Shown here: in pieces, positions 1 through 64,000 of the stretch
Position numbering within the stretch: the first letter of the stretch is position 1
How the letters are laid out: each line of letters starts with the position of its first letter
Assembly: GCF_018139145.2 (NCBI RefSeq)
Contig: NC_059473.1
Location: forward strand, 2,480,001-2,544,000
Length of the DNA stretch: 64,000 bases
Reading direction: 5' to 3'
DNA from: Gymnogyps californianus
Taxonomy: Eukaryota; Chordata; Aves; Accipitriformes; Cathartidae
Notes under the pieces: model-generated
What the model was told of the DNA's origin: nothing
The model's input: only the letters and a program-made list of their open reading frames with translations
Database searches by the model: none
Position numbers and translations under genes: made by a program

Positions 1-298
1 TAATGAGCCTGATGGAATAAATATGGCATCTAAACATCTCCAAGTATGCAGTCAGGAGAGGGGGGGGCCCTGTCATTTAAAACATCTTTTTACTTGCTGA
101 GATACTTGGGCAGAAATTCAAAAGATGTGTAAACTTCTCTGGAAGACTTCTTTGTGTCCTTAAAGTAGGAATTACAGATTCTCTTTTTTGATACAATGAC
201 GTGTTTCACCACAGTCACCTTCTTTTCTTTCCTCATTGCCTAGGCTTTTTTTTCCCCCCTATGTTTTTCTGTTTCTTTGTTCTTTCTCCTGTTTCCAG

Positions 299-394
299 CA
301 GGAATTGTGGAATAGTGGGGTAAAATTTACACAAATTTTTAGGAACAACCACTGTTTTTCGTATACATACTCAGCTGCCAGATTTTCAAACAAG
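299..394 (+). other. Weak candidate internal exon
   Basis: A long pyrimidine tract (about 247-296) ends in an AG at 297-298 and is followed by 96 open bases and a good donor (CAAG then GTAAAG, GT at 395-396). The segment is 32 whole codons, phase 0 at both ends, and begins QELWNSGVKF. The splice signals are what make it worth listing. The peptide matches no family I know, and an open run of 32 codons is common by chance. It could be an exon of a noncoding transcript or nothing at all. Confidence 0.12.
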
Positions 395-2826
395 GTAAAG
401 CTTGAAGGAACCTCTACTGAGCAGAGGTACAAAAAGAAGTGATTCTTCATTACTATGGGTAGTTAGACTGTTGAACTCCTTGCCTCAGGTATTATGGATG
501 CTGCAGCTTATGTGGGTTCGAGGGGATACAGGACAGGTTCATGAAAAATAAATTTGTTAGGGATACTAAATGCATGGGAACGTATGTCTCAGGGAGTTCA
601 TGAGCCACAAATTGTTGGAGCCTGGAAGAGCATTTGGGAAAGTACCACTGTGTTTACCTTGTTCTTGCACCTTGTTTTAGTTACTGCCAGGTGAATTAGA
701 TGGATCTTTGGTCTGACACCATTGTGATAATTTTTATTGTAGGGAACGCCTGCCTCAGATAATTTTTTGTATGTATAGAGATTCCTAGGAAATACCAGTC
801 TGGATTTTATTGCCTTCAAAAGCAGTGAGAGCAGAGTGGGATATTCAACACGTTGGTATTTAATTACTGGCTTATCAAATGCTTCCTCCTTCCCTCTTCA
901 TTTTTCTCCCAGGTTGTACCTGTCATAAATGAATGTGGTGCTCTGTGGTTAACAAACCTGGTGGAGCATCGCATTTGCACACTGTCCTCTGGCAGAGGCT
1001 GAATCAGGGAGCAGGGAGTGGGAGCAAGTAATGGAAAGGTAGCTTTCCCTCTGAGATGACAAAGATTTCCCAGGGCAAGAATTAGTGGATACTCTCTTGG
1101 CAGTGAGAAAAAGGTAAATGAGGAGAAATACAGTTAATGCCATTCTTTTGTGGCTGTCACTGCAGGCTGGTTAGACAGTAGCTGAACTGGGATAGAAGTG
1201 TGAAAGGGGAGGAAAAAAAATTGTGGGAGAAGAGTAAACGGTCCCTTTTTGCCTCCTTACCTGTTTGCAACGGCTTCGGTGAGGGAGCTCAGAAGCTGGC
1301 CATAAACATTCAGCAGGGAGGAGGGAGGCAAAGAAGTTATGAAAAAGCAAAGCGAGAGGAACCCTTCGCTGCCTGCTGGTGGGGATGCGGAGCGAGACCT
1401 TCTTAAGCCCTCTGCCCTATGTTTTTACTGTGAAATGTCATGTCAAATGATGTTTCCAGCTATGCATCTTTCTGTTTGAGTATGTTTGTTCCTGTCTTTC
1501 TGCAAATCCTCTCTGGAGAATGCATAGACATTATTGGGGTTCTGAGAAGCTCAGTGGTTTGTTTTCATTGAAAAGCTGTTCCCCTTCCTCCCTGAATTAG
1601 CTGAGTTCCCATGGGGGGAGGCTTCCTTCCTCACCCACTTAGATTAGTTGATATCTGTAGGCTGTGGATACTCTTAGCGTGATGCTGTGTGCCGCAACAG
1701 CAGCAGCCGTGGCTTTTCTCTGCTGCAGCAAGTGTTGCCTCTTGACGCTGCCTCCCCTGAGGGATCATTAGCAGGGTGGAGGCTATTTTCTTTCCTAGAA
1801 ACAGGAAGAGAAGAAGAGGATGAGAGATGGGAGGCCTAAACAATCTAGAATTAGATTACAGTGTGAGCTCAATGACATCAGCTCCCTTCAGTCTTCCCAC
1901 CCATTTGCTCTCTCACGGCATTTCTGTTTAGGCTGACCAGGATCTGAAGATACCTATAATACCATGCTAATTCCTTGGTGGTTAATTGGGTCCAAAGCAA
2001 AGGCCCAGATCTGCCGGTCCCACTCCCCAGTACTGGGAAGTCTACAGTATAGATAACTGCATGCTGCACTGCACGGGTAACTTGAGATATCTAACAGGGC
2101 AAAAAGCACTAGGTTTCAGAGCACTTCCAAACTACTGTCAAGGGATATAGTCACCTTGAAGTCCAGTAAATTACAATAAACCCTAAAAGGAGTAGTAAGT
2201 TTTGCAGCTTTTGTTGTAAAAGCTCTCTCTTTCTCCTTCTTTCTGTCTCCCCCTCATTCCATTCTTCGTGGCTCTATGGCCACAAAGTTGTTAAGTTCAG
2301 GGAGTGCATTCACATTTAGCAAAACTTAAGGTTAAGGCTTGTCTAAAAAAAAAAAAAAATTTGTTAAAGATTGACCAAAGAAAAATAAAAGTAAAATGGC
2401 TTCTATAGAACTAAGAAAACTAGCTGTGTGCTTTATGGCTGTAATAATCTCTGAGGATATACTCTTATTGGTTAAGGTTGGCACGGCCTCTGTCTAAATG
2501 AGAGTCTTGGGCTTTGAGAGGATTGTAACTGCATGCCATGACATAAGAGCACAAGTGGCACCAGGCAGTGCTAATTGCAGAGAGCTCAGTTCTTTTTAAC
2601 TTCTCAAATAAATCTGTGCTCTTTGGTGTATGGACATGGGGGAAGCTGGCTAAAATTGCCACAGCACCTAGGCCGGTATCTGTCATGTAATTCTGCGTAT
2701 GTGTGTGGTGTAGGATCACTTCTGCTCCCTTGTCCACACATTGCCAGCTGCCCAGGTTAGTGTATCTCCTGCAGAAATAGGTATGAGCTTGTGGAATCAA
2801 TGAGCGTAATGAATGGGACCCATTTA

Positions 2827-2859
2827 TCTCTCTCCTCTCTCCTCTCTCCTCTCCTCTTT
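2827..2859. repeat. CT-rich simple repeat
   Basis: An imperfect tandem array of CTCTCTC and CTCTC units, pyrimidine on the plus strand. It is an ordinary microsatellite-like tract. Confidence 0.85.
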
Positions 2860-4720
2860 CAAAAAATAAGTGAAAGGCCAGTGTTTCTAAGTCTTGGTAG
2901 GCTTGAAATATTTTCCCTGGAAGGGAGAAAAAAGGGCTAAGAAACTACTTTGGTTTCCTTCAGACTGTTCCCTCAGAACCTTAGTGCCAGCTGGAGACAG
3001 TGTGGATCTCCATGTGCAGGAATCTGGGATCTGCATGAAGGGAGGAGATTGTAGGTCACAGTTTAATCTGATCTCAGATACAAACCAACACAGGTGGTGT
3101 TGATTCCCTAGAGGGGCTGGAATAAGTTCTGTGTCACTGCATAAACTGCAGCGTTGTGAAACTGGCGCTTACCTTTCTGACCTTGCAGACAACATCTGCT
3201 TACCTAAGCTTCTTGTCTTACTCCTGAAATTACTCTTGCCACAAGCCATGTTTCCTGCCTTTTAGAAGGTGCTCCCTGTCTCTGCATGTACGGCGACGCG
3301 TTTAGACTGCTTTTGTGCTATGCAAATTTCTTCCTCAGTGGAATGGTTCACTGTGAGGATTTAACCTATGGACCAGTGCCATCCATCCTGTGTGGATTCT
3401 GGATTGAGGATTTGAATATAGATTTTGCTTCCTACCAATGTAACATAATGAAATACACCTTTGGTTAAAAAAATGCCTACAATCTGTGGGATGGAGATGA
3501 GTTCCAGATCCCCGTTCTTATTCAAAGTTTGTGGCCAGACTAATCTCTGTGTAGAAGAAATGGGTAAAACTCATGAGGAGACAGCCAGGAGGTTGTATTT
3601 AAAGTTTTTGAGCTTCAGGTCTGAATAAGAATAATGAATAAAACAATGTCAGTTGATTCTGTTATATCATAATTAAGTTCTTAGGCATCCACTTTCCCCT
3701 CAGAGAACTGTGGAGCTGATGTTCTTTCTGTCAGAGTGCAGATAAGATTTGCCAGGTTATCTTTCTGAGCAATTAATACAAGTAAGTTCACTGATAGTTT
3801 TGATATCCGCTGTACATCTTCTTGCTTCAGTTTATCCAGATTTCTGCTGTAGATTGGTGATCACAAATTCATGTGGGATGAGATATGCTCAGAATAGAGA
3901 TATGAGACCTCCAACATATCCACGGATGTACTGGAGGATCCAGATGCTTTGCTCTGAGCCAATGTTCAGCTGAGGAATTGTGGTGTTAACAGAAATTGTG
4001 TTGGTGAGGGCTGTGTGCTTCAGGTGAGGTCTAAATCAAGGCTCAGGTGCAAGAACCCAAAGAGCCGCAAAGACCTGTCAAATTAATATTTTATAAGTGG
4101 CCTTCTACTTACCCAAATGTCATACGCTATTAAAATTGGATATGCTTCATTCAGTTCCTGAGTGAATTGTTGTCTATTAACATTATATGCTGTCCTTTGC
4201 TGTGTTCCAGTTCAGTGTGGCTTCTGTTCCATGAGCGAAGAAAAGATTCCTCTCTGTCTACTTTTTCATTTGGTCTCATAGATACGTACATATAAATCAG
4301 TATGCATATTTTTTGTGCGTATATTATAATAATACAAAATAGATTGTAAATAATTTTGCAGTACTTTGAAATAAGGTACAATGTAAGTGACTATTGTCAT
4401 TATCACTATCTTTGTATTTTAGGTATGTCTTGTAAATCTTTTGTGAAGAGAAACACATTGTTGAGGTAGCCACCTCAGGCAAGAACAGTCCTCTTTTCCT
4501 TCAATTTTTTCCCCCAATCTGGTTCTAATTGCACTGCCCTAATCTGGGAGGGAGTGAGGTGTCCCACTGAACAGCACTAATACCTTTAGATTTCTCTCTA
4601 AAGGTAATACTGTGTTTTTGTGAGAGAGCTGTCAAGTTTTTGGTGGGTGGACATTTAGCACATATGTCATCATTACAATATTGCAGCTATTCATGTTAGA
4701 AACTCATAGATGCTTGTTTA

Positions 4721-4799
4721 GATGCTGAAGGCAATGCATTAGGAACTGATGGTGACTGATTATTATCCAATCAGTTCCTGATGCAGTATCTGCGACATC
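4721..4799 (-). ncRNA. MIR217: microRNA precursor miR-217
   Basis: This is a 79-nt foldback on the minus strand. Two 30-nt arms (4770-4799 and 4721-4750) pair at 23 positions plus 3 G-U wobbles around a 19-nt loop. The mature 5p arm maps to 4766-4788 and starts TACTGCATCAGG, the known start of vertebrate miR-217, with seed ACTGCAT. The 3p arm maps to 4730-4751. Compared with the human precursor as I remember it, both arms are identical and the loop differs by about one base. A CNNC motif (CATC, about 18-21 nt beyond the 3p end) sits where the SRSF3 site that aids Drosha cleavage is normally found. It is the last of the three hairpins in the direction of transcription, about 3.3 kb beyond miR-216a. 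It is processed by Drosha and Dicer and loaded into Argonaute; mammalian miR-217 is known from pancreatic acinar cells and endothelial ageing. Confidence 0.97.
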
Positions 4800-7700
4800 A
4801 AAAACTCTGTGGCTTTGGTTACATCTTAATTTTTTCAGTTGCAGTGTCCCCATTTAATGTCTTCTTTTAAAAATTTTAAACTTCAGGTGTTGAGGCTTAA
4901 CAAGGGCAGTGTACTAGGAAGAAAACTGCTTAATTGCATCACTCAGTTTTTTAGGAAATGTATACCTTTCTTTTATCTAAGAATTACTAAGAATAAATAT
5001 TACTGAGAATCACTCTAGGTAGCACTGCTAGAGAGCATTACAGATCTTATACAAGTTTTACTTTATTCAAAACTGTTGTTCGTTAGTTGAATAGTTTAAC
5101 ACAAGTTAGTCAGCAAGTGTTCTGCCTCTCAAAAATGCAGGAAATGATGTAGGCTTACAGCAGGGCGAGTCTGCAAATTCAGTAAGTGTTTGAGTAGTGA
5201 AATTCATGAGAAACTATAACCTTATGCCAGCGTGTACGGGCTTTCTGTATGCAGCATTTTGGCAATGAGAACTACAGACCTAATGTTACTATCCTGTTTC
5301 TCACACATTTTCTGGATCTAGAAAGAACACCACATTTGAAAGGAATAATCTGGTTTCAGGCCTGAGTCTTGATAGCTAGCCTCTATATTTCCACTGGATG
5401 AGTATGTGCCAGGTATGTCTGTCCATTTGCTGTAGATCTTACTGTACTGAGAGCAAGTAACACACACAACATAAGCAGAATATGGTCATCACAGCCCTCA
5501 GACATCAAGATTTCTGCTTTCACCCACTTCTGTTTGAAAGAGTGCAGTCAATGGTTTTGGAGATAGTTGGGTTTTGAATTTCTGGTACAGGCCTAAAAAG
5601 AAATAATCTGGAATTTGTCTGACTGTAACTAATTCAATTAAGTCGCTCTCCTCCACAGAGGTGCCCTGGCTATGTCTAACCAGCAGACTGAGGTTCAGTG
5701 CTCACTCATGTTGCCAAGGTGGGCTGGAGGAGGATAGCTGTGCGTGGCCTGTGCAGAGCACTGTTTCAACTGGTATACACTGATGTGGAGATTCAGGTTA
5801 GAGCTCCCTGTAATGTGCCACACTAGCTCTCAACAGAGGCTGATGTATCAACGTTGTCCCTGTGTCTGTGATCTGCCAACTATTCCCACTCTGTCCAGTT
5901 CAGAGTGGGTCTGATGCTTAATCACACCATAAATCACTTCTAAGATGTATTTAAATTTTTTTTTTTTAGTTCAAATCAATGTCTCCTGAGTTTCAAGGCT
6001 GAAAATTAGGCCTGACTGGACAGTATTCAAACATTTGACCAAAACCTGTGTTTAGCCAGCGAATGTTTGGTTATTTTTTTCTAATATCTCCAAATACATT
6101 ATTTGTAAGAATCAGCAAAATGAACCTGAAATGAGTCTTCAGATTACAATCTGTTCTTGTCAACTGTTAAGAGTGTCGGTCCATAGCTCTAGGTGCAGGT
6201 GTATGACTGGAGCACACACTGATCTTTAGAAATTCTACAACATTTTTTGCAAGCCATATATAAACTGGTAACTCATTTTGTTATTGCTTCAGTGTCACAA
6301 ATGCCATGCAGTCTGCTAGGTCTGTCTGTTAAAATATTCTGCAATCTGTGTCCCACAGTGATCTAGGTATTTGCACTAACTGGAACTTTGGGTATGGAAG
6401 AAAAATGCTTACAGTGAATAGGGGAATTTAAAGAACATTTTCCAGGGGAAAACAAACCATGTCAGCTGACATCTGGTGACTAATGAGAGTGTTAACTAAG
6501 TCCATATAAACATAATGGACAAACTACACTTTTATATCAGAGGTACTTTTGTTAGCAGTTACTGAGGTAGAAATAGCATCACTTCACCAGGGCTGTTTCA
6601 GATAGTGCACTTTCATCTCAGAATGATTTTCTTCTAAAATTTTGCAGGACTAAAAAGAGCTTGTGTCATACCTGTTTTTACTGAGCACCAACTTCTGTAC
6701 ATCAGAGTGAGCCATCTTTTATCAGGTTCCTTTGATCCTTAGCATGACATCAATAGCTTCTGGCAGACTACAGATGCTCCCTGGAATCTCACATGTAAAT
6801 AAAACTTAGGGAGAGATCTCTACGGATTGGCCATCTGGAGCTTTCAGCCATAAAATTGTGGTGAAATGAATATAACTATTTTATGTGCACTGGCTATATA
6901 TAATACTCCTTTCTGCTGGGTATCCATAGGCTGACTAAAGCCATCTAATGTTAATGGGAATCTTGCATTGATTTCTGCATCTTTGGATTGGGCTGTAAGT
7001 AACACAAGCATTGCAAGCGTGAATAATAATAATAATATAATTGTGGCTAAGGAGCTGGCATATTTGTTTGACAGCTTTGGAAAATCATATGTGAGTGGCA
7101 TTTGGTAGCAAGGAGGGTCTCTGCTTTCCATAATACTGAATATATGCTTCAGCATAACAGGATTTGTGTTTGATTACTTGGTAACTAGCTAACTCTAATG
7201 ATATTCAGTATGCAGCCAGAGTCAGTGATGACTTTATTGTGAATGATGATGTTTTCTTAAATTAATGGGGTTGAATTAGAGACAGAAGATATTGCTTTAA
7301 TTTGCTTATTTATAATGGTATCTCTAGTTACATTTTAAAGGTAGGTACGAGCGAAATGAGAACTACATAAAGGTAGATTGTACATCTCATTTTCCAAATA
7401 TTGCATTAATGCTTGGTACCATAAATATGGACATAGATATGATAGCTGTGTTTCTTGAAATGGTAGGTAATCATTTGTTCCTCTTCAGCATGTGAACTTC
7501 AACTTTAAAAAAGTTACAAGAATCCTGACTGGTTTGAGTTGGGACATTACCAAGGTCATAAACGCAGGAAAAATTGATTGCAATGGTTTTGGGTAATGGA
7601 AAATTCAGCGTAGATGGTGGTTATGGTGGAATACTAATCTTTGAACTTGTGACAAGACAGGGATGAAATGAAAAGTCTGGGCACAGAACTTTGTTTGTCT

Positions 7701-8070
7701 TAAAAAACTCAGATGCGAAGGATTAAACACAGAAAAGCCATCGTCTGCCCTACAGTTCGGTGTTAGACCAATGTTTTCAGAAGGTGTTTTTACAAGTAAC
7801 ATTTTCAGTGGGGATGAAATGAGATGTGATTTCAGAAAAAATTGTTAACCCAGTTAACACAGAGATTGTTCTGCTGCTGCAGGATGGTGCAACAGTGAAG
7901 CTGGGAAGGGTAGGAGTTACCTAGGCAAGGTCTGGAGTTCAGTGTACTTAATGGTTTGAATTAGCCACGAGGTTAATCTTGTGTGCATGGTGTGTTTGGA
8001 TTTTGTGTACTGCAACAGTATCTCTTGGTTCTGTAAGTTAGGTGCCACGCAGGTCTACTAAGCCATTAGA
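4800..8070. other. Noncoding spacer between miR-217 and miR-216a
   Basis: No gene or further hairpin is recognised. It lies inside the presumed primary transcript. It holds a T-run near 5958-5968, a short AAT microsatellite near 7022-7036 and one probable degraded interspersed repeat (6936-6998). The open frames present are short and unconvincing. Confidence 0.7.
6936..6998. repeat. Degraded old interspersed repeat
   Basis: The segment reads as a run of 'TTAATGGGAA', 'GCATTGATTTCTGC' and 'TTTGGATTGGGC'. This is a decayed form of a phrase common in sauropsid DNA, in which 'CCATTGACTTCAATGGGA' blocks precede a 'GGATCAGGCC' block. I recognise the phrase but cannot assign a Repbase family. Similar remnants lie at 11131-11173, 25126-25192, 42681-42750 and 61738-61891. 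Confidence 0.45.
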
Positions 8071-8171
8071 GCAAAGAAATTGCTGTGTTTAGCATAATCC
8101 CAGATACCACTGTGAGAGAGTTATTAACTGCTCACAGTTGCCAGCTGAGATTAAGCCAATTCACAGCCATC
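8071..8171 (-). ncRNA. MIR216A: microRNA precursor miR-216a
   Basis: A minus-strand foldback. The mature 5p arm at 8132-8153 begins TAATCTCAGCTGGC, the known vertebrate miR-216a-5p start, with seed AATCTCA. The 3p arm at 8094-8115 begins TCACAGTGGTATCTGG. The outer stem continues with GATGGCTGTGAATTGGC on the 5' side, also as in the human precursor. Compared with human from memory, the 5p arm is unchanged, the 3p arm has one substitution (A where human has C), and the loop between 8116 and 8131 differs freely. It sits 3.3 kb upstream of miR-217 and 5.8 kb downstream of miR-216b in the transcript's direction. The mammalian form is a pancreas-enriched microRNA. Hairpin ends are approximate. Confidence 0.97.
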
Positions 8172-9049
8172 CAGGTTAGGCCTGCAAGTGGATTCATGTC
8201 AGCTAAGTTTCTTCCCTGAATGTCCTACACAGGAAAAAATGGCGTAATTCCACAGACAACACCTGGTACTGTGAAGATCTGTCATTAAAACATTTAGGGT
8301 CTCTGTGCATCTTCTCTGAGAGAAGTATTATTCAGCAACTCCATTTGTTGAACTGAGACCTAGTTTATTCGGTGATCTTCGGCATGCCCCAATCTGCATG
8401 TAAACTGATAAAGCAGACTTGTTCTTTCTGGTTCAGCCTCTGCTTATTTGGCTTCTCTTGTATAATAGGGAATACAATAAAATATAAATTCAAGGGAACT
8501 CTCTAACTTCTGAACAAAAAACATTTGTGTAAAGCATCTAAAAATGATGTGCATGTTTTTTCAGCTCCTTACACTTACCTCCTTTTATGCTCCTATAACT
8601 CTGCTGATCAGTGCTTTCAAACCAGGGTAGCACATCTGAGCAGAGAACTATAACCAAATCCTGCTTTTGTGTTTGGTCATTATGGAGCTCTGTCAGTAAA
8701 TCTGATATGTTTAGAAATAAAATACCAGAACTGCACACAAGAACAGTCAAGAATCAAAGAAGTTGGATGTACTAGAGATATTTGATGAAATTAGAAGAAG
8801 AAAAGTAGATATTGAGAGATTGTTCCGAAAAAAAGCTGTGAGAACGTTTTCTGAAGGATGAAGTAAAATATAAGCTTGTTTCCTAGAGCTGATTACCTGC
8901 AGAACATGATAAGCAAGATCATTCACTTTATGTTTTGTCATGATTTGCTGCAACATCAGAATATTGTGGCAAGGAGAGCCAACTGCTTTTTTCCCTGCAG
9001 GCTCTATGGGCAATATTGTGCTCATAGTGTCTTGAAGAAAACTAGCGTC

Positions 9050-9390
9050 ACCCTACCCCCAGCACATCAGTGAGGGCTGCCATGCACTTAGGAGGACTGC
9101 AGAGTGGGTGTAACAGCAGCAGCACTGACACCATGTCTGCACACCATGTCCGCTCCATGGGGTTCTCTGGGGCTGCTCCTCTGTGGTGCGATGGAGGGGC
9201 AGGAAGCCTCTGGCTGATGGAGGGGCAGACTGCGGGGCCGCCAGCAATTCCTGGTGAAATCTTTACCCTGCGCGAGCCCTCCAGCAAGCAACAGGATGTG
9301 TGTTTGGATCAGATGTTTTTGCAAGGTTGGGCTGCTTTCCTTACCTTGTGTACTAAAACCGTGAGGCCCACAGAATACAGCCTGTACCAT
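9050..9390. other. GC-rich patch with overlapping open frames
   Basis: Base composition shifts to GC-rich for about 340 bases in an AT-rich neighbourhood. Frames of 108 codons (plus, 9070-9396) and 100 codons (minus, 9088-9390) overlap, which is typical of GC-rich noncoding DNA where stops are rare. A 13-base direct repeat, GATGGAGGGGCAG, occurs at 9190-9202 and 9216-9228, and CpGs sit near 9187-9275. The peptides match no family I know. It may be an exon of the host RNA, a decayed retroelement, or a local GC fluctuation. Confidence 0.4.
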
Positions 9391-11130
9391 CGCTGATGTA
9401 AAGCTGTTGATTTTTCTCTGGGAGAAATCCTGTGCATAGTGCAGCCTTGGAGCATACTGGCAGGAGAGCGACTCAGAAAATCCTCAGAAAAAACAGCCTT
9501 CTACTGGAACAAACCAGAGGTGGGCTTGGCAGGTGGTCTGATTATGTTTGCTCAGCCAGTTCAACAGTATTTGCTGGACAAAAGAAGGCATCAGGTGATA
9601 CAGAAAGTCCCAAACAAAGCTCCAGATGAATACAGACATGACCAGACTTTCTCATCTGTTGCATATCTGTGAAAGTGGAGGAAAACTTGTGGCTAAAGGA
9701 GAAGGCACAAGAGCAAGAAGGCATATCGCTTCTGTTGATTCTTGTGTGGCAGGCTACTAAACACAACACCACTGAGAATTCAGATTTTTTTGTGTTCCTT
9801 TTGTAGTACTTAAACTGTTTTCCATCGGTGACAGAAGAGTTAAAACCATGTGGGGTAAATTCTTGTAACTCCTCTTCTTGCTCGGTCGTTTTCGGCCTGC
9901 ATCTTTTTCTTGCTGCCATCCCTGTATGCAGTGCTAGCTATCATGCAAATACAATTTTGACATGGCACTGAAATCATAGTCAAATGGCGGTGAATGGAGG
10001 ATTAGATTACGATTTTTTTATTTGAACCATTTAGGCTTCCAAATGTACGTTTGTAGAACTTCTGTGGAAGGAAAGGCTCCAAAGGAGCAGGAGGAGACCA
10101 TTTCTAGATAGGAATTTAGGGAAGCATTACTACAGCGTGGTGTAAATAGATATAGATTAATACTACGTACAGAAGGTACCTGCGTAGGTTAGATGTCTTT
10201 CCAAGGGTAAACTTCCATTTTCTGTTTTCTGCCTCGTAGCTTCTCTATGAGTGAGAAGGTGTTCCAAGTTTCTGAAAGATGTGGAGTACCTTTCACTTTT
10301 CTATGGTGCATAAAAACCTTATGGTAAAAGAATGTTAATCTTGCTCTAACGCATGTAATCCTGTAATTTGAAATCTGTCTCACACTGCGAAGGCACAGAG
10401 GGGACAGAGTAATCGCACACAGGCAACCTTAATTCTGGCACTTTCTAATTTTTCGTTGCTTGACTCTTCAACCTCGATGATCTTTTGACATAGCTTTTTC
10501 TTTTATTTTTTACGTGGATGTAATAAGATTATGAAATGAGTGTAAGACTGATTAAAAGAGAGTTTAGAACTTCCAGCTTGAAGATCAAATAATCGAGCCT
10601 CAATATTTTTCATATTTTAATTTGCAGTGAAAATGTCTAATGAGAAGTTCAGACATAATGAAGGTTTTGCTTACATTCAGAGCTGGATAAATAGTAGGTG
10701 GTGCTCCAGTTCTGCATGTTGCTAAAAGTAAAGAATCAGACTTTTAAAAAAAAAAATCAGTAAAGAATAGATAGTTAGTATTTGAAACCTGGGCAGCTCT
10801 ACAGGAAAAGAGATCTCTAGTAGTTGGTGGCAGTCATCACAATGTTGACTTGGTGCAGCTGCAAAAGAGTTGTGTTACCAGTTTGTACGTTACCCTTACT
10901 GGTGGCAAGTGCTTAAGAATTTTCTTTCTCTTTTTGTAAAAAGGGATTTTTTTAGTATGTGCTATTTAATTTTCCACTATTTAGCACGATGGGTTCAAAC
11001 TAGCTCCCTAGCTTTAGTGCTGGGTGACAAATTTTATGTCTTGTTTAAAAATATTTGCTAATAAATGGGTAGATGGAAATAGGTCATTAGAGTAAGGATG
11101 AAAGGCTTCTGGAGGAATCCCACAGAAAAC

Positions 11131-11173
11131 AATGCAAAAACTTGTATTGATTTCACTGGGGCCCAGATTTTAT
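11131..11173. repeat. Degraded old interspersed repeat (short remnant)
   Basis: It contains 'TTGATTTCACTGGGGCCCAG', close to the 'TTGACTTCAATGGG ... GGCC' phrase shared by the other remnants in this window. It is too short for a firm family call. Confidence 0.35.
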
Positions 11174-13934
11174 CCAGAAAATAGTAAGTGCACATTATAG
11201 GCATTGGCATAATTACTCCAGTTTTATGATAAGATCTTGAAACTTGCAGAAAAAGGTGCTTTTCTCTTTCGTGCATGATATTTTAGTTAATACAATGGCA
11301 GCATTCTGAAGATAGATGTGTGAAAGCATAGGTAATTCTGGCAGTATGACAAGATAAGAAGTATTTAGAATGATGTCAGCAACTGAAAACATACAAGATG
11401 AACCTAGAGAGCCTCTTAATCAGAACAGTAACAAAAAAAATCATATAAAAATAACGAAGGGATTAAAATTTTAGATAAACCTAGAGTGATTCTAGCATCG
11501 ATTTGAGTCAGTTCCTGGAGCAAAGCTTTGATTTCTTTCTCAGGGCTGGATTTGCCAGCATAGCTTCTCTTTGATGCATTTCTTTATGAATCTAAATGGA
11601 TGGGCAGGTTGCATATTATTCATCAACAGCATTTTTGGAAATGTATGGCACCATATTGGTATCTCTGCAGGGCTTGGGCTGACTGAATAATTGAAGATGG
11701 ATTTAAAATATTAGAGTGGAATAGTCAGAAAAATTTTTAAAAAATCATACAAAATAACTGATGTTTTTATTGCACAGCACATTTTATGGCTTATTAAAAC
11801 AGTCACTGTGAAGACACAGTAGACAAGAACAAGTTGGCTTTAATAAAAGTAAGGATAATTTATAAGGGTCTGATTGGGGAAGATGTGTTGGTTCCAATTG
11901 CAATTCTGCCTCCAGTCCCAGAACTAATATTTAAGGCTTGTGTTGAAACAATCATGATATGGAAATGAATGGGGCTTTGCCTTTGTTTTGAGTTATTCTA
12001 GGATATCGCCACAATTTTTATTTGCAGATGCTGACATGCCAATTGTACCTGCATGCACAATTATCAGCCATAATCATGGTAGTTGCACATGCTTGCCCTC
12101 ATCATTTGTCAATTAACACTTGTTTGAGAAGAATAGATTAAACTCATACCTTTATTTCAGTTTTTATGTAAATTCCAATCTAGAATAAAGGTGGTAACTC
12201 TACTGGAAGAATAGTGGTTTGCTGGGAAGTGCTGGGAACTGGAAAGTCACATAGCAAGGCTGTTGTGCAGAGTAAGCATATATCTCTTGTAAACAGGGAG
12301 AACAGAGGAGATGTAAAATGAGGAAGTAATAAAAAAAGTGTGGGAATCACTTTGGAAATAAAACATATCCAACTGATCCTTTTCAGTAAGGGGTGGGGCA
12401 CAGCTGCTGGATTTTGTGGAGTTTTGCAATGAGAGCTTGAGCCATGCCTTTTCCCTGCCTCGGTGTCGTGCTCTTGCCTGTTCTTCTATCTAAGTAGTAT
12501 TTGCTTTATGTGCCCTCCTCCTGGAATAGCGTCCCTGCACTTGAAAACACCAACATCTTCTCCGCTGCTCCCTTCCCCTGGAGCTAGTAGCAAAGCAGCA
12601 AGATCAGAGGAAGAGGCAGTTTGGCTTCCCCTATGCCCACAGTAGCTGAGGTGAACCCTAAGTGACATCCTTACAGCCCAGGTAAATATTTGACTTCTCA
12701 GCAGGATTGCAAGTGGATATGATGGGTCTTCAAAGTGACAAGTGTTGTCTAAGAGTCCTCTACCGTAGCGTTAACTGAGAAGATCAAAGTCTTTATCTGA
12801 CTTGCAACCCAGATAAAAATTGTGATCCTGCTTGCCTCTGTCTTCTTGCATGAACAGCTCAGCATCACCATTGATGTCCTTTCATGCCAAGTTGTCCTCC
12901 TATCCAGCTTTTATATAAGTTTTGTTTAGGTGGAATGAATTTTCCAGAGGTCTGTCTTCTGGAGTGTGTAGGCACAAATTCTGGTACACAGTCACTGGGA
13001 GGTGAACTGGGCCCATTCAATTCAATGTTATGTTAACTCTGAAGCACAGAGAGGATATGTGTGCAGTCAGCTTCTCACGGGCTTTATTTGCGTCATCTGT
13101 ATTGTCCTGTTAAAACTACACGCCCTTGCTGTTGCTACACTGTAGTTCACAGTGTCATCACCTGAGAATGGTGATGAAAATAAGGCCATGTGTAGGTATG
13201 GCATAAGATTATTTCTGTGCATACATAAGCTTTTAGGAATGCATTTCTGAGCAGGATCGACGCCTTGATGTTTCAAGAACGTTCAAGAGTTGCTGCCTTC
13301 CTGAGCCCTAATAAATATTTGTCCAACTATGAATCTGTTGAATGTCATTCAAGTAAGATGAGCTAAAACTTCCCAAATATCAGATAGTTCTAGGAACATT
13401 TTAAGTGAGGAAAAAAAAAGTTACTCTCTTCCATTCGTGAAGGCCTGCATTGCTAGGTATCCTCTTATCTGAAAAAAGAGATGTTTCTTTCAAAGTGACT
13501 TATTCTTGCTGCCACTGTGTCCAAAGCTTGATTTTAGAACCAAACCGGTCTTCAAAGCATCATAATTTTAAAAAAGCTGAACTCATCCAGCGCTGCATGA
13601 ACTAATCACCCATGAAAACCCAGTTGTGATTCAGGTTCAGTTAACAGTAGGTGTAGCCTATTAATGGAATATTAAGCCCTCATAGTTGAAATATAGCCTA
13701 TAATAACTTTGTCCTTTAGTATACAGATGTTAACAGTACTTTTCCAGTGTCCAGTGGGTTAATCTATGTAGTTTTTATGCTTTTGTTTTCAATTTTTGGC
13801 TCATGAAAATTATTAAGAAAAAAGCTTGCAGTCAGCTACATGCTATTCAGGCAATTTGGATTGAATTCAGCTCAACTCAGCAGAGGTGCAGAAGATGAAG
13901 AACTGTATACTTTATAATTACTGTGTACAAAGAT

Positions 13935-14015
13935 GCCAGATTGTAGAATCTCTACAGGTAATTGTGAGATTGCTATAAAGACATCACATTTGCCTGCAGA
14001 GATTTCCCAGTCTGC
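13935..14015 (-). ncRNA. MIR216B: microRNA precursor miR-216b
   Basis: An 81-nt foldback on the minus strand. The mature 5p arm at 13984-14005 begins AAATCTCTGCAGGC, the known vertebrate miR-216b-5p start, with seed AATCTCT. The 3p arm at 13944-13967 contains TTACCTGTAGAGATTCT. The basal stem pairs GCAGACTGG with a CAATCTGGC segment. From memory of human, the 5p arm is unchanged and the 3p arm differs at about three positions, mostly near its ends. It is the first hairpin of the cluster in the direction of transcription. Its seed differs from that of miR-216a only at the last base, so the two should share many but not all targets. Confidence 0.97.
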
Positions 14016-15584
14016 GACTTTTATCCAGGTTGAAGAAGAGAGAGAAATATTTTCTTTCTACTAGTCCATGTAATATTTTAAACTGAATTTCAAATAAAGT
14101 GTTGAAGAAGGTTCTGTGGTTGAAATACCAGATGTTACTCCTTAGAAGTTTTCAAGAAGACTAGATAACTGTATTGATAATAATTAAAATATTGTTTGGT
14201 TCCGACACTCTGCATTCACAGTCTGTGTGGATCCCTGTCTTCCAAAGGTTGCCTTTCAGATGCCTCACAATCACCTGGGACTTGATCTGGCTGAAACTGA
14301 GAACACTTTTCCTCTAAATTTCTGTGAATGAGTACGTCTTGCCCCTGACTCTACTACTTTTTTTTGGTCTCTACTAGAGCAACTGTAATTTTCCCCTTTC
14401 CTTCTCAACATACATTCTGGTTGTAATCAAATGGCAGTGATTTCTTTTCTGTAAACTTTTCTCTCTGTCCTTTTTTTGTCTAGTTGTTGGTGTTGGGAAA
14501 GAAAGGAGAGAAAATTTTTAGTCTCCTCCAGTCATCATCACCACCCCTTTGATTGCTGCAGCCATATGGAGGTTCTTTGGTACTAACCTTCTCTCCCCTT
14601 CAGTCGATGTAATTCTCACCTCATTTATGACTCTCCCACTTGTTATAGCTTGTTGTGCATTTTTACATTTAAATTGGGCATTCTTTGAGGCACAGATTAT
14701 GAATAGACTTGTACTGTGCGGGTGTTTGAAAAAATGAAAAAAAACCACAAATGAGAGGAGATTAATTGTGGACTGTATAGTTTCTAACACTTATGCACAA
14801 GAAATAAAAAAGAAAAAAACCCCCTACTTTATCCTATTTTAATGCTCTTTTTGTGAGCAGCAAAGGAGGCTATAAAACCCACAGATTAATTTACTCAGTT
14901 CTGGTGTGGAGCTTTCATTTTAAGAGATTTGTTTTTGCCAATGCTAAGTGATCCAAAGAATTTGAAGGATGAGGAACAGATCTTTGGTGTCTTTTGCTGT
15001 GAAAAATCTTTAATGTGCTTTAGAAGGAGATTAAAGACCACTATTTATTTCCCTTTGTCTTTTGGAAGTGAAAGGATGTTTTGTACCAAACTCTTGAAAA
15101 ATTCATGCAAAAAAGTCTCCATAAGATTTGACTCACAGTGACTGCTTTTACAGTATAAACAAATGAAAAACAGCTTGTGTCCTTGCTAAGCAGATTATCA
15201 GGAGAGGTTGAAAAGGTTCTTTCTGGAGAACAACTCATTCTTGTAATTTTTTGTAATGCTAGTGGAGCCTTAGGAAAGTGGAAATGAACACACAGAGCCA
15301 CATTTTCCCCTCACCACACCCTTCAGTATCAGAGAAATCAGCTTGTATTTTGTAGAAAGAAACTGAGGTTATGGAACATCTCAGTTTCACTGCGACTTTT
15401 GCGTGTTTATTCTTTGCGTTCAGCCTATTAGTTAGCTTGTCGTATGTGTTCTGTCCCTGCGTGTGCGCTGCCCCTCCTGACAGCTGCTGGGGAGGCTTTG
15501 CACAAGTAATGGAGATGCATCATACCTGCTCTGTGGTTCCTTTCAGCACAGGAACTTTCAATATAGCCAGTAATAATTTTTGTA

Positions 15585-15600
15585 GAATGAATGAATGAAT
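15585..15600. repeat. GAAT tetranucleotide repeat
   Basis: Four perfect GAAT units in a row; a short microsatellite. Confidence 0.85.
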
Positions 15601-16071
15601 AAGTATATAAGAGGGAAAAACTCTCCTAAATACTAGAATGAAACCTTGCTTCTGTTGCCATTACCAAGAGCTCTGCACTGACTGCCTGGGATCTAGGATT
15701 TGACTCTTCCTGTTCAAAACAATCAGACAAAACCCAACTGACAAAACCTGCTAAACACCCCTGTTAAATTATTCAGTCTGTTCTACAAACTAATGAGTAG
15801 AGTCAGCCAAATTCCATTTTAAAGGGAAATGAATATTTGGACTGAAAACTGTGATGCTGTGTTTCAAGACAATGAAATTAACTATCGTGCATCTCTGAAA
15901 AAAACTGTAATGAGCCAGGAGACCAATCTGTTGCTGCATCCCTTTGTACTCCTTTGATGTAAAAAAAAAAAATTGGCTTTGTACGCTGATTCACTTGTAA
16001 GCACAAAGAATAACTTCATCCTCAGGCTCTGAAACTTTCTGATGTTGTAGTCAATTAATAACGTTAGTATT

Positions 16072-16084
16072 TGCCACCTAGTGA
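16072..16084 (-). promoter_or_regulatory. CTCF-like core motif
   Basis: TGCCACCTAGTGA matches the reverse complement of the CTCF core (TGCCMYCTRSTGG) at 12 of 13 positions. It lies about 2 kb upstream of miR-216b. A motif alone does not show occupancy. Confidence 0.3.
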
Positions 16085-19081
16085 CTTGAGGGTATTGCAT
16101 TAGAAAAATCATCATCCTAAAAGTGCTAAAGACAATAGATTTGCATGCATTTAATGCCGAGTCATTGCTGATGTGTCGTTTTTAGTATCTTTACTATTAT
16201 TATATTTTGGTTTATGTTTTAAAATGCCTGTTCTTCTGTCATTTTACTCAGACGTACCTCTGGTGGCGAGGAAAAGAGGAACTTCCATAGGGCTTAGCTG
16301 GTGCACTGACTGTTATTTCCTGATGATCTACAACAATGGTTATTCGGTAACAGCTGGGCCATGTCTTCTTTAGACAAAGCCACTGTGGGGCTGAAACCTC
16401 CCATTGCTGAAGCATAACTGTTTCCCTGGTAACGGTTAACTAGCACGTGTTTTATTGTTTCAAACTGCTTTCCTAGGGTATTTGCAGGTGGTAGAAGATG
16501 CTTTCTTAAAGAGGGGTCATAACCTCATGAACTTTCAGATGTTGCAACAAATTGGGGGACAAAAACATTTTTTTTCTCTTTCAAATGGATTAAGTAAATC
16601 TTATTATATAGCCTTTACGAGACAGATGTAACTCACAGTTTGATTTTTAGTATTATATCCAGATGCTGATACAAGCATTTCTGCTGTCAAAATTTTGTTT
16701 TTGGAATGTGAATTAAGACCATATTCCAATAAGAAGATTTCAAATAAACACAATGAGAACATGCAGACATTAAAATTACTGTGATTTTCTTTTGTCTTGG
16801 GTTTATTTTAGCTGTGGTTTGTTTGCCTATATGTATTTCTTTTGACTTTGATATTGCAGTGATTTATCTTAAAAATGCACTTGGATCTACCAGAACTCTT
16901 TGGTTGGTCTGATAGATCTCAGGATAAATACAAAATTATCTGTGAACATGTAAAGGATGGTGACAATGAAAAAATAACTTGCTTGGTATTTTAAGTTGGA
17001 AAGTATAGAGGTATACTTATGATGCACACATACATGCAGAGTATGCGTTTGTATGTGTATCAGTAAGTAGGGAAGCAGAATTTTGTAAATAGGAATTACA
17101 TCCTCATTTTTTCCTATACCAAAATTAAAAGTGCCTTTAAAATGTACTTACTGCATTCATCAAAAAAGATGTTCTGTGGTACACGGGAATGTTTCATGTT
17201 ACAGAGTTGTTTGTTGAGAGGAGACAGTCCCAGGACAAAAGAATGACAAGTAACACGTGACATAGAATAAAAATGTGGTTAGAGTTTAATAAGTTCAACA
17301 AAATCCATTCATAATCTAGTGAGATGAAGAGAGAGCTCCCTCTCCTGTCTGTTTGATAAAATTTATAGAAGCTATTTGCATGTTTACTTTGATTAAGGTA
17401 TAAATAAAAATAATGTTTAAATGACATGCTGTGAAGCTGGTAATAAAAGGCTTGTATTTATCTCTTCGAAAAGAACGAGCAATGGTTAAATCTGACTCTA
17501 TCCTTTTGTTGAGACATTCTGAAATTATTGTTGTGCAGGCAGTGTGAAGTCTGTTTTGAAAAAGGTACTGCGTAATAGGAGACAACCCATTTTGTACAGT
17601 GTGCTCTAACCTCAGCACGAAACAAAGCTTCCCAAGCTTGTACAAGAAACTGTCCTGATTTTAATGAAATTAACTCTCAACCCAGTGGGCAGGTTGAAGC
17701 CCTCAGGATCGCGGTTAATAATTAATTTTTTGTTTTATTTTTTGGTATCTGGAGAACTATGAATGTATTCAGGGCCTTCATTTGTGAAATTTATTTAACG
17801 TCACATTTTATAGATACAGTTTTCTCAAAGGTACGGAAGTGGTAGGTGTTCCTAGGCTTTGTTAGAAAGCACATACCTAACTTGTAGCTTTGATACCCCT
17901 GGGCTGTGTGCCTTAGCTGTATCCCAGGCAGATGTGGAGAGAGCGAGGACAAAGTTTCTGCTGCTCGCAGCTGAGCGATTCCCAAAGATTTACAATAGAT
18001 ACATAGCAGTGAAGAATTAGAGGCTACTGGTGACTGAATCATGTCATCAGAAGAAAGCAAATAAGTCATATTAATACCTGGCTGAAAAGAGTACGTCATT
18101 TACTGGAAATGCAAGTGTGAATACGACTCTGCATTTTCTAAGACTCATAGAGTTTGTGGCTCTTTATTAAAACACTGATTTTTCAGTTTGTAATGGATTT
18201 TTTCAGAGAAATTTGGGCATTCATGTATAGATAAAGTAGCCAGTGCATCTTCATTGCTAGCTCTTGTTTTATTTGTAGACTTAATGCACGTTCCCTCCTG
18301 TGTACGTCCATGAAAGTGTCTTTGCTTGTCTTCTCTCTGTTCCACATCACATCTTTGCTACAGATACTAGTTTTTACATAGGTTGCTCAGTCTTTTTGGT
18401 GGACATCTCATGACAGCAAGAATCGCTCATCACTAACTCATGTATATGTCCATGGGATTAAACTCAAAGGTCAATCTGGTAAGGAACCACAGGACTGGGC
18501 AATGTGTCCCTGCCCTGAGCCCTAACTCTCTGGCGAAGTGCCTCTCTGGGACCTGCGTTGGAACAGGGGAAAGGGCAGGAAAACGGCTCCTGGGCCAGGA
18601 CTCCTTGTGCCGTGCAGAGCACAAAGCAATTCAACACAGCCTAAGGGATTTTCAGTCAGCTCCTGGAGGAGACTTTGTAGGGAGCTGCGGGGAGCTCAGT
18701 ACCTGGCTGTATTGAGCCCAGGTGACAGAAGGAAAATTGCCTCTTCTCTGAGATGGCTGTGTAGGTCCTTGGGTTTGTGCTGAATAAGAGGATGGGAATC
18801 ACAGCTTCTGCAAGGATACATCATATATGCCCTGAAGTGATGGGTGAGAACATTGCTCATTTTTTACATATGTTTCAGAAATCTGTTGCTTAATGACTTC
18901 CTTCACTCTGGCTCATGACTGAACTGCATGAAAACTAAATCAAACTGAATTTTTGGACAGATACGTTTCCTGTCATGATCTCCACATAATATGTTAGCAG
19001 ACATTTGAGTTGGGGAATGGAAACTGATCTGAGGCGAGATAAGGCAGGGAGAAAAGCAACAGGTTGTACGCTCAGCCTATT

Positions 19082-19143
19082 CCCCCCTCCCTTTTTTTTG
19101 GGGGGGGACGACCTTAAATAAATTAGCACTTAAATAAATTAGC
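19082..19143. repeat. C-run/G-run foldback next to a 16-bp tandem duplication
   Basis: Six Cs (19082-19087) are followed after a short pyrimidine spacer by eight Gs (19100-19107), so the strand can fold on itself. Immediately after, the 16-base unit CTTAAATAAATTAGCA (19113-19128) is repeated almost completely at 19129-19143. The duplication looks recent because the copies are identical over 15 bases. Confidence 0.75.
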
Positions 19144-20328
19144 CACATTTCAGGCCAGAATTTTTGCTTTACAGTGAAGACTGAAAGAAGAATGAAAGAA
19201 TTATCCTCGTTGTTCTTTGCCTTACTCAAAGCAAGTTTTTAATACACAAACCAGGTAAAAACATTCTGAAACACAGATTGCCTCATACAAAATGCCCTGA
19301 GCTATATTCTTCAGGAGCATCACATTGGTTATGTCTTTACCTTAAGATCAATGGGATATCAATTAATAAGTAATTATAATGAGAGAATTTTTGACCATGC
19401 ACTTGTTTTGCTGCAGGTTATCTGGCAGCAGAGTAACCAAAACTAATAATCTGTGTGTAGTCACACCATTCTGCATGCCTGTGACTCTGTTTCACTGTAA
19501 ACCAGGATTGATTCCTCCCTCTTCCCCATTTGATACCAAACTAGTTTTAAGTCTTTTATAAAACAACTTTGATTCCAAACATAGCAATGAATCCACATTG
19601 AATTAATTATATTCTGTAAACTTCAAAACTCGGTTAAGTCGTTTCATTTTTCATAGTTCTGAATAGAAAGCAAACGAGGCAATGACAGAGGCTTGAGTGT
19701 TGGCAATAAAAAGATTGTATTTTTTGTGTATAATTACTATCTCATTAATTCTAACTGTTGAAGACCAGCTGCTAACTGTTGGTACCAGTTTACTTTATGA
19801 CTAAAGCAATGTTCTTGTTTAACAAATGAATTGACATTATTTTCGGGAAGAAAGCATTAAGAATATTTACAGTGCTGTAGCAATGATTAATAACAGTGCC
19901 TGTCACATATTCACAGTAACACTACATTTACCAGCAAGCTCCCCCCACCCCTGAATTTAAAAGTCCAGACTTACCAGTAAACAGGGGTACAGGCTGTTAA
20001 CCTTTTATCTGTATTTCTCCAGACTTCAGTATTGCTTTCAGGTCTGCTCACTAACATTTGTAGTCACTTTAGATACTTCTGTACTGGGATAGATGCTGAC
20101 TGATGTGAGCTTGGAAATGATTTAAAAAGAAAAGTGTGGTAAATGCTGCTTTAGGCTCAGACCTTTCTGCCTTTGCTAACAGTTTACCACAGTTACTTTG
20201 CTAAAGTGATCCTCAGACTGGAGCAGTAATCTAAGAGAAGATCAATTTTTCACTGACTGCAAAAGAAGGCGAATGGAGAGGAAGAGTTCTCTCCTTGCTC
20301 TCAAATCCCCTCTGAAGTCCTCAAACAG

Positions 20329-20398
20329 CGGCGCTGACACTAGCACGGGGGGCACAACTTCTTAGAGTCAGGCCTACTGTGCCACCGGCTGCTCCCGG
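20329..20398. promoter_or_regulatory. Small CpG cluster, candidate regulatory element
   Basis: Five CpGs occur within about 70 bases in DNA that otherwise has almost none. The segment is also locally GC-rich (GCGGCGCTG, CACGGGGGGC, CACCGGCTGCTCCCGGG). It is about 6.3 kb upstream of miR-216b on the transcript's strand. Retained CpGs suggest germline hypomethylation or selection, as at promoters and enhancers; this is inference. Confidence 0.25.
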
Positions 20399-22166
20399 GA
20401 TGTCAGCTTCCAAGTTGTTTCTTAAATAGAAAAGCATGCATCTGCTCCTTAAAAGTTTCGGAAGCACCAGAAAGATAGCTGAGAATTACAAGTAAAATAC
20501 AAGTTTTCTATAGGAAACAGCCTGGCAGTCCACACTTTGTTATTCACTTGATAAGCAGAGTCTTTTTGACAGTCCTAACCTTCTAAACTATAGGTCCTGC
20601 TGAGCCCAGCATGAGTCAAACGCTGGGTACCATCTGTCAGAGCTTTAGTGGGGTTTTTTTGCCTCTCTCCTCTTTTACTACAATCTGCTAAGAGGGGTGC
20701 GGAATAGAAGTTGCTTTTCTACACTTAAATGAGAAAGTAGGGAAATTCAATAAGAAGCATTAAAGAAATCCTGCTGTTCCCAAAAAACTCGGTAGGCAGT
20801 GGGCAGGAGAACAAATTATTCTGTGTTCCTAAAGATTTTAAAAACAAGTATATAACATGCCTCAGGAAGTGGGGAAAAAATCTGAAACCCAAACCTGGAA
20901 AGATTATTTTGAAAAACTAAGTTATATGAACCATGGTATTGGCAAGAGTTTTGAAGTGATGCACAGTTCAGAAGTTTCAGCCGTTTTCCTAGAGAAACAC
21001 TCTTAAAGGATATTCCACATTTCCCATTGATGGACATTTAATAAGAGGAGCTGGCAGAGAAGAAATGGCCCCCTGCTGCATTGTAAAAGAATTACCAAGG
21101 GGACATTTTTATGTCTCATTAGTTTATATTCAGCCCTAAATTGGCACCTGTTCTGAACTCGGTCAAAGTTTGCTGGAACTTTAGAGACACAACTGAGTAT
21201 TTCTCTTTAACATGTTACTAACAATTCATCAAAACAGAGGGGTTTGCGGATTATTACAGACATACATGCACACATGGAAATAAGAATATAACAGAAGAAG
21301 TGTCCTCATTTTCCAGTGCTGAGGGCCATGTGAGAAGATGTATCTGCAGTTACCTGTATGGCTCTGCAAGTGTGGTTGCCACGTCTGCATGGTGCAGCCA
21401 GGTATCCACACCTCCTACCTGCATGAATTGCTATTTTAGAGTCAAATTCCTAAGAACAGCGGTTGCTAATACTTAGGAGAAGGGAGTGGAAAATTGTTTC
21501 ATGTTGTTGATTTTTGAGCTGGTTGTCCACCAGCCTGTGTCTTTTATGGTAGCTGTGGGACTGAGGTCATTTTGTATTAGACACTGCAGTGTCAGCTATG
21601 TTAGCTCCATAGTAGTAACACAACTCTGTATGTCACAGCCATTCCTAATGGGGACATTTAGTGGCTTTCTTGTCTTTTCTTCCACTACTTTATGAACTGA
21701 AGGAGTTGTTTTGCCTCCAAGAAGCTGGCTCTGTGACTCCAGCTGGACATTTGTGTCGGCAGTGCTCAGTTTTCAAATGAAAGTATTGTAATCAGCTATA
21801 GAAAGTGGGTGTATAATTGTGCATGAATTTTTGTTCAAGGTCTGAATTTTAGAAGGCAGAAACTCTTAAATATCTTAAACAACATGCCTAGGTCTTCTTT
21901 TACTATATTATGTTGTTTTACCTCTACTGACTGGCATCACATTATTTCAATTTGTGTTTATTTAGCAGAAGAGATACGTGGCTAAGTGTGAGCATAGATT
22001 GAAAAAGTTCTAATGCAATTTTATTGTCCCCTTACAGTTTCTTTAGTCACAGCAATTCTATATTGCCATTTTAAAAGGTCAACAGTGCGATTTTAATGAG
22101 CGTTTGATTCTGGTCTCATTGCAATTTTATACTCATGCAATTTTGCTTAATACACTGGCAAGCACT

Positions 22167-22222
22167 CGGGCTGGCGACACAGGCGGGGAGGTGATCAGCG
22201 AGATTCAGAACTCGGATGTTCG
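22167..22222. promoter_or_regulatory. Small CpG cluster, candidate regulatory element
   Basis: Six CpGs lie in about 56 bases (ACTCGGGCTGGCGACAC through TTCGCTTTG), flanked by AT-rich DNA with TAAT/ATTA-type cores. This pattern is common in conserved enhancers. It is about 8.2 kb upstream of miR-216b on the transcript's strand, so it is a candidate promoter or enhancer of the cluster. Nothing in the sequence fixes its strand or target. Confidence 0.3.
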
Positions 22223-24368
22223 CTTTGTCTCTTCTTGTGATAAGGGTCATTAAAACATACCCTTCAGGTGCAAGCAGGTAGTCTACAAAAGACTGTTGTG
22301 GCGTGTGTCAGAAGCAGTTTCCATAAAGAAGTGACTTTAAGGGCTTATGTGTGGACAGTTGTACCTGTGGATGTTGTTGTCTTTGGATGCCAACTATTCG
22401 TATGATTTGAACAAAAGCACGTGGTGATGTCATGACTTGCCTAATATTAGGAGGCCTTTGCGGTTGTATGTAAAGTACATATTTTTACAGATTGCTTACC
22501 GCAATTATTATCATCCTCCTTACATATGTTTGTTGTGGCAATACACAAGGACAAATCAGAGCTGAATCCCTTTGTCCCTGGTGCTAGGTGAACACTAATC
22601 GGTAGAAAGCTCCTTTCCTGAGGGGCTTCAGCCTAAGCAGTCAGGGCACACGGAAAGCAGAAAAGGAAGGGAAGGAGAGAGAACACAATACGGACAGTGA
22701 ACAATGTGTTACCAAAAATGTCCAGTCAAAGCTGATGTTTTTAATTATATAAGTTGTTGTTATCTCAGCATTAATCTGTATTTTTTGCAAGTGATGCAGT
22801 GCAAAGCATTTTCCCATTGTGTTATAGTGCTGCATTAGCATAGCGATACTATGATAGAGTATGATTCTATGGCTTCCTATTCTCTTCCGTCGTTTGCTGA
22901 GCAACATTTACATTTATGTATTTCCTTTTGCTGTGAACATCTTTGATTAAATGTACTATATGCTGGATTGTATGTCTAGTCACAAAAGCGCTTCAGGCCA
23001 TGTCTCTTCCAGAAAGAGCCTTGCCAGTTGTTTAACTGTGAGCGAGTATAACATCTGACAAGACCTACTTTTAAAGATGTATTGTGTGAGAGAAATGAAA
23101 CATCTCCAGGTAGATAGCTATTTCAGAGATGGTGAGCAAAAGCAATAGCGCTTTATTTTCCCCCTCCACATGCACCGCAGCTGCAATAAGCCGGAGCACC
23201 TGTTCTTTGCATACTCCTGCTGGTTTGTGCTGTTTGTATCTGCTGCCAGTGGGGTCCCAGGGGAGATACAGGAGCTTTTTAATGGAACAAGAAAAGCTGG
23301 GAGTGCATAAGATGTGCACTTTCACAGCAGTTCTCTCTCTCTTCTTAAAAAGACCACAGTTATGAGGTCAAATCGCATTCTTTTGATGTAATTAATAAAA
23401 CTGCATGAGAATTAGTTACACTTCAGCATGCCAGACTCCATTTGTGAGAAAGGAGAGCTTTTCTAGTTAAGCTACTATACTTTGTGAGTATCACATTATT
23501 CAATTTGTAAAAAATTGTGTTAGCATTTTGAAGCATTTAAACCAGGGTAGCAGTCACTCTGGGATATCTAGTATTTTGTGGATATTTAGTAAGTGGCATT
23601 TACTTTAATAAGCTAACATTTATATTCCATCAGGATTACTAGAAGGCGTGTATGAAGTGCTGTTCATTTTCCTCTCTTGGCAGACCAAAGACTTTAATTT
23701 AAAATAGTTATTTAAAACAGTGGCTTGTGTTGGTAAAAAGGATGACACACAAAACACAGAATATTTTTATTCCATGTTGTATCTCAGGTGATGCAAATAC
23801 AATTGCATCTAACATTATGTCTGAACTAACTAAAAATTGGTAAATAGATGCGATTTTAAAAACAGCTTATTCTCTCCTTCATTACGTGAGAAAACTTTCT
23901 ATACTGCTGTTGCTCCGTAACGTCTTACAAACTTATTGGCTCAAATGATTGGTTTGACACAGTCAATTTTGGTTTAATATAGAGTGAGTCAGCCTACAAA
24001 TATAAGGTTAAAGCACATAATTTCTAATGAAAGTCTAGACTATTGGAAAACTATAAGTTCATAGCAAAACAAAGCAAACAACTGCATCAAAATGGTAGTA
24101 CGTTATAGAGATGCTAGGATAGTTATGGGGTAGAAGCACCCCATTTATATGTTTTCAGTGTCATAAAATGTAATCAAGTGATTAAAATTAGAAGGGAGAC
24201 AGATGAAATAGAACTCTTAATAACAGCTAAACAGATCTGTGTTGTAACTAGGGGTATGAAAGTAGCCCTATAGACTATCACCCTAATGGACTCTTTCTTC
24301 AACAGTGACCTATTCTTAAATTGCCTTGCCATTTAAGGCAACCTAAAGAAACCTTTCTTTCTTTGTAG

Positions 24369-24456
24369 GCCTGACAGCGTATGATCTTCATGCTGGCCAG
24401 AAATCCATGAACCCTAACATGGGTGTCTTTACAATAACAGCAACACAAGAGCAAAG
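24369..24456 (+). other. Candidate internal exon, product not recognised
   Basis: A good acceptor (pyrimidine-rich CTTTCTTTCTTTGTAG ending at 24368) precedes 88 bases that stay open in one frame and end at a GT (24457-24458). The donor GTAGTT is weak at positions +4 and +5. Read in the open frame the peptide starts LTAYDLHAGQKS and ends ITATQEQ; the exon would begin with two bases of a split codon and end in phase 2. The composition looks more protein-like than most frames here, but a run of 29 codons is common by chance and I cannot name a family. It lies on the strand opposite the microRNAs, so if real it belongs to a different transcript. Confidence 0.22.
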
Positions 24457-25125
24457 GTAGTTTCGGACTTTACATTCTCTCCTCTACCCTGGGGTGCAAA
24501 AGGCAGCGAAGCATGCCTGTAATTTTGCAGTGGAGGGGAGTGTTACTGGGAAGCTCTCATATCCTGCTAAGCCCTAGGCTGTCAGTGTTGAATCTTTTAA
24601 TTTCTTAGGGGTTGTGGACTGAGGAAGGTCCGCACAATAATCACTGTATGTGTCATGTTTCCTTGAAGGACAGTGCAGTTTGCAGCACAGATTCCAATAG
24701 GTGCCAGTGTATTTTTTTGCATCCGTCTTTTTTTCCCCACCTTCATAAAAAAGGATGGTGAAGGAGATGATGACAATGGAAAAACTGTGGATCAGGGCAG
24801 CTTCCTGGTACCTGAGTTGTAGAAGAATAGGGCTGGAAAGCACCAGGATTTCTGCTGAAATGCTTGTAAAACCCTGAGGAGCTGCTGAGGGGTAGGATTT
24901 CACTTCATGTCACTTTGTGCTCTTCGTGTGTCTTTAGAGGATGTCAGTTGATTTCATGAGAAATACTGCTTTAACATTGGTTTGAATTATGTTACTGTTG
25001 CCAGATCTCCTTCCCCATGTTGGACAGACCCATTTAGTGGTTATTATTTATTACTATTATATTAGAATTGTGGAAGTCGCTTAGGCTTCTTTAAATTTTA
25101 AATACTCTAGGAAAAACTAACTAAG

Positions 25126-25192
25126 TCCTGATCCCATAGCCATTAATTTTAGTGGCATAACTGCCATTGATTGAGTGAGCCTTGAGGCCTCA
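25126..25192. repeat. Degraded old interspersed repeat
   Basis: It reads 'TCCTGATCCCATAGCCATTA', then 'TTTTAGTGGCATAACTGCCA', then 'TTGATTGAGTGAGCC'. This is the same phrase family as the other remnants, with a GATCC block followed by two CCATT(G)A blocks. Family name not assigned. Confidence 0.45.
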
Positions 25193-28100
25193 TGCTATAT
25201 ATATATCAAGTGATGTTTTTAGAAGACACAAAGTGAAAATATCTTTTCTGGAAAAATACGCTAATGTGTCTTTCTCTTTTTAAAGCTAATATCACACCTC
25301 AAAGTTGACTTGGAAACTAGTTGAGTCAATTTTTGTTTAAACATTGAAACAAGTTTAAAAAATCCTTTTAGATTGCAGCCTGCATAAATCCCAACAGATA
25401 TTTCTGAAGTGCACTAGGAAAGGAGAGTTTATCTTCATTTGTAAAATCATTTAATGAGTAGTTAACAGAACCTTAAAATTTGCTGTCAGAGTAAAATATG
25501 TTTTCATGGCATTTATAAAGCACATAAAATAGATGTTTTTCATGTAGTATCTTCTTGTGTTATAGGTATCACTTAGTCCATCGTGCTTTATGGGATTATG
25601 CACTTTCTCTACATTTTTCATGCCAGATGACATAAGATTGCTGTTAGAGGTATGGGGTAATTAAATTTACATACGACTGGGGGAATTTACACTGATATTT
25701 GACTTTCAGTCTTATGCAAATTAGTGGCATCCAATTTGGCAGAAGTAAAATTACTGACCTTTCAAATGTTCATTTGCCTTCAAGTGTCCAGTGGGATCAA
25801 TACAGGCATTGCTGTCTATATTTTATACCACTGCATAATGCTTTGGAATACTTTGAGTTCCTCAGTTCCTTCCTACGGATACTGGTAGATATTTTTCACT
25901 GCATATCAGGAGTTACTGATTTCTGATAGACTTTTACGTTTTTTCATGCTTTGTCTTCCATGAGTTGCTTAGTCCTCTTTAGGAAAAGTCTCTCTTTTAC
26001 TCAAAAAGTCCTTAATTAAATAATGGTGAGATAATTTTCTTTGCATATAACTTCTAATCTTGTAATCTTCTCTGGAAGGGTCTAAAAAATCAAATAGTTT
26101 TGAGAAGAGACTTCTTCAGGTAGTCTCCTTCCAACAGCCTGAAATTCTCCTTAACATTTTTCTAAAAATAAACTGAGAATAGGAGCCCATTCTACTTCAT
26201 TGGTAAATAAGAGCTAGTTTTTGGACTGCAGTCATTCAATACACAGTTTCAAGTGACATACTTGGCACTTACACACTCCCTATTGGAATTTTAGAAATAA
26301 GATGGAAAGGAAATTTTAACAATTTGAAAAAAATATTAATCATCTCATCTAAAGGTAGTCATAAAATTGGATGAGTGTAGTTTTCATAACAAAGTATGGT
26401 TCATATGACATTTATTGTAGTCCAACTAATATCATATTGGATGGGGTGGACTAGAGAAAATAGTATCTTCTAAACGATTCTGTAAGTCCCTCTTTCATAT
26501 CTGCTATTTTGACCTGATGAACCTTTTATTCAAATTTAGTCAATCTTGAGTGTCAATTGTACATTTTCAATTCCGAACTTGCATTTTATTGAGTTGAATG
26601 TCAGTATGGACAGAAAGGCATGTTTTTCCCAATAGGAGGAGGACTAATTTCTGAAGTAGCTATAGTTACAAAATGCTGTTTTCAGCAGACAGAAATGCTG
26701 AACGTAATGATCACACCATTATCTGCTTCAGAAAGATGAAAAAAGGATCTCCCTTCTCTTAGACAAACATGTATCTGGCAAGGATGCTTATTTCTATATC
26801 TGACCTTCCACAAACACTAATGCATTCTGTGGGGCAGACTTCAGGCTAATACAAATTGCCCCAGTTCCATAACAACAGCTTTGGCAGTACAGACCAGCTG
26901 AATATCTGCTTCAACATACTCAGTCTTCATCTAATGTACTGATTTCTTACAATTCTCTTAACTCAAATAAGGCTGTATGTTTTTGGCAGTTACTGTATAA
27001 TAAAAGCCCATGCATTAAGAACAAGGTTGAAAAGAGAAAATCTGCAGAGAAAGAGTGTGCCCTGTCCAGCACTTGACTAACACATTAGATTAGAAATAGT
27101 AGTAAGACTGCTCTTACCTGTCTTTTATAAACTCACTGTTTTTCCCTGTGTTAATAGAGCTAAATCCTTTCAAAACTTTTTGTTTGAATAATCTCTGATG
27201 CCCAGTTTTACTTCTGTGAATCTGTGGACGTTAATTTACTATTAACAGCAATGTTACCTGCTAGAACACATGATGTGCCAGAGCAAAATAATAGGAGCAA
27301 GTTATTAACACTTCAAGGTTGACCCACCCTTTATCCCAGAATTCATTCTGTATGTCTTCTTATTGATCTGACTCATGCAGCTTTTTGTCACCTGGGAATT
27401 AACAATTCAATGTTTTATTTGACCATTTATCTCTTTAGCAAAATTGTTGCAATCTCTTTGACCTTTTAAAATGTTTATGACAAGGTGTTTGCAGTTAATT
27501 GTGCTCATAAAAGAGTAAAGCTCAGATCAGGTCTAATATGTGCAAGGAGCCAAACAAGACTTCCTTACAAAAACATTCTAAGCAATAATGTGAGTATTTC
27601 ATTTATTTGCAATATAATTAAAAGAAATAAAAATTTCCCGTACCAGGAGGACTGGTACTAGGGACAGCAACTCGTCCTAAGACCACAAAAATGACACCGC
27701 TATATTCTCAGTTCCTACTTCTTTTGTGGGGGGAAGCGTCAACTGAGGGTAGAAATTATCTAAAAACAGAATTGCATATTAAAACTGCAATTTATAAGTA
27801 GGCGCACTTATGTTTCTTGTCATTTGCTATTGATGCCTGCTGGGGGAAAACCCATGTCTGCATTACCTAAGCAGTAATTTTGCTATTGCTGTGTGCCGTT
27901 TAAGTCTGTATAATGGAGAGAGCATGGTTTATCGGGCTGAGATTGACAGGTCAAGCCTGTCAAGTTTGTTACTTCTGACTATGTCTTCCCACAATCACCA
28001 TCACAAGGTGTCCTAATCCTCTGTCCAGCTGCTCTGTCCTGTACTGCCAAGCCATGTCCTCAGCTACCACACAACTCCAACACCTTCCACTCACACTCTC

Positions 28101-31100
28101 GCTCAGTTTTCTGCGGGCACCTTGTTCCTGCCCATGGCTGTGGACAGAGATGATGGTCCCTGGATTCTTTCTTGTGTGCAAAAGGGCATGTTCCAGGTAG
28201 GAAAGATGATTGTAAGGCTTTATCCCAGGGCTGCAAATACATGATGGTAGAGGGAACAGCACTGACCACACAGAGACAGGGCTACAGCTAGAGCAGTCTC
28301 TGTGCAGTGCTGCAGATTTTGCAGCCTGGGGATACTATTATCATTGCATCTCCTAGGGCTGTCTGTGTTGCACGGAGGTCAGCGCGGCCTCTGTCTCAAC
28401 CCATACTCAGCCCCTAGAAGAGCCCATCTCACTCTGTTTGGCAGCACCGCTTATGATCTCATTTTAGGCACCCCAATAAATTGCGAATCTGGTATAAATC
28501 TGCATCCTGCCAGTAGAATTAATGAGGTCACGCTGATTTTCTCAGCTGCTGCACTGGTTTATGCCTGCTACCTTGTGTGTCTGAATATGGCAATCTGGAA
28601 ATGACTGCACTCACAAAGCATTAAAATTATGTCGTAAGATACTGTGAAAAAAGTGAGTTCAGTGGCACAGCTATGTGAAATTTCATGAGACAGGACAAAA
28701 AACTCACTGATACCGATACTGTGAAAATAAAACCAGTCGCTCAAGAATCCCTGAATTATTTTCTTAACTGGTAAAATGTTTTTGTGCGTGTTCACGAGTG
28801 ACTAACTCTAAAAGTCTATTTTTGCCATGTATGTACTACTGCTCTCATGTTATCAGAGTAAAATGCAGTTTTGCGATTTTCCAGCTGTGCATTTCCCACA
28901 GCTAACCGAGCACATGTTCAGTGTACTTTCCTGTAATTTTCAAGGCCTCACTTTAAATGATAAGGCCTGAGGTGCTTGGCTTATTCACATCTGCTGCTTT
29001 CCTGGAGGTCAATCAAACAGTTCTGCATTCAAGAAGTAATGGGGTCTTACAAAGGAAAACAATTATTTCACTTGAAATCTATTGATCTGGTTTCTGTGGT
29101 TCATGTGGTGTTTTGGGTGCAGAACAGTTGCTTGAAACAATTTGAGATCAATTCAAGTGTAACTGAATCAATAGATAACCGTAACTGAAATGCGCTACTC
29201 TTGTTTTTTATAAGAATATATTTTTTGCTACCAATAGTAATATGAGAATGCTAAGAGTGATCAAAACAGAAGGTCGGAATTAGAAGCTCTTATGTATTAG
29301 TGACAAATACTACTCCTAGCATCAAGTTTCAGTCTAAAGGAAAGCTGAGACATGAATAGCATTATGAAAACAGTGATTTGTTATTTTTAAAAGCGTTTTT
29401 ATAAAAGCTTTCCAAAGAGTTGGGCTCATTTCTTTTCCGTTCTGAGTATCAAATCTTCCAAAGCTAAATTTGCCAGATTTATGATATTGTACAGAACGTT
29501 GCTATCTTTAAATAATTTTGCTTCAAGAGGGCAAAATTTGCATTTTTTAATTACATTACTTTCACAATAAGTGCTGGTGCTAGAAATTTGTGATTTTATA
29601 ACCACGTCTCCTTTCTATATTGCCAACAGAGTTTGTTTTTATTTTACTTGTTTTTGTGTTTGCTCCAGTTCTCTTTTCTGTTGAGAGTTTATTCAGGCAG
29701 AAAATTTCTGACCATTCAAAAGAAGTTTGAAAACAATGGATGAGGAAGGGCAATTGGGGTATCAGAAGATGTATTTTGACATTAACTCTTTGTCTGCTGC
29801 CAGAGTACTAGCTGACAACAAAACGAATGGAGCAGGGGAAGCTTTTGTTAAAGCAGTTATTAAACATTCCACATAATCATTTAGTCCTGCACTTAGAAAA
29901 ATATTGTTTTGAAAATCTTTCCTGTAAAATGCTGAATGCTGATGGAAGTCTGGTGGACACTAAAACAGGCAAGTTTGTTTTCAGCTCTGTAGAATGTTTC
30001 TTCAAATTAACTTATTCTGGAGGGATAAGAACTCTTTAGGATCTACAGGATGAAGATCATAACTGATTTTCTGAATCCTCCATTTCTGTGGGCAAGGACA
30101 GCAACCATAGGAAAGTAATGCATGGTTAGTAATGAATAAAAAGTGACAGGCAAAAAGTTTAAAAGTCTTTTTATCCTTTTCTGAAATTCATTTCAGTTGA
30201 GAAAAAGTAGTGTTTTTGCATCTTGCTAGTTTGCTTTCCTAAAAAAATTATTTGACAGATGATTGGTAGTGGATATGGGGAGAAATCTGCTCCATTACAA
30301 ATATACACTACAATAGATTTTCACAAAAGACCGTTAAAATTTTAGTGCTGTTTAAGCAAGCTTTTGAATGCACAATTGCACCTGGAAAGGACATTTTGGA
30401 TAGGCATGTGGTGTTGAACTGTTCAGATAACCTGCTCATTTTGCATGCAGAAATGCCTTTTGTATGCAGAAATATAGACACCTACACGCATAAAACATTG
30501 CACGCAGAGATGAGATTGATTTAGTCCTGTGAATCTTAGTAGTGTGAACTGCCTTAAGCAAATTCAGGGAAGTGCTTCAGATACTCTATTATGAATTTAG
30601 CTAGTCATTAGGTCTTGCCTAAACTTACCGATTTCAGCAAAATATTCTAATGACAATAGCGGCAAGAAGAAAAACTAACATAATACTTATTTTAGTGCCT
30701 TTTGGATCATCAGTATGGACCGGTGACTGTCTGGTTATACAGAGAATTTTATATTTTTAAAGACAGATTTTCCACTCTATATTTAATAATATTTGTTATT
30801 AGACCCAGATTGCCTGACCTAGCTCAGCTGTATGGTAGTGAGAGGTGTTGCAGAAATGGGTGAGAGACGAGCAGCAAGTAGTGATGAGCTGGTAGTAGAA
30901 GGGGAGACAGAGAGGGCAGGAAAAGAAGGGCAAATAGAGTAAGAAGACAAGAAAAATACACTAAACCTTTAAAAAGTGCTGCAAGGCATAATTAACACAG
31001 AGACAAAAAGACTTGGGAAAAGAGAGTCGGTAGACATAGTAGTGACTGTCAACAGAGCCACTCCCAGAACCAGTGGCTCAGAATGCATTGCAGATACTCA

Positions 31101-31727
31101 AATGCTGCATAAATATACATTTTCACTTTGCCTAGCTGTCCAGGTTAATCAACACAGTTTATGCAGTGGATACCTAAGAGTACTGGGCTGCGATGTTGGG
31201 TAGACAAACAAAATTAGCCCCAGAGTCTAGTGCTACTGTTGGTCATCCAAACTTCTGCCATTCTTGTTTCTCTGGTGCATTAGGACTTGGTTTGACTTCA
31301 TTGCTGTTACCCGGTTCACTGGTGTAAGACAGTGCAGAGCCAGCGACAGGGTCCTTAATATAATGTCTGCTATGGAAGTGAAGTGGTCATGGAAAAGGTC
31401 CCCAAGTACTGGGTTCAAAAAAGGATGGTACGAATTGTTTAATCCACAAGGGCTACCTTATAGGAAGAAACTCTGGCGTAGAAAGTCCTTGAACCACAAA
31501 TTGCTGGAGGCTGCACTATGTCTTTGCCATATCATTATCCTTTCCTGGTGGCATCTGCTATGTGCACTGCCAGAGACAGGACTCCAGGTTTAGTCTAACT
31601 GGTTTGGCTATGCTTACGTGTTGCAGCCCCCAGGAGAGACTACAGGTATTGGGCAGCGGCCAGTAAAGGCTTCCTACTGTTGTAACCTGAAATTAGGTGC
31701 AGGAGCTGTAAGAGTGCACAATCTGGT

Positions 31728-31781
31728 AACTACTACTGATAGTAGTTGTACTGTGCCTGGGTTGCATCGGATGATGCAACC
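31728..31781. repeat. Two adjacent perfect small inverted repeats
   Basis: AACTACTA (31728-31735) and TAGTAGTT (31740-31747) flank a 4-base spacer. Twelve bases further on, GGTTGCATC (31760-31768) and GATGCAACC (31773-31781) flank another 4-base spacer. Both pairs are perfect. Their function is unknown. Confidence 0.8.
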
Positions 31782-34010
31782 TGCATGAGATTGAAAGAAG
31801 TTTTTATAGTGCAATAAAATGTACAAAGAGATTAAAATTTTGTTTGTTGATCTTAAAATTGGAAATCTAAAATTAAGCACAGCATTTCTGCTGCACTGGA
31901 TGAAGACGGAGGTAAACAATATTTATGACTTGTTGCTCAAATTATTGTTGCTAAAGAAAATCACCCTGTACAAGCTGTTAGTGCTGTCTTTTCCAGAAAG
32001 ATTAGTGGTATATCAATCTTGGGTCTTCAGGCTGAGCTCAAAAAAGTAGGCAAAACCTACCTTTTTTCAAAACCAGATAGCGCTCAAGGCTGCTGTCACT
32101 TTTTCAACATTGCTTACTGGCCAGCTCCAGAGATGATCTGTTAGAGTTTCTGCTGAATAGCTATTGTGATATTGAACAGCTGTGGACCTGGTAGGTCCAC
32201 GACTTTCAGAAACCTGCATTAGTCAGAAGAAATAACACATTCATCCATCTCCTCCTGCAATGGAAACCAACCCTCATCATCCTACACTTCATAATTTAAT
32301 TTCCCTCTGGATGTAACTTCCTCCAAATTTAGGGATAATCTTCGTCCATCTCTTACCTCTTGGTGTGTTCTGCTTGAATGACTCCATAGCTGCTGTAGTG
32401 CAGGATAGAGAGCAGAGATCTGCCGGGCAGAGTGGAGAGAAGAATTGTCCTCGTAAACACTGCCATGTGAGTGAGGACTGTGCCAAACTGTGTGGGCAGT
32501 TGTTATGTGCCTATCTCGTGTACAGACCTTCAGCGGTATCTGTAAGTATAACATTATGATCAGATCTTCCCAGTTAAGACTCCTGATCTGAGAAGTAATT
32601 TTGGAAAAGAAAATTGGAGTTAATATTCGACCTGGTTTTGTTTCCTTTCACCTTTCTTCATTTGAATGATTTCGAGTTTAATTGCAAAGTTAGAATGTGC
32701 TATCCTCAGAACAAAATTACTTTACTATGAGGTAAATAATGCTAAGGAGAAATGGTAATGTTGGTTGTTTTCATTTAACATACCAAGTGGAATATCACAA
32801 TTCATTTAGGTAATAGACTGCTACAAAGACTAATTAAAAACTGTGAAAGTCAAGAATCATAAGGAGTAGTGAATCTTCTAATTAGCTGGGTTTTAAAAGC
32901 TGACAGAAAATCAAGATGCTGAGGGTCACTGTGGAAGAAAGTACTTGTCACGGGTGAAAGGATAAATGGTATGCCGGGGTATGTGGTTTTTCTGCATGTG
33001 CTTTTTCTGGTGACATTCAAATAAACACGCAGATACCACAGTCCACTTGCTATCTGCCTTTATGGCATAAGGGGTTAAGTGGAAAAGATAGCTTATTAGA
33101 CTAACATTGATGTCTTTCTTCTTTACCTGTTGTAAGAGAGAGTTATCCGGTCTGTGACATTACAGCTCTCATGTTTGTGGGATAGACCTTGAAGGAATGA
33201 AGTGGGAGTGATGGAGGAGCAGTGTATCCTGTGGCTCCCTGTGTGTCAGGCAGGCATCCTAGACCTCTGTGATCTACACTCTGGTCAAATAAATGCCAGG
33301 AAAAGCCAAAGTCAGTCCTGAGAAAGTTCAGGAACAAACATCCTTTCAATTAGGCATAAGCTTGTGATAGTTAGAGATTGCAGTAGTCAGTCCAAGGCAG
33401 GTTATAAATATTTACTAGTCTTACTATGAAGTGGGAAATTATTAGTGAAGATTGGGTATTGCTGAGATAAAGTGAACTTGTCGGCTTGTTTTATTGGCAT
33501 GTTTTCTGGTTTTACCATTTGGAAAACCTATTTACCTTTCCTTTATGATACTTTGGGTGCCACAGTTTTTCTGTCAGCTCCAAGACAGGTTTCCTAGCTG
33601 TTTTTTTCCACTGTGCTAGCAGTGATCATCTGCAAATGTGTATGCAAATGGTTCTGTGTATTTCTGATTAAGAGCTGCAAGATCCAAAATGTGTCTTTTT
33701 CTTTGAGCACCATTAATCATGCTTTTTGAAAGCCCAGGTTGAAAGCATCAGCTCTACACTACAGTTGGAATATGCTTACCTTCGTATGACTAATACAACA
33801 GTACTTTTTATATAAAACATATTTAATACTTTAGAAGAAGTGTATTGCTATTGAGTGCGTGGTATGGAAGGTGATCAGAGACAGCTGATTCTAATATAAG
33901 AGTTATAGTGGTTCACTTCAGGCTTCTACCTGTACATGGCCAGTTGACATTTTGGGTCCAAGTTTGGAGAAGCAGTTTAAAGCTTTGCTTTTTAGTTTTC
34001 AGGAAGCCTG

Positions 34011-34033
34011 TTCTACACTATTCTACACTATTC
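34011..34033. repeat. 10-bp tandem repeat
   Basis: The unit TTCTACACTA occurs twice in a row followed by the first three bases of a third copy. Confidence 0.85.
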
Positions 34034-36815
34034 AAAATAAGGCATTATTCCTAATAACATTAGTTGATTATAGAATTTGTGACAGAGAAGTTAACACACC
34101 TGAGGGAACCAGTAGAAAAGAGAGTTTAAGAATAGTCGTGGAAATTACAAAGACCAGGGAGGCACTTGAAGACCAAAAAGCTAATGGACAGTCACACTCA
34201 TGGCTCACATTCTTTCAAGCTTTCAGCTGGTCATCCCCAGTCTTGAGAGATGCAGCTAGCGGCCAGCATAGGTCGTGTTTAGCAGCCTGCATCTGCAGCA
34301 TAGGAAGGGGACACCGTGTGGGAACTAGTGCTCACACACACATACACTTTGGTTAGTGTCCCAGTGGGACATCTTTCTTTCCTCCCTATGTTATAGAAAA
34401 AAAATAATTTTTTTTGCATCAATATTGTGGAAAATATTTTTCACACTTTTGCAAAGCGTTTTTAGCTTCAGAGGTCTCTGCTGTCTGAAGACTTGAAGAG
34501 CTTTACGCTTAAGGTGTCCCACCCTGGGAAATATTTGCACTCTGAGGTTGAGAGCAGGCATTATAGTAAAAGTGGGTGAAATGGATAAAACATCAGGAAA
34601 CAGCTTCAATATTTTGGGGTTTCCAATTGTTCTTTTCACCTAAACCCTATATAATTTTTGAGCTACATGAGCACAAACGTAGAGTGACAAAGGCAGGCTG
34701 TACTTTGGAGGGGAGTGCACGTTTTTGAAGATTAGGTGGTTTTCAGAGATGCTGTTTTTCAGTCTCTGCTCATTATAAAACAACAATAGACACCCAAGAG
34801 GAAGATTTCAAAGCAAACAAATGCCTATGCAGTCAGTCTTCTTCAAATCTGTGCCATTTTCAGTCATTGTTTGTAGATGCAAAGTGTATCCAAATAACCA
34901 TTTAGAAATCATTAGTGGTTGTGGTACCCTACCACAGATCTACTAAAGAAAAAGGCAGCTGAACTTTGTATTTTAGTAGCGGTTTTGCCATTTCTGTCTT
35001 TTAAATCTATAAAAATGCTCGTAGGTGTATCATATCACTGTGGCTTTTAATGATTCAATACCAACTCAGAAAGCCTGCATTTGGCTGTAAGAATGTTATC
35101 TGAATAAAATTGGATAGAATATGTTCTAAATTAATGATGAAAAAATAGGGAATAAATGTTCCTTGGCTCTCTGGCCTGCCAGTATCAGCACTTTGTGGCC
35201 CTTGTCATTGTTTATGAGTCCTAAGGAAGCAGGTTAATCCAGGACAGCTGTCTGAATTTGCTTGGGACTTCCCTGGATTTTTTAGTTCTAGCCCTGGATG
35301 TTTACATGTTCTCCTGAAAGCCCAAATTTTTCAAAACAGATGGGACAGCAGGACCTCTACTACTGCTGACACTTGTGGAGAAGTGCTCACGACTCCTGCG
35401 TCTGTCCTACTCTATCAACTCTTGTATGCTGGGTGGAAGGGAAAGGGATGGTGAACACTTATCGTAACTCGAGTGAGAGTGAAAATTTGGGAAATTCAGA
35501 ATGTATGGATCATAAATAGTTGAAAATTCCTAATTTCCTCACAGAAAAAAGACCTGCTGCTCCTTCCCAGACTGCAGGGAGGCTGGTAACTGATGGGAAT
35601 AGGAGTGACAGAAAAAAGGAAAGCATTTACATAGTAGAAATCTGGTGCTAGTGAAACGTGGCCTGTGTGCCTTTTTGCTGTCCAGGACTGACACACTTCC
35701 TAGCGTCACAATCAGAAAAAGATAAATGGAAATTCCCTTTCCAACAAATTTAACATCTTAATTAATTTAGTGAAGTGTAAGATTACAAACAGAGTTAAGA
35801 ACGAATTGTAACTATGTGGTTGCTATATAGAGTCATTTCATAACGGAATTAAGATTGAGTGCCTTTAAAAAACAGCTTTTCATAACATAGTATGTTTGGT
35901 TCTCTTATACATGTATGTTACAGATATAAGTTATATATGAAATTTTAACTCTTAGATTCCTGTGTTTGAAGCTCTTTCTCGGTGGTTAGTCCCTGTAACA
36001 CATTTATCCTTAATTTAATGATATTGTCTGTAATCCTGTTTAACGTGATTTCTATTTGGGAATTAATATTTGAACCTTTGAAGGTAGCAGTTGCTGTACC
36101 TGGGGAAGTGTGACTTCTGAGCAAAGAAAGACCTGCGCTTGTTAAAACTGGAGAGAAGGTTTGGAGGTCCTTTGGCTTACCACCAGCATGCTGTGTGTAG
36201 CACAGATGGTTAAACAGTGCTACAAGGCTAGAGTCTGATAATTCTGTTTTATGACCGTCTATTTGTCTACCACCTCTTTGATGTGAAAGTGGTATAGCAA
36301 GTATTCAATAATTTACATACTATACAATATAGCCAAATATAAATGATGCATTATTCTTCCATTTAGCCCCATTTGAATTGATTGATTACCAAATCTTCCA
36401 TTTATCATTTATCAGCATTGCGATTATTTATAACTTTTGCTGAGTTTACAAAGTAATGCATCAATCAAGAAGCTGAGTTGCACTTCCCTGATTTATAATG
36501 GATATTTTAATGATCAGTACCTGATCCTTTTATTGTTTATTTATTTAATTTTGTCAACATTGAGCTTGAAAAGAGTAGCCAGAAGATATGAGGCTAAAGC
36601 TAGGGCTGAGAAAGATGACACCTCCCTTTTTTTTCCTTGTTTTGCATTATTGACTTTTACTATTGTAATATTTACTTAAAAGTGTACCACAAAAAGGAAA
36701 AACAATGCTGTTAATTTTAGTAATGAGATCAGTGGTGCCCAGGAAGCCACTGGGGACATTTAGATCCCTGGGACAGATAAGCATGCCACCACAGGAGGAA
36801 AAGATGGGATTGGGG

Positions 36816-36837
36816 CCAGGTGGCCAGTGCCACCTGG
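36816..36837. repeat. GC-rich perfect hairpin
   Basis: CCAGGTGGC (36816-36824) and GCCACCTGG (36829-36837) are perfect inverted repeats around CAGT. With mismatches, pairing extends to 16 of 19 positions on each side. The tetraloop is too short for a usual microRNA precursor. The arms contain E-box-like CAGGTG/CACCTG cores, so it may equally be a paired protein-binding site. Confidence 0.8.
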
Positions 36838-37849
36838 GCCAAAGCCCTGTGGAGGAAGACAGCGGGATATCTTTCCATTTTACTCCTACCTGCACTGTCT
36901 TGTAACAGCTGACCATGGCTGAGGTTTCACTTACTCTTAGACGTTGTGGATTTTTTATGGACTAGATCTCTGTCGTAAGCTTTTTTACAGTTTGAGTGCA
37001 TTTCCACTCTTTACGTAGGGTGAGAGCTAAACATGTTATGCTGGAGACGCTGGTGTGCCACCAGCCTGCTTTCCTTCCCCCGAATCTGTGCAAAATCCTT
37101 ATTTACCCCAATCGGCTCCCTGGCTTTCTCTGCAGTTCAGACCAGGCTTTCTGTCCTCTGTCCCCACCATGCTCCTGATCTGATGGTTATTCCACGGGAA
37201 GCTTAAAGAAGGAGCCAGGCCTGATACACTGAGCACTAACATCTTCCCTACTTAAAACCTGTAATCCCAATTCATTCTTTTGAGTGAAGCAAGTTACATT
37301 AGTGATGAATTTGAGGCTAGTGAAACAGAGAATATGGGGGTGCTGGCTCTCCTAAAAAATTCTTATTTGAATTAGAATATTGTTAAAATTTGTTGAATAG
37401 AGAAATCACAGAATAGGTCCTTGTTGGCTATTGAGAGCTTTCATGTTTAATCACTATGGAACCTTTTGTGGTTTGGGCTCATCTAATTGCTTTCTTGTTC
37501 AAAATTGCACTAATAGTCAGTAGCACAACTGAAAAGTGTGGAGATGTACGTGGTGTGTAGCTCACTGGGCTTTTACCCTATCTGCTATCCTTATTAACAT
37601 TTGCTCTGCTAAAAGAAAGGAAGATTGAACATAAAAAACTGAAGGTCATCCATACAGTTGTCTCAACAGCAATCTGTGTGACTTTAACCCTGTTGAGGAA
37701 AAGTAATTACCCTTTGGCTTCTGATGACCTCAACTAACCTTTGTTGAAGGACCAGAGAAAATAAAGGCTGACCAACAGCCTGCCCTTCCTGCCCTGTGGT
37801 TAACCCGCTCTGGGAATGAAGAACACCCTCAACAATAGAACGTGAAAAT

Positions 37850-37864
37850 GTTGCCATGGAAATA
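37850..37864. promoter_or_regulatory. RFX X-box-like site
   Basis: GTTGCCATGGAAATA is close to the palindromic RFX site GTTGCCATGGCAAC. The identical 15-mer recurs at 58896-58910. This is a motif match only. Confidence 0.3.
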
Positions 37865-40800
37865 TCATTGGAAGAAGAAACAAAAATCTATTACAATTAA
37901 TAGTGTTTTATTAGGTGACTCCTATAGAACTGTTTAATCCATGGAAGTTGCTCTATCTTAAGATCTGGGGTCAGAAAATTTCAGGAGGAATAAAAGAGGG
38001 AGGGAGAGGGTACCTCTTTAAAAATTCAAGAGCTGTTGACAGAGCTGGGATGGTTTGCATGAGATAAAAGAATCAGTTAGATGTTGCACAATGTAAGTAT
38101 GGGAAATGATAGCAAAGAATAAATGCAATTACAGTAATTGCAAATGATAACCGCCAGCTATCCAACTGGTCAGGAAGTGTATTGATACACAAATATTTTG
38201 GTTTTGTTATATGGCAAATAACAAGGGTCATTTTTCTTTTCATATTTTTTTCACAATACTAAGGCCTTGCCTAGAGAAGACCAGGTTATTTGCAGAGTGT
38301 GTGCTGCTTTTGTGTATCTGGCATTTTCAAAATCGGATCCTATAATGCTTTTGTTTTGATTTTCTTTTTCTCCTTTTACTGTTTATTAAATTTGACATCT
38401 TGCAATACATATTACATTTCTGTTAAGTTCACTGGTCTACTTCCGTTTGTGTTAGGCTAAATCTTGTGCTGTTCATTACCCCCAGTAACTGATAGTTTCA
38501 GTTGGAGCTGACAGTGCTGCACATTTTCAGAAGTAGTTTAGCAGTTTCTAACAAATATCAATGGTTCTTTGACGACACAAAGACAAAAAATTGTGAAGGC
38601 ATCAAAAATCTACATGTTGCTGATCTACAGTATTCCAGTTTCTAGAGCATGATAAAGCATTTCAATTAAGTAAATTCTGTGACATTTCCTTATTCATGTG
38701 ACAAATTACGATACTTTAATTAATGTAGGAAAAAGTTTTAAATGTCTGTTTCTATATGTGTGTACCTAAACGATTTTAAACTACCATATTGCTTTTAAGA
38801 GAAATAAGAAATGTTAGCAGGTTTGTTTTAAGACATATTAATACACAGTCGTACGCCTATATTTTCTGGTATTGAAAATGAATTCAAAATAACACATTTG
38901 TTACAACAAAGTCATACACCAGCTTCCTTTTTTTGGTCTTGTTCCCAAAGCACAAATATTTAAAATGCTAAGAAGATGTCAACTGAAATACTTTCATTAG
39001 TATTACTGATAATCTCACCGTTAGTGTAAATGGGAGCAAGTCTGTGCCCTAACTGTATATTTCTTCTAATAAAAGCTGAAAGCATGCTAAGGAAGAGTTG
39101 CAGTAAACATCATATTAAAATCTTTTCCTTCTTTTAAAATGTTGAATAAGATTTTTTTTCTCCAGTATTTTTATGTGTCAGCTTCTATTGATACAGGTGT
39201 GGATTGTCACCATGAGAGTACTCTTCAACTTAAGTATATTTTCAAATGGTAATTTGAAAAGAGAACCTAGTATGCTGGATACAAACAAACATTTATTTGT
39301 GCATGAGAAAGACTTTCACGTGAAACATTAAAATAATTTTCTGTATTGCAAATATGATGATTTTCTTAATCTTTTCCTAATTGTAACAATATTATTCAGT
39401 TTTTAAAGTTTGTTCGCCATTTGAAATTTTTGAGCACAGAGTGCACTATGTCTAGATGCAGAATTACAGTAGTGATAGTGCACCCTGCCTTTTGTTTATA
39501 AAATGTAAACTTGTCTGCTGCTTTAAAATGACCTGTCTGCTGCTATATTCATTTACAACTGTGTGAACACTTAAAAAGGCTTTGGTCAGATTTCTTTAAC
39601 TGCGTAAGCTTGTGCTTCAAGTTATCAAAACAGTGTGGGTCCAGGATGAAGGCAATGTGCTTTCATTAATTTTCAACAATAATTTCCATGTCACTGTCTC
39701 CAATTCATTGTTTGCTCGTATAACTCACCTGGTCGTGGTGCTGTGGAGAACTATTACCTGTTTCATTGACTGTTTCACTTTTTCCCTTGGGCTGGTGCCA
39801 AGATTTTCATGTTATTCCCTCTCCATTTCCAAATGCTCTAGGTCCATGGCATTCTGGCTGAAGCTCAGAACAAAAGTCAAGAAAGTCCATCATCATCCGT
39901 GGAGTTTCCGTTGCTCTGTTTAATTGAAGACAGAGAGGAAGCAGGAGGAGAGGAATTAAAATGTCTTGTTCAAAGGTAAGCATAACCTGCTCTGTACTCA
40001 GTACTTTGAGGAGTTTGAGAAATCCCCTTAAATTATGCACATCATATTATTTCTACATTAGAAGTTGTTGTTAAGGTGTCTTCACTTGTGGATTGTGTTC
40101 TGTCATGCTTTAATTGGTACATAGGCTAGATCTTTTTCCATTTTAGCCTAACATAATTCTAAGGCCTTAGAAATGTTTTAATTTATCAACATTTTAATTT
40201 GTGGGATTAATAAAGATAGAAGACTGAGGGATCTAGGAACCGTTAGCTGTTCCTGCTGTTGGAGTGTTTGCCACAAGAAGAATTTTCTGACTGAATTAGT
40301 AATAAGCTGTATATACTTATTCTGCTTTATAACGTGTTTCATACTTTCATTCTCTGAAATATATTGTTGTCTGCCATTGTCAACTGAATGGGAAATTAAA
40401 TACAAACTCTACTTATAGGGTATTATTTTACTGCATTACTGTTATTTTGATATGTCCATACAGGTGTAATGTTATGCTAAGCATAGTATAACTTGTATAA
40501 AAGAACTAGGTAGGTAATACGAAAGCAAAATAGTCAGAAATGTTTTTAAATCAAGTGTAAAGTCTGGTGACATGCAATCACATTCTTTAGAAAACAAAAA
40601 CCTATTTATACTTAAATTAAATTTTGTTCATGTGTTCATTGATATTTTCACCATAAAACATACAAATGTAGTTTGGTAGCTAATGATTAATCTCGCTAGC
40701 ATATTATCATACACACGTTGTGTAAAGTCAGAAATGAAATTATTTCTGTGTTATTCTGACCAGATAAATTCACAGACATCTATAAAATGCAAGGCTTTTA

Positions 40801-41840
40801 AACATACCACAATTCTTAAAGCTTTAATTGATCTAACATTGCATAACTGGTATATTTAACTAGTGGCCTCCTATTGTTCTGTAGCATTATCTAAAAATAT
40901 TATGCCTTTCAAGAGAAAGACTGACGATACCAAGGTTTAAATGTTGTATAAATGTTCTAGGGAGAAAAGAGAATTGATTCAGTCATCAGTGATAATTGCG
41001 GCAGAAATATTAATTATAACAAGATTACTTCATGGCAAACTACAATATTGAAAGTACTGAATGAACATCTGATTCTCAAAAATGTAAATACAGTCTGAAT
41101 ACCCAAGGCATTGCAAAAATGTTTACAGATTATTTTAGCAATTTGCACAAACTACAGAGGAGGTATTTTTAATAAAACAGTATGACATTTCTGTAGCAAA
41201 TTACTGTCACTTTAAAGTCATCTACTAGATATTTATTAATAGTACAGCAATAAAGCATTGAATATAGTTTGGATAAGTGTTTTTTGGTAGCCTACATCAC
41301 ACAAACAGATAAGTAAATTTTATCTTGATGGTTTTGTTTTTAAATCAACAGCAGTATTAGATATCCTAAAAGTTACCACAGTCATTAAATACCTTATAGT
41401 GCTGTATCCCTGGTAATCCAATTTACAAAACTATATTCTCAGCAGAAACTCCTGGGGTATACAGTAGTTCTCTTCAGTAAGCCCTTCCTGCTTTTTCTTG
41501 TCATGAAGCAGTGATGGTACATTTTTATCCTGTTGATAATTTGACTCTCTTTAAACTATTTCTTGTTGACCCACTGGGTTGGTCTTTATTAGGGTGGAGG
41601 TAGCTGAAAGACTGAAGGACTGCAGACCATATATCATTCTTCCTTTTTTACTGTACCTTAATATTCAACATAGCATCATTATTCTGAGGCAAAAAGAGAA
41701 AAGCTGGTCCATCATATATTCCACACATTGCTAGTCTTTCCTCTATGTCCTGCAGTGCCAGAGAGGGGGATTATTGCTGCAGAAAAAAAAAATCTGGCCA
41801 TAGTGTAGGAATAATCACTGCAGTCCAGCTCACCCCCACA

Positions 41841-41879
41841 CCTCTCTTTCTCTCTCTCTCCTTCTCTCTCTCTCCCTCT
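41841..41879. repeat. CT-rich microsatellite
   Basis: An almost pure pyrimidine tract of CT repeats interrupted by TTT, CC and CTT. Confidence 0.85.
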
Positions 41880-42680
41880 GTTTGAGGCCCCAGCTGATTC
41901 AGTCTGCATCCATCCATACATAAATCATTGCCCTTATTCTATTGGTTACATGGTACATGGCAAGTATTGATTTTTTCCGTTGCCTCATTGCTGGAGAACC
42001 CATGGTTTTTGTGAGACTGAAAATGCAAAATTTTTTGCTGGAGATCTTGTCAAGGTACAAAAATGACAAGCGAGGAGGGTGCTATTTTAAGGTTTGTGTG
42101 ACTTAAAAATCTTCACCTTCTCTGTTCTACTCTACATTTGCCTGTGTCCCAAAAAGTCATGGCTTGTTTAATCACTACTGCTTTAGGTAGGCTTACTGGC
42201 TAAGCAGCAGGAGAATAAGCAAACAGAAACAGGGCCTGGCCATTCTGATGAAGGCATTACTTAATTATTAAAAGTTTAATTATCTTCTGAAACAGTAACA
42301 AAAAGATAAAGAATAATATGAAAATAATGCCATTTTAAGGGAAGAAATGAATCCTAGGCACAAGATGATAATATGCTGTAGAAAAATGGACATTTGTTTC
42401 CTTTCTGCATAACACAGAGATACAATATTGTGCTTAATTCTCGAGGTAGTTCTTCGTAGCATTTTGAAACATACTTGCTAACCCTTTACCAGTATGATTG
42501 CTGTATCGAGTTATTTTTTCTCAGCATTCAAAGCTGCCTGAAAATGTCTCACAAAAGATGGCACCTTGTTTCCTCAAAAAAGTGTTTTTGAGGAATAGGA
42601 AGACTGGGTTATGAGACAGATTATGAGATGTTCTCCTTCAGTAATAGAGAATTCCCTGGTATAAGACTTTCTCTTACTAA

Positions 42681-42750
42681 GAGCCTGATCCAAAACATAC
42701 TGGAAGTCAACAGGAATGTTTTCATTGACTCCGTAGGTGCTGGATCAGCT
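42681..42750. repeat. Decayed inverted-repeat element (MITE-like)
   Basis: The left part CTGATCCA and the right part TGGATCAG are perfect inverted repeats about 50 bases apart. Inside them, GGAAGTCAA on the left answers TTGACTCC on the right. This is the clearest copy of the sauropsid phrase seen in degraded form elsewhere in the window, and it shows that the parent element was palindromic. A nonautonomous DNA transposon is plausible; I cannot name the family. Confidence 0.55.
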
Positions 42751-45507
42751 TCAGATTACACAGAAGCAAATATTGGATCCTTTTGGATACTGTCACTTTC
42801 CCCTATTTTGAAGAAGTGAAATGGGTTAGGATGGGTGGTTTATAGATGGATGTAGGATATTATTATTATATTTAATCTGATTACATCTTGTAACACTTTT
42901 AAATGAGATGTATGCAAGTGCGTGTGTATTTTCTTTAATGCCTGTAATGCAAAATCTGAGCCATGCCTACCCTGTGCTATTCCCAATTACTATATTTTGC
43001 TTCTGTGGGTTTTTTTTGCATTTGAAAGCCACTGCCCATTCTTCTTTTTACCTACACAACCTTTAGACTCCAGTCTTTCACCAAATGTTGTGTGGACTCC
43101 ATTTAAGTCATTTTACCTGACTTCTGCCAATTGCAGAAGCACCTGCCAAAGCAGGTGATATTTTCTATCTGCTGTTTGCATGCAAATCAAATACCTTAAA
43201 CAGTAATACAGCTTTAGAGCTTTTGTGTTTCTGGGGCTGTAGAAATTGAGCATAAAGCTAAAATTATCCGTAAGAAATCCCAGCCAGACACCTTCGCTTG
43301 CTGTATGGCACATACAGGAACTGAAGAAGTAGTGTGCTGCTGGTCCTCTGGTTGAGAACCAGGGCTGGACCATTCAACCAGCCCTTCCCTGAGCTGGCTT
43401 TGCTCCTGCAGGAAACAGCTTACACTGACCAAAACCTTGGGTCGTGCTGGAGTGAGCCACCTCCCCCATATTTGACAGGAGCAATTGCTTCCTTACAAAT
43501 GCACTTTTTTCCTCCAAATGTATGTTGCAACTGTTTTGAATATGTAACTTTAAAAAAAAAAAACAGTAAGACTGGGGGAAACATTAATTTTGGATTCAAA
43601 ATAGTTCATATAATTTTTCTTTAGGAAAAAGGGCTGGACATTGCCATTAGCAAATGAGCTTCTTGCTTCACCAGAAATGTAGTTTCACTGAAAAATGTGC
43701 CTTTTGTCTCACTGTAAACCGTAACTTTTCTACTGTTTCTGTATACATACAGGCCAGATCTTCATTATATTGAACAGTAATTTTTGTAGTAATTGAAATG
43801 AGAACACTTCTGTAATCTTTGTGACAGTGACTGTGTACAAAAGGGCTTGTTACATGTCTGTGTATTACTCATTCAAACCAATTTGCTGGTTTAAGGTCAC
43901 TCCTTTAACATTTATTAGTAAAAAAGGAGGGTTATTTGGCTAGCTGAGGTATCCTTTATCAGCATAGCACCAGTAGTTCAGTGGTTATAATACAAAGAAA
44001 AGATACTGAAGAAATACTAGTCTAAATTTGAATATTACCAAGTGTATTTCATTGGTTTCTTATAGAGTATCAGGACAGAAAATGCTTTCGGAATTGTCCC
44101 CATTTCCCAAGCTTTTAGGACTCATCTTCTATAGGCGCATGGTTCCCCTGTATATGTTTCCCTGGAGCCACCCAGCCTGAAGTCCGGGCATTCACAAGCC
44201 AACTAGCCTACCTATGTGAAAATAGTTTTGCTGTAGTCTATGCTCCTCCTTAAGCAAGGTGTATTTGCATCACAGCTGTGGATGTTTTGGTTGAAAGCTT
44301 GGCAGACACTGCACACATACAACACAGAAATACATTATGTACATGCTCCTCACCATCACCATTGTTTGCAGTTTTCTTTTCCTTTGAGATGCTGCATTGT
44401 GTTTTCTGTCAGTCTTTTGTGTAGAAGGATGGATGCTCTGCTCAGTGTAACCAAGCACACATGCATCACGCTTGCCAGTCCCCACAGTACCGACTCAGGT
44501 ACTGGCTGAGGTAAGTTTTTAGTATGACTTGAGGAGTTCACTTGTTACTGGTCAAGGGAATAAGGCAAGTCTGAAGATGCTAAAGTCAGTGCCAGTGAGG
44601 CAAGAATTGGTCTTATTCACTGGGTTTTTGTAGCAGAACTGGCTGCACAAATCATTCCTGAAAGTTCCTCTGCATGATGCTAGATTGATAGCTCTTGAAA
44701 GCTTAATGTTCCCATATCATAGGTTATTGTACGAGGGTCTGGACAAGGGAACACCTTAGATTTCTTCCTCTTGAAAGGAACATAAGTCCCTCAAGAGCCC
44801 TGTAACAGTCCTTCCAGTGTGTCTGGGAAGTCGTCTCAACATTGCTGGTTGTTTTCAGAAAGTGGAATATAGACAGCGTGATCCCAGAGCGTGGAGCAAC
44901 ACGTCATCCTCCTTCAGATATTATGGAAGAGGCCGTGCCCACTGGTCTGCAGGAAGATGGGCAGTTATAAGGAGTGTGATGGGATTTTCTTCACGCTGGT
45001 CAGAGACCCCTAGAAAGGGGAGTCAGCTATTCCCTGGGCTGGTACCACTGCCTTTGGTGGCTGCTTATGCTTGCTAACAGACACATGTAGGTGGCTGCAC
45101 TAATCTTGTGGACAGCTACACCATGCTCCTAACCCAAAGCCCATGCTGAACTGTTGTTGTGCATGCAGCAGCCAAACCCTAATCATAACCCTTTTCTGTC
45201 CTGCTTTGTAATAGCAAGATGGGGTTAGTACAGCCAATTCAGCCAACTTCTTTGTGCATATCTCTTTTGGAGGAAAGTAATGTTGATTTATTAATTTCCT
45301 TGAAGATGGGCATGAGAATTAATAAATAACAATGACAAGAGGTAGAAGGGATTTTTCCTGTAGCAACCAATAATAATATCTTTGTTGAAAATACAAATGA
45401 AAAGAAGAGACAGAACTGCAAAGCATGTTTGTGTAAGATAGAGCTGAAGCAGCCAGGGACATTAACCATTCCCTGAGCAGAGAGGGCAGAGCAGCTGCCC
45501 TTTTCCC

Positions 45508-45688
45508 CGTGAAGTAAAGCCATCAGCCCGCCCCGGGAGCCAGCCCACACTGCTCCTCACGGGGTCACACACGAATACCGCATCCGGAGTTAGGACAAGC
45601 TGCTGACAGCCGGGGCCGAGCTAACCCGGTCTCTCTCTCACCCGTTGCCAGTGACTTGCCATCCCCACTGTGCACAGCTGTATCTCCG
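45508..45688. promoter_or_regulatory. CpG-rich patch, candidate promoter or enhancer
   Basis: Twelve CpGs fall within about 180 bases, the densest such patch in the window. Strings include GCCCGCCCCGGGAGCC, ATACCGCATCCGGAG and GCCGGGGCCGAG. It is too short for a classical CpG island but stands out sharply from its AT-rich surroundings. It could be a minor promoter, an exon of an unannotated transcript, or an enhancer core. Direction and target are not evident; it is 31 kb from miR-216b. Confidence 0.35.
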
Positions 45689-46458
45689 CTAATGAAACAT
45701 TAGAAAATTATGAGTCTGTTGGGCAAGAGCAGACTTTCATCCTCAAAGGCCTTCATAAATAAGGTTGCAATGTAGAAAAATAAGGCTTGCTAGTATCTCC
45801 ATTTCATAGGTGAAGAAATTAAGGAACACCAAGAGCTGGCACTGAAGCTGAGATCATGTTCAAGAGCTCCTGCTTGTGATAGACATGTGGGAAAAATTGC
45901 TAAAGAACTGCACGTACATGTGGAAGTTTGACCCCTTTAATGCTGCCAAGGGCAGCGAGGTCTTCGGTGGTTTGCTTAGCAAGCGTTAGTCACAAAAGCA
46001 TCTGGCTCAGCTCAAACCTGTATGTTGCGTTTTCTTAAAAAAAAAAAATCCCAAACCAAAAAAGGGAAGGAAATAGGAACACAAAGTCCTTTTTGCAGGA
46101 GTGCCTGCCTCTTTTTCTGTTTTCCTCAGCCTGTTGTTGTGTAAATCACTCTCTTATACTCAGCAAATTAACTACACGCGCTGCAACATGCTGTAGGAAG
46201 TCTGTTGTGGATTTATCCATTTAAATAGGAGTGGAATATAGTGCCACTTCATTTAACCCATGCTGAATGCTGCATAAGATCCCAGAAAAGTTATTCAGCA
46301 ATAATTTTAAATCCCATCCCTGGGAAGAAAAAAAAAAAAAAAAGCTTTGGACTATACAGTTGGAGCCTGTAGTTGCAATAAAATCCAGGAAAAGGTTATT
46401 TTACCTGAATTTATCGCTTAGCAACCAAGAATCTACCTCCTGAGATTGCCGTTCCTGG

Positions 46459-46471
46459 GTTACCAAGTAAC
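46459..46471. promoter_or_regulatory. RFX-like palindrome
   Basis: GTTACCAAGTAAC has inverted GTTAC/GTAAC half-sites. A further half-site-like TTAGCAACC lies about 40 bases to the left, and the surrounding 46.39-46.52 kb is rich in such half-sites. Motif evidence only. Confidence 0.25.
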
Positions 46472-47607
46472 TGGCTGTGACAATTACCAAACAGCTGTCC
46501 CAGGAATCTACATAGCCTTTAACCTCCGTCAGCTGAAAGATGGGCTGATGACAGCTAACAAACAATAGAAACACACCCTAATATTTTATTTAAGAGCTGA
46601 GGGAAGCCACAGCTGTATGGATCATTCAGCCAGCTGGATTTAACTGCTTCAAACTGCATGTCCTGTCTTCAAGAAACTGCTCTATAGCCACGCTGTGTGT
46701 TTAAAGATGCATTTGGGTCTTTATCCTCCAAACTTCATGTCAAATAATTGAATCCAAACTATCAAGATAGGTTTTGCTATTGTGCAGGAATGGTAAGCAG
46801 CTAATTATCAAGTGGAGTTTTTATTTATGAAGCCAGTGATTTACAAAATTTTCTCATTAATAATTGTGTTCATCTTGGGTTTTTTCTGAATGTAACTGTT
46901 CCACTGATTGTCAGTGAGAGGGAGAACATTAAATATCAAAGTAATAAAAGAGTGATGTAGAATGAGGGAAAAAGCATAATTAGGACTGGCAAAATAAAAT
47001 TAAGGGAAAAAGAATACTGAGCTTGGATATTGAGAAGAGCTTCTTGATAATGAGGTGGATTATGTCTGGGGGTGGTTTCCCAAAGGAAACGAGGGAAACT
47101 ACCATCAGCAATGTGTGGAAGTAAACTGGAAACAGTGTAAAACACTTGAAATGTTAGATATGCTAATGCAGGTGTCAGTCCTGAGCAGTGGCAGTTGCTT
47201 CCCCCCCCCGTCCCTGCCCCTTCCATTTTTACTTTCTGTGATTTTATAATGTTACAAATAGCAGTCAGCAAACTTGCAACAAATTGCAAATGCAACATTT
47301 TATGCTGGTGCTTTAGATGCCCTGAGCCTGGAGAGATTTATGGATATGCCTTCTTCTACAAGTTCTGAGTGGCTCCTTTTAGTTTAAAATAGAAACAGGA
47401 AAAAGGTTTTTGGAAGTTAAGGGCCCCGTTCACATTTACAAATCCCAGGCATGCAAGCTGTGGCTGAAATGGCAGCGAGCTCAGTTTCTCCCTGCAGGCT
47501 CGATGCAGGTATCCAGGGGGAGAGTGTTTGGAAATCAGCTGTGTCTTGCTGCTGCTAGTCTTCCTCTAGCATATTGTAGTTGAGATATTATGAACTGCTC
47601 TGCTACA

Positions 47608-47674
47608 CTCTTTTTTTTTTTTTTCCCCTCCTTCTTTTTCTTTTTCTTTTTTCTTTTTTCTTTTCTTTTTCCCC
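47608..47674. repeat. Long polypyrimidine tract
   Basis: Sixty-seven consecutive pyrimidines on the plus strand, mostly T with regularly spaced C. Such tracts are frequent in vertebrate introns and can adopt triplex structures when they have mirror symmetry. No function is implied. Confidence 0.9.
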
Positions 47675-50600
47675 TGCCATGTTCCATACGCCACAATAGT
47701 AAGAACTGGCTCAGAAAATTCTTCACCAGATTTCCACTGGCTGCAAGTTCACAAAGGAAATTTTCTCCTGGCCGTTTGTGGCCAGAAGCCTCCTCCTTGG
47801 CACTGGAGGATTCTTTAACCGGCTGGTCAAATTAGACTAGATTTAATTTGGCTACCTCTGCTTTTTTACATCATTTTAAAAGCAAAATTGATAACATTTA
47901 CCCTTTCACTGCACACAACTGTAATAACTTTTCAGGTACTCAGGCTATAGAGGAATTTTTGGTTCCTGAAATAGGTTAAAAAACGCCTTAGACGCATCAG
48001 CATAATTTCTACTGATAAAGTGACATCTCTCATGGCATGAGAGTGTTCCACTGCACATACAGACAGCTCTTCAGAGTGAGTCCTGCAAGAAGGAAATGTT
48101 GAGGACTGTGACACACCTGCAGGTACCAGTACACGTCTGCTTCTGTTGAGCAAAGTGTGCAATGAGCTGTCAGCAATAACACTTTTTCCCTCAGAACTTA
48201 AATTAAACCTTTTTATTATCAGTTGATTGAAAGTGAGTGGTGCTGAATATGTGAATGCTTAGAAAATGAGCAGAGACCTTGGAAATATTTATTAAAAAAA
48301 AATTGAAGCACGGTCTCTTGTTGATATTAATGACTTGTCATTGCCATCATTACACTGTCTTTACATGTCTGCTGTGGACATTTGGCCACGCTTATAAGCT
48401 CTGTTAACTGAGATGTCTGACGGAAATGGCACCGTGGTCATACGCAAATCAGTGCATCTTTGGGGAGAGCAGAATGGGTCTCAAACTTGTCACTGCCCAG
48501 AGTGTGGTTCCTTTACTGCTTTTGTGTATTCTTTGAGCTAAGCACCAAAGGTACTTTCACTCCTAAACTGATTATTGGCTTATTTGGGTATGAAGGGAAG
48601 GGTAGGAGATCACAGCGACTGTCTTGCTTGCACCCTGTCCTGCTTGTCATTTGTCTCCATGGTGGAATTTGATACAGGAAGGGTTTGCTGGGACATTCTT
48701 TCTGTCTCTTGATGACAGATGATGGTTGTCCTGTTTTCTGGCTGGTAGTTGGTTGGTTACGTTGACAGATGTTGCAATGATTCTTTTGGCAATATTCTGT
48801 TGTGCTGACTGTTCAAACAGGAAATTCATCTTTTAGTATTTGCACATGTTAAGTGTTTGTTTTAGTAGAAATCGGCTCTGACAGCAGGCTGGTCAAACAG
48901 TGTATTTTTGGAGCAGCAAACTCTGGAATTCTCAAAGTCCTCATCATCCCGTAGGTCTGCTGGTGCTCGGCTTGGAGCTCTGCTCCCTGAAATACCACAG
49001 GACTGACTTTTGAGGAGAGGAGACGTGAGCTTTTGAGCTCCGGGTTGCTGCTGTTTCACTCTTTTGGTGATGGGTGCCTGTGTGTGTTTGATGGCGCTCG
49101 GTTCAAATCGTACCATGGTATGGCACTTTGTGAGACTTCGTAAGGTTTGCTGTATGACAGAGTCTGTGCTGTCTTTGTTCTCCCTTTAGTTTCTGAAGAT
49201 TTGGTTTACTGAGCTGGCCTCTTGTCTAATGTTAACACAAGTGAACAGGAAGGTGGTTGTGGCTTGTGCTATACAGTAGAAAGTGAGGACATGCTCAGGA
49301 AGTATGGCAAGAAGTGCTTTTCTCCTAACAAAGACTAGCTGGAGAACTTAATCTGAGGAAGCTAAATTTCCATCTAAATATCTGTTTGGTGATAATCCCA
49401 TTTCAGGTGACTGCTTTTTGACCTTGGCAGGCAGCTTCTTTGAAGGACAGTCTGCAAACGCTGATGTGATTTAATGTGATACATTTTAACTTGTTTCCTA
49501 AATTTTCATCAAGCAAAGTTCTGTGGACTATTTGAGGGCTGAAAGTGGCTCTTTCTTGTATGCAGTGGCATTAGAGATACTCTGGCTAAGATCTGTTGTG
49601 CTGTCCTTCAGAAAAAGTTTATAGGATGTCAGAAGTTACAATATTTACTTCTGTAAGTATGGTGTCTGTGCTGAAGACAAGCACATTATGAGAAGTAGCT
49701 ACATAAAGATTTCTGGTGCATGTGGTAGAGGGAAGGTTTAATCTGGTCAAGACCTCTCCAGACCCCTTCACCGTCACCTAGTAGGTGAGAAACAAGTGGC
49801 TGCAAGTCGCATGTGAAAGCTGCTTTGTGTCTTGCCAGCCTTTTGGAAATACTTCAGAGCTACAGCTATTTTGAGTAATGGAGCTTGGAAGTGGAAAAAG
49901 GCTTTGTGGCAAGCCTAGCATATGCATTTCTGAGAAACACATTTGGTTCCTATATAGTTATTTTTGTGTAATTTGACAGGAAAAAACTAATGTTGAGGGG
50001 AACGTGCTCAGGTGAGTCAGATTACAACACACACGTGTATTTGCAATGTGTATATTTGCACACAAAAGTTACACAATTGCATGAATAACTGTACGCGTAT
50101 ATAACAAAAAAGTTTTCTTGATTTCTGCTTACAACAGTTTAGGTACAAAATATATGCCACTCATGAATTGATAAGAAAAACAGAAAAGTTTGTTAGCTAG
50201 TGAATCTTTGAAAATGTTACACCTGCAAGAAGGTAGAAGAATTCTTGAGAATCCAGTGCTGATTAGCATTGATGAAATATAGGAAATACTATGAAATATA
50301 TTCTTCGAAAGCTGACATGTGTGTATTCTGGCATTTGGAGTGATATTGTCAGTTTGGAACTTGCATTGATTGTTCACCAATTAGTTGAATTTTGAACATA
50401 TGTGGTTTCTGAAGACTTAGTGTCTTGCATGTTTTGACAGTTTTACTGATCACCAGGATTTTAGATGCTATCTTTCTATCTTGATTTATTATTTGTCTTC
50501 TCAAATGCACTCATCCTAGTCTCTGAGTAACAACACTGGTCCTGGAAGGGGCATGCTCTTTCCTAAAGAACTCAGAGGTGTTTTCATATATGTTGAGTGA

Positions 50601-51668
50601 AAGTGCATTGCAGGAAAAGGCACTGTCTTTTAACAAAGTTTGGTTTTAAGCACAAAATAATCAGGATTTGGATGTTATTAAAGTAACATTTTTGTGAAAA
50701 GGAACTGGATTTATAAAAATGAACCAACTTTTCAGCCAGACCATTATGAATTGCAAAAGCAGCTGGGAGATTTGGCCAGAAAATCAAGGTTGGGGTTTTT
50801 TTTTTCTTCGTCAGAGTTTGTAAGATATTTGGAGGGACATAACATTTATTTCTTATTTCTCTGAGTTTCAGTCCAGGCCTTGGAAAAACCCATCTGACAG
50901 TGAGTTTGTTTGTATATTTTACATTTTTTCCCTAAGTATGCTAGGCTCATTAGCAAGCCTTGGAAAAGGCATGCTTTGTTAAAGTTAATATGGAAAAAAA
51001 GATACTAAGGGCTCAAATCTGTCTCCAGAATATAAATAAGCATAGCTTCCTTTGGACCAGATTTTGACCACAGTTATACTGGAATCCTTGTTTCAGGGAG
51101 AGTTACGAATGTGCGTTTGCTAGGAAATGCTGCTCCTTCAACAAATTTCCTAACAGTGGTCGCTAAGTTTATGCCTACAGGATATACACATCTACATACA
51201 GAATGACTGCAGTGCATCCAAAATAGCTGCGTAGCACTGTATGGCATGAATAGGACATCACTTACTGCTAGGTGGGACATACTTGCCCAGCAGATACTGT
51301 GCAGGAGGAGTGTGGACACCGGGGCTGTCCCAAATCCTCTTCTGTGCCAGGAGAAGGCCCGTGCTCCGTTTCCTTTCTGACCCATAGCGCTGGCCAGCAG
51401 TGAGCAGGCGCAGGGAGTGAATAGTCTGCCGCTGGCTATGGGCTCGTTCCTCCCTGGAAAAGTTTCCTGTTCCTGTGGATCAAGGGAAGACAAATCATTT
51501 TTCCTTGCTTTACATGGAGCAGTTTGTTTGGTTGTGGTTTCGCCTCTAGCAGCATAGAGTACTCTTCCGCTACACATAACAAAGACGTGGCAATGACAGC
51601 TTAATACTGACTGGACTGTTTTACTTCATCCAATAACCAGTATGTGACGCTGTATAAATACTATAGGA

Positions 51669-51681
51669 TGCCCTCTAGTGT
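51669..51681 (-). promoter_or_regulatory. CTCF-like core motif
   Basis: TGCCCTCTAGTGT matches the reverse complement of the CTCF core at 12 of 13 positions, with the mismatch at the last base. It has the same orientation as the motif at 16072. Occupancy cannot be inferred from sequence. Confidence 0.35.
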
Positions 51682-54600
51682 GGTGACCAAAGAAGACACT
51701 GCTCAAAATTATGCTTATAAGACTTAAATGAAATAATAAAATTATGTCTGTGACATTGGATGAAGCAGTCATTTTTAGCTGAACATCTTCATTTTTATGA
51801 TAATTTTTTAATTAGAAGATTGGATTTGAGAAGTTTGTATGTATTTAACATCTGTGTAAGCACCGCTTAACCAGTTGGCACAAGGTGGATGTATCCTCAT
51901 GAGTCAGAATTTACACGTCCCTGTTAAGCCAAAGTCGTTCCTATTCACTATCATCATACTAAGCTGGATCCTTTGGTGGTCTCCTAATTCCAAAAGTACA
52001 ATGGCCAAATAAGCCTTGATTAAAGCGGTCCCTGTTTTTAAGGCAAGCATATGGTAACACTAGAGAATATAAAGAGAGTGGAGCTGCAATGGTACTGGAG
52101 AACTTGGGATATCTTGAATTGCTGCTTGAGAAAAATACAGTTTCTTGAGGCAGGGTGTAAAATTTTTCATTTGAAACATGCTCTGGAGCTCAAGTCTCCC
52201 CAAACTATGACATTTACTTAGTTCTTGAGCTAATAACCAGAAGAGTACTTACATGAATCTGAGCATGACACCAGGTGACACCTTTTTTGATTGCTGAAAT
52301 ATTTAAGGCTGCTGCGGTACCATGTGGCAAACTCTGTAAAATAATTTTTATTATACACTGTTCTGGCTGTAAGTAGTTTTTACTGTAATCTATCTGTGAT
52401 AGCAGAAACATCTTCCTCTTTACAGAATGTTTATTTTTGTCGGGTTCATCAGCTTTCTCCATTACTCTTTATCTGAAGTCACCTTTTGTAGCATCATTTA
52501 GTTGCACTGGAGATAACAATATTTATGATATTAAAGGACAGCTAGATGAATGCTGAAAACTCTCAGGTAATCTGCTTTTGTGCATGTGTCCGTAGCAATT
52601 TTACATGGTGGAAAATAATGCCTTTTTATATTCTTCATAATCTCTGTTTTGTGCAGCAAAACTACATTTAGCTCAGTATAGCTACATACCAACTTCTTAA
52701 CCTTCATGAGCACATGCATTTTATTATAGTTTTCACTTACAAGATTAAATGTTACGTCTCACATATTGCAATAGTGCAGCAGTGCGCAGTTCTGTCATTT
52801 GGTGGTATTTACTAGAAGAGCAATCCTCTTCCAACTGAAGGAGGTTGGTAGGAGAAAAATATTTTCATGTATGCACGTACTTGTTGAGCAGCTCTGAAGT
52901 TGCAGGAAAGTAGGTCTTTTAACAGTGCAATTTAACAAACTAGTAGGAGGACTCCCTGGAGCTGTGGGACTAGCAGAATTTGCTTTCCACTTTCCTCTCA
53001 TATCCTCTTTGGCTGGAGCTAAAGCGAAATGGACTTTTAAGAGTACAAGGAGCATATGCTGTTAAGTGTGCAGATAGTAGTAGAAGGAATGGTCTGCCTA
53101 AGTGTCTGCTCAAACATTTTGGGAACCCTCTGTGTATTTGATTAAACCTTGCAGTAGTCAGCAAAGCTCGTCATGAATGCACGTGCAGCAAATCATTCAT
53201 TACTTCTGGGCTTCACAGTCTCAGAGAACAGCCTGCCTCACTGCATTCGTATGCAGTACTACATCTTAACTTGGATAACTCTAAACCAACATTTCTGGAA
53301 TAAGCAAATTTCTGAGTTAACTGTCAGCTCTGTCTTCAGCTATCTGCCTGTGACTTACAGAGTTCCTAGCCTTTACTGAGGCACTAGTGTCTTTATTTTT
53401 ATATCAACTGTATGAGATAATGAAGTGTCATTCTTCCTATTTTTTAATTGGGGAATTGGGATTCAGGGAAATTGCACAACTCTCCAAAGAGAGAAGAAGG
53501 AAGAGGTGTTTATTTCCCAGTCCTTCTCTTCAGTCACAGACCAGTCGTCTTCCTCAATTCATTTGCTCCAAGAATGTTTTAAAACTCTTTTTGTAATAGG
53601 AAATATACTTTCTTGTGCTTACTAGAGGCTAAACTATTTTATTCTAACTTGGTATTTGTCTGAAGATGTTTTGGTTTTTTTCTTGAAAACTGTAGCCAGT
53701 CAGATGAAGTAGAAGGGTGGACTGGAAACTCTTGTTAAAAATCAATCATTACAGTTGTTGCTGTTCCTTCTACAAAAGTCCTGAAAAGATCTCTCCCATA
53801 ATTACCTCATAACTAATTTGTCTCGTTCCTTTGCAGAGACCAGTACACAGTAATTACTTCTTAAATGCTCTGATTGCTTCTCTAATCCATATTTAATGGA
53901 TATGTAGTGGTGAAAGATTATCAGCAGACATGAAAGGCAGTGTTGTCTGTACGCAAGCTTAATTTGGTTGGTATCTGGGCAATGGCAGTGCTTTGCAGCA
54001 ACAGCATGGGAGAGGGAGCTATATTGTGGCACCAAAGACCAGAAAAAGGGCAGAGGACTGACGGCCAGAGAATTAAACCCTGTGTATTATGTGGCAGTGA
54101 GCATGCTGAAGTGAGGCACTGAAGGAAGTCATACTCGAAGTGCTGCCTCAAGAAGCAGAGGTAGCAGATGTGCGTTGGCCTGTGTAGGGTGTCCTACTGC
54201 AGAGATGTTGGAGGATGAATGAATCCCATAGCACTGACTATAAGCTGAGCAAGACCAGCTCAAGTGAGCATCAGTGGCATATAACCAGCCCTGTTGCATC
54301 AGGACCACTCTGGAGGATGGCACCGAGATCCCCCATTCATTTCTTATGTCATTGGGGTCCGCTGAAGAGACCTCTCATGGAAACCTTTAGGTGAATTTCC
54401 TGACTCTGCTCATTAATGATATACTAAGTTTATTTTCTTCTCTGTCTTGTATCACTAATCAAGAAGTAATTGAATTAGCTGAAAAGAAGGATAAGATAAA
54501 TTACTAAGAAGAATTAACTCTGTCCACCTGAGGTCAGAAGGCTCCTAGAAAATTCAAGGTGAGAATTGGCTAGACTATAAATGAGATTTAGGAGAAGGAT

Positions 54601-57600
54601 ACCAAGTTCTCTGAAGAATCAAGATGAAGACATACATATTACAAACTAGCTGTGAAAATCTAGAGGTATCTGAAAGTCTTTGGGCAATTCCTTTCTGTTT
54701 TAAGATGGGGGAGCAAAGGATTGTGCTTACATTCTTTCCAACTGCTGTATTGGATGAAGGGAATTTCCCTGAAATTTAACTTTTCATCCTTGTGTGAATA
54801 GGCTTTGCCAGAAAGATATTTTTCCTTCTGTATTAATATTAAGGTAGTAAATTGTCTGTCCCTGTGTTCACTTGCTAGCCTTCCTTTTTTTTTTCCCCTG
54901 GTTGCTCTGTAATTTAAGTTCATCTTTCATGAAAACCATATGTTGGATTAAAGACAGGGTATTATTTTCATGCATTGTAATATACTCTATTACCTCCTCC
55001 ATTATAGTGCCATGTAAAAGTAATTATTATTCCATGTGTCACTGTGAATACATTTAGGATTCTTTAGCTCTTCTCTAGCAAGAGTTGATTCCTGATTCAC
55101 CGATCTCATTCTTTTTTTATGTCAGAATTAGCCAAGTATAAACATCTTAATTCTATAAAAGACTTTGTAAAATATGAAAAATGCATATTAAAAATAATTA
55201 GAAAATGAACTAGATTACAATTCAGGAAAATATTAAGCTAATGACAGTAACTTATTTTATACATTAAAAACCCCTAAATAAATGTAATTAAGTAGCAATA
55301 TAAAGAAAAGAAATTCCAGTCTTAAACACTAATGCCTTAAAACAGACAAAAGCAGCAGTTTATACAATTGCATTTGCTTTGACAATAGTATTTGCTCTTT
55401 TGAACAAAGGTTGAAAGTAGGTGGCTTTTAAGAGTTTATGAACTTACATTTTTGCAGCAAGTTTAAACTGATTATACTAACTCCATAGAAAGAGACTTCA
55501 TTTGATAAGTTTACTTTATTGTTAATACTCTCTTCCCACCAAACCTCAGCTGTAGCTGTATTAAATAAAAATACAGAAAATGGTATAGTAACCTCACCAT
55601 CTGCTGTACAGCTTTGGTTTTTGTTCTGGAGTTCGAGTTGAAATACATTACTTGAAATCGTGGGTTAAGTCGCTGAAATTAGATGGGACCCCTGCAGTCT
55701 AATCCATAGGAACCGGCCAATTCTTTTGAGTTTTCTGTGTTTGATTAGTTGTACTGTAATTAAAGAAATTACCAGTAGTCTTCTGTCTGGAAGTGATTAA
55801 CCCACCAAGTGCTCATACCTATATTCTCTAAGCATCTTCAAATAATATAAGGCTTCATTTATGTTCCTTAATAAGGAAACAAATGAAAATCGTCTACAGC
55901 CTTAATACTGTGGCTTGTGTGTTACAAGCTGTTATGTCTTGTGCCTCAGTGATGTCTGTTCAATTGTTTCCAATTATGCTGCATTTTAATTAAAGAACTA
56001 AAATGCTTTTGGTATAAATGGAACGTGCTTCTCGGTGCAGCCATTAACCACGGAAAGAAAGAAATCGGATGATGATGAGAGCCACCTAAGCAAACAGAAT
56101 CTGGCATATTGACCCTGCACACTCATGGAGATGTGGATATGATTGCTTGAATTATGGCTAAATTTCTCTTGGGCTCTCCAGAATCAGTTTTCATTCACTG
56201 AGGTACAAAAAGGAACAAAACCTAAAAAAAAAAAATCCTCTCTAAATTCTGACTTGTTGATGATGATAATGATTTTTGCTATTAAAAAAAATGCAGATTG
56301 AACTGTTTTGTTAGATTTGCAAACTGAAAGAGCAGCAAAATGCAAATTCATCCTTATGTGGGTCCTCACTGGAAGGAGGAGATTCATAGACTGTCCCCCA
56401 AAAAGAATAAACATTTTATGCCTAGTGCAAAATTGTCCCTGTGCAGGGGTCTAATCGCTGTGGATTCAATGGGGAGAGTCCTCGTGAGCTTAGTGGCACT
56501 GGACTGGACTCCAGTGCCTGGATTAGGAGGTACAGATACTAACCTCTGGCCATTTGCTGCTGCTGGCTGGGGTCACGCAGAGCCCTGTGCTGCGGGCGCA
56601 GCAGGTTCCTGCCGGGCTGGGACACGCTCGGCCTCTTTGCACTGTGCTACCTACCAGGTGCCAGAGTTCAGCCACGAAATTTATTTTGCCTTCCCACTCC
56701 CCTTGGACTCTTAACTTCTCTCCAAGTTCTTTCTAACCGTGAGCAGTGGAAGGGATCAGGGGAAAAAAAACAAGTGCGTTTTCCCTCCAAGGGTGGTGCA
56801 GCATCTGGTGGGATAATGCACAGAGTGCAGCTGCAGCACCGCTTGGTCCCTGCCGAGTGCCGGCTTTCACTAGCAGCCTGCTCCCTGCTGAGATAACACA
56901 ACAGTAACGTCGCGACACATTGTATTAAAAATAATCTAATTTTCTCCAGAACAGGCCAGAGAAGGGCTCGTAGAAAGGGGCAAATGAAGAAGGACTGATA
57001 AGGTGGTTTTGTCTGGTCTGTCAGATATGTTCTGGGAATATTCCTGCGTGCGTTTTCACAGTAAATGAATTTCTGTGTAGGCCTAGATCTTGAGCTGTGC
57101 CCTGCACGTTAGTGAGGGAGACAAAAAGATCTCCTGTGACATTCCTACAGTCTATCATTTAACTGTTTCTACCTATAAAATGAGGATAAAAGCAAGATAA
57201 CCTTTTATAACATGCATATTAATACAACTTGCTTAAAATAAGTAGCATGGTGTGTCACGTGTCTATATATAACGGACAGATGACATACAAAATTTCATGA
57301 GTTTCTAAAGTGTTCTGCACTATTTTGGATGAGACCACAAAGTAAAATCCACTGTACAAAACTCCTAAATTAAAAATTCTGTAATTGGAATTTTTCCCTT
57401 TGATTCACTGTAAATTGTATTGTTGTCACAGAAGCTTTTCAGTGGTTTCTTAAAAGTGATTATTCACATGGAATCTTTATTTAGCTTAAAAATCACTCGA
57501 ATGTTCAGCTACCTTTTTAAAAAGAAAAAAAACCCACAAAACCCAACAAACAACACAATTAACAGAGCAAGACTTAAAAGTCAGTACCAAACTGAGTGCA

Positions 57601-58895
57601 TAATAATCAGGTTCTATAGATCTGTAATAAATCTGACATGAAACAAATGTGTATTAAATATGGATACTGAACCTGTATCAGCATTGCTATTGATGTGTCA
57701 ACTGGATATCGCAAGAGAGAGAAACTGCAGAAGTGAAAGCTTTGAAGAGAACCATTTGCTGAGCCAAGGTATTTCATCTGCAGTGTTTCGCAGCACAAAA
57801 AGGTCTGTGTAGACTAGTTTATTCTGAGAAACAGGAATATAAATACTGTGGGAGGTTTTGATGTACTTTCAGTATTAAGGAAGAGCCCAGATATGAACCG
57901 GGTCCTGGTTCACCTGTGCTGGGAACCTAGGCACAAATCCCAAACCTGTTTTAACCAACTGATGCATCCCCTTGATTTTCCTGGACTTCAAATGGAGCTC
58001 ATAGGTCCCAAGGAAGTGGCATTTGGAAAAGCTGAGACTTCAGGAAAAAGGCAGTAAAAAAAGAAACTGTTTAAAAATGGAAATAGGTTCCTTGCATCTT
58101 GCTGTTGGCGTGATTGCTCTAGTAGGTAACAGGGAGAAAAGCAATGGGGGTAAATGAATGCTTGTGTACCAATTCTAGAAAGTTTTTCAGAAATAAATGA
58201 GTGGCTTATAAATAGGTTTGGATTACATCTACTATTAGCTACTAAAATAGGTATTAAAATAGTTGCTGAGGTATTTGCAGGAGCTTTTATATTTGATCTC
58301 AGAATTATATTTATTATATTTTTATATGTGATCTCAGAAGCTTTCAATGCACAAACCCTATTCTGTCTCACCAAAAAAAATAATTGGTAAGAAAATCACC
58401 CATCTGTGGACAGCAGCAGCATTCTCTTGGGAGTTAATATTATCACACTGTCCACACTTCCATAGCTCCTCCACAACCATTTGCTGCAATGCATTTTAGT
58501 TGCATGCATCAGAATTTGTGTTAGTCTGTAATGATATATAGTCATGGGCTTTTACAGTAAATAGAATTTATGGCTTCATTTACTGTGGCATGCAAATTAA
58601 AGTTCTGTGTAGTTTCATACAGAAAAAGCTGCTTACACAGCATTTGTCATTGTCTGATGATTGTCCTCAGGCTGTAGAAGTAAGTGAGAGATTAGCAAAT
58701 GAGTCAAGTAAATTTGTGTGGGAAGTATTACTATATTGTGGAAGATAGCACATTATGCATCTCCCCTTAGCATTACAATAACTGAAGGTTTGATAGAATT
58801 CAAGAACTAGTGGGGTCCTGTAAGGTGGTCATAAGCATTTTGTGTTTGCTGTGGTTTTGAGCAACATGTATTGGCTGAGAAGTGAATAGAACAGA

Positions 58896-58910
58896 GTTGC
58901 CATGGAAATA
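58896..58910. promoter_or_regulatory. RFX X-box-like site (second copy)
   Basis: The same GTTGCCATGGAAATA as at 37850-37864, 21 kb away. Shared 15-mers are not rare in a window of this size, so only the match to a known factor site makes it notable. Confidence 0.3.
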
Positions 58911-61737
58911 ACATGAATTTTGGTGGGTTCTGAAGTCATGGCGCTGTCAAAACTGGAAATGTGATGGTCTGGTTTGCACCACTGAGCCTTTTCTATGACC
59001 AGCCAATGGCACCTAATACCCTCAAGTGCTGGAGAGTGAAAAAAGGAAAACAAGAATCAGGGGTAGAGGGAAGTTGCCTATTGGATCTTAGGTGGCCCTC
59101 AGAAAAGCTGCAGTTGAGTGCTTTTGCCAAAACCTCTCAGTCCATAGCAAGATAGTCAAGGCAGAAGAGACTTGTGATTGAACAGGGAGTAGAGTCTAAA
59201 GTCTAGAAAGATTGATGGCTTGTCCTATCTCACAGAAAACTGTGTGGCAAAACTGGAAACTAGGGAAGATCCCCTGCCTGCAAAACAGGCTTCTCACCCT
59301 CTTGTTTTCTCTGTTTCATCTGTTTTGATTGTAAATTCTCAGGAGGCAGAAGCTGTCTCTTACCATAAGTTACACAGTGCTTAGAACAGCGTGTCTTCAT
59401 CATGGCTGGTACTTCTAGGAATTATAGTTTTTCCAAACGAATACACATCATGGAGAAATAATAATACTCATCCTTACTGAATGTCCTTTCCAACATCACA
59501 AGGACTAAATGGAAATAGAGAATAAAGCTACTTTTCTGGTTCTAAAAATAATTCTTCTGGGTCATGTGGAAAATCATTGTGGAGGTTATTTGTGGGAGTT
59601 CAAATGTTCAGTTGTTCTGCTTTACTTTTTCTAGGAATTACTGCATGGCTGAGTGTCAGCCTCCGAAATTCTCAAAAAGCTCATGAAAAGAACTGCTGTG
59701 TTTCCTTTGGAAAAACTGGATGGCAGTGTAAGGAGAGAGAAAAAAAGAAGTGTTAGAATGCGTTACAGCTTTACTGGGATTTGGAAATATAATAGAGAGT
59801 TTAGGATGTACGTATTGGTGTCACAACTCAAACTGGACAAGGAATTCATTTGGGGATAGACTTTATTATTCTTAACGTGTTGTGACCCACCGTGAGGACA
59901 GAAGTACTGCTCAGCAATGGAAACGTGTCAGTGGAAAATCATGAGGTTTTCCTTGAGAAACAATGAAATTCCTCAAAGGTTAGTAGTGTGCAATAAAGAA
60001 GGTTGATGAGATGACTGTTTGAATCATCTTCAAAGTTGAGGAAAGACTATTTGATGTGCTTAGCCAAGGGGGCAAGCCATGAGTGAGTGTTTGTATGGGC
60101 GCTGGTGACAATAGTAACCTGTAAAGCTTGACCGAAAAAAAGATGGCTTTCCTGAAAGCCGCTGGCAAAGTCAGGATGCTGAAATAGCAAGACTGCTGAC
60201 CAGCAATTCCTGCACTCTTAACTGTTTGCCAAAATGTAATAATTTTTTTTTTTTATAGTCAAAGGCTGAAAATAGGAAAAAATAAACCAAAACAGTACTG
60301 GCCCAGTGTAGAACAAGTCGTTTCCTGATCCTAAACCAGTTGTCAAACCACAGGTCATCAGCACTGCAGTTTGCAATTCTTTCTCTTGAATAAAAGGAAG
60401 TCAGAACTGATTAAACAACAGATAGGTTACTTCTACGTACACCCCGACTTTTAAAGACTACCTTGCTCTTTTTAACTTGTATGCCAGTGTATATGTTTAT
60501 TAAAAAAAAAGAAAAATCAAGACAGGAGCTTCCGTCCCTTTGCCCTCTTTAGTCTTTTTTCAGCACAAAATGTCTTTTTGAGTCAGAGAAAGTAGTTATA
60601 TCATATATGGGAATTTTTGTGTCCCGGTAACAAGAAAGGGCGATGTGGGGAGGGCAAACTTAGGAAGAAAGCAAATGGTGGGAAGCTATACAGGCTTTTT
60701 TTTTTATTTTCTCCAGCTCCATCCTGTCTGTTGCGTGTCACATGTTAATAGAAATAGGGCAAAAAAATTGGTTCTGTAGCCTGTACATTGCATTATTTGT
60801 CATCTGTATGCATTCAAGAGAAAACTCTGATATTCATGAAAAACTTCTTTATGTCAAGTAAGGCAAGAAATCAGTTCACCTGTCAATGCTCATCTTGTTT
60901 CAAGAACTAACATTTTATTTCATGTTCTCTTGCCATGTGATATGCAAGGATGAGGGAGGAGGACATCACAGCACTGCTCCTTTGTCGAAGAATCTGTTGT
61001 ACAAAAATTGGAGGGATCTTAGCCTGAAATCTTAAAATCTGTTTCTTGATATCTGTAAACTTCAGGAGCATAGCATTAATGTTTCTGCCTCTCCTCTGTC
61101 ATGTCAGCAGACTGAGAAGATGCTGAAATATGAGCCAATTGTCACCTTCTTGAGAAGAATAGAGGCACAGCCAACCAGTAACACACACAGAAATTTGAAC
61201 TGAAAAACTGTGTCTTCTGCCGTAATTAACTTACTTGGCTCTAATTTGTAGTCTGCCTTAATACATGTTTGGCAACGAGGTTCGCAGAGCTGAAAAATGT
61301 TCGCGCTATGAAACGTAACTGCCTAACATGATATCAAAACCTGATAATAAATTTAACACCCTGGGAGGCAGAGGTCTGGGTCAGAGGAAAGATGAATTAG
61401 TTCTAAGTAGAACTAAATGCTGAAGGGATTTTGGCATAGTAAAACTGCCGTAGGCAGGAGAAAATTAGGACTTTACCAGAGAAGTAAGGGGAAAAAAAAG
61501 TTTTACTACTGGCTTTTAATCTTCTTGGCTTCTCAAATATATATAGGGAACAGAGAATAATTACTGAATAATTTGTAGTGAGAATTGGCTGTGTTCTGTC
61601 GCGTTAGATATATGTGCGGCATTTGCTTTAGTATCTTCAGCCAAAACTTCCCTTCATGCTGCTCCTGTTCGGGATGCTGAGTCCCGGGTGACTGCTGTTC
61701 ATTGTTCCAGGCATGGTCGTTTGTAAATGCTATGCTC

Positions 61738-61891
61738 TGAATTAGGCCCAGTCCTGCTAGAGGAGCACTGGAAACTCGGGCAACCTCACATACGAGCTCA
61801 TCGGGGCCCTGGGCTGGATGCTGGAAATTCTTGTTTCCATGAGCAGTTTAAATCCTGTGGAAAACTCCCACTGACTTTGCAGGGATTATCC
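61738..61891. repeat. Probable degraded old interspersed repeat
   Basis: It starts with 'TGAATTAGGCCCAGTCCTGC' and ends with 'GGAAAACTCCCACTGACTTT', two phrases that occur at the ends of an old sauropsid element. The middle is not recognisable. It may be a longer copy of the element at 42681-42750. Confidence 0.4.
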
Positions 61892-63016
61892 ATTTGCGGA
61901 AAGTTATTTTGAGGGAGGTGCATTCCTTTGTAAAACGGCTGGCAAGAAGTCTGGGCAACACTTAGGTCTCAGTTCTGGCCGTATATTTTTGTTGGTCTGA
62001 ATTTGTCCTTTGCCTCGCACAATGGGAATGTACTCCATGACTAAAGCTTGCACTTTCCATTTTAGTCTAATAAAAAGTAATAATAAAAAAAGAAAGCAAG
62101 GCTTGAGTGCATAAGTGTTTGCAGATATTGGACCCCTTGGGCTATATCATGTTTGTGTCTTTGAACAACTCTCTGTAGAGATCAGAGTGCAATTCTGCTT
62201 GAAAAGCATAGACCCAGCATGACCTATCTTTTGTCAGGGCCTTTGGACTCCAAAGTGAGGAAAGTTGCATTGTAAATGGAAAATAAAATTAGGTACAGTG
62301 TTTTTCATTAATTTTCTGAACATTGTTATTATTTATACTCTTTTTATATTTTAATACCTTATATTTCTATGTACAGTTGTTTTGTGATCTCATTCATCTA
62401 TGTATTTTCAAAAATATTCCAATATTTAATTGGAAGGTAAAGGGGAAAAGTCCCTATGCCAGCTTGTTTAAAGACCATGTTATCTGCTGTCTGGTCAACG
62501 TATTTTCTGTGATGCTTCACGACAGAGAACCCTGCACTGCATTTAAATTTAAAAGTTTGCTAGTAAAAATACAGTTCTTCCTGAGGTTAGTTAAAATGAG
62601 GACCTACATTTCTCACATCCTACTGTTGTCTGAAACACAAAATCCCATCCTATATTGCTATGCCAGAAAACGTTAGCAGATAAAGTGCAGAGCAGGTCAC
62701 GGTATTTCTAATTCAGATTAATGACCCCATTCAGCTTGTCTCCTTAGCAGGAAATTAGAAAGTGCTAGCAAGGAGAAAATAGTGATTCATAATGCGTGAC
62801 TCTCTGTATTGGCAGTTGCACTCATTAAAAGCTAAGATATTGTTTTGATATAAAATAATTGAGTCCGACTTATTTATGGGATATGGCTGTCTCAGCTCGT
62901 AGAGATTCCTTGAGAAGACTGCTGGCTTTATGCCCAGACGGAGGAAGAAGAGGTGACTGATGGCTGTCAGCAATCTCTGGCCAGGTTAAGTGCCCAACTG
63001 TCTTCTCCTACTGCAG

Positions 63017-63144
63017 AAAGGACCACGGCTGCTCTTCTCAAAAAGCCTAAAAGAGTAAACAGCTTCAGGAGGGTTTTGAGCAGTCAAGGAGAAAGCAGTG
63101 AGAAACCACCTAGGAAAGCAGCTAATGTTTGTTGCGTAATTTGA
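63017..63144 (+). other. Candidate terminal coding exon with CaaX-like end
   Basis: A good acceptor (CTGTCTTCTCCTACTGCAG ending at 63016) leads into 42 open codons and a TGA at 63142-63144. The predicted tail is basic and serine-rich (KKPKRVNSFRRVLSS) and ends in CCVI, which fits a CaaX prenylation box behind a polybasic stretch. No AATAAA was noticed downstream in the remaining 850 bases, and I know no protein with this ending. A basic peptide followed by a cysteine pair can arise by chance, so this is only a candidate. Confidence 0.15.
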
Positions 63145-64000
63145 TATGTGCAGTTATGTTTAAGTGCAGGGATTGTAGCTTGAGGATTGTAGAAGAGTAT
63201 GTCAGCAGTCAGCATGGCTCCTGGACATGCTGGACTAAATTTTGTCTGCAGAGGCTGGGTATAAAAGAGGTCTTATGTTCTGTGCACCTGTGTCAGCCAG
63301 AGCCCAGGATACGGCTACACACTCAGCTTCACTCACCAGCCACGGTCTTCCCTTCATAAGGGGGAGCCAGCCTTCCTCCAAGTTCCCGCTCATGCAAAAT
63401 GAATTTCTATGCAAAAGAAAGTAAAATTTTTGCCTGGAGAAACAGTCCCAGTTCAAGAGCATTTAAGTCCAAGCTAGTATGGAAGTGTGGGATGCATCTT
63501 CAGGGAGTAATATTCATACATGTCACATGGGCATGGAGTAGGAAGCAGCTCTGTGTGGGGCAGTACACAGGATTTGCAGCACTTTCATTCTCCCTCTCTT
63601 CTCTAACCTGTGTGGAGGGCAGCATGACTTGATTCTTTGTTGAACTGTGTAATCTCTGCCCCTGCAGTGAAAGCTTTGCTGTTGGGCTGGAAAGACAGCA
63701 GAGCTTTTCTGTTGGGTAGGTGAGGTTCTCACTGGTCACAAGAAATGCTTAAATGATTCTGAGAAGGAAAGACCAAACCTTCTAGTCTCCGGGGGAGTGC
63801 TGTAGCTCCCTGATATTAGGGTTTTGCTCCTGCATTTGAGTTCTTTTCCCTACCCAGGGGCATAGCACCAATTTCTGGCAGATACTGATTTGAAAGATGG
63901 CAAAAAGGAGAAATGATTATAGCAATGTCTCTGACACGCTAGGCAAATCCTTAACCAGCAGGCTGCTCATACAGTGGCACCACCTTCGGCCGTGATCTAA
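63145..64000. other. Noncoding right end
   Basis: Nothing recognisable as a gene, repeat or RNA was seen. Several short frames overlap on both strands, including 63235-63462 and 63500-63739 (minus). Confidence 0.55.

What the first reader, a model, noticed from the sequence alone, without database searches (positions are those of the whole stretch)
4721..14015. Complete miR-217/216a/216b cluster on the minus strand
All three hairpins are found from their mature arms, in the same order and relative orientation as human MIR217HG. This identifies the locus in a window that otherwise looks like anonymous AT-rich DNA and predicts a pancreas-type primary transcript running right to left.
Basis: partly seen in the sequence, partly recalled or inferred. 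Interest (0 to 1): 0.85.

Follow-up and report, generated by a model that had tools for sequence, protein, structure and literature searches.

The report
Vertebrate miR-217/216a/216b microRNA cluster
The stretch holds the well-known vertebrate cluster of three pancreas-type microRNA genes (miR-217, miR-216a, miR-216b), correctly spotted by eye; it is a conserved, already described locus.

Summary
Rfam's curated models find mir-217 at 4715-4807 (119 bits), mir-216 at 8087-8161 (80.3) and mir-216 at 13938-14013 (71.1), all on the minus strand. All three fold as hairpins, z -4.03 to -7.05. The listed order agrees with zebrafish, and a paper names a chicken pancreas-specific lncRNA with MIR217 in an intron as the ortholog of human MIR217HG. 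So this is an orthologous copy of a known locus. Transcription and pancreas expression in this animal are inferred; the species was not identified. One small extra: the opposite strand of the miR-216b hairpin also passes Rfam's cut-off (55.9 against 53.5), folds better than the sense strand (-35.9 against -30.1 kcal/mol), and would carry the same AAUCUCU seed. This is most likely a by-product of a near-perfect palindrome; a functional antisense miRNA is possible, but no expression data bear on it.

The parts
4715..4807 (-). pre-miR-217 hairpin
   Evidence: Rfam RF00673, 119 bits against gathering 70; 90 of 93 positions equal the Rfam consensus; fold -31.4 kcal/mol, z -5.06
4766..4788 (-). miR-217-5p mature arm
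   Evidence: exact match, only one in the window within 3 mismatches
8087..8161 (-). pre-miR-216a hairpin
   Evidence: Rfam RF00654, 80.3 bits against 53.5; fold of 8081-8167 -41.7 kcal/mol, z -7.05
8132..8153 (-). miR-216a-5p mature arm
   Evidence: exact match, only one in the window within 3 mismatches
13938..14013 (-). pre-miR-216b hairpin
   Evidence: Rfam RF00654, 71.1 bits against 53.5; fold of 13932-14019 -30.1 kcal/mol, z -4.03
13984..14005 (-). miR-216b-5p mature arm
   Evidence: exact match, only one in the window within 3 mismatches
13938..14013 (+). antisense miR-216b hairpin (candidate only)
   Evidence: Rfam RF00654, 55.9 bits against 53.5; fold of 13932-14019 plus -35.9 kcal/mol, z -6.16; 22-mer at 13946-13967 shares 18 of 22 bases with miR-216b-5p and the seed AAUCUCU

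Best explanation
This is the vertebrate miR-217/216a/216b locus (ortholog of MIR217HG). One or more minus-strand non-coding transcripts, starting to the right of each hairpin they carry, pass through miR-216b, miR-216a and miR-217. Drosha and Dicer cut the three hairpins, and the 5p arms load Argonaute to repress messages by seed pairing (AAUCUC for the 216 pair). Shown: the three precursors, their strand, order and hairpin folds. Inferred from relatives and from general knowledge of miRNA processing: transcription, processing, pancreas-acinar expression and the extent of the host transcript.
For: Rfam hits; exact mature arms; folds; same listed order in zebrafish and the shared 216a/216b seed AAUCUC; chicken pancreas-specific host lncRNA with MIR217 in an intron; common host gene of about 40 kb in rat, mouse and human; the three mature miRNAs described as pancreas enriched, most abundant in acini. 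In the 70 longest of 242 stop-to-stop frames of 60 aa or more, Pfam gave one match, at E 0.0099, which agrees with a non-coding region; the other 172 frames were not scanned.
Against: No expression data could be used. In mouse one paper places miR-216b on a separate transcript, so a single transcript for all three is not assured. No CpG-island-like promoter appears in the 64 tiles of 1 kb; CpG observed/expected is at most 0.5. No promoter or splice site was established. Folding energy alone does not single out 217 or 216b.
Confidence: 0.97

Rival explanations
1. The miR-216b locus is bidirectional: a plus-strand transcript would give a second miRNA with the same AAUCUCU seed, besides the ordinary cluster.
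For: The plus strand of the 216b hairpin passes the Rfam cut-off (55.9 against 53.5), folds better than the sense strand (-35.9 against -30.1), and its 5p arm keeps the seed; of the three hairpins it is the only one whose plus strand holds its own sense seed.
Against: A near-perfect hairpin read backwards is again a near-perfect hairpin; the antisense of mir-217 also scores 57.5 (cut-off 70) and that of 216a 32.6 (cut-off 53.5), and 217 too folds better in antisense (-34.0 against -31.4). No evidence of plus-strand transcription. Two paper searches (62 papers, 20 listed; 1 paper), judged from titles and abstract starts, showed no report of it.
Confidence: 0.05
2. The three matches are chance or decayed copies (pseudogenes) of the miRNAs.
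For: By folding energy alone sense 217 and 216b rank only 38th and 31st of 646 hairpin candidates in the window.
Against: Three full-length Rfam matches in the known order and on one strand, with intact mature arms.
Confidence: 0.01

Closest known systems
MIR217HG locus of human and mouse (miR-217, miR-216a, miR-216b)
   Same: Same three miRNA families; the one-strand order is the same as in human by recall.
   Different: The hairpins span about 9.3 kb here; the human span is larger by recall (about 18 kb), not checked by any search. Host transcript not mapped here.
Chicken LOC107052837 (ENSGALG00010019651)
   Same: Pancreas-specific lncRNA with MIR217 in an intron, called the ortholog of human MIR217HG (PMC10951430, section 9 read).
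   Different: Chicken sequence could not be aligned here; whether the window is chicken or another vertebrate is open.
Zebrafish miR-217/216a/216b clusters on chromosome 22
   Same: Same members and listed order (PMC2427041, passages).
   Different: Zebrafish has two clusters, listed among miRNAs that reside within 3 kb of one another; here the 5p starts are 3.4 and 5.9 kb apart.

Membership tests
mir-217 (RF00673) | Covariance-model score at or above the gathering cut-off of 70 | tested here: met
   119 bits, 4807-4715 minus
mir-216 (RF00654), two members 216a and 216b | Score at or above the gathering cut-off of 53.5 | tested here: met
   80.3 and 71.1 bits on the minus strand
mir-216 (RF00654) | 5p arm with seed AAUCUC | tested here: met
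   seed from PMC2427041; arms exact at 8132-8153 and 13984-14005
miR-217/216a/216b cluster (MIR217HG type) | Order 217, 216a, 216b on one strand | tested here: met
   coordinates and strands; order in zebrafish listed, in human recalled
miR-217/216a/216b cluster (MIR217HG type) | Pancreas-enriched host transcript | not testable with these tools
   no expression data for this genome; described in papers for chicken and mouse
miR-217/216a/216b cluster (MIR217HG type) | Conserved flanking genes | not tested
   no credible coding match in the 70 of 242 frames given to Pfam; nothing beyond the window could be read

The most novel reading that the evidence does not exclude
The miR-216b hairpin is read from both strands, giving a sense and an antisense miRNA that share the seed AAUCUCU, so the locus would act on the same targets whichever strand is transcribed.
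Probability: 0.04. Interest if true: 0.45.

Novelty: already known. Interest (0 to 1): 0.12.

Why it matters
It fixes the identity of an otherwise anonymous vertebrate window and gives exact coordinates for three conserved miRNAs. In mouse a 27.9-kb deletion of this host gene was lethal to embryos, while single miRNA knock-outs gave live births (PMC6668398, passages), so the locus matters biologically. The finding itself adds no new kind of element.

Tried and rejected

Other copies of the cluster: the miR-217 5p pattern gave 0 matches in genome contigs and 0 in viral contigs, as expected for prokaryote and virus collections. The 216a and 216b arms were not searched there.

A further RNA: at E up to 1 the window gives 10 rows. 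Six are the three loci on both strands. Four weak rows lie far below their cut-offs: mir-3477 and mir-12, which overlap the known hairpins, RMST_5 at 12585-12713, and mir-1677 at 42679-42754. They were rejected as cross-matches or chance.

Promoter logic: a PTF1-like composite motif (recalled, from no call) gave 4 places against a mean of 1.5 in 60 shuffles (the number of shuffles reaching 4 was not counted). One, at about 6465 minus, lies between 217 and 216a; the other three are on the plus strand at about 17970, 28884 and 45494. Not strong enough to claim.

Bird repeats: the recalled CR1 tail unit occurs only singly, not as a tandem pair; no repeat of 35 bases or more with a 14-base seed in the window; no tRNA.

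Coding: the 70 longest of 242 frames of 60 aa or more were scanned against Pfam, 1 match at E 0.0099, treated as chance.

Papers: six searches. Of those opened, PMC4159003 (passages) had nothing on the cluster's layout or an antisense product.

Full report
Observation. Rfam 15 finds, at curated cut-offs, four matches in the whole window: mir-217 at 4715-4807 minus (119 bits), mir-216 at 8087-8161 minus (80.3), mir-216 at 13938-14013 minus (71.1), and the same last place on the plus strand (55.9 against a cut-off of 53.5). All three fold into hairpins better than all of 200 shuffles each. Energy alone would not have found them all: in a tiling of 21,304 windows of 90 bases, sense 216a is 2nd, sense 216b 31st and sense 217 38th of 646 non-overlapping single-loop candidates with 24 or more pairs.

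Identity. The 217 precursor equals the Rfam consensus at 90 of 93 positions. The first mir-216 copy carries the miR-216a arm and the second the miR-216b arm. The order 217, 216a, 216b is that listed for zebrafish (PMC2427041, passages) and, by recall, that of human, on one strand.

Surroundings. The window is 34-45 percent G+C in 2-kb steps, strongly CpG-depleted with no 1-kb tile above 0.5 observed/expected, without tRNA, without repeats of 35 bases or more at a 14-base seed, and without a credible Pfam domain in the 70 of 242 open frames tested. That fits non-coding vertebrate DNA. The strongest hairpin of the window, plus strand 9157-9246, lies in a G+C-richer kilobase (48 percent); a frame there (9046-9393 plus) has 6 relatives with E up to 0.001 among 9 candidates, 63-97 percent identical, without names. 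It may be a dispersed repeat or conserved host DNA present in other public sequence; this was not resolved.

How it works. By orthology: minus-strand host transcription from the right, processing by Drosha and Dicer, and repression by the 5p arms. In chicken LOC107052837 hosts MIR217 in an intron and is pancreas specific, described as the ortholog of human MIR217HG (PMC10951430, section 9 read). MIR217HG is said to span about 40 kb in rat, mouse and human (PMC9229466, passage). In mouse the 27.9-kb deletion is lethal near E9.5 and single knock-outs gave live births; the miR-216a knock-out also lost more than 95 percent of miR-217, and miR-216b is said to be on a separate transcript (PMC6668398, passages). 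Transcription in this species is inferred, not shown.

The antisense hairpin. The plus strand of 216b folds at -35.9 kcal/mol (z -6.16) against -30.1 (z -4.03) for the sense strand; for 217 the values are -34.0 and -31.4, for 216a -30.8 and -41.7. The plus-strand 22-mer at 13946-13967 matches miR-216b-5p at 18 of 22 bases and carries AAUCUCU at positions 2-8; the plus strands of the 216a and 217 hairpins do not hold their own sense seeds. Because a hairpin read backwards is a hairpin, and the antisense of mir-217 also scores 57.5 bits (below its cut-off of 70), the simplest reading is a by-product of palindromy. The Rfam consensus of mir-216 folds better in the sense direction (-32.6 against -27.9) and that of mir-217 about equally (-34.8 against -35.1), so the reversed preference at 216b is a detail of this copy or of 216b in general; relatives were not at hand to tell which. 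Two paper searches, judged from their listings only, showed no report of an antisense miR-216b.

Verdict. A correct and well-read identification of a known conserved locus; low novelty.

Noticed in passing
13938-14013 plus strand: Antisense strand of the miR-216b hairpin passes the Rfam mir-216 cut-off and folds better than the sense strand, keeping the same seed in its 5p arm.
   Followed up: partly
9046-9393, both strands: G+C-richer stretch with the strongest hairpin of the window and a plus-strand frame that has six unnamed relatives (63-97 percent identity) in public sequence; perhaps a dispersed repeat.
   Followed up: partly
42679-42754 minus strand: Very weak mir-1677-like match (26.6 bits against cut-off 84), probably chance.
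   Followed up: no
47535-47831: Pyrimidine-rich run (TTCTTT-type repeat at 47632-47671) that gives a lysine-rich open frame on the minus strand.
   Followed up: no
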